A stretch of 64,000 nucleotides of DNA from Malachius bipustulatus (Eukaryota; Arthropoda; Insecta; Coleoptera; Melyridae), in the NCBI GenBank assembly GCA_910589415.1, contig OU342637.1, positions 40,702,162 through 40,766,161 of the forward strand, read 5' to 3'. Under the pieces are notes generated by a model. The model worked only from the letters and a program-made list of their open reading frames with translations, searched no databases and had not been told where the DNA came from. Position 1 is the first letter of the stretch. Each line of letters starts with the position of its first letter. Of this stretch, positions 1-64,000 are shown piece by piece. Made by a program: the position numbers and the translations under genes.

Positions 1-1371
1 CTGCAGAGTAATTATTAGCAAATTGCGTCATTAATTTTAAGCGGTGGAGCCATAAAAAAGTTTTTTTTTCAAAATCTTTTAAAAGTGGAATACGTTGATA
101 GAAACAAAAAAGTGGTATTTTTAGAATCCATGATCAATAGGATCCATTTCTAACCCCATTCCTCTTCTAGTGCAATTATTAGAACCAGGGGCCAAGATAT
201 TGTTGTCAATGTGTACTTTTGTAAAATATCCTCAGATAATGCACTCACTAGACAATTCATTAATTTCCCCTCACTGTTTTAACAGATAGAAAAGATAAAT
301 GATAACAATATCTCAACAGCAAAGGGGCGAACTATTTATTTTCATTTGAAAAACCTGCTTAATTTTCAATCATCCCCAAAATGTTATTGCACTTGTTCAG
401 TAGCTACTCAACAATCGCTTCCCATATAGATAGAAAGGGAGGCGATGGCGGTTTATGTGAAAATGCAGGATTCAGGAACAAGGAAGGGCTTGTATACAAA
501 TGCATGTCTACCTCCAAAAACACAAAACTATTCAGTAACTTGCAACACTCTGCAGACACTGCCTTTTGGCTAATCAGGGCAGATTTATTAGCCACAAAAA
601 ATGTGGAAATTTATCTTTGCTTCCAGACAAAACCCTTGAGAGAAAAGAAAACTCCCAAATAAACTCTCAAAATAGTGAAAAATGGGACACAGGTGTACAG
701 TGACTTTCTTTAGTATTCCATTCCATTCCATTGACTGTATTCTTCAAAGTTCAAAATAGAACTCTGGGGTAAAATTTTGGCATTTTTGACAGCTCTACAA
801 ACTATCTCTACAAATTTTCAGCTAATCACATATTCTAAAATACAATTTTGAGTTATATTTCTTGATGAATACATACATATTATGACAACACAGTATTAAT
901 AGCAGTACTTGCTGTTGTAAATATGTAAATAGGTTTTCTTGTAACTTAATTTTTTGACGTATACAAGGTGTTTCGGAATTCCACCGACAAATTTCTAGAG
1001 TATATTCCTCATTCAAAAAGAAAAAGTTCGCAATGGAATTGGCCTAAGGGTTTAATAGTTGTTATAAAATAAGAAACATTATGTTGGAGAGCTACTTCCA
1101 ATGAGCTTTAGCCCGTTAGGGCAATGTTCATATTAATTTTGCCTTTTATTTCTGAACGATGAATATGCTCTAGAAATTTGTCCATCTACTATTAAAATTA
1201 ATGACTAAATTTTTGTGAATTATTTACTATTTATAAGAGAACGACTTTGAGATAATCAAAAGAGTTACAGGGGAGTTAGTGCAGGTTTATTATATTTCCT
1301 AGTCGTATTTGACACGGATATAGTCAAAGGGTACCGATTTGTGAGGATTATGTTGAACTTCTTCTTCACAG
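1..1371. other. Intron sequence upstream of the first visible SF1 exon
   Basis: AT-rich sequence with no ORF that resembles a known protein. It ends in a pyrimidine-rich acceptor (TTCTTCACAG) directly before the exon at 1372, so I read it as SF1 intron. The N-terminal SF1 exons are not present here and must lie upstream of the window. Confidence 0.6.
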
Positions 1372-1524
1372 ATCTCCGTCTCCTGAGCCGATCTACAGTA
1401 GTGATGGAAAGCGGTTGAATACCAGAGAATTCAGAACAAGGAGACGCTTAGAAGAAGAACGTCATGCTCTTGTCCTCAAAATGCAGGCCATCAATCCGGA
1501 GTTCAAGCCACCGTTGGATTACAA
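1372..1524 (+). CDS. SF1: SF1 exon, region before the KH domain
   Basis: Acceptor TTCTTCACAG precedes it and donor GTAAGA follows. The exon opens with the third base of a codon and encodes 50 residues ending [10 protein letters not shown], then two bases of a Lys codon finished by the next exon. It includes the SPSP motif that in characterised SF1 proteins is phosphorylated and affects U2AF binding (family knowledge). Confidence 0.93.
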
Positions 1525-4500
1525 GTAAGACTTGAAATATTAACACTGATATTATTTGTGTAAAACGGAAGCTAATATTTCATGTATAGTACAGTAAATG
1601 ACGGTTTTTGGCTAGAAATTCTTTCAAGAAAAATGGATTTCGCTGAAACTTTGACAGTAAGTAGGGAATACTCCAAGAAGAAAAATCTACCCTATGCCAA
1701 GGTGTGCTTTTTCGTTGGGGTGATGCAACCCTCTCTACTCAGTACTCACTCGATTTTAAATTTAGAATAAAAAGGCCAAAATGTGCGAGCAGAGAGCGTA
1801 TCTCCTCTCGCTCCGTTCGGGTACCTTCAGATTCCTTTGAACCCGCAACGGAACAGAGGGATTGCGGAGATTTAAAAAGAAATTACAAAGAGAGAGAAAT
1901 ACTTTATTTAAAGTTGTGCTGCCTGTCTGTGACAGGTTGCTTTTATACACAGCATAACAATCAATCATAAAAAGACAATAACATAAAAATTTAACAATTA
2001 ACAATAAATATGGGTATGAATAATATTAATCGTATCAATTAAAATCTTTTCACATATGTCATTTAATTTAGCGCTATCAATTTTAAATTCACAAAAAAAA
2101 TCTATTACACTTTGGCCGACTGTCCCACGAGATCCAAACCAAAGGCCAATTACTTTCCAATTTCTTTCTCCAAATTTATCCTGAAAATTTTCCGCATAAA
2201 ATGGAATATTGGTTCATAAATTTTTTTTTTTCTCTGTTATAATTTTCGTGTCCTGAAGTGGGTCATTAGTTTCATATCTAACTGTAGGGTCGATAATAAA
2301 TGCATTTTTTGATTTCTTGTCAAAAGCAATAATGTCTGAAAATCTGTTTAGTCCTGTTGTATCTCTGCCATATACTTCTTCAAAGCATTCATAACCTTTT
2401 TCACGAAGAATTGATGTTATATGATGTTTAACATGATTATGACGAGCTGTTATCTTCGCTGAGTTGCTGCTGCAGTTGCCTGTGACATGAAAAGGGGTTT
2501 CAATCTCTTTACCGCATTTGCGGCAAAGGCGGTCACCATTGACATCAACACCAGGAACACCTCGAAGATTAGCATAGTTGCAGTTGAGTTTAATAGCAGC
2601 GGTCCATTCAGATGAAGAAAGTGAATTTTTTTATGAACAAAAGAGTTTAATTTGGATGAATTTTGAAAAGTGTGAACACCGATTCCTTGATAACCTTTAC
2701 TGCTCCATATATCAAATGATATTTTTCTTAGTTGATTCCTCATAATTCTAGAAGTATTTCCTTCAACACCTAAATTTATTTTACATTTATTCATTTCAGC
2801 AATAGAATCAAAACTGCGACTGAGAAGTAAATCTTCAATCTGGTGAAGTTTTTGGGCAATAGAAAAATGTTGTAGTTGAACTTCCCATTCAGTCTTTAAA
2901 AGGCCCAAACCACGAAGATTACGTGGTGCATAAAACATTTCTGTTGTTGTTGAAGCGGGTAAACCAATGATTGTTTTGACACTTCTTCTTATCATTATGT
3001 CAATTTGATTTGTGATGAATTTTGGTATTTTTGATAGAGGGGCAATAGTTTCCAAATTTTCCTCAAAACTTGACCTGCCCTACGTTGTGATATTTTTTTT
3101 ATTATTACAGGTCACAAAAAACACTAAAAGAAATAAAAATCACACTATAATAATAAAAACTTATTGGAAATAATATCCAATCAAAGCAAAATTCCAGGAA
3201 TTGATAATAATGTATCGTGAGTCATACTTATTATTCTTGTACTGAAGCTTGCGCTTATTGTACCCCTTTGGATAATTAGCTCATCAGTCACGTCTCCCGA
3301 AAGTATTTCAGAACGAGTCCAATGGGTGCTTGTTCTATTTCTTTTGGTTCCGCCATTTCGGTCCCAAATATTAGAAGTCTAGTTCCCTCTAGTGCCGGGC
3401 ACTCACAGATCAGGTGGTATGGGGTTTCCTCCCCCTCCCCGCATCTCCTGCAATCTGGGTTATTTTTCACCCCCTATTATTGAGAGGTGTTTCATTAGTG
3501 GGCAGTGTCCTGTTAGAAGTCCAATTTCCCATCTCAGCTGGTGTTTACTCAGCTTTTTTAATTCATTGGTTTTATTCTCTGATAGTTCTCTGATAAATAT
3601 CTTCGAATGTCTCAGTCCATCTACTTCATTCCAATGGGAGATATGTTTTTTCTTCAGGAGGTCTTTTATTTCCCTTCTGACTTCGCTGTAGGCTATGCAG
3701 CAAGTTGGTTCTGGCCCAATTAAGGGTAGTTTGGATCCCTTTTTTGCAAGAAGATCCGCTTTTTTGTTACCTTTGTTGTTCTGGTGTCCTCTTGTCCACC
3801 TCAGGTTTATTTTGTTGTTTTTCTCTGCCAGCTTTGCTAGAGAGTTAATACAGCTCTTCACTGTATTTGATTGTATCGTCACTGAGTCCAGTGCTCGTAG
3901 AGCTGCCCGGCTGTCAGTAACCATTTCAATGTTCATATTTTCAAATGAACCGGCTATCATGTGTTCCACGCAGGCGTGGATTGCTAAAATTTCTGTCTGT
4001 AGCACTGTTGCTAGTCCGCCGAGGTTTATACTGAATGTATTTCCCTCGCCTCTCCCAGCAACTCCTGCTCCAGCGCTAATCTTTGTCTTGGATCCATCCG
4101 TGTACCAGGTGCATTGGTTGTTTTTTGTTTTGATTTCATAACCTTCTGTTCCCTTTGCTGGTATTACTACCTGATAAGTTACTACCTCGTTCTATCTGGT
4201 CGCATGTTTAAAATGTAATTGGTTTCCAGATGTTTGAATATTTCTGTATGGTATCCTTTCGTTATATTGAAGGTCCCATGCAGTATTGGTTTAACTCTGT
4301 ATGCTGCCGCTAGTGCCTCTGTCTCAACCACCAAGTGGAGTGGCGGGAGCCCCAGGAGCATCTCCATGGCCGCTGTTGGTGTTGTTCTCATCGCTCCTGT
4401 TATTGTCAGTAACGCGAGTCTCTGTAACTTATTTAGCTTAGTAATGTGCTCCTTTTTTCTGGATTTATTCTGGATTTAAATGAGATTCCTGCCGATCGGC

Positions 4501-7500
4501 TCACCGAATTTCCACTTCCCACCTGTTTTTGCCAGATTTCTTTCATTTCTAGAGACGCAACCACACCACCACATTAACGATATTGGCAAAATGACCAACC
4601 ATTACAAACAAAACCAACTTATCTGACAACCATGCACAGACTCCGTCTGAGCCTAATCGATACATCCGTTCAAGTTCGTGTCACCATTCTCGCAGTTCAC
4701 TTGTCACCTCTCAGACTTACATCTGGCAGACCGGCATCTGACACTTAATCATTCAATAACGCAACAATGAACCAGAATATAAAACTAGAGGAAACCTAAC
4801 AGTTCGCCGATGGAAGTGAAGTCTTCCAAAGCCCTAAACATTCCGGTCCGGTGTATCATCCCGCGCTTTTTAAATATTCTAAATGTTGTTTGTAGCTATG
4901 CGGAAAAGCGCACGCTACAGTGAATACCACCCCAACTAGGGGGAATCGATAGGATGGATTTTAAGCTACAAATGTTCTATAGAAGTTTTTTTCGAAAAAT
5001 AGATACTTTTTGAGATATTCATGATCGAAAATGTCAATTTTTTTTTTTTTCGAAAAAGAGAGTCTATGAGGTAAGCATACATTAAATGTCCTTCTTACAT
5101 AATTATATGCAGCAGGTGAATAAAAATGGAGGGTTAAGGCAAATAACCTTAATTCTTCGGAGTACTGTCTCAGTAGTGATTGATTGTTGGATTTTTTATA
5201 CTGCCTTAAGAAAAATTCCTGGAGTCCTCCTAGTTTAGCAATTCTAAACACTCTTCTTGCATTAAATTCTTCTTTCGCAATCCAGCCAAAATATCTTTTA
5301 TGCATGCAATACGTTCTTCTCGTCGAATAAGTTTCCTTTGCAGCGACGCCAGTTTTCTCTTCCTCTCTCTGCTTATATGATGAGATTGGCAATTCCTGAT
5401 TCACCTGTTCCTGCAATCAAATTATTAATTCGATTTATTATTTCTTTATTATATTAATTTTGCTAATGAAAACATCACCAAGACCATAAAAGAGTTGAAA
5501 TGATGCAAATAAAAAAGCCTAGTTACCTTGAGGGGAAAATTAATGGCGACAGCATTTTCATTCAAACGAACATAACATTTTGATGTCCTGTCGATGTATT
5601 TTTCGGGGAAGTGGTTTGAACACAGGACACTGTGTTTTGTAGGTTTCCAGGTAATTCTGTTAACGAAATCTGACCGTATCTTACTTCGTACAGGATCCTT
5701 AGGAAATGTGAAACCAAAATGCAGCTTCATTTCATGTTTTCAATTCGATACTAAATAATTCGATAAAATAATAGAAACTGTCCAAATACACTCCTGCATT
5801 TTGTTTGCTAGTTGGTGTACTAACCTGTGAAACGTTATTCTCGTCAATTTCTTTTCATCGACTCCACTTCTGCTACTTCAACTACGAAGAGCACATGTAG
5901 CCATTATAGTTTTTTCAATAACTTCACTAAATATCGCTCCAAAACGTTCAAAAACAGTTCATGAGGCCTTACTTACTGTTGCACTCAAGTGCTTGTTCCA
6001 CATTAGCTTCTTATCCAGTGTTATTCCCAAATATTTTACTTCTTCCTTCCATTCTAACTCGACTCCATTTAAGTCGATGGTTTTGAGGTTTGGAAGCTTG
6101 TTTTTTCTTGTGAATGGTATCAGTGTGGTTTTCATAGGATTGATGTTGGTCCTATTTCCTAGCACCATTTCAAGGTTATCTTTAACCACCTCTGTACTAT
6201 GTCGCAGAGTGTTCCTTCAAATTTTCCTCTGGCCATGATGACGATGTCATTTCTTGTGGACAGCATTTGTTGAATCCAATGGGATGTTGTGCTGTTTATG
6301 CCTTTTTTAGTTAGGGCTTTCTTGATAGCATCTCAAGAGGTGTTGTCGAATGCTCCTTCTATGTCCAGAAAGGCGCAAATGGCCGTTTCCTTGTACTCCA
6401 GAGTGTCCTGAATCTTTTCTGTCAGCTCATACAGGGCGGTCTCTGTCGATCTGCCCGCTCTGTATGCATGCTGGCTTGGATGTAGTGGTCCCCTGTTCAG
6501 TGTTTCCGTTCTGATGTGATTATCAATGATTTTCTCCATCGTCTTTAGTAAGAAGGAGGTAAGACAGATGGGTCCAAATGACTTCGGGAGAGAGGTGTCC
6601 TTTCTTCCTGCCTTAGGAATAAAGATGACTTGCGCCTTCCTCCAGGCTTGTGGTATATATCTCATAGCCAGGCCGCTTCTGAATATTCTTACCAGGTGAG
6701 GCATGAGATCCTCCAGTCCTCTTTGCAGAAGAGCCGGGAATATGCCATCCACCCCGGGTGATTTGAATGGTTGAAAGGTGCCAATTGCCCATTTCAGTCT
6801 TTCGGAGGTGCAGATGGTTTTCGCGACCTCCCAATCTTCTTTCGTGGGTTTACCAGATTCGAACGAATCCTCGTTCCCTACTTTCAGTGCACTGCCTGGA
6901 AAGTGAGTTTCTAGCAGAAGTAGAGCTCTTTGCTCTTTATTTTCTGTGTAGTTCCCATCAGGTTTTGTGAGCGACATTGTTCCTTGGGCAATGCCTTTCG
7001 CTAAAGCTTTATGAAGTCCGGATGCTTCAGGTGTTGAGGTGATATCCCTGCAGAAGTCCCTGAAGCTCTTCCTTTTAGCTTTCCTGATTTCCTTATTGTA
7101 GGTTGTCAGTTCCGCCGTGTAGCCCTGCCAGTCTCCATTGCGCTTGGCTTTATTGAAAAGCCTTCGAACTTCTGCCCGGAGCTTGGATAGGTGTTCGTTC
7201 CACCACGGAGTTTTCCTACAATTTCTTTTCTCTCTAATGGGGCAGCTGGATTCGTATGAATATTTCAGCGCTCTGTTGAGAAATTCTAATGTTGCTTCTA
7301 ATTCTAGATGGTTTCTGACTCTAGAATTTGTTTGTTTTATATTTTCTCTTAGGCTGGTGTGAAATGTGTCCCAGTCGGTGTTTCTGGATTTCTAATGAGG
7401 GTGTTCTCTTGCCAGAGTCCCCTCATGTTGAATTCTATTATTCTGTGATTAGAGAGTGAGGGTTCGTTAGATACCCTCCAGTCTCTGATCAGTTGACATA

Positions 7501-10500
7501 TGCTCGGACTACCGATCGTTATGTCTATTACGTCTTGACTCCTTTTAGTTACAAAAGTGGGTGTGTTCCCCACATTCAGTACATCTAAATTGGATTCAAG
7601 TAAAAATTCAAGCAGTTGCTCACCTCTTTTGTTGGTATACTTGCTGCCCCAGCTGATGTTGTGTGCGTTGGCATCACTGCCGAGTAGGAGCGGCAGCCCA
7701 TGCCCGTTGCAGTACTCGGCTAGTTTCTGGACTTCCATAGGAGGTGCTGATGTTTTCTCATGGAAGTACCCTGATGCTACTATGATGCTACGGTGTGTGC
7801 CTCCGGTGATGTTGACCCGGTTTGACACAAGGTCCCGTGTCATGAATTCTGAAAGACATACATATTTAATGTTGTTTCTTATCAGGATGCAGGCCCTTGG
7901 GGTATCACTTCTGATATCCCAAATTGTTTTGCAATCCTTTCGTGGTAGGCCACGAAAGCTGATTTTTATAAGGTGATTATTAAAAACATAATACTTACAA
8001 GGATTTAACATTGTAATTTTTTTCCTCCCTTCTCCCTGGTGAGGGGTACTTTTTAAGGGATGCAAATTTCGAAATATACATGGTGATCAGTTAAAATTCA
8101 AAATTAAAAGAGCATGCTGCGGTAAACTTCATTTTTTAAGAGTGGTAAATTTTCTTACTGCAGTGTTGTAAGTTCTTTTCTTCCAAAGATATGACCATTT
8201 TTGTATAATAAAAGTGGCATCACTGCACTGAACATGTGAATAAGTTCGGGTTAGATGGTATTGTTATTATTTTTATTTCTATTTCCATAGCAACGAAGGC
8301 ATTTGAATATTTTATATTCTAAGTTGCGTTTAAGCGGTTAATTTCGTTCAGATTTAGGTATGGTATCAATTTCCAACATTCTCAATTCCACTGTAAAGAG
8401 GTTCTGTGGGGAAAAAAAATGATGAATTATATGGTAGGTATCCGTTCCAGACATTACAGTAACCTGAATTTTTCATTAATTTTTATCACGGTTATTGAAA
8501 AAAATACCTTTAAACTCGGACGAGGGAAACTCTGTAACCTGAAAACAAACCGTTAGATTCAATTTTTTTTGCAGAATATCCTTAATTTTAATGGGCTCTA
8601 TATCGCCCTGTATTCGGAGTGTGCGAGTTACTGATCAGCCTGTATGTTCTGAGATAATGAACTCAAAAAAATTACTACATAATTTGTTCTAATGAAGCAT
8701 CATATTAAAAAATGTTTTTTTGGATATTGTTTATATTTTAATGTAATAGGGGTGGTTTTTAGGGGATGAAAACTAATTACAACAAACAAACAAAAGGGGT
8801 GTTTAAAAGGGCGTAAGGAATAAATAGGGGTTGAAAAATCACAGGTAGTTTTAAAACTATATATACTGAAGTTTCAGAATAGTAGGCACTAAGTTCTTAG
8901 AAATATTACGGACTTAAAGTAAACACATTGTTGCCAGCTTTTAATTCTTGGTGTTTTATCATTTTGTATTTTTATCATTCACATGCAGGTAAATGGTTGT
9001 AGGATAAAAAATACTGTGTTTTATTTGTTGAGTAATTTTTCTGCTATAATAATTTCACAACATCGATATTTAATAGCAAAAGATGTAGAATTTCAATGAG
9101 GTTCGGTCCCTTAAAATATAATATATGGCAACATTACAGCAGTGTCAACAAGTACAAAGGATAAGCAGATCCAACTTGCAAACTTGCAGTAAGGTAAAGT
9201 AAGATGGATATATATCGAGCATGCTGCCAGTCCGTCCAAGGCAGCTCCGTATTCAGTGGCGTATCGTTCATGCTATTTTCGTGAGGGGCTGCAATATAAC
9301 ATTTATCGCTCCTTTAAATCCTTAATATTTTATTTTTATGTTTATATTTGCTGAATTATTGAAGCATCACAAAAATTAAAAAACGCATGAAAATGAATGA
9401 AAAAGAATTCGCGGCAGTGGAATAACCTGAACAAAAAGAAAAGTTGTTTGTTTTGGGCTGTTATTGGATGTCGATCGGGACTTGTATATTTTTCTCTTTC
9501 TGTTTTCTGGTTGTCAGAAAAGAAAAATTAATATTACCGGGGGAAGAAGATTCTCGACTCTCGGGAACAACAAAATTTTGAATATTTCATATTGTTCATA
9601 GACAATCTGTGAAGTAATTAAGAAATACAAGCTAGAAAAAATCAATATCTTACTAATTTGTTAATAATTAGTTATTAGTTAATTATTTGGTAAAATAATA
9701 ATACAATAATGATTCCTGTTTTGGGAATGAACTGAGTTCCAGGATACAGAAAAAGTTTAACTATAAGAAATTTACGGAATTACCATCCCGGAAAAACCCA
9801 TACCCGGTCGACAATAAAGTGCATAATTAGTGGGGATAGCTTGGTTGCTTTAAGGGTCGCTCATCAGATTTCCTGTCTGAATCTTATTTCTCAGTTCTCA
9901 CTGTGGTGTAAACGGGAAAGAAGCAAGCTTCTTTGAGTGCCGAAGTGAAATACTGTTTAAATTTAAAGTTGTGAGCAATATGGAAGGCGAGAGCAGCCAA
10001 AGTAAACGTCGTCGTACGAATTTATCTACAGGAGAAAAAACTATTATATACAACGTGTATTGTGGACTCCGTGAAAGGAATCAAAGTATGTTGGTAAACG
10101 ATGTAGTTGCTTTGTGTAGTGATTTAACCAAAGTGTCAACTAGGAGTGTACACCGAATCTTGAAAACTTTCAAAGAGTCCAAAGGCGGAACAGAAAAGGT
10201 AGCTGAAAATATTGAAACAAGGGGGAGAAAACGCATTGACATTGATGATGACATAAAATACGCCGTTCGGAGAAAATTTCATTCGTTCTTTTTCCGAAAT
10301 GAAATTCCAACATTAAAAGCAATCGCTGCCGAAATCAATTCGGATGACGCAATGCCGAAAATATCGCGACGTGTCTTATTGCGGACATTAAGACAAATGA
10401 ACATAAGGCATATGAAAAGGCAGAGAAAAAGTCTTCTTATAGAAAGAGAAGAAATAATTTTGTGGCGGAGAAATTATTTACAAAAAATTCGAGAGTATCG

Positions 10501-13500
10501 TCGTGAAGGGAAGAAAATATATTTCTTAGACGAAACTTGGCTGAATCAAGGTCATACTGTTTCGAAAATTTGGCAAGATTTGGAAATAACAAGCCGTCGA
10601 CAAGCTTTTTTTGAAGGTTTTTCCACAGGACTAAAAGCGCCAGCGGGCAAGGAGCGGAGGCTCATAATAACTCACATAGGTAGTGATTCGGGTTTTTTGG
10701 AAAACGGATTGCTACTTTTCGAATCGAAGAAAACTAGTGACTACCATGAGGAAATGGATGCGGAAAAATTCGAAAGCTGGTTTTTAAAAATTTTACCAAG
10801 CCTTGAGCCAAATTCGGTCGTGGTAATGGACAATGCTTCCTACCATAGTCGACGATTGGAGCCATCGCCAACAACTGCATGGCGAAAAGGTGACATCATT
10901 AACTGGCTGGCTCAAAGAAATATACCATTTGATGACAACATGTTAAAAGTACAACTATTAAACATCGCAAGGGCACAAATACCTCATTTTAAGAGATATG
11001 CTGTCGACGAATTGGCTCGCGAGTGCAACATCATTGTACACCGCCTCCCTCCTTACCACTGTGAACTGAATCCTATAGAACTTATTTGGGCTCAAATAAA
11101 AAACCAAGTGGCGAAACAAAACGTGACCTTCAAGATGGATGAAGTGAAACGCCTGCTAGCTACTGCAATAGGAGATGTGACGGCTGAAACATGGAGAAAC
11201 TGCATCCGACATACTACAAAAGAAGAAGACAGAATGTGGGATCTAGACACAATAGTTGATGTTTCGGTTGAGCCATTAATTATCAACTTGAACGATAACG
11301 GTGATCGGGATAGTTGTCCATCATCCGACGATTTTTCTTCTGACGATGACTAAGGTACTATTTTTTTCCTATTTTCTTTGCTATTTTTATTTTTGCTATA
11401 TGCTATATTATTTACTATATGCTATATTATTTGGAAGTTTACAATTATATTTCTCAATAAATTCATTATTGTCTGAACCTATTTTGATATTTTGCGTCCG
11501 CCACTGAATGCTCCAACTGAGCGCTTATACGTCACGACCACTTCCGAGAACTTAGTGCCTACTATTCTGAAACTTCAGTATAACTATCAATAATCAGAAG
11601 CTTTATACATTTTTTCATTTGTTAAATTCCTAAATTTATGAATTTATCAATTTTTGTCAATTAGGGGTAGTTTTCACCCTAAGAGTCGAAAGCACTCATC
11701 GGCATAGGGTAGATTTTGAAGTAGATGGTAGGTAGAGCTTAATTCCAAATTTTGAAGAAAATCCATCTTTCTTGAAAGAATTTATAGGTTGAATCTTTTC
11801 TTTTATTAAATCTTTTTATCGTCATTTACTGGCACTAGTAGTGTTATGAGTGTTTTTTTTTTTTTTTTTTTTTTTTAAAAGAGGGAGCATCGGTCTTAAC
11901 TGTGTAGGTAAGACATAGTCGCTCCACTCTGGTAAATTGGCTTTGAGCACGAACTCTTTAGCCACACACACTTTTAAATTATATTTGCCTTTAAAACCTT
12001 CGATCGCTTGTTTTACTTTTCATAGACATTCGAAAATTAATCTGAAAAGTAAAGCGGGCCGAGGTGAGTTTCGAACCCGCGATCTATGGCTTGTGAGCCA
12101 GCGGAGTACCACTAGGCCACGCAAGTCACTTGTTATGAGTGTTAGTATAGATAGACTATTGATTATCTCCCAATAAACACAGTGCAATAAGGAACTGTCA
12201 AAAAAGGGGGGTTTTATTGCATGAATACCTTAAATGGTCATTAAATTAATTTAAGGATAAAAAAAGGAAGTACTATTAAATTAGAGGGTGGAAATCGGAG
12301 ATAGGGGTGAAACTGCACCCCTTTCAGTTTTTTAATTATTATATCTCGAAAACGAAGCAAAATTTAGCCAAAAAAGTTAATGTAAACTTTCCCATTTTCT
12401 CAACATCGTTAATAATTTTCTTCTTGATAGAGATTTTCTTCTTGTACTAAGTTACAGGGGAGGTCAAGACCAATTAAAAATATACAAATTTTTGATTCCA
12501 TTTCTTTTTGGGAAAAATTGCCACTTAATATTCATAAAATAAAAAAAAAGGTCGATTTTTAAAATTTAATTTATGTTCTATTGATATAACATTTTTTTAT
12601 ACATTTCCTTGGCTCAGTTTGATGACATTGTCTATTTTTTTTTAATAGAACACCCTGTATATTATTGTGTTTTCATATTTCCTGAGAAAATCCAGAAAGA
12701 ATGGTTTTTAGAGTTTCAGTTTAATTCGAGTAGGTTATGAGTTATAAACAAATGAAAATCACCATTTTCCAGCTGTTCAAACATAACCATGTCAAGTTTG
12801 CACTTTGAATGGGAATGATCTCTGGTGATTGTTCCATTCCCACGAACTCGAGAATAGCCCTCCTGATGTACCCACACTGCTTTGAAAATTAAATTTGCCA
12901 TTTTCATTTGTTTATAACTTATAACCTACTCGATTTAAACTGAATTCTAAAAACCATTCTCGTTGGATTTTCTCAGGAAATATGAAAATACAATAATATA
13001 CCTGGTGTCATATTTACAAAAATAGAGAATGTCGTCATTACTATTAATATTAATAAAAAAGTGTTAAGTGTGAAGTCAATAGAACAAAAATTTAATTTGT
13101 GTGTGACTTGTTTCGGACTGTTTAATTCTGCAAATATTAGCTGAGAAAATTAATTTATTCGTTACATATGACATATGACTCACCCTGTGTATGGGGTGTT
13201 AATTAGGATGTACAATAAATTTAACAGCCAATTATTTAGGCGATTTTAAAATTAAAAGTTCATATTATAAACATGGGTCGGCAAATGCTTCTTTTTCAAG
13301 ATAAGGGTGTTAATTGATAAGTGTTTATTTGAAATTGCTTATTCATAGATATGACCTCAAGCATTCTTTCGCTGATATTGTTGAAATTTGGCAGTGTTAT
13401 TTGTAGTAATCAGGAGCTACTTTAACCCCAAGTAGATTAAAACTATAAAGCCCAGTGGGACACCCTCAGCAATGTTATTGCGAAGAAAAATGTATGCCAC

Positions 13501-16500
13501 TGACTTTTTTTAAATTTTGATCTTTCTTCAGATTAAGAAACTAATAATACAATTTTTTGTATCTTGCTTAGTTTTGGAAAAAAATAATTAAAATCTACTT
13601 GATTGCAAATCCCTGGACCACACAAGAAACATGGGGAAAATTTTCTTTTTGATATAGTAATTTTTTTTTATTATTTTTTATTAATAATGTATAATTATAA
13701 TACTAAATTAAGTACATTTCTTATTATCTAAACTAACGAATTCTATTTCTTATTGTAGCTGTATTATCAGTTGCTTAATGGGAAAAAAGCTCAATGTGAA
13801 AAAAATATCAAAATTTAAAAAAAGTTGGTGGCATACAGTGGTGAGGACGCCACTGGACTTGATAATTTTAGTCTACTTGGGGTTACAGGAGCTCCTTATT
13901 ACTACAAATAACACTGTCAAATTTCAACAATATCGACAAAAGAATGTTTGAGATATTTTTACGAAAAAGCAATTAAAAAAAAAAGTGTATCTTGAAATCG
14001 AAGCATGTTTACATTGAACTTTTAATTATAAAATCACTTGAATAATTGGCTGTTAAATTTATTGTACACAATTAATTCACACCCTTGCATATTCTGGAAA
14101 AAGATAGCGAGCCAATAGTTTGTCATTTCACTTATCAGAGTACTTTTATGAATAAATTGATTACTTTTAGGCCTCCCGTCATTCGAGTCAGTGACAAAGT
14201 GATGATTCCGCAGGAAGAACACCCTGAAATAAATTTTGTTGGCTTATTGATTGGACCTCGAGGAAACACATTAAAAAGTATGTTAATTATTTGAACATAT
14301 TTGCTTTACACGTAATTATTTATTAAAATCCACAGCAATGGAAAAGGAAACAGGTGCCAAAATTATTATCAGAGGTAAAGGAAGCGTAAAGGAAGGTAAA
14401 GTTGGCAGAAAAGATGGTCAGCCCTTGCCAGGCGAAGATGAACCGTTGCACGCTTATATTACTGCTACCAATCCTGAATGTGTAAAAAAAGCTGTTGAAA
14501 GAGTAAGTAGGCGTAATTCTTACATTATTTTTGTAATAGTTTGGAAAACATAACGTATTCTTAAATTTTAGATAAAAGAAGTAATACGACAAGGAGTTGA
14601 AGTACCCGAGAACCAGAACGATTTACGTAGAATGCAATTGAGAGAATTGGCTCAACTGAATGGTACTTTGAGGGAAAACGATGGAATGAGGTGTAATAAT
14701 TGTGGTGCTACTGATCACAAGTCATGGCTGGTAATTTTTTTTTTTTTTATACTGCAGAGATCATACTTCTCGTAAAACATCATGATTAGTATTTTATTAT
14801 ATTATAATTTGATTATTTCTATTGCTACACAGTGTCCAGACAAGCCGAATGTGACCAACAACATTGTCTGTTCGAGTTGTGGAGCTGCCGGTCATATTGC
14901 CAAGGATTGTCGCCAGAAACGTCCCGGTTTAGGTGGCCCCCCTGCTCAGGGAGACAAGGCCAAAATAGATGAAGAGTACCTCTCTCTAATGGCCGAATTA
15001 GGCGAAGCACCCCCTCCTGAAGCTCAAAAGTGCAACCAAGTCGGAAATGTACTGCGCAAGACTTCTGGTAAGTAACTCTTTGATGTTTTTTCTTCTAAAT
15101 GTTTCCCTCCTAAATGACATAACTGACATACTTTTGTTACTGTTCAGTGAATTTGTTTGAACCGCAAATGGCCCCTCGACCATTAATGGCTCCACCGCCG
15201 ATGGTAACTAATGGCATGAATGGTATGGCACCGATGATGAATGGAATGCCGCCTCCACCACCTTGGGGAGGACCACCAAACATGCCACCTTGGCAGCCTG
15301 GTCCACCTGGCATCATGCCTCCTCCTCCGCCGCCACCAGGTGCTAGTAGTCCACCAAATTCTGTAAGTTTGAATTTTTTCTTTGTAAAGCACCGAAAGTT
15401 GATCAGGAATAATTTTTATTTATTTTTTTTATTTGACAATTGATGGTGATCCAAAAGTTCAAAGTATTTATTTTAGAATGACACAATTTACAATTATAAA
15501 AATAACAATCTAAGTACCAACAAAACATTTAAATCAAAAATTGAGCAACTTTTTCCACAAAATTATACAAAAAAGCAGTGAAAAAATGAGAAATTCATGA
15601 ATGTAAATTTTAAGTTTAGATAAACGTCTTTTGCTCTGGAACTCATTTTCAAGTTTAAATGGATAATAACGAAAAGAATAAAATTTTTAAAATTGTAAAG
15701 TTGAAAAGCTTTATTAGGTGAATATTTTCCTTTAATTTTCGATGGTGTTTATGTTCGAACCCTAACGGTTCGAAATCTTTTTGGTCTGTAACTAAGGCAG
15801 TCAGCCAGAACTTCACCAGATCCACGATTCCACCACTTACACGGACAGATGGGACTATCGCATCCACGACTACTGAGAAGGCGAACTTGTTGGCGGGAGT
15901 CTTTTCTTCATACTCTTCCGTCGACTTTCACGGAAGAACTCCGCCAATGATCCCTTCTGTGGAGACCAAAATGTCAGACATTGTTTTCCGACAGCGTGTC
16001 ATAAAGAGCATTATGTTAGCCTTAGACCCAAACAAAGCTTCTGGGCCCGATGACGTACCTGTTATCGTACTAAAAAAATGCGCCACTGAGCTGTCATCTG
16101 TTTTCTGCCGACTTTTCAACTTGTCGTATAAAAAGGGAATATTTCCTTCTTGTTGGAAATGTGCACGGATCCAACCTATTCCCAAGAAAGGCAAAAAGAC
16201 TATACCAAGTAACTATCGACCAGTGGCACTGCTTTCAGTAATATCCAAGATTATGGAGAAAGCTATTAACCAACATCTTTTAAAGTACTTGGAAGGAGCT
16301 GATATAATCAGCGACCGCCAATACGGATTCCGCAAACAAAGGTCAACTGGTGACCTCCTCACTTAAGTCACCGAGCTGTGGAACGGCGCAATCGAGCATC
16401 ATGGGGAGTCTCGAGGGGTTGCGCTAGATATTTCTAGAGCTTTCGACCGTGTTTGGCATGATGGACTGTTGGCAAAACTGCAGGCCTATGGCATTCCCGA

Positions 16501-19500
16501 GAAATTCTGCTTGTGGCTTGCGAGTTTTCTCGGAGATCGTTCATTGCAGGTGGCAGTCGATGGAGTTCTTTCTGAGACCTTTTCCATCAATGCTGGTGTG
16601 CCTCAGGGATCCATTTTATCTCCGACTCTCTTTCTGGTGTTTATAAATGACTTGCTTGAAACAACAAAAAATCCAATATATAGTTTTGCCGACGACAGTA
16701 CCCTCATATCTTCTTATACGTTAGATGCGCGAACATCTGCCATCGACGCACAGACTCGCAGGGAGCAAGAAGTTGCCATACTTAACAATGACTTGCAAGA
16801 CATTCTAACTTGGGGCGATAGAAACCAAGTTCAATTTAATGCTGGAAAAACCCAAGTAGTCATCTTACCAACGTTTTGGAGCCAGATATGATGATGGCGG
16901 GACACTCTCTTACCCCAGTGTCATCTCTTCGTTTACTTGGAGTGAGCCTTGGAGCGAACATGTCTTGGCATGATCATGTTGCAGGTCTGGCGAAGAGTGC
17001 TTCTCAAAAACTTGGAACACTCTTCCGCACGAAGAAATTTTTTACACCACAACAGCTTCTCCTCTTATACAAGGCTCAAATCCGACCATCCTTGGAGTAC
17101 TGCTCACATGTTTGGAGCTCAGCTCCCAAACATACTCTGAGGCTACTCGACTCTATTCAGAAAAGAGCCATCCGCTTGATTGGGGAGCCAGATTTGACAA
17201 AAAATTTAGACACTCTGGAACATCGAAGAAGAGTAGCTGACCTGAGTCTGTTTTACAGATATTTTAATGGAAGGTGTTCAAAAGATGTGGCCCGCTTGAT
17301 CCCACCGAGATCAAGACCAGGCAAAAATACACGCCGAGCCGCAGACGCTCATCCGTATCAGGTTCAGCTCGTTACACCTCGTACCACCCTATTTCAGACT
17401 TCTTTTATGTATAGAACCGCATCAATTTGGAATAGCATTCCAAAGGGCGTGTTTCCCGAAGTATACAACCTACAGAGATTCAAGGCCAACGTGAATCGAT
17501 ATCTCCGCTCATGCACCGCTCCCAGAGCGTCATAGGGATTTCCCTGCAGTGCATGTGCATTTTCAATAAAAAAAAATGTTGAAAACAGATGAATTGAGGT
17601 ATAAAGTATGCAGTATGCTACATGAAATCTTTTTAGAATTTCTAATGCAGATCCCAAAAATGTAATAACACACAGGCTGTCCCATTTAAAAAAATGTTTT
17701 CCGAGACATCCTCTATAAGTAAAAGTTTAACATTCACTTCAAAGAGGTTGAATGAAACCCTACAGCAGTTGGGGGGGGGGGGGTGCTTTAAGTTCTCACT
17801 GTATGTAGTTACACATATCAGGAGCCATAAGCCAACATATCTAATTAGCTACATGTACCGGGTGGGCATTTATTGAGAATGGACAGCAGCCATATCTTGG
17901 GAAATATTGATCCTACAGTTTCAAAATTAAAATTTTCCAGACATAAGTGACTATGCGAAATGCAATGAAACTATTTTCAAGATGGTCGCACTTCCGGAAA
18001 TACCGGAAGTTGACACCTGCTTCGTTATTTTAATGGGTACACCCTGTAAAATATTATATTTTTTAAATTGCCTGGCAAAATCAATTACAGGTGGTTTTCA
18101 CAATTGGAATTTATGTTGAGTAGTTTATGAGTTATAAACAAGTGAAAATCGCAATTTTCAATTTTCAAAGCATCTCACATTGAAAACGGCTCAAGATATT
18201 TAAAAACGGCTTACATGTCCCTATCTTAACTTTTTACAAGGTATCCTATTATTATTGCTTCTAGGGTAGGTTCAAAGCCCTCGTACTGAAGCTTGCGCTT
18301 ATTGTACCCCTTTGGATAATTATCTCATCGGTCCCATCTCCCGAAAGTATTTTAGTATGAGTCCAATGGGTGCTTGAGAACCTTGGTGCAGGTTCTCCTT
18401 CTTTTACGTTGTTCCGGTTCCTTGCTGGTCCCGGGTTTTGTTACACTGGGGTTCACCTTCAACCCTAGCTTTCTAGGTTCTCCAGTTTCCCCCTGGTTTG
18501 GTAGTTTCTACTCTTTTCTCAGTTTCCTGCAAGAGGTTCCTGAGAGTTTTTTGGGTGGGTTTTTCTTTTCAGAATCCCCTTCCCTTTTTGAATTAGGTGT
18601 GTCTTGGTCCATATGGCCCACGAGTAATGGAGCTATTGAAGAAATACCATTTGCAGAGCTCCATACGTATGGCAGGCATTTATTTTCGAAGGTGCGCCAC
18701 TTCTTCGAGGTTGAATCCAGAAGATACTAATCTACTATTCAGCCACGCATCCTTTTAGCCTGGGTTCCCGCCGTAGGATTTAGGTTTTTAAAGGTTGACT
18801 CCTTTTGGTCCAGGCGGTAAAGCCTAGACCCCCGTATTCCTCTGTTCGCGAGATATACCCTCGACAACAGAGTTTTACGGTCTTTCGGAGAGTCCACTTT
18901 CGGACGTTCTCCGGCATCGTTATAACCCCTGTGCAGACCTTTAGTCACGACACGACAACTAGGTTGGGGGAGGTGGTCCGCGGCAGGGCTTTTTGAGCTG
19001 CCAGTCTGGAGTTTTAAATCCGACGAGCTCTACACCGCTGCTAACCTTACTCACTATTGATCACTGTAAGGCCGTGCCCTATCCGCCACCTGGGACGCGC
19101 CTGATGGGTACCTCAACCACACAGGAAGGTATCCTACCATGTGGTTTAAATTTTTATACAGGATGATGAAAATTAACAGATTTTCCATCACCCTGTAGAA
19201 AAATCTAAACTGCATAATAGAATACCTTGTAAAAAGTTAAGATAGGGACATGTAAGCCGTTTTTAAATATCTTGAGCCGTTTTCAATGTGAGATGTTTTG
19301 AAAATGGAAAATTTGCAATTTTCACTTGTTTATAACTTATAATTGTGAAAACCACCTGTATTCGATTTTGCCAGGCAATCTAAAAATACAATAATATAAA
19401 GGTGTCCCCGTTAAAATAACGAAGTAGGTGTCAACTTCCGGTATTTCCGGAAGTGCGACCATCTTGAAAATATTTTCATTGCATTTCGCATAGTCACTTA

Positions 19501-20875
19501 TGTCTGGAAAATTTTCATTTTGAAACTGTAGGATCAATATTTCCCAAGATATGGCCGCTGTCCATTCTCAATAAATGCCCACCCGGTACATGATATGGAG
19601 ATTTTGGAACTTATGTTGAGTTTTAAGTGCAATTTTTTGTATGATAGAATAAATATTGGATTGGGATGATTTTGTCTTTACCATTTGTAGCATAAAGTAG
19701 TTATTTTATAATGTGGAGCTCATGTATTTTTTTTTTAAATATGCAATTACATAAAAACGAGAATATGAAACAAATACTTTCGATTTGTGACACTTAGGGC
19801 CGGTTGTTCGTACGTCAGTTAAAAATTTTGAGATAACTACTGATTTTAAATTGCAAATTTTGAAAATACGGCGAATATAATTAATGATCTTGTATTTTTA
19901 ATCAGTAATTAACTCTTCTTAAAGCGAGCAGAATTCATTTTCAGAAATATCAGACCAATGGTTTGATAATACAGAGCATTTTAAAATCAGTAGTTATCTC
20001 AAAATTTTTAACTGACGTACGAACAACCGGCCCTAACTCCATATTTTTATTTTTATAAAGACAAGTGAATGTTGTCTTAATTAATGAAATATATTAAATT
20101 TTAAACAATGGAAACATCACTGTGCTTGGGGAAAGTGACACCTGCAATGAGAAAAAATTTATGAAGTTATAAATCGTTATCGGTTTATTGAGACTACAAA
20201 CAAGACATTGACTGTAGGATTTTTTTCTCATCTTTTGGGCCCCTATATTTGTTATATTTATGACCAAAGTTTGAGTACACTTCGAGGATAACAGAAACAG
20301 TCCTGCATTGGAAAAATAATTTAATTTATTTCAAGTATACTTTGGCAACTTTCCTCAAAGTCATTGTATCGGGCGATCCACAAAATTTTTCATCAACTAG
20401 TGCCTTGAAAAAAATGAAGCATGTCTGCCAGTCTGTCAGATAAAATGCAAACTATTGGTAGGTGTGCTCATGTGCAATGAGCTCAGACATGACTGCAATA
20501 GCTACCTCTCTCTTCCAAGTCACTAGTTGATGAAAAATTTTGTGGATCACACGATAGTTAATAATAAACCACTGTTCATGGTTTACAGTGTTTTTATCTA
20601 AATAACCCTTGTACTTATTTTGTTATTTTGTTATTTCTCAGCACATGTTTCCTGCCCTGGAGGTGATGCCTTGGATGAGCGCAAACACGCAACCTCCGCC
20701 CCCCGGTGCTGCGGCCCCTGCAGCAGGAGTACCACCTCCTGGACTACCGCCTCCGTGGCAGGCACCACCGCCACCCTTTGGATGGCCTCCAGCCAACATG
20801 CCCCCTCCGCCGCCACCCGGTATTGATGTCAACAGCCTACTCACCGCTCCACCACCACCTCCGCCATCCACATAA
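1372..20875 (+). CDS. SF1: Splicing factor 1 / branch-point binding protein, 3' seven exons
   Basis: SF1 (BBP) recognises the intron branch-point sequence in the nucleus during early (E complex) spliceosome assembly, together with the large U2AF subunit. Seven exons (1372-1524, 14171-14277, 14336-14502, 14572-14730, 14833-15067, 15148-15362, 20642-20875) all have AG/GT borders. They join in frame to 422 residues plus a stop. In order they encode the conserved stretch before the KH domain (SPSPEPIY...LNTREFRTR), the KH domain with the GPRGNT loop, the QUA2 helix ([17 protein letters not shown]), two CCHC knuckles, the conserved [14 protein letters not shown] motif and a proline-rich tail. The N-terminal U2AF-binding part is outside the window. 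Two knuckles resemble the arrangement in yeast BBP; vertebrate SF1 keeps one. The introns of 12.6 kb and 5.3 kb are full of mobile elements; the other four are under 110 bp. Identification is from family knowledge and is strong. Confidence 0.95.
1998..3070 (-). pseudogene. RLE-type LINE, C-terminal fragment
   Basis: Read on the minus strand, this gives the end of a LINE polyprotein of the restriction-like-endonuclease type (R2/R4/NeSL-like). After the thumb region ([20 protein letters not shown] and on) come a Cys-rich knuckle with a frameshift, and then a nuclease-like segment with an SD-X12-D pattern ([18 protein letters not shown]). The reading ends at a stop at 1998-2000. There is at least one frameshift near 2450 and an in-frame stop at the K-stop after EKEIGK. 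The upstream RT core is missing, so this is a 5'-truncated dead copy. The 3' UTR probably runs on to about 1750. The assignment to RLE LINEs is from motif memory. Confidence 0.6.
3288..4476 (-). pseudogene. LINE RNase H domain and terminal zinc knuckle
   Basis: Continues the LINE after the P-element-like insertion: [20 protein letters not shown], then an RNase H fold with [10 protein letters not shown] (Glu), [12 protein letters not shown] (Asp) and [20 protein letters not shown] (His/Asp). The usual first RNase H Asp sits in a broken stretch around 4010-4190. It ends with [20 protein letters not shown], a CCHC knuckle, and a stop at 3288. Two frameshifts separate the pieces. Confidence 0.75.
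4480..5960 (-). mobile_element. P-element-like insertion carrying a broken THAP transposase gene
   Basis: This stretch interrupts the LINE above and holds three minus-strand exons of a THAP-domain, P-type transposase (see next entry). I could not find clear terminal inverted repeats. The LINE sequence on the two sides does not meet exactly, and about 40 codons seem lost at the junction. The part from 4480 to 4950 has no recognisable coding content. Confidence 0.55.
4961..5904 (-). pseudogene. P-element-like THAP transposase, three-exon remnant
   Basis: Exon 1 (5904-5825) starts ATG GCT ACA TGT and gives MATCALRS, stop, [18 protein letters not shown]. The stop (TGA at 5880-5878) sits where the second zinc-binding Cys of a THAP domain (C-X4-C) is expected. 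Exon 2 (5724-5527) gives [20 protein letters not shown], then [13 protein letters not shown] and the AVAINFP end of the THAP fold, with a GTAACT donor. Exon 3 (5410-4961), after a TTGCAG acceptor, ends its homology at [20 protein letters not shown] and [13 protein letters not shown], a hallmark of P transposases upstream of the catalytic core. The rest is missing. THAP domains bind element ends; this copy cannot. Confidence 0.7.
5959..7350 (-). pseudogene. LINE reverse transcriptase, internally deleted
   Basis: From 7350 downwards the frame reads a linker with [20 protein letters not shown], then the fingers ([20 protein letters not shown]) and palm motif A ([13 protein letters not shown], Asp present), followed by a stop near 6333. 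The continuation ([15 protein letters not shown]) soon jumps to [14 protein letters not shown] and [18 protein letters not shown], which normally lies after motif C. The YADD box is therefore deleted, and the enzyme cannot work. The reading breaks off at about 5960 where another element is inserted. Confidence 0.75.
7352..8000 (-). pseudogene. LINE AP-endonuclease domain, C-terminal part
   Basis: The reading contains [37 protein letters not shown] and [15 protein letters not shown] carries the conserved Asp-Asn pair and SNHR the catalytic His of APE-type LINE endonucleases, which nick the target DNA. The N-terminal part, including the first catalytic Glu, is missing because the element is truncated. 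A frameshift near 7350-7365 separates it from the downstream RT frame. Confidence 0.75.
8061..8865. other. Intron sequence without recognisable features
   Basis: AT-rich intron sequence between the LINE and the DD82E transposon. I see no coding similarity and no clear inverted repeats. Confidence 0.5.
8866..11578 (+). mobile_element. DD82E Tc1/mariner-group transposon, apparently complete
   Basis: A 2713-bp element in SF1 intron sequence. Perfect 32-bp terminal inverted repeats begin CTGAAGTTTCAGAATAGTAG (8866-8897 and 11547-11578). A TA dinucleotide flanks each end (8864-8865, 11579-11580), as expected for the IS630/Tc1/mariner group. A second weaker inverted match (ATTCAGTGGCG) lies inside each end. 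The single transposase ORF is open from ATG to stop. Perfect ends plus an open frame suggest a young insertion. Confidence 0.9.
9980..11353 (+). CDS. Transposase of the DD82E Tc1/mariner-group element, 457 aa
   Basis: Start chosen at ATG 9980 (AATATGG context); the upstream GTG at 9971 is in frame but not a eukaryotic start. The N terminus (about residues 10-160) is basic with helix-turn-helix-like segments ([31 protein letters not shown]) and RGRKR, likely DNA-binding. The DDE_3-type catalytic domain has Asp184 in YFLDETWLN, Asp284 in VVMDNASYH and Glu367 in [12 protein letters not shown], with 82 residues between the second Asp and Glu. That spacing is far from the 34-41 of most Tc1/mariner families and matches what I recall as the DD82E (Sailor) group. 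The C terminus is acidic and Ser-rich ([10 protein letters not shown]). All three catalytic residues are present. Confidence 0.9.
   Translation: MEGESSQSKRRRTNLSTGEKTIIYNVYCGLRERNQSMLVNDVVALCSDLTKVSTRSVHRILKTFKESKGGTEKVAENIETRGRKRIDIDDDIKYAVRRKFHSFFFRNEIPTLKAIAAEINSDDAMPKISRRVLLRTLRQMNIRHMKRQRKSLLIEREEIILWRRNYLQKIREYRREGKKIYFLDETWLNQGHTVSKIWQDLEITSRRQAFFEGFSTGLKAPAGKERRLIITHIGSDSGFLENGLLLFESKKTSDYHEEMDAEKFESWFLKILPSLEPNSVVVMDNASYHSRRLEPSPTTAWRKGDIINWLAQRNIPFDDNMLKVQLLNIARAQIPHFKRYAVDELARECNIIVHRLPPYHCELNPIELIWAQIKNQVAKQNVTFKMDEVKRLLATAIGDVTAETWRNCIRHTTKEEDRMWDLDTIVDVSVEPLIINLNDNGDRDSCPSSDDFSSDDD
11855..12130 (-). mobile_element. tRNA-derived SINE with poly(A) tail and 13-bp target duplication
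   Basis: Minus-strand SINE. Its head (12130 downwards) has an A-box-like GTGGCCTAGTGGTACT and a B-box-like GGTTCGAAACT, the internal Pol III promoter of a tRNA-like head. The tail is a run of A on the minus strand (T run 11855-11876). Both sides carry TGTTATGAGTGTT (11842-11854 and 12131-12143), a 13-bp target-site duplication typical of LINE-mobilised SINEs. The anticodon arm is no longer foldable as a normal tRNA. Confidence 0.85.
12144..12552. other. Intron sequence without recognisable features
   Basis: AT-rich intron between the SINE and the next fold-back element. I see nothing specific in it. Confidence 0.45.
12553..13106. repeat. Fold-back element related to the ~860-bp palindromic family
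   Basis: Two inverted arms: the left includes ACACCCTGTATATTATTGTG (12649 on) and GAGTTATAAACAAATGAAAA; the right mirrors them up to about 13008. Matching continues outward to about 12553 and 13106 (TTCTATTGA, GATGACATTGTCT). The ordered motifs are also found in the arms of the four ~860-bp palindromes in this window, but the central ACATGTCCC segment is missing, so this looks like a shorter relative. Confidence 0.65.
13192..14084. repeat. Fold-back element just upstream of an SF1 exon
   Basis: Long inverted repeat. The left arm starts GGGGTGTTAATTAGG and carries GTACAATAAATTTAACAGCC, TTAAAAGTTCA and TTGTTGAAATTTG. The right arm mirrors these in order, ending AATTAATTCACACCC at about 14084. 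The ends of the arms are about 87 bp from the SF1 exon at 14171. No coding content was seen. Boundaries are approximate. Confidence 0.7.
14171..14277 (+). CDS. SF1: SF1 exon, start of the KH domain
   Basis: Acceptor TTACTTTTAG and donor GTATGT. It encodes [13 protein letters not shown] and then the KH core up to [12 protein letters not shown], including the GPRG loop that contacts branch-point RNA in the family. It lies about 90 bp after a fold-back element that fills the end of the preceding intron. Confidence 0.96.
14336..14502 (+). CDS. SF1: SF1 exon, second half of the KH domain
   Basis: Acceptor TAAAATCCACAG and donor GTAAGT. It encodes [20 protein letters not shown] and continues through [20 protein letters not shown] to KKAVER. 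This is nearly invariant in SF1 and includes the extended KH loop. The preceding intron is only 58 bp. Confidence 0.96.
14572..14730 (+). CDS. SF1: SF1 exon, QUA2 and most of the first zinc knuckle
   Basis: Encodes 53 residues: [20 protein letters not shown], the QUA2 helix ([15 protein letters not shown]), and [13 protein letters not shown]. The fourth Cys of this CX2CX4HX4C knuckle is the first codon of the next exon, so the intron splits the knuckle. The acceptor is TTAAATTTTAG and the donor GTAATT. Confidence 0.95.
14833..15067 (+). CDS. SF1: SF1 exon, second zinc knuckle and conserved linker
   Basis: Starts with the Cys completing knuckle 1, then gives knuckle 2 ([14 protein letters not shown]) and the conserved [18 protein letters not shown] segment. 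Acceptor TTGCTACACAG and donor GTAAGT. It ends in phase 1. Confidence 0.95.
15148..15362 (+). CDS. SF1: SF1 exon, Met/Pro-rich linker
   Basis: 71 complete codons rich in Pro, Met and Gly, with runs such as [20 protein letters not shown]. Such tails bind FBP11/WW-type and SH3 partners in the family (general knowledge). Acceptor TACTGTTCAG and donor GTAAGT. The following intron is 5279 bp and carries several insertions. Confidence 0.93.
15690..17577 (+). mobile_element. 5'-truncated LINE in the last SF1 intron
   Basis: Plus-strand non-LTR element ending with an AATAAA-like signal that runs into a short A tract (17566-17575). The coding part is described next. The 5' end has no endonuclease, so the copy is truncated by incomplete reverse transcription. 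It lies in the same direction as SF1, so its poly(A) signal could in principle compete with the host gene's. Confidence 0.75.
15762..17535 (+). pseudogene. LINE reverse transcriptase (jockey/CR1-like) with one stop and one frameshift
   Basis: In-frame from about 15762. The RT fingers include [16 protein letters not shown] and [19 protein letters not shown], motif [17 protein letters not shown], motif [15 protein letters not shown] and motif [11 protein letters not shown]. The catalytic Asp pair is therefore present. A TAA stop follows RSTGDLLT at about 16364, and the frame shifts near 16880. The C-terminal part has the usual [20 protein letters not shown] and [20 protein letters not shown] motifs and ends at 17535. 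No endonuclease is present upstream. The clade assignment is tentative. Confidence 0.8.
17858..19586. repeat. ~860-bp palindromic element interrupted by a LINE derivative
   Basis: TA-flanked (17856-17857 and 19587-19588) inverted-repeat element with ends CCGGGTGGGCATTTATTGAG and its reverse complement. The arms include GCCATATCTTGGGAAATATT, CTTCCGGAAATACCGGAAGT, GAGTTATAAACAAGTGAAAA and GGCTTACATGTCCCTATCTT in order, mirrored on the right. Without the 877-bp nested insertion and one copy of its target duplication it measures about 840 bp, like the other members at 32401, 39111 and 41607. No transposase is encoded. Confidence 0.85.
18249..19125 (-). mobile_element. Short internally deleted LINE with 11-bp target duplication
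   Basis: An 877-bp insertion on the minus strand flanked by AAGGTATCCTA (18238-18248 and 19126-19136). Its 3' end matches, with a few differences, the 3' end of the RNase H LINE at about 3238-3332 (GTACTGAAGCTTGCGCTTAT and on). Its 5' end is GC-rich (GGCGCGTCCCAGGTGGCGGA on the minus strand), like a LINE 5' UTR. It has no RT. I read it as a non-autonomous element keeping both ends of the LINE and missing the middle. Confidence 0.7.
19797..20033. repeat. MITE with ~50-bp inverted ends and TA flanks
   Basis: 237-bp element starting GGGCCGGTTGTTCGTACGTC with a mirrored end (about 53 bp of inverted repeat including AAAAATTTTGAGATAACTAC). TA flanks both sides. No coding capacity. Probably mobilised in trans by a TA-targeting transposase; the family is not identified. 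Confidence 0.8.
20369..20554. repeat. Small MITE 87 bp before the last SF1 exon
   Basis: 186-bp element with inverted ends (GATCCACAAAATTTTTCATC...; about 36 bp including the outer TCGKGY) and TA on both sides (20367-20368, 20555-20556). It sits between the probable branch-point region and upstream intron sequence of the final SF1 exon. Confidence 0.7.
20642..20875 (+). CDS. SF1: SF1 terminal exon, proline-rich C terminus
   Basis: Acceptor TTATTTCTCAG precedes CAC ATG TTT. The exon encodes 77 residues ([20 protein letters not shown] and on) with PPPPP and PPW motifs, ending [13 protein letters not shown] and a TAA stop at 20873-20875. The phase agrees with the previous exon. A skipped or alternative exon inside the 5.3-kb intron cannot be excluded without transcripts. 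Confidence 0.9.
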   Translation, partial: HMFPALEVMPWMSANTQPPPPGAAAPAAGVPPPGLPPPWQAPPPPFGWPPANMPPPPPPGIDVNSLLTAPPPPPPST

Positions 20876-22329
20876 AGATTCTGTTTATGTTTGAATAAAA
20901 TGGAAGTTGAGTGTTCCTGATTCGAAACAATAGGTCGGAAGTTGGGAGAGTGATGCTCTGGAATTATTTGTCTCCGAATTGTCGAGAGATGTATTTTCTA
21001 TTATCCGCACTTATAATTTTAGTAAAGCTCTTTAAAAATCGCATGTGCATACTTCTCCAATACCATTGATTTCTGAACACCACGATATGGTCTGAAATAT
21101 TAAAATATTCACATAATTTTAATTCAAAATTGTTTGCTGGCTCTAAGTCCAATTTAGAATTTTCAAGCTTTGTTCTTATGTTATGGCAAATTTTACATAA
21201 AAAATTAATGTTACTAAGTGAGATGAAAAGTCTTATTCACCTGTGTTTCAGACTTAATATGTTATATACCTAATAGTGGGTTTAGTTTCACACTTGGGCC
21301 ATTATCATATCAATTATTCACACTGTGAGTGAAATAATAATTACAGTATAAACTCAGTGAAACTGTCTGGATACAACATTCCTATCAAAGTTTTTTTCTT
21401 TAGAATTTATGACCTTTTAGCAAGCTTTTTAGCCAGCACATTATTCTTTGTTATGCTGAAGCCACCAGCAGGGTACTCGCTGAAGAGTGTCTGAGATGTC
21501 TCGTCCCCCGATAGTCTCAAATACACCGAAGTAAAACTTTTCGACTTACTTAGTTATATTTTTGACTGAGTCTTCGAGGATAACTATTTTTGTTTTTGCT
21601 AATTTACGAGGGGAAATGAAATTTTGATACAGGTGAAACTTTAATTGAATTTTGGATCATTTTATTATTTTAGGAAGGCCTAGATTAGTAAATTTTCAAG
21701 TTTTATTATGTTCTTAATTAATACTTTTTTAAATGTTACTTTTATTAGTAGTTATACCAAGTAGGTATGTGGTAGTCTGTATTAATTGTATAGCACTTAA
21801 TCTGCAATAGTAGAATGACGCATTTATTTAATGTGACTAACTTCTTTAAAAATTCGAAAAAATTAAGTAATTAATTCACCCTTGCATTTTCTCATCTAGT
21901 CATTTTTGTTTATTAGAGACTATTAGACACTAGCAAAGTTCTATGTTCAATATATTTTCAAGTTCTTTTTATATTACAATTTTAAAATTTATTATTTTAT
22001 GACCTTAATACTTTCTTCTTTGACTTTGCTAAATCAGTGTTGGTAGTCTGAAGTATAAAATTCTTCAAAATCAGGTTAATTGTTTATATATACTTGAATA
22101 GATGTATCGTTGTGCAAGACTATGCAGTTGTGGAACATCAAATATATATAATTTATAAATCGGTATACTTACAGAATGTAGAATAACAGATGTGTATTTC
22201 AAAAATAACTTGTAAAATTGACAGTTGGATTAAATTATTCTTACTGAATAACTGGTTTCAATACCCATTGTAATACTTAAGAGTGATGTTCTTTATTAGA
22301 TTACAATTAATTAGATGACACCATTATTA
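20876..22329. other. SF1 3' UTR and intergenic DNA
   Basis: Contains the SF1 3' UTR at its start. The rest is AT-rich with no ORF resembling a known protein and no obvious inverted repeats. Confidence 0.5.
20894..20899 (+). promoter_or_regulatory. Candidate SF1 poly(A) signal
   Basis: AATAAA lies 18 bases after the SF1 stop codon. It would give a very short 3' UTR. Further A/T-rich signals downstream could be used instead. Confidence 0.5.
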
Positions 22330-22802
22330 TTTATTATTATTATTCACACTATTCTCAGGTCTCCTGGTTAATGATCTAAATGGGGTACGGGTTTTCACCA
22401 AGCACTCCCATCTACTCTTGACTTAAGAATCTTCTAACTATTCTGGTGGTGCTAAGTATGACAGCCTTCTGCATCACAATGAAAGCAGGAGTTCGTAAAC
22501 CCAATATGTCTAAGCTCCTGTGAAGTTCCTTTGGTACAACCCCTGTGGCAGAGATGACAACCGGAACTACAGTGATTTTATTTAGGTTCCACATCTTTTT
22601 TAATTCATCCGCCAATTCAGTGTACTTGCGTTTCTTCTCCGCGATAGTGGTAAGAATATTGTGGGTGTTTGGAATGGCAATGTCCGCTATGATGGCTTCC
22701 TGCTTCTGCCTATCTCTAACAACAATGTCCGGTTTGTTAAATGGTACACAACGGTCAGTGATAATGGACCTGTCATAGTAAATGGTGTACCGTTCTGTTT
22801 CG
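22330..22802 (-). pseudogene. RLE-type LINE C-terminal fragment with AAT tail
   Basis: Minus strand, opening at the AAT microsatellite: RYTIYYDRSIITDRCVPFNK, PDIVVRDRQKQEAIIADIAI, KKRKYTELADELKKMWNLNK, VVPVVISATGVVPKELH, with a stop at 22412. The PD-X14-D pattern fits the restriction-like endonuclease of R2-type LINEs, which cuts the target DNA. Only the last ~130 codons remain. The 3' end runs into AATAATAATAAATAATAAT, a common LINE tail. It belongs to a different family from the RLE fragment at 1998-3070. Confidence 0.7.

Positions 22803-22850
<48 letters not shown>
22803..22850. repeat. (ATT)16 microsatellite
   Basis: Sixteen uninterrupted ATT units at the 5' junction of the LINE fragment described before. 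Confidence 0.95.
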
Positions 22851-22852
<2 letters not shown>

Positions 22853-23460
22853 GGGGGTACTTCAGCCGTGTATTTGTAGGGGTATCATAGTATTTTTTAT
22901 TTTTCTAGGGCTATCAAGTTGGCCTATATTGCATGGACGCTGGTGGGTTTATTACTGCAAATATCAAAAAATCGGCTCTATAGGTACCCGCATTTGACAT
23001 TGAACAATTATCCAAGCTTTTGAAAATGTTCTTAAAATAAGCCATTTTTACAAAAAAACGTGAACAGCCAGCACCAAATTTCGACAAATACCACAATACA
23101 ATTGCCTACATTCAAGGGGCTGACTTTAAATTTAAATACGGCTAGTTGGAATCGTTGGAATCACGGTCTGAGGTAGGGCAGCGGCGACATTCCAGTGCAT
23201 ACACTGGAAGAAAAAAACATTCTTGACAGCGCAATAAGGAGGGATAGATGTATAGATAAGTGGATTAATTTCAAACTACTGACTGGATATCATAGAAAAT
23301 AAATGTATTTTTTCTGCGACGGGCGAAAAGTGTGACCTTTTTTCCCCGTTAACAGGTAGAAAAATGCCTCATTATTATGAGCTGCATCTTATCGGGGAAA
23401 TAAATGAATTGCAGGGAAATAAATGAGTACTTATTTCCCCGAAATGGCGGCTTAGGTATA

Positions 23461-24133
23461 CTGCCGTGCGACGGAAAAACGCTGTATGTGCAGTTGAGGT
23501 AGTTTCGAGAAATCGGCCTTCAAAGTTTTAACATTTTTAAACGCTTGTCTTTTCAAAATTAATTGATCAATTTTGTTCTGATATTTTTTATTCATTTACT
23601 AGTGTACCGTATTTGATATGAATTTTTTCTTGTAAACGTACAATACACCGTTATATTATTTTTAGTCAAAAATGTTCACATATGGCGTTTTCACAGACTA
23701 TCATCTACTTACTTACTAGACATAAGGAACGTAAGTGACCACCCAATGTAATTTCATATACATACTATACACATACGTTGTTTCCATTAAGCTGATTTTG
23801 AGAAAATTAATAAACCATGGTACATATAAACGCCGTATTTAACCACATACGGTGTTGATGTGTAGTATTTCTAAACGCTTTATCCAATTATTTCCACATG
23901 CGGTAAAAATGGGAAGAAATTCATACACATACGTTTCTATTGCGTAGTAAATTGCTGAATGTGAACAGAAAATTACAAACCGTCAAAATTCAAAAATGAT
24001 TTGTTCGGTCATTTTCGAAAATGTTTTCTTCATTTATTTTTTATTTGATAGAACCAACCATGAAACATCCAAAACACCAAAAATTCGAATTTTGAAAAAA
24101 ATGCACATACGTTCTTCTTCCGTAGCACGGCAG
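23461..24133. repeat. MITE with repeated internal CACATACG motif
   Basis: 673-bp TA-flanked element. The ends are CTGCCGTGCGACGGAAAAAC on the left and the inverse of CTGCCGTGCTACGGAAGAAG on the right. The motif CACATACG or close variants occurs at about 23679, 23771, 23852, 23893, 23928 and 24104, often followed by GT or TT. No ORF. The repeats could be subterminal transposase-binding sites (inference). Confidence 0.7.
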
Positions 24134-24615
24134 TATAGCTACTATTAACACTCAGATATCATTAAATTTATATCAAATATACGTAAAGGGAAGTTACCTT
24201 ATTATCCAAATGGCAATTATTAAGGGAATTTTCATAACAATCACTATCCATATTAATAAATTCACTCATCGAGACCTTACAAGAATCTTTGCAAAACTAT
24301 CTAAAATTTTAATTACATTAATATGACGTTTACGTAATTAAATCGTTTTTAATTAAAATACGCCAATAACACTGTCTCATTAGAGAAAGAGCTGGATTTT
24401 TTTTGGCATTCCATTGCATTAGTCTTGAATACGCGTTTTCATAAACTTTTTGTGATTTACTTGGTAGTAATTTCGCCGATGCCTCTTCTGCTAATTTTAT
24501 TAGTTCTTTTATTAGTATGTGGTAAGTGAAAAGGATTTTTCACAACAATCACTATTATTATCCATTGAACAATCAAACTCATCCATCTAAAACTTTATAT
24601 GTACCCATAGACCTA

Positions 24616-25369
24616 CTAGAATATAATGGACTGATAGTTGTCAATGCTTTACTGTACTAAGTTTGTTGCCAGTGTAAGAGTAGTTTTTGCCCTTACAAGA
24701 AATGTTGGTTGCCTACCTTATTGTGTAAGGTAGGCAACCAACATTTCTTGTAAGGGCAAAAACTACTAAATAATATAATGAAGAAATAATACGAAATTCA
24801 AATTTTTTGTTTTTATTCACATACTTTATATTTATATAAAGTAATATAAAGTACATAACACGACTTTATTATTTGTTTTTATATGGTGTAATTCTAATAG
24901 AATAACTATTTATTACAATTACAGAGATAAAATGTTTCACTTACCTATGAAAATAATATATATCTGTTAATTTTGATACACGATTTACACAATAATTATA
25001 AGCTGCACAAGACTGGACCATTATTAATATTAAATTTTAAATCCACAGAGAAGATATTTAAAGTAAATATTAATATGCTTTTAACCAGTATGGATATTAA
25101 AATCAAATCTATTTGTTATACACCTACAATTTCCATACAAGGCCAATAATAAATATTTATTTATTTATACTAATGTCAGATAATAATATTAACATTAATT
25201 ATTGTTCTATCACTCAAAAAACACCAAGAATGCGGAATTTTTGATTATTCTTTGTTTGAATTTGTTTTGTTGAATTGAATTCGTCGCTTTGCCCTTACTT
25301 GTATGTATGGTTGCCTAACTTTGGTTGGCAACAAATTTTAGTCTCAAAGGTTCGTCCATTATATTCTAG
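24616..25369. repeat. Inverted-repeat element containing a perfect 42-bp hairpin
   Basis: Ends CTAGAATATAATGGA (24616-24630) and TCCATTATATTCTAG (25355-25369). Subterminal sequence also mirrors loosely (TTTGTTGCC / GGCAACAAA). Inside, 24679-24720 and 24726-24767 are perfect inverted copies with a 5-base spacer. CATAGACCTA also occurs inverted outside both this and the next element, suggesting a third, enclosing element (about 24605-25535). Confidence 0.7.
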
Positions 25370-25370
25370 C

Positions 25371-25518
25371 GCCCGTATTCACAAACGATAATTTCCTAAA
25401 TAATTACATAATCAATTATCCGCATCTCATTCTATTGCCAAAAAACTGCATATCTCCATCTCACTCATTTAACTAATTACGTAATTATTTAGGAAATTAT
25501 CGTTTGTGAATACGGGCA
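25371..25518. repeat. 148-bp MITE
   Basis: Inverted ends of about 38 bp beginning CGCCCGTATTCACAAACGAT, abutting the previous element. No coding content. Flanks are compatible with a TA target but not clean. Confidence 0.7.
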
Positions 25519-25746
25519 TAGGTCTATGTATGTACCTAATTGCGAAATAAACTGTCATGAATGAATAATTAAATTGACATTATAAGGATTTTTAATATTT
25601 CGTTTCCAGGCAACGTCAATTACGATAAAAGACAGTTTGAAAATCCAAGTTTAACAAAAGGAAAAATTTTCAGTTATCTAACTACGTTTTTCGACATTCT
25701 AACACTGATATTTCTTCTCGCAGAAAAAAATTGTATATTACACACG

Positions 25747-25868
25747 AGAAAAAAGTGCGATTTTAGCTCTCGATGTGTTTGTCCCCTCCGCTAACGCGTC
25801 GGGGACGAAACCACATCTCGAGCTAAAATCTATCACTTTTTTCCCTTGTATAATAAATAACTATTAAT
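25747..25868. repeat. Hairpin with GC-rich centre
   Basis: About 55-bp imperfect inverted arms (ACGAGAAAAAAGTG, ATTTTAGCTC, GTCCCC) around a GC-rich centre CCTCCGCTAACGCGTCGGG. The same centre, differing at two positions, recurs in the hairpins at 58071-58182 and 58740-58858. Confidence 0.7.
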
Positions 25869-26579
25869 TATCTATCAATTAAATATTATTATTTATGCAG
25901 TCTTTACAATGATATTTTTAATATTTTCGGTTATATTATAAGAGAAACTATAATAGCGGTTTTAAGCTTTGTTTTGGTTTATAAATTATAAAAAAAAATT
26001 TTTTTATGGTAATGACATGAGGTGTCAATGAAAAGAGCTTTTTTGGTGTTTAAAAAAAATTAGTAAAAAGTTTTCACCTTTTAGTCGGAAGTATCGGAGG
26101 AATCTTCAAAACTGGTGAGTATATCTGGTGGTTATAACAATTCGATGGTCACCATTGGGATCTCGGAAACGATAAGAGATAAGAAGTCGGTTTACTAAGA
26201 GAAAAATTGCACTATTTTATTATACTGGGTGTTATTTAATTGAATGTCAATATTTAAGGAGGTGATTTTTGGGCTAAGAGTCTTAACTTTTGAGATACAG
26301 GGTGGTAAAGTTTCATTAAAATAAATCATTTTTTCGTAATATCTGTAATACCGCTCTGGATATTTTAATGAAATTTTGTATACAGGTATTAAGCATCAAG
26401 GGGCATTTTTTCATGTACCACGTTTCATTTTATTTCCATTAGTGACGATGGTGCACGATCATGCAGAATTTTACCGTTGTTAGGTGAACATATACAGTGA
26501 CAGTGACATACGGAGATGCGGTGACAGCATACGGAAAATTATTACAGGTACTCGCAGTTTAAACGAGCTGCAGATCTTT
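25869..26579. other. Intergenic DNA without recognisable features
   Basis: AT-rich DNA. It contains a phrase like TACAGGGTGGTAAAG that resembles ends of local palindromic elements, but no partner was found. Confidence 0.4.
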
Positions 26580-27692
26580 AATGGTTTTCTTTTTTGGAAA
26601 TTCTGGATCGACTAATTCCGGAAGTAGGCACTTATCAAAGAACGTCTTTAAATGCGTTTCCATCTTCGCTTCCCAAAAATTATCATCTTTGGCAATTTTT
26701 TCAGCAGTTAAACCATAAGGCGTCCATATGACAAAGTAACAATAATTTCTTTTCGTAATGTGTAGCTGTCCTTGCACTTGATAGAAGTAGTTATGATTTC
26801 TTTTCAATCTAACTACATCATCACGAATTTCCGCAAAGAGGATTTTCTTCTCTGTTATCGCCTGTTGCACTGAACAGGAAGAGGCTTTAGCGAGACATTT
26901 TACTTCCACTATACCTTCTTCTCCAATTAAACCATCGGGAGAAGCAGCTAAGAAATTATGTAAACTGTCTATGAATAAGCCACATTCTTTGACCTGCAGT
27001 TTAAAGTTCTCTTGAAATTCATTCAGAGCAACCATCTCATGATCCTGTCCCCAGCGGGTGGATTCATTTCCGAAGAACTTGGAGTACAGCAATGTCTTCA
27101 CAATACTAGCACAATGCGTTGTAGGTCTCATTTTGCAAATATTGCCAAAATTTGAGGCGGTTAATCTAATTGATCTTTCTTGTCTCTACAACATGTTATT
27201 AATTTGAATAAATTTTCTTTCCTCGTCATTTTTCGCCAACATTAACAAAAATTCATTCTGTTTGGTTTCATATCTTCGACACTGAGTTCTTCTTCTTCTT
27301 GAACATCGCCATAATCAGAATCTGCTGGTTCTGCAAGCACATTCTTTTTTCGTTCTGGAAATAAAGTCTTTCTGGCCGTTTTCCATTTCCTTCTCTGCTC
27401 TATACTAGCCATGATAATTTTTTGATGTATTTTCCAGGACTAAAATAAAACCAACAGATTTTTTATGGACATATCGAGTTGCCTGTCCTGCTCCTGCATT
27501 ATAGGCAAGGAGGCAGCTTCACATCGTGTCTGGTATGAACCTTTGACTGAGAAATTGATTCTTTTTCCGCCAACAAATTTTGCAACTATAGAATTGTAAC
27601 ATTCTGCCGCATTATTGTCCATGTTTAAAATTAAACTCTCTGCATTCCTTACCACCCTGTCGAACACTACCATCATATGTCTTGGTACATAC
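26580..27692 (-). pseudogene. Mutator-like / YqaJ nuclease protein, broken
   Basis: Minus strand. The first part (27692-27440) reads NMDNNAAECYNSIVAKFVGG KRINFS, a motif I associate with insect Mutator-like transposase domains. After frame changes and a stop (QINNML, stop, RQERSIRLTASNFG) comes a YqaJ/lambda-exonuclease-type nuclease. It has the metal-binding pattern SPDGLIGEEGIVEVKC (Asp, then Glu-X-Lys) and YFYQVQGQLHIT, ending near 26565. At least two frameshifts and one stop exclude a functional protein. The 5' end is cut off exactly at the LTR that starts at 27693. The nuclease call is well supported; whether this was a host gene or a transposon gene is not. Confidence 0.65.
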
Positions 27693-28533
27693 TGTACTGA
27701 TTCCAAATCAGTACGTGCTAATAATACATGCTAATAATAACAATTATCACTTTGGTGATGAGAGGAGACAGATGTCACAGTGAGGAGTGTGGGATAATTA
27801 ATAAAGAATAATAAGAAAAATCACATTCAAACAGCCCCAAATAAAGGGAAATAATTGATGTACCAATATATACTTACCTAAATACTACAAGAGTTGGAAA
27901 GATCGACCGTATAAGTTGTGGATAACTTTGAGAAGCATCCGTCAAGTAAATATTAATCTCACGAGGAGGTGTGTGTGTGTGTGTCCTTCTAGGCAGATAA
28001 TGCCACACTCTCAACCCCGTCCGAAGGACACCGGTACCTGGGTCAAGGTCAGTTTGCCCATTTCCTTACTAGTTAAGATTACCAGGGATCCAGATTAGCA
28101 GAACAGAACTCTGGTGTACCCAGGTTTAATTATTTAAATAACTGTTATTTATTATTCGACTGTTCCACTAACTACCTCTGTTAAAAAGAGTGTCGTATTT
28201 CTTTATGGACTCCATATCGGAGGTTTAAGTGTTAAGTAATCCATTGGTGCAGTGAAGTTGCTCTTAGATACCTACCGCCCATTCTGTACTCGGTGAAATT
28301 GTTTAGTTTAAGGATTTTATGTTTATTTTACAGGCCATCGGCGGGTACCCAGCTGGACGGTTCTGATTTTGTAAATGTATGATTATTATATTCTTTTGTA
28401 AATCTGCTACTAGCATCCCTGAATAAATAAGCTTTTCTGAAGCCCAGAATTTATTCATCTGTGAACTGTGAAAGACCCGGACGAGATACCTAATTATATT
28501 AAATATAAATTGAAGATTTTTCGAAATTGTACA
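27693..28533 (+). repeat. 5' LTR of gypsy-like element A
   Basis: 841 bp, TGTACTG...TTGTACA, matching the split 3' LTR (33259-33908 plus 40600-40755) along its length with small indels. It contains a GT microsatellite near 27970. An AATAAATAAGC at about 28421 could serve as a poly(A) signal. Confidence 0.85.
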
Positions 28534-28535
28534 TT

Positions 28536-28553
28536 TGGCGCCCAACGCGGGGC
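28536..28553 (+). promoter_or_regulatory. Primer-binding site, tRNA-Lys type
   Basis: TGGCGCCCAACGCGGGGC lies two bases after the LTR. It differs at one position from the tRNA-Lys1,2 primer site known from several retroelements, so minus-strand synthesis was probably primed by tRNA-Lys. Confidence 0.85.
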
Positions 28554-28750
28554 AGATGAAAGCTGTTTATTTTGGGAAGGTGGAAGTCTGAGGAATATAT
28601 TATGTAGATAGGTACTTAGCTATTGTGATGATGATTTATTTCAGGTTCTTCCGTTGATAGGTACCTACATTCGTTATGATAGGATATCATTAAAAGGTGA
28701 ATTAATTTCTTTGATAACAATCAGGTTAATTAATTTAATTTTTCTTAATA

Positions 28751-30511
28751 ATGACTGCCAGAACTCCTGTTAGGTCTCACTCCATGGAGTTGCGGAAGAA
28801 AACTTTGGAGGTTAGGAAAGTGTTTGAATCCGAACCTGAATCAAGCACGGATAAAATATTAAGTAACGATTAGGTAACAATGAGGGGGGGTACGTCAAAA
28901 GGGGGTTTCAGCCCTCCAAATTCTGATGATGACGGACGACAGTCGAGCAATGGCGAGACTTCGGTGTCCGATTCGGGTGGCGAACAGGCCAAAGGGTTTT
29001 CTCTTGTGACAGAAAAAAAAAGAAGGAGTTCACGCCGTGTTGCGGATAATCAATTTAAGGAATCAATGGCCCTGCTTGCCAATTCTATGAACGAGTTGGT
29101 GAAGAAAAGAGAGGAAGAAAGAGAAGAGCAAAGGCGATTAATAGAGGTACAAAGGGAAATAGTAAGGCAAAATCAACAAGGGCAGGAAAACTTGGCAATC
29201 CTGCTCTCTAATTCGTTTCAGCAAGGTCAAGAAAATTTGACCGCCTCGCTTTCTCAGTCTCTCCAGGAGGGCCAAGAGAAAGTAGCCACCATACTGTCCA
29301 AATCTTTTGAGGTTTTGGGAAGTAAGTTGGATGACCAGAAAAACCTTACAGACGGATTAACCTCCACTATTTCTGAGGTAATTTCCCAGACACTGGGTAA
29401 AAAAATGTCAGAATTTACAGGCGAAATAGGAGAAATCAAGCAATTGCTGGTTTTAAAGCCGGTTGATCATGGGAAAAATGAACTCCCTTCGGGGTATCAA
29501 GAAACTGTAGTGTTGGACCAGAATAGATTTGAGCAAATATCCACGGGCGCAACCAATCGAGTTGCGGCTGTTAATAATGGTAGCATTGATAACCATTTTC
29601 TTTCCCTTCTAAAGGAACTAAAGTTTGACCCGCGATTACCCCAAAAAGGCGATCCGTTGGGTTTTGTGTTAGATTTAAAATGGCTGCTAGATCAGGCAGG
29701 TGTGCCGGAGTTCAGAAAACCTGATTTGGCACGCGGCTGTCTCCGTGGTGCCAGTGCCCAGTGGTGCAGGGGTATAATTAATGAAATACAGTCTTTTGAT
29801 CACTTTATAGATCTGTTCTTAAAGGAATATTGGACTCCTCCTAGCAAGGGAGATGTTCTGAAACAATTATATCAGGGGTGGTACGACTCGCGAAAGGGCA
29901 GTCGGGTATCCTATTTTCGCAATTTGCAGAGAGAGCTTTCTCAAGTTCAGCATGGCTTATCTGACGACGAGATTATCATAGAACTAGCTAAGCATTTTAA
30001 TATTACAGAAAGGTTGAACTTATTGAGAATTCACAATTTAAAAGATTTTGAGGAGGAACTCCGGTTGTTCGACTTGGTAGAGACTCAAGATCATCAGCTG
30101 AGGTGGAAGCCTAATTTCAATCCTTTTTCATCCCCTACAGGTAATCAAAATATTCCCGTGCGAGGTGATGATTCTCATCGTAATTTGGAAAGACAAGGTG
30201 GCCCCAAACATACCCCTACCGTTCGGGGATTCCCGGATAACCGTCACCAAGGCCCTCGGAAGAGAGAGCGATCCTGGAATGAACGACCCCGTGAAGGGTA
30301 TTCCTCAAGTAAGCCGGTGGAACGCAATCAGGCGTCCACGTGTGGGAACGAGATAGGGATCCCGACACACCAAATTCGAGATTCGTCTCGAAAAATGAAA
30401 ATCATAGACCCGAGCAGGTCTACACTAATAGTAATAACAAACCCAACTCTTGGCGGGACAAGAATGATCCAGTCCCGAAAACTATCCATGTGTTGGAGTC
30501 AGTTAAAATAA
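28751..30511 (+). pseudogene. Gag-like ORF of gypsy-like element A
   Basis: An ATG at 28751 (MTARTPVRSHSMELRKK) is in frame with the long ORF from 28880, separated by a TAG at 28871-28873 (codon 41). The protein has a charged coiled-coil region (about residues 95-140 of the full frame) and three copies of a GQENL-type repeat (QQGQENLAILLSNSF, QQGQENLTASLSQSL, QEGQEKVATILSKSF). A capsid-like gag domain follows (LARGCLRGASAQWCRG; YFRNLQRELSQV). Gag would form the particle. No CCHC knuckle is visible. The frame passes to the protease frame in the 30340-30511 overlap. Confidence 0.7.
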
Positions 30512-31047
30512 ATCCAGTAAATGCGGCATATGGGCCGGATAAACATGAGCTGCCTGAAATTAGGATGAAAGGTGAAGAGAGCCTGAACTGGGGGGGTGAT
30601 GATTCCACATTCCCCAGGGAAGTCCACTCTCTTTTTACGGATCAGGATTTACTGGATGAGCTGCCGTTAGGTTCGGAACTCAATCCTGCTCCCTGTCCGA
30701 CCTTGAAAGTGTCCATTTGTGATTTGACTGTATCTGCCTTAGTAGATACAGGTTGTCAGTCGTCCTGTATAAGTCAGACTCTATACAGGAAGTTAGTAAA
30801 TGAGGTTAAAATAAAACTGCTCATCTTTTCTGTAAGCGGCGTAACTGTTGAGGCTGCCCTGAAAGGACCAAAACAAAGGCAGAAGGTTTCCCGGCAAGTT
30901 TTTGTAGAATTCTCGGTAGAAGGTGAGAAGTTCGAGACCTGTTGTCTCATTGTTCAGAATTTATCCCGTGACTTTATTTTAGGTTACGACTGGTTCCAAA
31001 ATAACAAAGGTTACTTTGGACTCTCCGCGACGTTGTTTAAGTTTTAA
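30340..31047 (+). pseudogene. Retropepsin-like protease region of gypsy-like element A
   Basis: Lies one frame back (-1) from gag. It contains the aspartic protease motif VSALVDTGCQSSCISQTLY and the downstream FILGYDWFQNN motif typical of gypsy proteases that process Gag-Pol. A stop follows at 31045-31047. After further frame changes, a piece resembling the segment before the RT (LLNQNESAFSKKPGWVQNYE) continues to about 31382, where the retrotransposon sequence stops. RT, RNase H and integrase are missing. Confidence 0.7.
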
Positions 31048-31383
31048 AAATCAGGAGAATGTCAATATCGTGATTCCCCTGGAAGGTGCAGAATTGATCG
31101 ACTTTGCCATAGGCGTTAATGAACTTATGAACATCGCAAGTGACAACATCGGCAACAAAGACCCAGGTGCAAGGGAGTACCTACTCCTCCACCCCTGGAA
31201 CCTCTTTGACTTTTCAAGAGGTTGCCGAAGAAGCTAGCGGTTTGGACGATACTGAGAAAGTGGCTCTAATTCGGTTGCTGAACCAAAATGAGTCTGCATT
31301 TTCCAAAAAACCGGGTTGGGTCCAGAATTATGAACGTAAGATCGTCTTGAAAGACGACCATACCCCGTTGGGTACTCATAATG

Positions 31384-32200
31384 TTAATCTTTTGAAGAGC
31401 TTCCACCCCGTAGTGGAATCCGTTAATTTGTCTTATGGGCATTTCATCAGCCACGTGAACTATGGGCTGGCCGTCTGGGGTGGGTCTGAGAGATCTCTGC
31501 GAAGGGTTTTTCTTCTTCAAAAGAGAGCGATTAGGATCCTGACAGGCTTGTCAATGCAGCAGTCATGCAGAGGCCATTTCAGGCGGCTTGGGCTTCTTAT
31601 ACCGTGCCTGCTTTGTATGTCTTCTCTCTGCTCAAACTGATCCACAAAAATCAGGATAGACTTTTACCTTACCGATTCACGCATCACTACAGTACCAGGT
31701 TCAATTTGTTTAAACCTCCTAGACACCATCTGTCGTCTTCAGAAAGGACATTCACGTACGCATCTGTCAAATACCTGAACCACTTCAAAATAGATCCTGC
31801 AACTGTTGGGTTCTCAGCGTACAGTGCGTATCTCCGGAAACATCTCATGGAGTTGGAACCCTACACTACCTCTGATATACTGTCCTTCCACCCCCCATCC
31901 CTACCTGCAGTCTGATATTAAAACACCTAAAACTCAAAGCCTTGATCCATCCTTATCATAGAGATGGAACTATGCCTCGATCGAGAACTGATTTCTTTTG
32001 TGTCTCTGCGCGTCTCGACCCTCACTGTTCCCGGCGTTATGCTGACATGCTGTGTGTTTTAAAAATTTTTACTGTTTGTCTTTATGTTTGTTTTTATAAT
32101 TTCTGTAATGACGCTGTTGTACTGAGCAATGACTGTTGTAATTCAAGTACAATAAAGAAATTTGTAATTGTAATTGTAGTTGTAATTGTAATTGTCATTC
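31384..32200 (+). mobile_element. 5'-truncated LINE 3' end inside gypsy-like element A
   Basis: Encodes only the C-terminal part of a LINE RT: YGHFISHVNYGLAVWGGSER, LLQKRAIRILTGLS, then after a frameshift LPYRFTHHYSTRFNLFKPPR up to a stop at 31913-31915. The 3' UTR has AATAAAG and ends in an imperfect tandem TGTAAT/TGTAGT tract (32160-32200), a tail type common in LINEs. Its sense strand is the same as that of the host element. Confidence 0.7.
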
Positions 32201-32388
32201 AATTAATTTTAGGTAAACTAGGTGAGCCAAGGGTTTTCAGAATATTTCCATTTCTGTTGCATTAAACCGAATTATTATTTTTGAGTTTCTTATTTCCGTT
32301 TTATAGTTAGCTTAGAATTTAGGAATCGTTAATGGCAGTCTCTTCTTCAGTCTTTGTTAGGTTCCAGTCATCGGAAGAGTCTCCCATT

Positions 32389-32396
32389 AAGGGGGG
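32389..32396 (+). promoter_or_regulatory. Polypurine tract of gypsy-like element A
   Basis: AAGGGGGG just before the 3' LTR. It is now separated from the LTR start (33259) by the palindromic insertion. It would prime plus-strand DNA synthesis. Confidence 0.7.
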
Positions 32397-32400
32397 TATA

Positions 32401-33256
32401 CAGTGTGGAAAAGCCAAATGGAATAAATTCGATAATAAATCAATGGAGATGGGTGCCAAAAAACGGTCGGACACATCGATTAGTATTTTTGGTTGCGCAT
32501 TTTTTTCAATGAAAACTTTTTATACAGGGTGTGTCGTGTAACAGTGCTCAATACCAACTTTCTTCTTTCAAATCAAACACCCTGTATATTATTACATTTT
32601 CAGATTGCCTGAAAAAATGTAATAATAATGCTGTTTATAATTCAAATTTGTAACGAGTGATTTTTGAGTTATAAACAAATGAAAATAGCATTTTTTTATT
32701 TTCAAAACAGTGTGTACACCGATAACGGCTCAAGATGTCGGAAAACGGCTTACATGTCCTTATCTTAACTTTTCATTTAGAGCCCTATTAGGTAGTTTAA
32801 ATTTTTATACAGGGTCATGAAAATTACCAGATTTTTAATCACCCTGTATAAAAATTTCATCCACACAATAGGATACTACATGAAAAATTAGGATAGGGAC
32901 ATGTAAGCCGTTTTCCGACATCTTGAGCCGTTATCGGTGTACACTGTTTTGAAAATTAAAAATTGCGATTTTCATTTGTTTATAACTCAAAAATCACTCG
33001 TTACAAATTTGAATTATAAACAGCATTTTTATTACATTTTTTCAGGCAATCTGAAAATGTAATAATATACAGGGTGTTTGATTTGAAAGAAGAAAGTTGG
33101 TATTGAGCACTGTTACACGACACACCCTGTATAAAAAGTTTTCATTGAAAAAAATGCGCAACTAAAAATACTAATCGACGTGTCCGAGCGTTTTTTCGCG
33201 CAACCCATCTTCATTGATTTATTATCGAATTTATTCCATTTGGCTTTTCCACACTG
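32401..33256. repeat. 856-bp palindromic element at the 3' LTR border
   Basis: TA-flanked near-perfect palindrome with ends CAGTGTGGAAAAGCCAAATG and its inverse. Inner motifs, in order: GTATTGAGC inverse, ACACCCTGTATATTATTACA, GAGTTATAAACAAATGAAAA, ACGGCTTACATGTCC. They are mirrored around a centre near 32820. It inserted exactly between the polypurine tract and the LTR. No coding content. Confidence 0.9.
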
Positions 33257-33258
33257 TA

Positions 33259-33908
33259 TGTACTGATTCCAAATCAGTACGTGCTAATAATAACAATTAT
33301 CACTTTGGTGATGAGAGTAGACAGATGTCACAGTGAGGGGTGTGGGATAATTAATAAAGAATAATAAGAAAAATCACATTCAAACAGCCCCAAATAAAGG
33401 GAAATAACTTACCTAAATACTACAAGAGTTGCAAAGATCGACCGTATAAGTTGTGGATTACTTTGAGAAGCATCCGTCATGTAAATATTAATCTCATGGG
33501 GAGGTGTGTGTGTGTGTCCTTCTAGGCAGATAACGTCACACTCTCAACCCCGTCCGAAGGACATCAGTACCTGGGTCAAGGTCAGTTTGCCCATTTCCTT
33601 ACTAGTTAAGATTACCAGGGATCCAGATTAGCAGAACTCTGGTGTACCAGGTTTTATTATTTGAAGAACTGTTATTTATTATTCGACTGTTCGACTAACT
33701 ACCTCTGTTAAAACGAGTGTCGTATTTCTTTATGGACTCCATATCGGAGATTTAAAGTGTTAAGTAATCCATTGGTGCAGCGACACGTTGCTCTTAGATA
33801 CCTACCGCCCACTGTACTCGGTGAAATTGTTTAGTTTAAGGATTTTATGTTTATTTTACAGGCCATCGGCGGGTACCCAGCTGGACGGTTCTGATTTTGT
33901 AAATGTAT
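33259..33908 (+). repeat. 3' LTR of gypsy-like element A, first part
   Basis: Matches the 5' LTR from TGTACTGATTCC onwards and is interrupted at GTAAATGTAT by the BEL/Pao element. The remainder is at 40600-40755. Confidence 0.85.
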
Positions 33909-34301
33909 TGTTCCGTTCCCATGTTTCCCTTTTCCATATAATTCCCTCCTTATTTTGAATTATGCACGGGGGGGAGAGGAACGTGACAACATGGTGCGCG
34001 AGACCATGTCCTATGGGCATACAGCCAAAGGGTGCCTACCACTTACCACTTCACCCATGAGAATGAGATAAATCGTCGTCGCGGTCGGTCCACGTCCGGG
34101 TGTATACATAAGATGAGTGTTTACATTGCAATCCACAAAGGTGCATAATAATTATCATCCTAGAAATTATACTCCTTAATTGCTCCCCTAATTATTTTCC
34201 CGCTGGTCCTTCGAGTAATTAAATTAATCAAAATTCCAAACCGCGTGACTTACTATACAAATAGAACAATTAAGTTCTTGGCAGTAAGTCTATACGCAAC
34301 A
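33909..34301 (+). repeat. 5' LTR of the BEL/Pao element
   Basis: 393 bp, TGTTCCGTTCCC...TACGCAACA. It lacks about 78 bp present in the 3' LTR after CATTGCAATCCACAA. The sequence right after it (TGGTCTTCGAGCCCGA at 34305) is the likely primer site. Confidence 0.85.
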
Positions 34302-34859
34302 TTTTGGTCTTCGAGCCCGATTTTCTAAATTGAATCACTTTTAAGACCTTTTAATAATTACAGTTCATAATCAGTCAAAATTGACATACATTCTTGCATT
34401 TTCGCCCGCATTAATTTAACTTATTAATTAATCGCGCGGGTTTAACTTTCCAGTGACAAATTGCGTCAATTGTTTGTTATTGATTGGGTAACATATTCCT
34501 AATCTCCATCAGCAATTATTATTATAATAATTATATTGTATAGATACCTGTAGGTACCTACTTTGATTCTTATTTAGGTACGTATGTAAGCACTTCCTTG
34601 CACGCTTTATTTGCAGGTCGTGTTAGGTAGGTACTAGTTTCTCCAGACAGATTTTTTTGTGCCAATATCGAGCGAGAAGTTCCACAGCTGCAGCTGGCTG
34701 GAACACAGTGAACACACCTGTGTTGTAACCGATTAATAATTTATTGCTTTGATTTGTCTACATTTTTACATTTTACATTTATCCCTAAATAGGTAGATAG
34801 GTTTGTATGCTGTTTCGTGGACGTATTGCGTAAAATTCACGCAGTGTAAACGCCGTAAA

Positions 34860-36275
34860 ATGTCGTGTATTACAGTGGATAAGGCAAAAATCATCGCTGA
34901 AATTAACTTATCGAAGTTAAAATCCGTATTGGAGGTTGGTCTGAAGGCCAACACTAATCCTGAGGGTAAATTCGAATTTTATTCTGCGTTCAAAAATGCG
35001 TCTAACATTTATACCGAGTTTCAGTCGCTATGGTTTAATATGGTCTTTGATGAAACTTCTGAAAACTGGAAGTTACTGCGTGAGTTATCCGATCAGATTG
35101 ATTGCATTTTCTATAAAATCGAAGGTATTCATATGAGTCTTTCTCAGGTTGAACTTGAAGTTAAAAAATCCGAATCGCAATCGCTTCTCCTTGGTAAGGA
35201 ATTATTAACGCGTGAGGTGGACAACGCGTCAAATTACGCAAAGGAAACTCGAGATCGAGTACGTTTACCAAAAATTAATTTACCGCATTTTGATGGCGAT
35301 CTAAAAGCATGGCCGTCTTTTCACGACGTATATGTCTCCTTAATTCATAATAACTGCGAGTTATCTTCCGTTGATAAGTTCCAATATTTGATCTCCACTC
35401 TCTCCAAGGAACCTTTGGCTCTCGTTCGTCATCTTCCGTTAACTGAGGAAAATTATTTGATCGCATATGATACACTAATTGATATATATCAGAATGAAAG
35501 AGTCTTGGCGACCTGTTATTGGAATACGATTGTTAATTCGTCAAAGTGTCAACCAAATTCGACTCAGTCGTTAAGGGATCTTCTTAATACTTTCAATGAG
35601 AATATTGCTGCTCTACAGAAATTCTCTAATTTAGATTTGTGGGATTTCACGCTTTTTAATTGGCTACTTCACAAGGTCGACAATTCCACCCGCAAGAGGT
35701 TTGAGTTAAAATTCGCGCAGGAGGAATTCCCTAGTTTTGACGATCTGAAATGTTTTTTGACTAGTCAGTGTCGTGCCTTAGAAACTCATGAGATGAGTAT
35801 GTCTTCAAGATCGTCCAATAAGCACGCCTCAGACCCTAATCAAGCAAATTCGCGCCCTGCAGCCAAACGCAAGCCACATACATTTATGGTGTCATCTGCC
35901 GAGCAGTCTCAAAGGAGTAGTTATATTACTTCTTGCTCATATTGCAATGACAAATCGCATTCTATCCAAAAATGCAATGCGTTTGTAAATTTGTCCCCAC
36001 ATAAAAGGTTCACAACCGCTAAGGCCGCACGCTGGTGCACCAATTGCCTAAGTGATTCGCATTTATTTTCGGCATGTCAGTCTACATTCACATGTAGACA
36101 GTGTGCTGGTAAGCATCACACATTGCTACATTTCTCTAAATCTTCCGACATGAACGGAGGTTCGAATAATAATACGGCTCCTACTGAGTCTCCCGCTCAA
36201 GCTTCCAAAACGAACGCTTCTCCTTCACTTGCTATGTCCTCAATCAGTTCGCTCCGATGGACCCTCGCCAATTAG
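34860..36275 (+). pseudogene. BEL/Pao gag with zinc knuckles
   Basis: Start set at ATG 34860 (MSCITVDKAKIIAEINL). The protein has the DUF1759-type BEL gag region (RVRLPKINLPHFDGDLKAWP; LISTLSKEPLALVRHLPL) and three knuckle-like motifs near the C terminus (CSYCNDKSHSIQKC, CTNCLSDSHLFSAC, CRQCAGKHH). The frame ends at 36275 because the next part, the protease with its DSG active site, has been deleted at about 36240. The sequence resumes in another frame after the protease core (PSICSNLPTITLSADACF). Confidence 0.8.
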
Positions 36276-37520
36276 TTTTAATGTGTCTGCAATGGTATTA
36301 CCATCTATATGTTCGAATTTACCGACCATAACATTATCTGCTGATGCGTGCTTTGACAATTTGAAACTCGCTGATCCCTCTTGGCATTCCCCTGGTCCCG
36401 TTGACATGCTGCTCGGAGCTGAAGTTTTCGCCCTGATTGTCAAGGAGGGTGTAATAGCTGGCGATGGTAATAGACCTGCTGCTATTAATACCATATTTGG
36501 TTGGGTTTTGTTAGGTCCAACTTCAGCTACAGCTGCGTCGCCCGCACATTCCTTTTTTGTCTCAAATTCAAATGAGCCCTGTCTTAATGACACTTTAAAA
36601 CAGTTTTGGAGTCTTGAGGAGGTTTCTGTCAAACCAATTATTGCTCCTGAAGATAAAGAGGTGGAAGATTTGTTTGTAAATAGTCACTTTCGCGAACCTT
36701 CCGGACGCTTCGGAGTGTGCTTGCCCTTCAAGGACTCTCGATCATTACCGACCTTTGACGGTTCCATCGAAATTGCCGATCGCCGTCTTCTTGCTCTTGA
36801 ACGTAGGTTGTAGAAACAACCTGAGATACGAGATATGTATCACAATTTTATGCAAGATTACTTAGACGCTGGACACATGTCCAAGCTCACAACTACTCCT
36901 CCGCATCCTAATGCTTATTTCATACCTCACCATTGTGTTATGAAATCCGAAGGTAGTTCTTTCAAGATTCGTGTTGTCTTTGACGCTTCCGCCAAGGATA
37001 ATAACGGAATTCGCTCAACAGCACTCTGCTTACTGGAAGCAAATTGCAAGCCGATATATCGGGTATTTTATTGCTTTTTCGTCTACCAATTTATGTCTTC
37101 ACCTGCGACATCCGCCAAATGTACCGTCAAATTTCAGTTGAGAAATCCCATTGTAGTTATCAGCTGATTCGTTGGCGTTTTGGCCCGCAGAAGGCAATAG
37201 AGACATACATTTTATGTACTGTTACATATGGCGTCTCTAGCAGTCCTTATCTGGCTATCCGATGCTTACTCCAGCTAGCTCATGAGGGCCAGGATCAATT
37301 CCCCCTCGCCGCCGAAGCTATAAATCACAACCTTTACGTTGACGATTTTGCTTTAGGTGCTGACGATCTTGCTTCTACTATAGAAATGCGAGATCAATTG
37401 ATCCAGCTATTAAAGCTTGGATGTTTTGAATTGCGAAAGTGGGCATCTAATCACTCAGAGGTGTTGAGTGGGATCCCTGAAATGCATCGTCAGACACAAG
37501 CATCTGACTTCGATCCGTAG
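36245..37520 (+). pseudogene. BEL/Pao protease tail and reverse transcriptase
   Basis: Reads the post-protease region (HSPGPVDMLLGAEVFALIVK, TIFGWVLLGP), then, after a stop at about 36811, the RT start (PNAYFIPHHCVM, FKIRVVFDASAKDNNG). A deletion and frameshift follow, then CDIRQMYRQI (motif A) and NHNLYVDDFALGADD (motif C, YVDD). The RT would copy element RNA, but at least one stop, two frame changes and missing RT sequence between about 37020 and 37090 make it inactive. Confidence 0.8.
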
Positions 37521-39056
37521 TCAGAATCGGTGGTTAAGATTCTAGGCCTTCAATGGCAAGCTAGTTCGGACTCATTTTCTTTTAGGGTCAACCCAATCAA
37601 TACTGACTGCTCCAAGCGATCGATTCTTTCGGAAATTGCCCGAATTTATGACCCCCTTGGGTTTCTCTCTCCAGTTACATTCTTTGCTAAGCATTTGACC
37701 CAACGTCTTTGGGCTTTGGGCTTAGATTGGGATGAACCTCCACCCGTTGATATTTGCTCACAATGGCAAGCTTATAAGGCTTCACTATCGAAGCTAAGCA
37801 ATGTGAAAATACCTAGATGTTTAAAGCCTGCGACTTTCGTGGAATGCCAACTACACGCTTTCTGCGATGCCTCTGAGGCTGGTTACGCTTGTGTAACATA
37901 CTTCCGTTTTGTGGACAATTATGGTAATATTCAAGTTTCGTTGATAATGGCCAAATCAAAGGTCGCTCCCCTCAAAAGGATATCGATTCCACGCCTCGAG
38001 TTATGTGCCGCGTCTTTATTATCGGATGTAGTATCCTTCATTCTTACCACGTTTAATGATCGCCTAATGATCAATCACGTTACCGCATGGAGTGACTCTA
38101 CCGTTGCTCTATCATGGATACGATCATCCCCACACAAATGGAAAACATTTGTGGCCAATAGGGTGAGTCACATACAAGATGTTGTCCCTCCTGATCGATG
38201 GCGCCATGTTCCATCAGCTGATAATCCCGCTGATCCGGCCTCGCGAGGTCTCCTTCCCGAAGGGATGTTGTCATGCTCGCTTTGGTGGGCGGGTCCCCAG
38301 TGGCTCAGCCAACCGCCTTCAATGTGGCCGTCAGATTTTTCACATTCTAATGACACCCAAGAAGAAACTAAGACCATTTCCCTCCTAACAGAAATTATTC
38401 CGACGGAGATTGATGACCTTCTTGTTCGTGTATCCTCTCAAACTAAGATTCAGCGTGTTCTTGCGTATTGCTTCCGCTTTATTTACAATTGTAGAAACTC
38501 TTGCAGGAGGCACGGATCGTTGACCTATTCCGAATTGCATCATTCTTTGCTGATTATGGTTAAGACTGTGCAATCAGTCGCCTTTCATTCTGAAATTGCT
38601 CAGATTCGACAGGTATCCTCTGTCCCAAAGTATTTGCAGAGGTTATCCCCTTTTATTGATGACAAAGGAATCCTTAGAGTGGGAGGTCGTTTGGTAAACG
38701 CAACTTTGCCCTTTGAGACCAAACACCCTGCTCTTTTACCGGGTAAACACAGGCTCACTGAATTGATAATTCGAAATATTCACGAACTGAATGCTCATTC
38801 AGGAGTTAATACCACGATGTATTTGGTTGAACAGAATTTCTGGGTGCTTTCGGCGCGAAAGGTAATTCGCGGCTTGCTAAGTAAATGCAACCGTTGTTTC
38901 CGTACACGTCCTACTTGCACTGCCCCTCCTATGGGTGATCTTCCATCGCTTCGTGTAAGCCAACTTAAGGCTTTCAGTGTCGTAGGAGTTGATTATGGTG
39001 GTCCTTATTCCATTTTATTATCTCGCCGTCTGTGGCCACCGCCACCGGAATTCTAA
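37521..39056 (+). pseudogene. BEL/Pao RNase H and truncated integrase
   Basis: Continues the polyprotein: RIYDPLGFLSPVTFFAKHLT, RNase H motifs (HAFCDASEAGYA; PRLELCAA; WSDSTVALSWI), then the integrase zinc-binding part (ELNAHSGVNTTMYLVEQNFW, CNRCFRTRP) and the first catalytic Asp region (VGVDYGGPY). After about 39030 it jumps to the C-terminal TGILKRPLVKLCPLPSQ, so the integrase core with the other two acidic residues is deleted. Confidence 0.8.
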
Positions 39057-39110
39057 AACGACCTTTGGTCAAGCTATGCCCTCTACCATCGCAGTAGACG
39101 GTGTCATATA

Positions 39111-39967
39111 CAGCGTGTTCAGTTAAGGGTACGGAGCGGCCATATCTCGGTAACTATTGGTTCTAGAGTCTCAAATTAAAAATTTTCCAGACATAAGTGA
39201 CCATGAGAAATTCAAGGAAAATATTTTCAAGATGGCCGCACTTCCGGAAATACCGGAAGTTGACACCTAGTTCATTATTTTAACGGGAACACCCTGTAAA
39301 GTATTATATTTTTTAAATGTCTGAAGAAATCGAATACAGGTGGTTTTCACCATTGGAATTTAGATTGAATGGTTTATGAGTTATAAACAAGTGAAAATCG
39401 AAAATTTTCAACTTCAAAGCAGTGTAGAACTAGAACGGCTCAAGATATCTAAAAACTGTTTACATGTCCCTATCCTAACTTTTCACATTGTATCCTACTA
39501 TGTGGTTTAAATTCTAATACAGAGGGTGATGAAAAATCGGATAATTTTCATCACCCTGTATTAAAATTTACTCTACATACTGGGATAAAACGTGAAAAGT
39601 TAGGATAGGGACATGTAAACCGTCTTTAGATATCTTGAGCCGTTCTAGTTCTACACTGCTTTGAAGTTGAAAATTTTCGATTTTCACTTGTTTATAACTC
39701 ATAAACCGCTCAATCTAAATTCCAATGGTGAAAACCACCTGTATTCGATTTCTTCAGACATTTAAAAAATATAATTTTTTACAGGGTGTTTCCGTTAAAA
39801 TAACGAACTAGGTGTCAACTTCAGGTATTTCCGGAAGTGCGACCATCCTGAAAATATTTTCCTCGAATTTCTCATGGTCACTTATCACTGGAAAATTTTT
39901 AATTTGAGGCTCTAGGACCAATAGTTACCGAGATATGGCCGCTCCGTACCCTTAGCTGAACACGCTG
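39111..39967. repeat. 857-bp palindromic element inside the BEL/Pao element
   Basis: TA-flanked (39109-39110, 39968-39969) palindrome with ends CAGCGTGTTCAGTTAAGGGT and its inverse. Inner motifs shared with the family are CTTCCGGAAATACCGGAAGT, GAGTTATAAACAAGTGAAAA and TTTACATGTCCCTATCCTAA, mirrored around about 39545. No ORF. Confidence 0.9.
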
Positions 39968-40123
39968 TATATTCATCTGTACATACGCAATTTGTTTCTG
40001 TAAGTTAAACAGAGTCATTTTTATTTTAATGTTTCATATTATTAATGCAGGCGCAAGTGCCAGAATGTATTTACGTTTTTCCGAATTTTCCGGAAAATTA
40101 CTTTGTAATTTTGGTGGGCGGTA

Positions 40124-40594
40124 TGTTCCGTTCCCATGTTTCCCTTTTCCATATAATTCCCTCCTTATTTTGAATTATGCACGGGGGGGAGAGGAACGTG
40201 ACAACATGGTGTGCGAGACCATGTCCTATGGGCATACAGCCAAAGGGTGCCTACCACTTACCACTTCACCCATGAGAATGAGATAAATCGTCGTCGCGGT
40301 CGGTCCACGTCCGGGTGTATACATAAGATGAGTGTTTACATTGCAATCCACAAGTGCTATGCGACGCGATAGTATCTTCGGCCCTTGTCGCCAGATGAAA
40401 GCTCACTAAGCTGTCTACATAGGATATTTAAGGTAGGTGCATAATTATCATCCTAGAAATTATACCCCTTAATTGCTCCCCTAATTATTTTCCCGCTGGT
40501 CCTTCGAGTAATTAAATTAATCAAAACTCCAAACCGCGTGACTTACTATACAAATAGAACAATTAAGTTCTTGGCAGTAAGTCTATACGCAACA
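40124..40594 (+). repeat. 3' LTR of the BEL/Pao element
   Basis: 471 bp. Same ends as the 5' LTR, with the additional ~78-bp segment (GCTATGCGACGCGATAGTAT and on). Confidence 0.85.
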
Positions 40595-40599
40595 TGTAT

Positions 40600-40755
40600 G
40601 ATTACCTATTATGTTCTTTTGTAAATCTGCTACTAGCATCCCGGAATAAATAAGCTTTTCTGAAGCCCAGAATTTTATTCATCTGTGAATTCAGACCCGG
40701 ACGAGATACCTAATTATATTAAATATAAATTGAAGATTTTTTTTGAAATTGTACA
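40600..40755 (+). repeat. 3' LTR of gypsy-like element A, second part
   Basis: Starts GATTACCTATTATG, continues the sequence interrupted at 33908 and ends GAAATTGTACA like the 5' LTR. Confidence 0.8.
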
Positions 40756-41606
40756 ACTTTATTTGCTACGGTGCACCGTTTTTGAGATATTTGAAATTTT
40801 CTCTGGTAATGTTGGGCTATTTACATTGCAAAATTAATGTTGATTTCATTAAAAATTATTCTATTAGAATTTTTCAGGGGACCTTATATGCGCGCGCCAT
40901 GTGAAAAAAAACTAAGAAATATATTTTGCTCTAAAATAGAGGGGCTATTGATTATCGTTTTTATATTTGCAATAAAGTCAGCGGCGTAAAAGACAGGGAG
41001 GGAAAAGGGTGAAAAATTAAAAACCCTGAATATCTACGCCGCTGGGAGGTAGGTATCTACAAAACCTGCGAAACAGCCAAATTAAAGATCTTTGTTTGAT
41101 TATTATTGTTCATGCCAAGTGTCATCAAGATCGGTTCAACTTCATACGCGTGTTATAAGTAACCAAAAAAAGTCGTATTTTTATTTTATTTTAACAACCT
41201 GTATCTCGGAAACGAACGTTTTTGGATAATGTTTGTTGAGAAAAAAATGATTTGATGCCCCTACTATCCCTTAAACTTTTTTCTGTACATTTATGATACA
41301 CCCTGTATATACAGGGTGGGGCGCGTAATCCAGCATAATTTTAAGTTGTGGGCACTACGATTACTATATTACTATAAATTATGATGATCATTAATAAAAG
41401 CATTAGTAGAGAAAAATGAAAACGTGATTAGTTTTCCAAAAAAAAAGGAATTTCGGGGAGAAGAAATGTGGAAGTATAACCAATTTTAGCGAACAACTAT
41501 ATTTCAGAGGGTCTGGGGGGTACACAACATCCCCCAGAGAAAGGGGGGTGCAGGGGATTCTCCCACGGATGTTATTTTAGAATAATTGTGTAAAATGTCA
41601 TTTATA
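40756..41606. other. Repeat-derived intergenic DNA
   Basis: No coding similarity. ACACCCTGTATATACAGGGTG at 41289-41309 is a short palindrome that looks like the outer ends of two palindromic elements placed back to back. Confidence 0.4.
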
Positions 41607-42467
41607 CAGGGTGAGGCGCGAGAACCTTAGGGCATTTTTATATGGAGAAGTCCTGGGAGTAGAAGTCTAAAAATTTGTACCTGTATAATTTCGGTTTTGA
41701 CGAGCTGAACTAAAATATTCACAACCCCACACCACTTCCGGTTATACCGGAAGTTGCCATATTTTTCTTTTTTTAAATGGCACACCCTGTATATGATTAC
41801 ATTGTCGGATTGCCTGAAAAACAGTAATAAAAATGATGTTTACAGTTCAAATTTGTAACGACCAATTAATGAGTTATAAACAAATGAAAATTGCAATTTT
41901 CCATTTTCAAAGCAGCTTAGCTTGAAAACGGGTCAAGATATCGGAAAATGGCTTACATGTCCCTATCCTAACTTTTTGTAGACTCTGCGTTGGAGTAGAT
42001 ACCTACGAAAAAAAATATTTTTTATTATTTTTTTTTTATCGCTGATTTTTCATCACTTTGTATACAAATTTCATCAGCACCATAGGATACTACGTGAAAA
42101 GTTAAGATAGGGACATGTAAGCCGTTTTCCAATATCTTGACCCGTTTTCGACCTAACCTGCTTTAAAAATGAAAAATTGTGATTTTCATTTGTTTATAAC
42201 TCATAAACCACTCGTTCCAATTTTGAACTGTAAAGATCATTTTTATTACATTTTTTCAGGCAATCTGAAAATGTAATAATATACAGGTTGTCCCATTTAA
42301 AATAAGATAGTTGATGGCAACTTCCGGTATAACCGGAAATGGTGAGGGGTTGTGAATATTTTAGTTCAGCTCGTCAAAACCGAAATTATACATGTACAAA
42401 TTTTTAGACTTCTACTCCCAGGACTTCTCCATATAAAAATGCCCTAAGGTTCTCGCGCCGCACCCTG
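41607..42467. repeat. 861-bp palindromic element
   Basis: TA-flanked (41605-41606, 42468-42469), ends CAGGGTGAGGCGCGAGAACC and the inverse of CAGGGTGCGGCGCGAGAACC. Inner motifs: ACTTCCGGTTATACCGGAAG, GAGTTATAAACAAATGAAAA, GGCTTACATGTCCCTATCCT, mirrored around about 42035. No ORF. Same architecture and length as the members at 32401 and 39111. Confidence 0.9.
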
Positions 42468-42836
42468 TATATTCGTATTTTCAATGTGAGGTTCATCACA
42501 CCGTAACCCGTTTTTTTTTAAATAATGTAAAATACACCAATCAAAAGTGAAACTGTCCCCAACATTTTGCTTGATTTTGATTGGGGATAACTTTCGATAT
42601 TCCTAAGATATTTCGATTTTTTTCGCATCAGTTGCCCTTTCCTTTATATTTCTCTTTTTGGATTGAACTAAAAAGCCTGCAAAAAATCCTAAAGGGTTAT
42701 ATGTGTAGGAGTGCAAAATCACTCAATTGATTTGATTTGCCAGTTTTCCAAATAAATTTTTCTTGTGTGTTTTGATAAGAAAAATTTGACGCGCCTCCAG
42801 ACGGTCTTGAAATTTTCAGTTTAACACCGGTATTTA
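42468..42836. other. Short intergenic stretch without recognisable features
   Basis: AT-rich DNA between the palindrome and the next LTR element; nothing specific seen. Confidence 0.4.
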
Positions 42837-42841
42837 CAAGG

Positions 42842-43022
42842 TGCGATGTCTGTTCGTATGGTCACCAATAAAATAATACTCGCTGTATTTAACTTAAAAT
42901 ATATTTATTAATAATTATTTAGACCAAACTGCCTGGTGGCTCGATGTAGAATGAATGCTAAAATACAAACTGAGGTGCTTATCGCTCTGATACCATAATT
43001 ACAAATTATTGGATATACTACA
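42842..43022 (-). repeat. 3' LTR of gypsy-like element B
   Basis: 181 bp, matching the 5' LTR at 49505-49689. Confidence 0.9.
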
Positions 43023-43026
43023 TATG

Positions 43027-43036
43027 CTTCCCCTCT
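43027..43036 (-). promoter_or_regulatory. Polypurine tract of gypsy-like element B
   Basis: AGAGGGGAAG on the minus strand, four bases before the 3' LTR. Typical position for plus-strand priming. Confidence 0.75.
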
Positions 43037-43251
43037 AAAAATATTATTTACAATATAACAATATACTATGTTGCATTACACAAGTATAAGTAAGTATAAT
43101 TATGTTCAGATATTTACATTTACATTTACAAATCCTATAACTTAACATTCTCACAGTTACTTAATTATAATATACAAAATTAACAACTATTTCTACAATA
43201 ACTAAAAGTAAAGAACCAATTCTTTTATTCACTATAATAATATTAACAATA

Positions 43252-44799
43252 TCAATGATACTTTAACCTTTCAGGACGTTTCACATTCCTTTTCGGTCGT
43301 TCAGGAATAATAATTCTTTCAGAATCAAGATTCTCCGCAGAATCTGTTATTTCCAAATCGTTATTAGCTACAGTATCAACATTAGGCTGGCGATTTTCTA
43401 TTCCAGTAGAAGTGTCGGAATCACAACCAACTGTACTGCTAGTTGTCAATGATAATAATTTTCTCATTTGATTTGCGTGACGTTTCCACGTTTGCTGTAA
43501 TTCACTCACTTCAACCAGAAAATTACATTTGCCCAAACATTTTATAATTTTTGCCTTAATCCAGTTTATTTTCGGGATAAAACGATAATCTTTCACTAAT
43601 ACTATTTCTCCCATTCCTAGATTTGCAACTCTAGAGCCTTTATAGTACTCTTTTTGTTTATTTTGCTTAGCTATGACATCACTTCTAATCTTAGTTTTTG
43701 TTAACTTTTTATCACTATGTTTAATCTTATCTTGAAAAATTATATCGAATCTAGTTCTAAGGTTTCGACCTAACATTAATTTTGCTGGACTTACCCCAGT
43801 GGTGCAGTGTGGAGTATTGCGAAAATCAAAAAGAAATCTATTAAGTAAGAGATCTTTATTCTGTGTTTCGCTGGCGCAAAGAGCTTTTTTTAGGGCATAT
43901 TTAACTGTTTTGACAGAATTTTCTGCTGCACCATTAGATGCTGGATGATATGGTGAGCTGGTTATATGGGATATACCATTCAATTTCAAGAACTGCTGAA
44001 ATTCTCCAGAAGTAAATGCTCTGCCATTATCTGAAACGATAGCTCTGGGTATACCAAATCTCGCAAACAAAGTTCTTAAAATCGCTATAGTACTCCCACT
44101 ATTTACTGAATTCATACGAAATACTTCTAGCCATTTACTGAATGCATCGATAACAACTAAATAATTCGAATTCTCATATGGACCTAAAAAATCGATGTGT
44201 ATTCTTTCCCAAGGCTCATGGGGGTATGGCCATGTATTTAATTTTACTTTAGGAGGATTAGTAATATTTTTCATGCAACCCTTGCAATTTTTAATATAGA
44301 CTTCAATATGTTGGTCTAGTTGAGGCCACCAAAAATATTGTCTAGCTATACTTTTCATTTTTACAATACCCATGTGGGTTGAATGTAGCAAATTTAACAT
44401 TTCTGTTCGTAATATTTTTGGTATAATGATTCGGTGATTCCAAAACAAACAGTCATCATTTACACTAAATTCATGTCTTTTCATGTAAAATGTTTTATAA
44501 TAAATACCTAATTTATTTTTACTCGGCCAACCATTTATTATAAATTTTTTTACGTTTGAAATTATTTCATCTTTGTCTGACTCATTTTTAATCTTATCAA
44601 AATTTACACCTACTTCTTTACTAAAAAAATTACAATAATCTATCTCTTTATCATCTGAAAATGAATCTTCCTGTTTATCATTTGGCAATCGTGAAAAATA
44701 GTCTGCATAATTCTTCCCTGATTGAACGTACTGAATTTCATACTGATAATTCGATAAAATTACAGCCCAGCGTCGTAATCTGTTAGCTGCATATTGAGG
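43252..44799 (-). pseudogene. End of RNase H and integrase of gypsy-like element B
   Basis: From the transposon border at 44799 downward: rest of RNase H (ANRLRRWAVILSNYQYEIQY), then integrase with HHCC zinc finger (LLHSTHMGIVKMKSIARQYF; CKGCMKN) and DDE core: IHIDFLGPY (Asp), AIVSDNGRAFTS (Asp), SNGAAENSVKTVKY (Glu). The C-terminal part has GEIVLVKDYRFIPKINWIKA and a basic end. It ends at a stop at 43252. The integrase frame is open and has all catalytic residues. It would insert element DNA into the genome. Confidence 0.85.
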
Positions 44800-44801
44800 T
44801 A

Positions 44802-46796
44802 CAGCTCGACAAGAATATCTTGGCGGTTGTTAAAGGAGAGAGAGGTCCTAGAACGAGACAGAAAATCACCCCACCACCTTATCTGTTTTAGTACATTCCA
44901 TGTAATAAATTTTGTAAAATTTTGATACTTGACATTTAAATTTTATTATGAACTAGAAGCTAATTTGGCTGCGTTCAATTAATATGAAAAAATGAAAATC
45001 TAAAATAAACACGGGAGTTTTAGTTAGAATTATTTAATTATTACTATCATCAGAAAATATATTTAATTATCACTGATAATTAGCTATCAGTAGCTAATTA
45101 TCTAAGTATATAAGTAGCTATCAGAATAGTTCTCTTCGTCACTATCATTATATCTTCATCGTCGTTAATGCCTCCCAGTTGAATAACTAGATCCCCTACT
45201 ATAATAAACATAGCTCCTTCTCTGGCCATTAACTCGTTCTCAATTTTTTTGTTGGTTGAATGGTCACACTTGGCATTCCACTGCTCAGCCGCGTATAACC
45301 ACAAAAAAACTCGTCACATAAATTCGGTACATTTTCAAACTTTTGGGTGATATTTCTGTCTACCACATAGTCTTAACCAACTTAACCAATACATATCTAT
45401 TTATTTATCTTCCGGTTTGGAAAACACCAGAGTGTACCCACACTTCCCGCAATAGTGACGATCTTCCATCGCAGCCCAAACCAACTCGATAGGATTAGAG
45501 ATCTGGGTGGTAAGGAGGCAGTCGCAAAACATCATGTCTTCTCATAATTTCATCAATTTCGTAGGTTTTGAAATTCGGCTTATTCGATTTGATGAGGTCA
45601 TACAATTCTGGTTTATGGAAATCCGTATTAAATGGTATTTGCTTTTATTGTAACCACTGCTGCATATCTGATTTTCTTGAAGCAGAGTTAGGTGGTTTAT
45701 CTAACTGCACATTATGATATGGCGCGTTATCAATCACAAATACGCTGTGAGGCGGTAAATTTGGTATAAGCTTATTGGTTTCCATCCATTTTTTGTAGTT
45801 GGAATAATTCATATCGTCGTGATAGTCTCCACTCTTCGTCTTCGACTTAAATCGCACGTAAGCATTAGGAATAAAACCAGTTTCTCCACCCGCGTGAATG
45901 ATTACCATCCGTTGTCCTTTGGAGGCGGGTTGCGACAAAACTTCTCCACTGGCGTCGCTCCACGCTTTTTGATGAGCATGAGAAGAATGGATATTTGTTT
46001 CATCCATGTACACTATATTTCTACCTTCGGCTTTATAATTTCTCATCCTTCTAAGAAACTTAAGACGCAAATATCGCACTTCTTGCTTTTCCAACAAAAT
46101 TTTTCTATTAGTTCTTGTTTTCCTCCACCGAAAGCCCAGTTTATGGATAACCTTTCTGACACTTTTCCTTGGTCCATTTGCTCGTTATCTTTTGTAAATT
46201 TTGCAGTGATCCTCTTGAGCGTTGGAGTAATTTTTTCGGTTGTATGAAAACTATGTATAATTCGATGCAGTAAACATTGATCAAAGTCATCCAAGTTGGT
46301 TTTTGTTGCTAATTTAGTTCTTTTTTTACCAGGAGAAGTAAATTTATCCGTTTGGCCATCGATGATTCTGCTTCTTTCCACCACTAGTAGGTATCCTTTG
46401 AGCAGTCCGTTCACTTAATGCCTGTCGCAGCAGCAACCCGTTTTTGAACTTGATTAATTGGTAAAATAGGACCAAGTATTTTTAGATTCACCAAGAAAAT
46501 ATTTATAAACGTTATTAATAATTTCACAGAATTGACCGGAAAGGGTTTTATTAGCAACTTGGCTTTTAAAATTTGCCATTTCAAAAGCTTGCACTACGTT
46601 TGCAATAATAAACTGTCACAAACATAATAAAATATAAACGTCAAGTATCAATGTCAAAACATTGTTCAAAATTTATTATACATCATAATTTATTACATGG
46701 AATGTACTAAAACAGATAAGGTGGTGGGGTGATTTTCTGTCTCGTTCTAGGACCTCTCTCTCTTTTAACAACCGCCAAGATATTCTTGTCGAGCAG
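44802..46796 (-). mobile_element. Second long-spacing DDE transposon, inserted in gypsy-like element B
   Basis: 1995 bp with TA on both sides (44800-44801, 46797-46798). Terminal inverted repeats are about 105 bp, beginning CAGCTCGACAAGAATATCTT on the left and CTGCTCGACAAGAATATCTT (inverse) on the right. Taking it out with one TA brings the RNase H and integrase frames of the host retrotransposon back into register, which proves the borders. Its transposase is broken (next entry). Confidence 0.9.
45440..46584 (-). pseudogene. Broken DD80E-type Tc1/mariner-group transposase
   Basis: Minus strand. It starts near ATG 46581 (MANFKSQVANKTLSGQFCEI), with the N-terminal helix-turn-helix region in several frames (PINQVQKRVAAATGI). 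The catalytic part reads NIVYMDETNIHSSHAHQKAW (first Asp) and VFVIDNAPYHN (second Asp). After a stop at 45645 and a small frame change near the end, LRLPPYHPDL and NPIELVWAAM bring the Glu. About 80 residues separate the second Asp and Glu, so it belongs with the DD82E element at 8866. Several stops and frameshifts make it inactive. Confidence 0.8.
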
Positions 46797-46798
46797 TA

Positions 46799-49049
46799 TG
46801 CATTTATTACTACCGAAAATGGTTAATAAAGGACGGTGATCAGTTACCAAAATGAATTTCTTGAAAAATAAATACTGGTGGAATTTTAGTACTCCAAAAA
46901 TTATAGCTAAACCTTCCTTCTCAATTTGCGAATAACCTTGTTCAGGTTTACTAAGTACTCGCGACTTATATGCTATAGGTTTTTCAACCCCGGAAGGAAA
47001 AATGTGACTGAGAACCGCGGAAATGCCTACTGAGGATGCGTCTACAGTCAGCTTTAGTGGTAATTTGGGATTAAAGTGCACTAATACTTCTGTCGATCGC
47101 AAAGTAGATTTGATTAAATTAAAACATTGCTCACAAGAGTCATCCCATTTCCATGCCACATCTTTTTTTAATAATCTGTACAAAGGATACAACTTAGTTG
47201 CTAAATTATTTACAAATTTTCCATAGTAATTAATTGTTCCAAGTAATGATTTTAATTGGGAAACGTTGTTTGGCCTAGACATATTTTGTATAGCTTCAAT
47301 TTTTCCTTTACTCGTATGCAAACCTTCGCTGTCGATTATATAGCCTAAGTACTCCAAACTGGTTTGAAAAAAACTACATTTATTCATTTTTATTTTTAGC
47401 CCTGACTCAGCTAAAATTTTAAGAACACGTTCAAGCCGATCTAAATGTTCTTGATCCGTAGATCCTGTTACTAAAATATCATCAAGAAATATTACTACTC
47501 CTTCCACTCCTGTAAATAAAGATTCCATGCATTTCTGAAATTTAGCAGGGGCTGATGCTACCCCGAAACACAACCTATTATATCTATATAAACCTTTATG
47601 CGTAGATATTGTTAGTAACTCTTTAGATAAATCATCTACACACATTTGTTGATACGCATCGGATAGATCTAATTTAGTAAATTTTTTACCACCTTGCAAA
47701 CCACAGAATAAATCCTCGATACGTGGTATTGGGTACTGGTCGATTTCTATCACTGGATTGATGGTGACCTTGAAATCGCCGCAAATTCGTACTTCGCCTC
47801 CTTTCTTCAGCACCGGCACCACTGGTGTTGCCCAATCACTGTAGTTCACTGGCTCAATTATTCCTAAAAACAAAAGTCTATTAATTTCATCCTCAACCTT
47901 GTCACGAATAGCGTAAGGAACTGGGCGAGGCTTAAAAAATTTCGGCGTTACATTAGGATTTTTTAATTTAATTTGAACTTTACCTTTATTGAATTTGCCT
48001 AATCCTGGAGAAAAGATGGAGTCATATTTTTTCACTAAGTTATTTAATGCATCATTACTTTTAAAATAATTCAAATTTGAAAATCCAATCTCGAATTTTT
48101 TTAGAAAATCTCTACCAACGATGGGAGGACCTCCATTTTTCATTACATACAAATCTACGTTTTCTTCTAAATTTTTAAATAGTATATTTACATTTATGAA
48201 CCCCATAGGCTGAACTTTAGTCCCATTGTAAAAATATAAGATTTTATTTGTTGCAAGTAATTTTAAGTGACTAAATTTTTGCTCATATAATTCCTCAGAA
48301 ATTGCCGAAATGCCAGATCCGGAGTCGATCTGAAATTTCAATTGTACCTGTTCACATAATAAATTTATTTCGAAAGGTTCCTCGGTTTTAATTGAATTAA
48401 AAATCGAGTATAAATTTAAATCATCAGATTTGGCACGATCAGCAGTCAAAGCGTCATCTCGCTCCTCATCATCCACAAAAAATTGCTTATTTTTATTTGA
48501 TTTAGAAAAAGTTGCATTACTTTTATTTTTACAAATGGTAGCGATATGACCCTTTAAATTGCAGATGTTACAAAAAGAATTAAAAAAAAAACACTTATCT
48601 TGAATATGGTTGTTTTTGCCGCAAACAGCACAGGCAGAGCAGACTTCTTTCCGTATGGAATTCCTTGTCGGCCATTTTGAACTATGTCTCCTCTCCTGTG
48701 AAGCTTTCTGGAACTTTCCATGTCTGCTATTCCCTCGAATATGCTGAAGTGGTTCTGGCTTGACCCCGGACGGTGATGGAACTGCTCCGGACTGGTAATG
48801 ATGTTGCGCCGCCATTTTGTTCTCTGCTATCCTGACGACTTCATCAAATGATACGGACACTTTTTCCTCCAGTAGCCGGTCCAATATTGCTCCTTTTCCG
48901 AAACCATGGATGAATTTGTCCCTTAGGCAGATGCTCAGTTCCACTCCGAATTCACAATTTACAGCTAAAGAACGTAATCTTGCTGACCATTCTTTAACCG
49001 ACTCTGCCTCCAATTTTCGGGCTTCGTAAAATTTATATCGCTCCGCCAT
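46799..49049 (-). pseudogene. Gag-Pol of gypsy-like element B up to RNase H
   Basis: One long frame: rest of gag (MAERYKFYEARKLEAESVKE), two Cys/His knuckles (CAVCGKNNHIQDKC; CNICNLKGHIATIC), protease (FQIDSGSGISAI, DSG active site), RT with motif A TKLDLSDAYQQM and motif C VIFLDDILVTG, and RNase H (LKLTVDASSVGISAVLS; AIIFGVLKFHQYLF; VTDHRPLL). The enzymes would reverse-transcribe element RNA. At the TA at 46797-46798 the frame runs into the terminal repeat of the inserted transposon and soon ends (46707). Apart from this insertion and the gag frameshift, it is open. Confidence 0.85.
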
Positions 49050-49335
49050 CGATGATCTTTGGGGTGTGAAATGCTTATCGAAATGTGCTATTAATTCCTT
49101 ATAGGATAAACTTTCGGGTTTTGTTGGGCTGCATAGACTTATACATGAGTTTATAAGACTCTTCGTCCAACATATTTAATAAAATAGCGCGTTTCCTTGC
49201 GTCATCTGAGTCAATATTATTCGCTTGAAAATAATTAGTTAAACGGGCTTTATAAATGCACCACTCCGAGATATTTAAATTAAATTCGTGAAGTTGTCCG
49301 ATTACCGAGTTTATCGTTGTCGTTCCTCCGGTCAT
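49050..49335 (-). pseudogene. Gag N-terminal region of gypsy-like element B, frameshifted
   Basis: ATG at 49335 (MTGGTTTINSVIGQLHEF). The protein resembles gypsy gag starts: FNLNISEWCIYKARLTNYFQ, DDARKRAILLNMLDEESYKL. A one-base change near 49137 shifts the frame. The other frame continues LCSPTKPESLSYKELIAHFD and KHFTPQRSS straight into the next ORF. Confidence 0.75.
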
Positions 49336-49490
49336 TTTTATGCAGTTTTGATAATAATTATTCTTATCTTGTTCACGATACAATTTTCTAATGCGATTTA
49401 CGGATCTTGAATAACTTAATTTAATTTTAATTTACACTATTATTTAGGTACTATTCACATCACACTATGGTTTTATTTAGATTTGAATTT

Positions 49491-49502
49491 TCCTCGTCGC
49501 CA
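49491..49502 (-). promoter_or_regulatory. Candidate primer-binding site of gypsy-like element B
   Basis: TGGCGACGAGGA on the minus strand, two bases inside the 5' LTR. It begins with the TGG expected opposite a tRNA CCA end. The tRNA was not identified. Confidence 0.55.
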
Positions 49503-49504
49503 AT

Positions 49505-49689
49505 TGCGATGTCTGTTCGTATGGTCACCAATAAAATAATACTCGCTGTATTTAACTTAAAATATATTTATTAATAATTATTTAGACCAAACTGCCTGGT
49601 GGCTCGATGTAGAATGAATGCTAAAATACAAACTGAGGTGCTTATCGCTCTGATACCATAATTACAAATTATTGGATATACCTACTACA
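49505..49689 (-). repeat. 5' LTR of gypsy-like element B
   Basis: 185 bp, nearly identical to the other LTR apart from a 4-base difference near the TGTAGTAG end. The high identity implies a fairly recent insertion. Confidence 0.9.
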
Positions 49690-49694
49690 CAAGG

Positions 49695-52213
49695 TGATCT
49701 CAAAAAATCAATTGTTTGCTCTTGAAGTGATAACTTTTTTCCTTGCCGACAGATGTTTGAAATTCTAGCCTCATATTGAAGGTAAATTTATTATATTTAG
49801 CCTCATTAGCTGAAACTTCAGGCAAAAAAAATTCGGGGACGAAACTTGACTCAGGACAAACATTGAAAACAAAAGATTGCATAAAAAATTACTTGAATTC
49901 AATTTTCTTCAATTCTGAAAACAGGTTTTGGGAGGAAATTTCATGAAAATCAAGTTGTCTCCAAACAGAACTGCAATAATTGTGAATACTTTAAGAAATG
50001 GGGTGGTAACAACATTCGAATTACCTACATCTGCCCGTTTTCAGAGGGAATGAGCGCTCTTTCTTACCTGACAATGGTTTGTAGAAATTATTTACAAATT
50101 AAAAAGCATAGAGGGCGGAACTCTTTTCAAACATAGAAAAGAAAGGTGCAGGTGATATCTTATCCATGTAAAGAAAATTTAAACATTTCTGAACGTTTCT
50201 ACCTATACATATATATTTTTATAAGCGATACAAAATTATAAATAATTATAAATAAGGTCCCCCCTGCGCCGCGGGAGTGCGGGGACCTTATCACCGCCAC
50301 TGTAAATAACTCATTTGAAAGGAAATTTGTTCAGCAATTCAGTTTCATTAAGTTTCTATAGGAACCCAGATTGGATATCTCCGCAAAAAATGTAAAATTC
50401 CCAAGACACGACGTAATTTTTGTTTATTGAAAAGAGCTGACTTACAACTGCTCATTACACTCAGTTCCTCACCCCCATTCAACCGGGCGAACCGAATTGG
50501 GCGAAGGATTTTGTTATTCACTAATCCCAGGGGTCAATTGGGCGAGAAACGAGCAACTAGGGGATTATAAGAGATAAGTGAACAGACAAGAAATACATGT
50601 GCGGCCTTGCCTATATCTATAGCAGTGTTGCCAGATTTATTTTCAATAACTGCTACTTGTTTGACACTAAACGGTGGCCAATGAAAAAAGTTTTTTATCA
50701 TTTGCTACATTAAAGGGATTGTTGAATAGTATTAACGAATTATGATTTATTGTTTAGTAACAAAATCATGACCTTGCGTGTTTTCCATATTTTCTACTGA
50801 AAACTCACCATGTTTTTAAATCTAAGCAATTCCAATTCCAAATATCTCTGGAATTTACTACTTCTATCTAATCAATAAAATTTAAAAATTAAACTTCTCT
50901 TTAATAATACACATTTATTTTCAAAACTAAAGCGCATATAAGTATATTAATCAGCCTCTCCCATACAAAAATTGTGTTAATTCTATTATCGCATACCTAG
51001 CTATAGGATAAGGGGATAAGGAATTTTCATATGTTGAAATGATTAATTTTAAATATCGAATCCCCTAATTATTTGACAGAGAAATATTAAATGAATAATT
51101 TTTCAAGAATTAAAACAAAAGTCTTTTCTGCTATATTAATTATTAAGTATGCAATCGTGTGACATATTTTGTCTACAAAAGCTTACGGCAGCTGTTCGCC
51201 GGCGGCATTATAGGTAATGGGTTGCTGCATAAAAAAAAATTTTTGATGGTTAATTCTGTTGAGCGCCACCGAGTTTTTATGGAAAACTCAGAAACCGGAT
51301 TTCATAGGAAATCTATTCACCTGTTGGAAGCAAAAGAAAAACTAAACGTATTCCCAAAAAAAAATGGTTTACTTTATTGACATTTTTTAAATAAATGAAT
51401 AAATGAATAATTATTGAAAGTAAACGAGTACCTCCGGATAATAATATTATTTACATAAAAAAAAATGTTTGATTATCTGAATTAAAAAATTGAATTATTA
51501 TAAAAAAAATGGTATTGTCCCTAAAAAAAACAGCTGTTTTTGGGCTAACAGATATGTAATGACTTTATAACTGATAAAATACCTATATAATCTAATATGA
51601 CTCTACTCTATTAATTTTTCAAAATCTCCACTTCATCACTCTATTACAATCTTTCCTTCATCGATAAAAAAAACAATAATAATAATAAAAATAAACGACC
51701 TTCTCCTATCCGTAGTGTCCAGGGATGGAATGGCGAGGTTTGACTTCTTATTAACTCATACTATTCTGTACAGGAGGGTTGTTTGTCCTTCACACTGACT
51801 GACTTTCCAAAATCCACAACTCCATAATATCCATCATATGACACAACCCATAACGCAATTGTTCGAATATCCATAATACACCCATTGAATTATTGAACAC
51901 CGATTCCAAGGATAAACATAAAGAACAAGAAGAACAAAACGAAATGGAAAGAAAAAAAAAACCCTGAAATAGTACAAAATCGTAAACATAAGAAAAATTG
52001 ACCCACTTGAAAAACTTCAGCGAGATAAATTAAATTTTACTTTTAGAAGAGAGACATCGCTTACCTCTATTGACAGAGGGTTTCCTATTTATCCTTAAAT
52101 GGTGGCAAACAATCAGTAAAATAGATCTCAACTACCTATTATCTGTTCAATAATCGGAATTCACACAAGTCCATGTAAATTACCTCAGATAATTAAAAGT
52201 AATAATTATAAAT
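49695..52213. other. Gene-poor DNA with a short hairpin
   Basis: No recognisable coding sequence. A short hairpin with ATAAGGTCCCC arms and a GC-rich centre lies at about 50251-50293. At 50484-50545 there are two AATTGGGCGA motifs, followed at 50628 by GTTGCCAGATTT. These reappear inverted at 54870-55000 (see findings). Confidence 0.5.
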
Positions 52214-52535
52214 TGTGACGTTACAGTAACGTCGCGACGCTGGAAAGCGACGCCATAATTTGAACAAAATATTATTCCCACGGAAAACGAGAAGAAATCA
52301 TGTAGGAATTATTCAAGTAGTAAATTATTAAAATCCAAGCAGATAAATCGGCGACAACAAGATAAGGGAGGTTTTTTATATTGGTATCAGTTGTTGTTTA
52401 CAGAAAGTGCCTCTAGGAAGGAACGGAAACAACATTTAATTCAGCGAGAAATATTAAAATATTAAATCCAAGCGAATAAATGCGAAGCCGATAGGAAAAC
52501 AAGATAAGAAGTTGTTGTTGTTTACGTCCGGTACC

Positions 52536-52545
52536 TATATAAAGG
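52536..52545 (+). promoter_or_regulatory. TATA box of the solo LTR
   Basis: CTATATAAAGGG about 30 bp before the predicted transcription start (about 52566). It lies 43 bp before the first stem-loop of the array and sets the transcribed strand as plus. Confidence 0.6.
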
Positions 52546-52578
52546 GACCGAGATTGAAGGAACAGCAGCAGATGGCAG

Positions 52579-52999
52579 CTGGCCTTCCTAGAGAACTGAT
52601 CTAGGATAGCCGGTCCGCCATCCATGGCTCACCCCCTTGCCCAGAGGCCCGAGTACTGATCGGGACTTCTCCTAGAGCGAAGAAGAAGAATTGACTCTTC
52701 CAAGCTCGCACCTTAACCTGCCCTAATGCGAAGCCTGGGTACTGACCAGGAGTCAAGTTGGGATAACGCGAGAGAGTAGTATTGATACTCTTTCGTCACC
52801 CCCTAAAGCTTATCAGTCTCGAACGTGGACCCAGGTGACGCGAAGAATTGATTCGCGTCCCTGGTCCAATTACTCTGAGTAAGCGTATCATCCCCCCGTG
52901 ACTTCCTAACGAGTCGAAGTATTGACTCGACGAGTTAGACAGGCACGTAGAAGGTCAACCTTCGGTTGCGAACGAGAATTGACCGTCACGCAATCGAAG
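52579..52999 (+). ncRNA. Array of eight stem-loops with a shared GWAYTGA loop
   Basis: Hairpins at 52579-52613, 52643-52670, 52675-52707, 52722-52762, 52768-52796, 52827-52867, 52906-52938 and 52960-52999. The seven-base loops are GAACTGA, GTACTGA, GAATTGA, GTACTGA, GTATTGA, GAATTGA, GTATTGA and GAATTGA. The stems have unrelated sequences but each is self-complementary (for example CCTAGA/TCTAGG, CCCGA/TCGGG, CCTGG/CCAGG, GACGCGAA/TTCGCGTC). Most have an apical helix of 3-8 bp, a small internal loop, then an outer helix. Three have an A-C mismatch closing the loop. The conserved loop with changing, compensated stems is what structured RNA looks like. Function unknown; possibilities are a Gag or host-protein binding array in the leader RNA. 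Confidence 0.75.
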
Positions 53000-53449
53000 A
53001 CGAACCCAGTCACTCATCAAATAATATAACCCGGGGTCATTTTCACATAGCTAGAATTTTCCCCCGAGCTAATGTAATTTATTAAGTAAATTATTCATTT
53101 AAATAAAAGGGAATTTTTCATAAATTGAGACCATGATAGATTTCATGTAAATAATATTAATCGAGAGTTTTATTCAGTTCATTTCTCATTCTTTTATCGA
53201 CGCGATAAAAATAATAGTAAAATCATTCCGTTCTCGTCTCATATTGCACCACTAACATTTTATTTTCCAGTTGACTGAACTCCGCAGAAAAACTTGTCCT
53301 CCTCGACCTACTGGCGTAGTCCGACCGTCGAGCGGCAGCCAGGGCACTGCTTTTTACCGGGTGCTGGGCCGGGAAGATATACCGGGCGTTCACCCAGCAT
53401 GCTGAACAAATCGACTAATTATTTTACGTTTATCGCAGTTTAAGGAAAC

Positions 53450-53455
53450 AATAAA
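53450..53455 (+). promoter_or_regulatory. Poly(A) signal of the solo LTR
   Basis: AATAAA, followed by a GT-rich stretch (GTCGTGTATTATTTGTGT) about 20 bases later, as expected at the R/U5 border. Confidence 0.55.
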
Positions 53456-53592
53456 TTTACGTTATTTTTTGAAATGTCGTGTATTATTTGTGTAAATCCA
53501 CCCAAATATTCCGTCTGAAGGCATTGGTTAAGAAATAAATTAACCAAATAATTAAGACGTCATCTCCAAAAAAAGGAGAGACGTCACAAAAT

Positions 53593-54150
53593 TATTCGTT
53601 AGGTAGGTATTGATGCTAAACCTACATCGCTCTGCCGCAGTCAAGCCGGGTCACCTTCTCTCCTACCACCCGTGTTGATAAGGATATTTGATATCTAATG
53701 AGCCGATGCAGCGTCTATAGAATTGTATACAAAAAAAGTAGTAAAATGACTAACTCGATGCCTAATGCCTGTTTGTGGAAATGTCTATGAAATAAAGGTT
53801 GCTTATTTATCTGAAATCATTTGAATTACAAGTAGCATTATTTATAAAAAAAATAAAAATGCTACAATCGAATGGTTCAATCGATCGTTTTCGTGAAAAT
53901 TAGGAAACATTTTTGACTAAAATAATATTAGGGAGTTCTAACACAACTTTCTATTATTTCTATCCTTCCTGTGGAGTACAAGTATTTCATTGCAATGGTA
54001 TTTTCTCACAGCACTTTCAAATGTGTAAACAAAAAATAGGAAATTTGAAACAAACTGAATGACTTCCGCAAACAAATACTTTTCTAAAGTATAATTATTG
54101 CAACATGAAATTGAAAACATCGTGAAAATTTATCATGATTTTCTCGGGGG
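53593..54150. other. DNA without recognisable features
   Basis: AT-rich; nothing specific seen. Confidence 0.4.
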
Positions 54151-54376
54151 TAATTACACGAGAGCTTATTTTTTATCCGGATAAAGATGCAGTTTTAACG
54201 AAAATTTGTTTTTTATTGGCAATTTAACGAGTCAAATTGTCTGATAAAACGACGAGTCCGAAGGACGAGTCGTTTTATCTGACAATTTGACGAGTTGAAT
54301 TGCCAAAGAAAAAACAAATTTGAGTTTAAAAGTGCATCTTTATCCGGATAAAAAATATAAGCTCGTGTGTAATTTA
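54151..54376. repeat. 226-bp fold-back element
   Basis: Long inverted arms (TAATTACACGAGAGCTTATT, TTTATCCGGATAAAGATGCA, ACAAATTT, AATTTGACGAG) around a centre GACGAGTCCGAAGGACGAGTC. No ORF. The two arms are mirror images except for several substitutions and small indels. Confidence 0.75.
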
Positions 54377-55941
54377 GGGAGATAATTTAACGAATAATAA
54401 TAATTATTAATAAATGACGTTTATTAATTTGTCAATTAATATCACCTTGGTAACTACTTACTTGATTTTGCGTCTAAAAAGCTAGCTTACATTTTATCCA
54501 GATGCAAAGTTAGGGCTAACTTTATCCGATGTCAAAGTGACAAAAACACTATTCCTTATGTCATTTTTAATACATGAGTTAAATTATCAAAGGCAATAGC
54601 TTAGTCAATTGAAAATTATGACAAATTTATGATAAATCAATTCAAGTAATTGATTGCTTTTTATGGATTATTTGAGTAGGTATAGCAGCGACGTTAACTT
54701 TTCTATTAATGTTTCATGTTTCTGCTGTATAGGTATAGTATAAAATAATTGTAAATGCACTAAGGGCTTGATGTATTTGATAGAACTTAAAAAAAAAATA
54801 ATACATCAAGTATTAATATTATTTATTTATTTTTTCAATTTTATTTAATGTAGAAAATCAGAATTTCTGTAAAATCTGGCAACGTAGCCATACAAGAGCA
54901 TGCAAATAACTCAACGGTATTTAAAAATTCCTTCGCCCAATTGAGCTGTAGGATTATAAGCACCCCCGTCGTGTCGAAGGGTCACTCAGGTAATTTCGCC
55001 CAATTGAGAAACGCCGAAACAAATATGACCTTGGCAGACTATCTAGTAATAAATCGAATCATCCAGGCGATAAACCCCTATCTAAACATAATAAAAGCTT
55101 ACGCGGCAGCAGGATATTTTACATTACTAGAAATAGGCATAATCATGTAATTCACGATGTATACGTGAACGGCACTAAGATTGCCAGACTACTCTTGTAC
55201 TTTGTCGATTACACATATGTCACTGTTCTTGATAAAATACATGGTTTTAAATCACTTCGTGTTTAAACTTTAGTGGTCTCACTCCTTGTTTCCAGCAACC
55301 CTTAAATGAAGACAACCTTTTTAAAAAGGTATTTTAAGGACCAAGAAACATAATTATCGAGGTGTACTTATATTTTAAATGGGTAAAAAAATGGCAGCGT
55401 TGTCAGCTCGACGCGAGCAGTGACTCAGGTTCCCTTAAAATAAATATTTTAATAGAAAGGAAAGCGATTCTATTATTAAGTGTTCTCTGTATTAGATTTC
55501 TAGATAAAAATAATTAAAGTTAATGATATACAGAATGGCCAGGTTACAGGTTAATGGAGGAAAAGCTAAAAAAATCCAAGTTGTCAATTGACTGCGATAT
55601 GAAGAAGCAAAGTTGAGGACTAAACTTTTTTATTTTTCAGTACTGAGTAAAAGGGAATCAGGTTATACAAAGAATTAGACGATAATGGTTATTTGATTGG
55701 AAAATCGCTCAAACCTTTACATTTTCTCTTCAATTTTTTTCCAATATCTTATTTTTTTATCAAGATGTACTGATGAAGACGAAGATCATGAACGTATAAT
55801 AAATAAAATGCGCTGCAACAATGATCAAAACTGTCAATAAAAAATCCTCAACTTTTATGTCATTTTCCTAATGTTGACGCGAAAAATGTACACGAATAGT
55901 GATAACACAGATATGGTGTTGATCTTGGGTGAATACCATTA
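54377..55941. other. Gene-poor DNA
   Basis: No recognisable coding sequence. It contains the inverted counterpart (about 54870-55000) of the TTGCCAGATTT and AATTGGGCGA motifs seen at 50484-50645. Confidence 0.4.
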
Positions 55942-56840
55942 GTGGAGCGGAGAGGCTGAAAATATGCACAAAAAATTTTTCGGAGTAGAAAGATATGGGA
56001 CCGGTACCATCATGTTAAGAGATCTTTGGGGCACTAGAATCTCGTTTTACGACAAGCTCCCTTGGTGCTGACAAAAGTTACAGCCCTTTGAATCTCAGAT
56101 TTGTGATTTTTTTTCACGAGTAATAGTATTTTAGAGTAATAGTAATAGAGCAAAGTATTTTTTTTATCCGTCACCGGTTGACATTGGGGACTCTAGTTTT
56201 GTTTTTCCTTTACAGTTATGATCACTGAACGAAATGACGTATTTGAAATGCAAGAAGTTCGTTCAATTTTTAAAATATTCAATGTTTTTGACCGATTAAA
56301 CACACAATTTCTGCAAAGTTGCGACTTTGAACACCTTTAAATTTTTTTTTCACGATATCGATTTCAGTTTTTTTGTTACCATCTGATAAAATGAAGCTTT
56401 GTGAATATTTTATTTCGTATAATAACATGTAGTCGCGTTTCAAAAATAAACTTTCTAGAGCCGTTTATATGAAACCCTGAAGTTGAACAGATATGTTTAG
56501 CATAGAACGGACGGAGTGCGAGTATAGCGCGGCGACGGCTGTTGAACAAGGAACGGCTGAGGATAAGATTGTTACTGCGAGTGTTACTGTTATGTACCTA
56601 TTCAATAATAATTTAGGGACGTTTATTTATTGTAATATTGTTTACGCACAATTGAATCAAAATTGGTTGTTTACGTCTTAGTTATCATGGCGGAAACTAT
56701 GACTTTACGACTAGCGGGCCGTAAAGTAGAGAAAAAGCCCGGCGGGCCGTAAAGTAGAGAAAAAGCCCGGCGATTATGAAACATACTAAGGGATTATATT
56801 ATAAATATAATTAATTATTTGTAATATTAAAATAGTTTCG

Positions 56841-56910
56841 TGGCCCAGCGGGGAATCGAACCCCTGACCTCCTGATTACACGTCAGGTGTGCTTACCACT
56901 ACACCACCCA
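56841..56910 (-). other. tRNA-like sequence with Pol III A and B boxes (copy 1)
   Basis: The minus strand has an A-box-like TGGTGTAGTGGTAAG, an anticodon-like arm CCTGA-CGTGTAA-TCAGG and a perfect B box GGTTCGATTCC. The acceptor stem does not pair properly and base 33 is G instead of the universal U, so it is not a normal tRNA gene. A TTTTT terminator follows at about 56757 on the minus strand. It may be a SINE head or tRNA pseudogene; Pol III transcription is possible. Confidence 0.6.
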
Positions 56911-57236
56911 GGTCACTTACTGTTGCTTTGATCAGATCGGCTATATGAGTTGTTGTTGTTTCTCTCTCTGTGTGAACGAGGAACGAGTGGTCGCTACAGT
57001 TAAAAACACAGTTGGAAACATTCTGGAAAGTAATTCCATCAACCAGAAGTCGCTTCTGAAGAATGTCTCATTGCGAAATTATTACAAGTTGACTTATCGA
57101 TTATATTAATTATTCAACGTCAAACGCTGCTGTCAAATAATTAATTTTAAACGAACGTCAAAAATTATTATTTTATATTAGAAATATTATTGTTATTGTA
57201 TTGATGCAATTGTGCGTAAAACGTTGTACGTACTCT

Positions 57237-58052
57237 CTGTACACTGAGAGTTGTCCGTTGTCATGCCACACTGATTCTGACTAAACAATTTCATTTAATT
57301 CGATTTGAATCGTACACTTATTTCTAAGTCGAACCAGATGTGGTATCGCAGTTCGTGTCAGTGGCGTGTGTTGAGGAATAATGAATATCCTACAAATATA
57401 TTATTTCGACAAGTTATTGACGAAGTAGAGCCTTGCAACTTTTTGATAACAAATATATATAATGCAAGTAAATAAGAATGATAATAATTATTATTGTTAT
57501 CATCACGATAGAAATATCATGTCACCTACCTGCTGGTTGCCGTTTAAAAGAAAGAATAACACCTCCGTTTTCTTATTTTCAAGTAAAATATTCCAGCAAT
57601 TTTACCACAAGACCACGTACTAGGGAGTTCAATCGTTTCCCAGGCAAAACAAGGAAATAGATTTTTAGGCATTCGCGAAATTAAGTTACTCATAGTTTAT
57701 CACACCGTACAATATAACACAGGTAATTCTGCTAATTTCGTATTAAAAAGTTTCAAATCACAACAAAAACCTTATTTAGTATATTTACCGCTGACACTGA
57801 CACTACTGAGAGTAGCGACGAGTGCGACGACAATCTTATCGTAATATCGTATTAATCTGAGCGTATCAAGACGCGAGTCGATACTTCCGTCTCACTCTCG
57901 CTCATCTTTTTAGAATTGCTGACGATTCAAACGTATTTCTGACAATACGTCCCATTTTAACTCGATTGACTATGCAATGTAATAGAAGGAGTAGGAAACA
58001 TAACGAGATGATGTATCCTTAGTTCTCACAACAGACAACTCTCAGTGTACAG
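57237..58052. repeat. 816-bp MITE inside tandem unit 1
   Basis: Inverted ends CTGTACACTGAGAGTTGTCC and the inverse of CTGTACACTGAGAGTTGTCT. Unit 2 shows the uninterrupted sequence GTACGTACCTCTGCCCG, so the insertion site is known to within a few bases. The direct repeat could be TAC, but the ends are not fully resolved. No ORF recognised. Confidence 0.7.
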
Positions 58053-58070
58053 ACTTTACCTCTGCCCGAA

Positions 58071-58182
58071 GGAAAGATTACGCCCTTAGCCGAATAAAGG
58101 CCCTCCGCTGGCGCGTCGGGCCTCAAACTTCGTCCGCGGGCGTAATCTTCTTCCTTCGGCCCTCTGTACGTAAATAACTATT
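58071..58182. repeat. GC-rich hairpin, copy 1
   Basis: Inverted arms CCGAAGGAAAGATTACGCCC and GGGCGTAATCTTCTTCCTTCGG around CCTCCGCTGGCGCGTCGGG. Copy 2 is at 58740-58858. Confidence 0.75.
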
Positions 58183-58351
58183 ACGCACAATTGAATCAAA
58201 ATTGGTTGTTTACGTCTTAGTTACCATGGCGGAAACTATGACTTTACGACTAGCGGGCCGTAAAGTAGAGAAAAAGCCCGGCGATTATGAAACATACTAA
58301 GGGATTATATTATAAATATAATTAATTATTTGTAATATTAAAATAGTTTCG

Positions 58352-58421
58352 TGGCCCAGCGGGGAATCGAACCCCTGACCTCCTGATTACACGTCAGGTG
58401 TGCTTACCACTACACCACCCA
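58352..58421 (-). other. tRNA-like sequence with Pol III A and B boxes (copy 2)
   Basis: Identical to copy 1 over the tRNA-like part, as part of the tandem duplication. Confidence 0.6.
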
Positions 58422-58739
58422 GGTCACTTACTGTTGCTTTGATCAGATCGGCTATATGAGTTGTTGTTTCTCTCTCTGTGTGAACGAGGAACGAGTGGTC
58501 GCTACAGTTAAAAACACAGTTGGAAACATTCTGGAAAGTAATTCCATCAACCAGAAGTCGCTTCTGAAGAATGTCTCATTGCGAAATTAATACAAGTTGA
58601 CTTATCGATTATATTAATTATTCAACGTCAAACGCTGCTGTCAAATAATTAATTTTAAACGAACGTCAAAAATTATTATTTTATATTAGAAATATTATTG
58701 TTATTGTTTTGATGCAATTGTGCGTAAAACGTTGTACGT

Positions 58740-58858
58740 ACCTCTGCCCGAAGGAAAGATTACGCCCTTAGCCGAATAAAGGCCCTCCGCTGGCGCGTCG
58801 GGCCTCAAACTTCGTCCGCGGGCGTAATCTTCTTCCTTCGGCCCTCTGTACGTAAATA
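58740..58858. repeat. GC-rich hairpin, copy 2
   Basis: Same as copy 1, in tandem unit 2. The outer ends carry GTACGTA/TACGTAC. Confidence 0.75.
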
Positions 58859-58866
58859 ACTATTAA

Positions 58867-60171
58867 ATAAGGCTTTGTTATTTATTAAATATTTTAACAT
58901 GCTTGAAATTCATTGAAAATATTCATATTTTCAATTGGTTAATATACCTAAAGGGCAATAGAAAGCAAGGTATGGTCTAAGCAAGGTACGTATAATAGGT
59001 ATACCTATCTACGATATGCGGTTACACCTATTACACCTTAGAGCGGCTGGACGTCATAATTATTATGCGAAGTATGTTCTGTTTATTCTGTTTATCTCTC
59101 CGATATGAATAAATTGAAAACCAAAAATTCGAAAATGTATGATTTCTTAAATGAGGGTAATTTCGTAGTCAAAAAGACTGCAGAAAAGAGATTCAATTGT
59201 GTAGCTTTCGACATGGCATTAGAGCAAAGCATTAATAGAGACTGCAAAAGCATCGGCAAAAGCTATGGGGGGAGGGGGTAGTGGGCTTCACTAAAAAACA
59301 AGAAACCTTATTGAGATGGTTAGTAACAAGACATTCACTTGGTGATTATGTAAAAAAAAGTGAAATACTGTCCCGAACTGATCACCGTCAACGGCAACAG
59401 TGCAGTACTGAAAAATAACGGGATGAAAAAGACATACAAAAAATGATGGAGCTATTTGAAGAGCAATGGACAAATCCATTTGATTGTCGATAATTCCCGA
59501 GAATTTAATTAATATTACTACTGGGTGGATCGCATCAAAAGAAATTGAAAATAGCCTGATGACATGTGTCTTATTGATGCCAAAAAGAACCACGAGGACT
59601 TCATGAAAAATATTTTTTATGCAGAGACTTTTTTGGCAGCTGTTGGGTCCGAAGCTATGTTTAGAAGAGTTCTAACCATTACTCGCTTAAACCTTTAACT
59701 GATACGTCAGATATAATGTCATATGAATTATCTTCTGTTCCTTTGTCAATATTTCATGAAGATTTTACAACGAGAAAAAACGTTAAGTCGGATTTAAAGT
59801 CAAGACTGAAGGGACACTCTACTTCTGTTTTGTATCAAATTTCCGATATCGTTGACTCTATTCTAATAGATGGGATGGCAATGATTCAAATCAGTTAAAG
59901 AAACAAAGCGAACATTTAATGATCTCTGCAATTTACTTTTGACAAAAATTAGTATTGCCAACATACTTCGCATAATAATTATGACGTCCAGCCGCTCTAA
60001 GGTGTAATAGGTGTAACCGCATATCGTAGATAGGTATACCTATTATACGTACCTTGCTTAGACCATACCTTGCTTTCTATTGCCCTTTAGGTATATTAAC
60101 CAATTGAAAATATGAATATTTTCAATGAATTTCAAGCATGTTAAAATATTTAATAAATAACAAAGCCTTAT
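58867..60171 (+). mobile_element. TTAA-flanked element with perfect 212-bp inverted ends
   Basis: 1305 bp, flanked by TTAA (58863-58866 and 60172-60175), the target of piggyBac-type transposons. Ends start ATAAGGCTTTGTTATTTATT. The two arms (58867-59078 and 59960-60171) appear identical, suggesting a recent event. The interior (next entry) has no transposase. PiggyBac relationship is inferred from the TTAA only. Confidence 0.75.
59105..59897 (+). pseudogene. Broken ORF of an uncharacterised arthropod family inside the TTAA element
   Basis: Starts MNKLKTKNSKMYDFLNEGNF and continues VAFDMALEQSINRDCKSIGK to a stop at 59279-59281. Another frame follows (VVGFTKKQETLLRWLVTRHS, then LGDYVKKSEIL). 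Later pieces include MELFEEQWTNPF and YELSSVPLSIFHEDFTTRKN, VKSDLKSRLKG, DIVDSILIDG. The order of an E-Q, VGFT, RW, LS.VP.S.F and DG motif reminds me of a large uncharacterised protein family common in arthropod genomes; I do not know its function. Multiple stops and frameshifts are present. Confidence 0.45.
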
Positions 60172-60939
60172 TTAAACAATATTACAATAAATAAACGTCC
60201 CTAAATTATTATTGAATAGGTACATTACAGTAACACTCGCAGTAACAATCTTATCCTCAGCCGTTCCTTGTTCAACAGCCGTCGCCGCGCTATAACTCGC
60301 ACTCCGTTCGTTCTATGCTAAACATATCTGTTCAACTTCAGGGTTTCATATAAACGGCTCTAGAAAGTTTATTTTTGAAACGCGACTACATGTTATACGA
60401 AATAAAATGTTCACAAAGCTTCATTTTATCAGATGGTAACAAAAAAACTGAAATCGATATCGTGAAAAAAAAAATTTAAAGGTGTTCAAAGTCGGAACTT
60501 TGCAGAAATTGTGTGTTTAATCGGTCAAAAACACTGAATATTTTGAAAATTGAACAAACTTCTTGCATTTCAAATACGTCATTTCGTTCACTGATCATAA
60601 CTATAAGGGAAAAACAAAACTAGAGTCCCCAATGTCAACCGGTGACGGAGAAAAAAAAATACTTTGCGAAGCTATTACTCGTGAAAAAAAATCACAAATC
60701 TGAGATTCAAAGGGCTGTAACTTTTGTCAGCACCAAGGGAGCTTGTCGTAAAACGAGATTCTAGTGCCCCAAAGATCCCTTAATATGATGGTACCGGTCC
60801 CATATCTTTCTACTCCGAAAAATTTTTCTACCTTAAATAAGCGAGATAGCGGGCTCTTTCCGCTCCACTACATGGGAATACACATGAGACCGCAAGGATC
60901 TACGTCCAAAGATTTCCAATTCGTAGACATTTTATTTTT

Positions 60940-62640
60940 TATTTACTTATTTATTTATTTAAGTATTTACATTTACGGGCAAGCCCAAATAATGTATTTA
61001 CAGTTACACAACACTTATATTGGAATTAACTAATAATTAACTCATTTTACTTATTAACAAATCGAGCACCCTGTCATTGATTGCTAAGGAAAGTTTTCAG
61101 TGCCCTTAAGGAGCTGAAAAATATGTCCAAGCCAGGATAGCGAGTCATAAAGTCGTTAGTATGGTTGATCATATCTGTTATTGGAGAGAATACGCCATAA
61201 TTAGTTTTGTGTGGTGGTGAAGCAAATAGGGCAGCTGATCTTGTGGGGTATATAGGAGTTCGAATAGCAATTTGCGCTAACAATTCCGGACAGCTAAGGA
61301 CCATTGAAGAGCTTGTAGATAAAAATTACATATCGACCAGAACGTCTAGCTTGCAGCGACTGGCAGTGAACGAGCTGGAGCCTTTCTGGGTAGGTATATA
61401 CGGATTTGTCAATATTGGACTTGAATAAAAGATAATTGATCATTTTTCGTTGTACCCGTTCCAAACGATCAATGTGACAGTTGTAGTTGGGGTTCCAAAC
61501 AAGAGAGCCGAATCCCAAGATTGATCTGACCAAAGAGAAGTACAAAATTTTTATAGATGAAATGTCCTTGAAATCTCTTGTTTGGCGCTTAATAAAACCT
61601 ACCAACCTGTAGCATCGGCCAATAATTGAGGAAATATGTGCCTCGAAGCATAATTTAGAATCAAGAATCATTCCCAGGTCTCTAACCTTGTATTCGCGTT
61701 GTAAAAGTTGGCCATCCGTATAATATGAAAACACAAGTGGCGAAATTTTCCTGGAGAATGATATCACGCAACATTTATCTCTGTTCAAGAAGAGTTTATT
61801 AGCTATGCACCATTCATTCAATCTGTCCAAGTCGCTTTGCAGCTTTAAAGAATCTGACAGATCATTGACGACCGCGAACACCTTCACATCATCTGCAAAT
61901 AGTAGGGATTTAGAGTATTTAAAGACAGCTGTTATGTCATTTATGAATAAGGAGAACAATAGTGGACCGCAGTGACTCCCCTGTGGTACACACGACGTTA
62001 CCGATATTTCGTACGAAACATAGCTTCTAATCTTCACCACCTGGGTTCTACCATGTAAGAAGGTTTCTAGCCATGATAGCATATTGCCCGAAATGCCGTA
62101 ATGGAAGAGTTTCTCAGTGAGCAAAGACAGGTCCACCCTATCGAAGGCTTTACTAAAATCTGTGTAAACAGAGTCGACCTGTAGCCCAGACTCTATAGCA
62201 TTATAAATATAGGAGGTATAGCACAATAGATTTGTTTCCACGCTGCGTCCGCGATAAAAACCATGTTGTTGGTCAGCAATATGGTTCCTAAAAACATTGA
62301 ATATTACATCCGAAACCAGAGAATCAAAGACCTTTGCTATAGCACTTACCATACATATAGGTCTATAATTTATAACCTTATTTTTATCACCAGATTTAAA
62401 TAAAGTAAAAACAAATGACATTTTCCACTTTTTTGGAAAATAGCCCTTGCACATTGAGTGATTATAAATAAGAGAGATAGGCAAGGCTAATGAGGATTTG
62501 AAAAGTTTCAAAAAGAAAGCTGAGATTCCATCTGGAGCGGGATTATAATTTTCTTTTAGCTTACTCAGCCCATGAAGGACATCAAGCTCTGTGAAGGCGA
62601 TGTCGCTTAATTGAAAAGTGTTTTCGATATCTGAAGGTAA
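60940..62640 (-). mobile_element. 5'-truncated LINE with A-rich tail
   Basis: Minus-strand non-LTR element. Its 3' end is a TAAA-type tail (AAATAAATAAATAAG on the minus strand, about 60940-60965). The 5' end stops inside the RT-coding region at about 62640, where unrelated repeat DNA begins. Confidence 0.7.
61074..62640 (-). pseudogene. LINE reverse transcriptase, one frameshift
   Basis: From about 62640: PAPDGISAFFLKLFKSSLAL, FTLFKSGDKNKVINYRPICM, motif A DSVYTDFSKAFDRVD, motif B CVPQGSHCGPLLFSLFIND, motif C SLLFADDVKVFA, and the thumb (VRSILGFGSLVWNPNYN, IDRLERVQRKMINYLLF). The catalytic residues are present. The frame changes near 61294 (KLFNGP, stop) to a frame reading PELLAQIAIRTPIYPTRSAA to a stop at 61074. 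No endonuclease is present. The upstream codons up to 62703 probably belong to the flanking repeat and not to the LINE. Confidence 0.8.
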
Positions 62641-64000
62641 GGTGTAAGCATGTACTATTGTTGAAAATTTAAAACGACTTCTAAAGTACAATGGGTACAA
62701 CATAAGTTAATATAGGGTGTAATTTTTTACATATTATTACCTATGGCAACACTTAAAAAATGCACTTTTTGACATTCGGTAAAAAAATTTTTTTTCGATA
62801 TTTTTGAAAAAGAAGAAAAATTTTTTCAAATTTATTTGCAATGTAATGGATTTTTTGTTTCCTTGATTTTTTCTATAGCGAATGGCATGAAAAACAATAT
62901 GGCGGTAATAAGAAAAACCAAAGTTGACTTTGGAAATCCCAAGATCTAGTCGGCTTTGGAAATTTTTGAAACGTCAAATAAGTAGCTCATTACGGGTTAT
63001 GTAAACCTACAAAAAAATAATAATTTTTTTTTAAATAATAAAGAAGATATGGCTAAAATAATAAAACTGCATGTTTCAAGTTTTTTCAGGATATTTCAGG
63101 AAATTCTGGGAATATTGAGAAAAAAAATTTGCCAAATACTCGTCTCAAAACAGCGCAACTTTTTTGTAATTTAACCGACTTCGTATCTCTTACCGTTTCT
63201 TGCAGTTTTTTCACCTCAATGGGACAGCCTGTATCATAAAATTGAACAATGACCGGCTTTTCTGAAAGGCCGTATTGTAAAGTAGATGACGTGTACTATT
63301 ATTGAAAATTAAAAACGACTTCCAAAGTACAAGACAACATAAGTTAACATAGGGTGTATTTTTTTACATGCTATTCCCTATGGCAACACTTAAAATAAAT
63401 GCACTGTATAGATATTTTATAAAAGTATCTTAAGATACATTTTGAAAAAAATTCTCAGTATTAAAAGTATCTTAGATACACAATGCTGCTGAAAATGTCT
63501 ATACAGGGTGACTTTTTTTCAATGTTTAGTAAAGAAGATCTCGTAAAATACTCCAGTTGAACGAACTGTTAAATAGGGAAAGTAGTGCAGTTTTATGAGC
63601 TCAGTTTGAAGCAACTTTTGTTTTTTCAAAATCTTCATGGGTGTCTAGATATTTGACAAAAACAAAATTTCATTAATTTTTTTACACTGAGATAGCGCTC
63701 TAGTTATTGGGATTAGAGAACAATACCAAGGAACAATGTTTTAAATGATTTTAAAACCAATAAAACGGCGCTATAATTTTCTTGATTTGTCATGCCATTT
63801 TAGAGTTATGACATAAACTTTTATTTTTTTTAAGTGTAAAAATCGTCCTAGCTTCTTATTTTTAGGAAAAAACATATCGATTTTTATATCGTCGTATTTA
63901 GAAAAAAAAGACATGGAATGATGTCATAGCCAACTAGGTATGACTTACATTAAAAAAAAACACAAGTTTATGTCATAACTCGAAAATAACAGGACAAATA
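62641..64000. repeat. Repeat DNA at the end of the window
   Basis: Two direct copies of a ~118-bp sequence (62651-62767 and 63288-63406), both with ACTTCYAAAGTACAA, ACATAAGTTAAYATAGGGTG and CCTATGGCAACACTTAAA. An inverted pair GAGTTATGACATAAACTTTT / AAGTTTATGTCATAACTCG lies at 63803-63822 and 63965-63984. No coding sequence recognised. Confidence 0.6.

What the first reader, a model, noticed from the sequence alone, without database searches (positions are those of the whole stretch)
52579..52999. Eight tandem stem-loops with one conserved seven-base loop (GWAYTGA)
Within 421 bp, eight hairpins of unrelated stem sequence all present a loop matching G-A/T-A-C/T-T-G-A. By chance a given 7-mer position fits this pattern about once in 4096 bases, so about 0.1 would be expected here. 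Stem sequences differ completely between hairpins but remain self-complementary, so the array acts as its own covariation test. Three share an A-C mismatch next to the loop, and several share a small symmetric internal loop followed by a second helix. The array begins 43 bp after a TATA box and lies before a poly(A) signal, so it would be in the 5' leader of an LTR-driven RNA. I know no described element with this design. It may be a multivalent protein-binding (packaging, transport or translation) array or a decoy for a host factor.
Basis: partly seen in the sequence, partly recalled or inferred. Interest (0 to 1): 0.9.

Follow-up and report, generated by a model that had tools for sequence, protein, structure and literature searches.

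The report
Hairpin arrays in beetle retrotransposon leaders
The RNA of a group of jumping genes in what looks like a beetle genome probably starts with a row of 5-10 small hairpins that all show the same seven-letter loop on unrelated stems, and each family has its own loop, which looks like a row of docking sites for a protein, perhaps the element's own coat protein.

Summary
The array lies in a solo LTR (window 52214-53588; 8-bp TIR, TSD AAAT) of a Ty3/Gypsy-type element; 40 places scored in the same 544-Mb genome, the window's included, are 95-100% identical to it. One LTR-gag-LTR copy encodes Gag without a detected zinc knuckle and no pol before the next LTR; its PBS and PPT give the strand. 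Of 16 leaders of relatives located through Gag matches, 15 carry the same design, though LTRs of different families share almost no sequence: autonomous E (loop GNANTGA), B (GAGWTGA), gag-protease C (AHGTTGM). In 18 arrays 134 of 138 loop sites sit on stems; random-genome background is about 16%. Stems differ, loops are uniform within a family, and the array follows a TATA box. So selection acts on an RNA with a multivalent, family-specific loop. Best mechanism, inferred: Gag-binding sites for packaging or assembly. Rivals: host export/translation factor, decoy, reverse-transcription role. Multiple-hairpin packaging signals are known in other viruses; ten paper searches and Rfam showed no description of this array.

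The parts
52214..53588 (+). Solo LTR, 1375 bp, perfect 8-bp terminal inverted repeat TGTGACGT...ACGTCACA, 4-bp TSD AAAT
   Evidence: same ends in other genomic copies
52214..52564 (+). U3 (end inferred from the TATA box; no TSS data)
52535..52544 (+). TATA box CTATATAAAG
52571..52622 (+). Hairpin 1, loop GAACTGA 52593-52599, A-U closing, three helices
52643..52670 (+). Hairpin 2, loop GTACTGA 52653-52659, A-U closing
52675..52707 (+). Hairpin 3, loop GAATTGA 52688-52694, A.C mismatch next to loop, 3x3 internal loop
52722..52762 (+). Hairpin 4, loop GTACTGA 52739-52745, G-C closing, 2x2 internal loops
52768..52796 (+). Hairpin 5, loop GTATTGA 52779-52785, A-U closing, 11-bp stem with two G.U pairs
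52826..52868 (+). Hairpin 6, loop GAATTGA 52845-52851, A-U closing
52906..52938 (+). Hairpin 7, loop GTATTGA 52919-52925, A.C mismatch next to loop, GA/GA internal loop
52960..52999 (+). Hairpin 8, loop GAATTGA 52976-52982, A.C mismatch next to loop, 11-bp outer stem
53450..53455 (+). Candidate poly(A) signal AATAAA (another at 53102-53107); if either is used the array lies in R and is present at both RNA ends
   Evidence: inferred

Best explanation
The array is a selected RNA element at the 5' end of the genomic RNA of a lineage of Ty3/Gypsy-type LTR retrotransposons, in a genome whose best named protein matches are from beetles. Each hairpin presents one 7-nt loop; the stems only hold it up. 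Five to ten copies per leader make a multivalent docking site for a protein that reads the loop. Most likely this is Gag, whose co-assembly on the array selects the element's own RNA for packaging. The loop (and partly its closing pair) differs by family but is uniform within each, as if the whole array follows a family-specific reader. Shown: predicted structure with covariation, loop conservation, position, strand of the element, spread over families. Inferred: transcription, protein binding, Gag as reader, packaging.
For: Array in 15 of 16 leaders located through Gag matches (fetched; scored); 134 of 138 loop sites in 18 arrays on stems against 17/115, 8/47, 33/207 and 64/383 in random genome sequence. 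LTRs of A, B, C and E share almost no alignable sequence, yet in each the order is TATA, array, PBS. Family-specific loops: B arrays carry no stemmed A-, C- or E-type loops, C arrays none of A, B, E. Gag is the protein by which all the families were found. RNAalifold on five E arrays recovers all eight loops; 9 of 103 pairs have two-sided changes. In family A copies loops vary least (pairwise 0.9%, against 2.5% other hairpin positions and 3.5% linker). Multiple hairpins with a common loop motif regulate assembly in HBV (PMC7612645, abstract).
Against: No binding, expression or packaging data. Loop type does not follow Gag similarity: A (Gag 36% identical to E) has E-like loops, while the closer C (about 61%) and B (46-54%) differ. 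Family A Gag and the C-terminal 176 aa of C show no zinc knuckle, the usual reader in NC, while E has two, so one common reading domain is not obvious. A host factor could do the same, although family-specific loops would then be odd. Copies within a family are 78-99.6% identical and not independent; the covariation energy term is slightly unfavourable (+0.2).
Confidence: 0.5

Rival explanations
1. A host RNA-binding protein (nuclear export, translation or localisation factor) is recruited by the loops; the array is a transport or translation element of the leader.
For: A and the E-type leaders with arrays share GNANTGA loops despite 36% Gag identity; arrays persist in families without a detected zinc knuckle.
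Against: B and C have different loops throughout their arrays, which a constant host factor does not explain unless different factors are used.
Confidence: 0.25
2. Decoy or sponge: the array titrates a host silencing or RNA-decay factor.
For: Multivalency and a uniform loop; the element is a genomic parasite (inference).
Against: A decoy should keep the host factor's site constant across families; loops differ by family.
Confidence: 0.08
3. Role in reverse transcription or polyadenylation because the array probably lies in R: strand transfer, dimerisation by loop-loop contacts, or poly(A)-site use.
For: Position between TATA and the candidate poly(A) signals.
Against: The loop motifs are not self-complementary, so kissing within the array is not expected (from the sequence); poly(A) use or strand transfer would not need a uniform loop.
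Confidence: 0.1
4. Chance, or a by-product of tandem duplication without function.
For: E2 arrays repeat some units (e.g. L253 1833/2026 and 1876/2068), so arrays grow partly by duplication.
Against: After duplication loops should diverge like stems; 36 of 40 inner 5' arms differ while loops are held, and 0 of 5000 arm shuffles reach the observed pairing.
Confidence: 0.02

Closest known systems
Multiple packaging signals of ssRNA viruses and HBV (loop motif RGAG in HBV, PMC7612645 abstract; others in the listing)
   Same: Several stem-loops with one short loop motif, read by the coat or core protein
   Different: Those are dispersed across the genome; here 5-10 are packed into about 200-450 nt near the RNA 5' end, in LTR retrotransposons, with family-specific loops
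Retrotransposon/retrovirus leader packaging regions (Ty1, Ty3; MMTV)
   Same: 5' leader, upstream of PBS and gag, Gag as expected reader
   Different: The Ty1/Ty3 review says the Gag-binding sites are not precisely defined (PMC4974528, passages); the passages I saw describe no hairpin array with a uniform loop. MMTV was seen only as a listing
MAT2A 3'UTR hairpins read by METTL16 (UACAGAGAA; details recalled, papers seen as listing)
   Same: Several hairpins with one loop nonamer in one RNA
   Different: Different loop, host mRNA 3'UTR, methyltransferase reader; the loop here does not match
CsrB/RsmZ decoy RNAs (recalled, no call)
   Same: Many hairpins with one loop motif that titrate a protein
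   Different: Bacterial, GGA loops, free sRNA

Membership tests
Ty3/Gypsy-type LTR retrotransposon (host element) | LTRs with TG..CA ends and 4-6 bp TSD | tested here: met
   TSD seen in L221, L222, L223, L225 and L227
Ty3/Gypsy-type LTR retrotransposon (host element) | PBS after the 5' LTR and PPT before the 3' LTR | tested here: met
   (read by eye; tRNA identity recalled, not tested)
Ty3/Gypsy-type LTR retrotransposon (host element) | Retrotransposon Gag | tested here: met
   PF03732 24.2 bits, cut-off 24.1; homologues 31.9-44.8 bits, with Ty3_capsid below its cut-off
Ty3/Gypsy-type LTR retrotransposon (host element) | Own pol | tested here: not met
   Family A copy L229 has gag only between two LTRs; relative E has CCHC and protease, and RT by eye, open frames of 1057 aa in many copies. 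A looks like a non-autonomous member
Gag-read packaging signal | In leader, on the sense strand, structured | tested here: met
   (structure by prediction and covariation only)
Gag-read packaging signal | Gag binds it specifically and it directs packaging | not testable with these tools
   needs protein and RNA
Known Rfam RNA family | covariance-model match | tested here: not met
   no match up to E=5 in the LTR
Simple or coding tandem repeat | repeated unit including stems | tested here: not met
   no tandem repeat found there; dense viral-contig look-alikes have repeated, near-identical stems, L047 in a collagen-like coding repeat

The most novel reading that the evidence does not exclude
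A family-specific loop code: each retrotransposon family marks its RNA with an array of near-identical loops matched to its own Gag. Non-autonomous gag-only or gag-protease families either keep the autonomous type (A) or have switched to private loops (B, C), so the arrays act as barcodes that decide which RNA enters which particle in a genome full of competing relatives.
Probability: 0.3. Interest if true: 0.93.

Novelty: new variant of a known kind. Interest (0 to 1): 0.86.

Why it matters
How LTR retrotransposons pick their own RNA is largely open (the Gag sites in Ty1/Ty3 are not precisely defined, PMC4974528, passages). Here the candidate signal is visible from sequence alone, repeated 5-10 times and in several distinct versions in one genome, so specificity can be tested by a simple protein-by-loop binding matrix. 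It could also show how non-autonomous elements share or escape a helper's particles.

Tried and rejected
DNA-level binding site: arms are unrelated and only the loop is shared, so a duplex site is unlikely. Minus-strand RNA: folding does not decide the strand. Loop-closing pairs fit the minus strand too (A.C becomes G.U), the whole region folds to -171.1 on minus against -161.6 on +, and the generic loop scan scores this array 7 on minus and 6 on +. With limits taken from the + fold the + hairpins sum to -125.8 against -101.7 kcal/mol (my sum, biased by those limits). The strand rests on PBS, gag and PPT and on the U.G closings of E. Larger TIR element around the LTR: alignment 141.5 against a shuffle maximum of 131, not convincing. 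A search with the RT of the window's other gypsy element found nothing. Twenty random pieces of contig C1 held no LTR copy by blastn. Papers: ten searches answered; no title or abstract start in the listings shows such an array. I read passages of PMC4974528 and the abstract of PMC7612645; the others only as listings.

Full report
What is there. The 421 bp hold eight GWAYTGA sites on the + strand. Shuffles give 0.13. Seven of eight have at least 4 of 6 arm pairs; the eighth folds with an internal loop. Stems are unrelated but complementary. Without presupposing the motif, seven hairpins share one loop and shuffles reach three. Elsewhere in the 64-kb window, both strands, no 500-nt window has more than 4 hairpins with a shared loop; the array itself scores 6 on + and 7 on minus in that scan.

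What it sits in. A search for TG..CA pairs with inverted ends and a TSD gives one clear solution: 52214-53588, 8-bp TIR, TSD AAAT; the next best of nine candidates has a 5-bp TIR. The genome search (544 Mb, 52 contigs) scored 40 of 200 candidates for the array, the window's own included, all 95-100% identical over the full 421 bp. Eight loci were cut out, one of them the window's. Of the other seven, six align from end to end of the LTR and one (L226) from base 40; a 4-bp TSD is visible for the window copy, L222, L223, L225 and L227, while L224 and L228 run into an internal region. Several hits come in pairs 2.95-3.09 kb apart. L229 shows one such copy: LTR, PBS, a single 489-aa open frame, PPT, LTR. 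This locus is a tandem: the second LTR (L228) is followed by a second, nearly identical internal region, with a second gag match at C1:5270256. The two LTRs are 99.93% identical over 1374 bp; that speaks for a recent event, but in a tandem it need not date the insertion. The frame is a Gag (PF03732, just above cut-off) with no zinc knuckle listed at E up to 1, and no pol before the next LTR. The best named homologues of the window's transposase and the named ones of this Gag are beetles (Leptinotarsa, Diabrotica, Sitophilus, Gonioctena; further down one search also spiders, moths and others), so the host is probably a beetle; the record is unnamed.

Relatives. A search of the genome with this Gag (88 of 1210 candidates scored) gave 90 matches: family A (81-100%), B (46-54%), C (60-64% over the first two thirds), and a distant group E (35-37%). 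I fetched 16 stretches placed upstream of these Gag matches, picked by Gag match and expected leader position before their sequence was seen; L254 was placed where L249 had shown an array. Fifteen have an array. The miss is L251, which matches B from U5 through the PBS (97% over 337 bp) but is unrelated upstream. Many of the 16 are close copies: B 94-98%, C 97%, E2 96-97%, E 78-99.6%. Five more stretches placed upstream of PR-RT matches gave three with hairpins (L270, L271, and L268, cut off by the stretch end after three sites) and two without (L269, L272, in which no PBS or TGTGACG LTR start was found, so the leader may lie outside).

The code. Loops: A GWAYTGA; E and E2 GNANTGA; B GAGWTGA; C AHGTTGM. 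Over 18 arrays (the window included) 134 of 138 family-motif sites inside the array regions have at least 4 of 6 arm positions paired (left out are the partial L268 and L270, the array-less L251, L269 and L272, and the other family A copies). Because of the close copies the fairer sample is the five arrays: 40 sites, 38 stemmed (A 7/8, B 5/5, C 8/8, E1 8/9, E2 10/10), against 17/115, 8/47, 33/207 and 64/383 in 400 kb of random sequence of the same genome (200 kb, both strands). The motifs for B, C and E were written after seeing those arrays, so the site counts are partly circular; the pairing rates, the arm shuffles (0 of 5000) and the loop-cluster scan are less so. That scan gives 4-7 in the 15 scanned leaders, a few of these counts including one unrelated loop, and reaches 5 in 1 of 1520 random windows; the leaders were scanned in finer steps (50 against 250 nt), which favours them somewhat. 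B arrays hold no stemmed A-, C- or E-type loop, C arrays none of A, B, E; E arrays hold A-type loops because A is a subset of E, and one E array (L258) has one stemmed B-type site. Closing pairs are family-specific too: A is A-U, A.C or G-C; E is U.G in 29 of 39; E2 is C-G in 23 of 38; B is G.G, G-C or A-U; C is mixed.

Independent structure evidence. LTRs of A, B, C, E1 and E2 show almost no blastn similarity between families: E1-E2 64% over 217 columns, plus short AT-rich stretches, a 17-nt TATA match and one 15-nt hairpin match. RNAalifold on five E arrays, three of them nearly identical, puts each of the eight motif positions in a 7-nt apical loop; 9 of 103 predicted pairs show two-sided changes, though the covariation energy term is slightly unfavourable (+0.2), several pairs are broken in one or two copies, and L260 has one off-motif loop. 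Among 28 family A arrays (all picked by similarity to the window) loops vary 0.9%, other hairpin positions 2.5%, linkers 3.5%. Loop changes include T-to-A at position 2 of hairpins 5 (2 copies) and 7 (4 copies), inside the motif, and three single copies outside it (GTTCTGA, GCATTGA, one deletion). Against the structure, some stem changes are uncompensated, and the sixth pair of hairpin 6 is C-G in the window and four other copies but A.G in 23 of 28.

Autonomy. E has two CCHC knuckles, a protease and by eye the start of RT; many copies keep a 1057-aa open frame, three one of 1407-1410 aa (121 of 2842 candidates scored). C has Gag plus protease and then the next LTR, 99.9% identical to its 5' LTR over 912 bp. 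B was not read beyond its N-terminus; some of its Gag matches run over the full length of A.

How it works (inferred). The same short loop shown many times on arbitrary stems, shortly after the TATA box and upstream of the PBS, is what a multivalent protein-binding leader would look like. Gag is the best candidate because it is the protein the families share and because loops differ by family as whole arrays. Against it, loop type does not track Gag distance, and no zinc knuckle was found in A or in the sequenced end of C. Host-factor, decoy and R-region roles remain.

Novelty. Multi-hairpin packaging signals with a loop motif are known for HBV and ssRNA viruses (PMC7612645 abstract; listing). 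Rfam has no match up to E=5. Ten paper searches returned no listing that describes such arrays in LTR elements; subscription papers and repeat databases were not searched.

Noticed in passing
50618-50936 and 54830-55018: These flanks match three pieces of one short stretch in L219 (3838-4754), so the solo LTR and the fold-back at 54152-54374 seem to lie inside an older repeat.
   Followed up: partly
54152-54374: Fold-back repeat, 227 columns, 85% self-complementary, perhaps a MITE.
   Followed up: no
56642-57233 and 58181-58741: Near-identical direct repeat (pieces 99-100%, about 1.5 kb apart), each copy with a tRNA-Thr(TGT) gene on the minus strand.
   Followed up: no
42842-43018 and 49505-49681: 100% identical 177-bp repeats flank gypsy-like open frames on the minus strand, with a transposase-like frame (by eye) at 45645-46184 between them: probably recent LTRs with a nested insertion.
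   Followed up: no
52336-52430 and 52468-52560: Diverged tandem duplication in U3 with AAGATAAG and TGTTTAC motifs (GATA- and FOX-like by recall), the second copy carrying the TATA box.
   Followed up: no
G000:C1:1844081 and 1849211: Family A array pair 5.13 kb apart instead of about 3.08 kb: a longer internal region or an insertion, not read.
   Followed up: no
L228/L229 (G000:C1:5265701 onward): Tandem LTR-gag-LTR-gag arrangement of family A, as from recombination between LTRs.
   Followed up: partly
L253 1833-2068: E2 array contains a repeated two-hairpin unit about 193 bp apart, showing growth by segmental duplication.
   Followed up: partly
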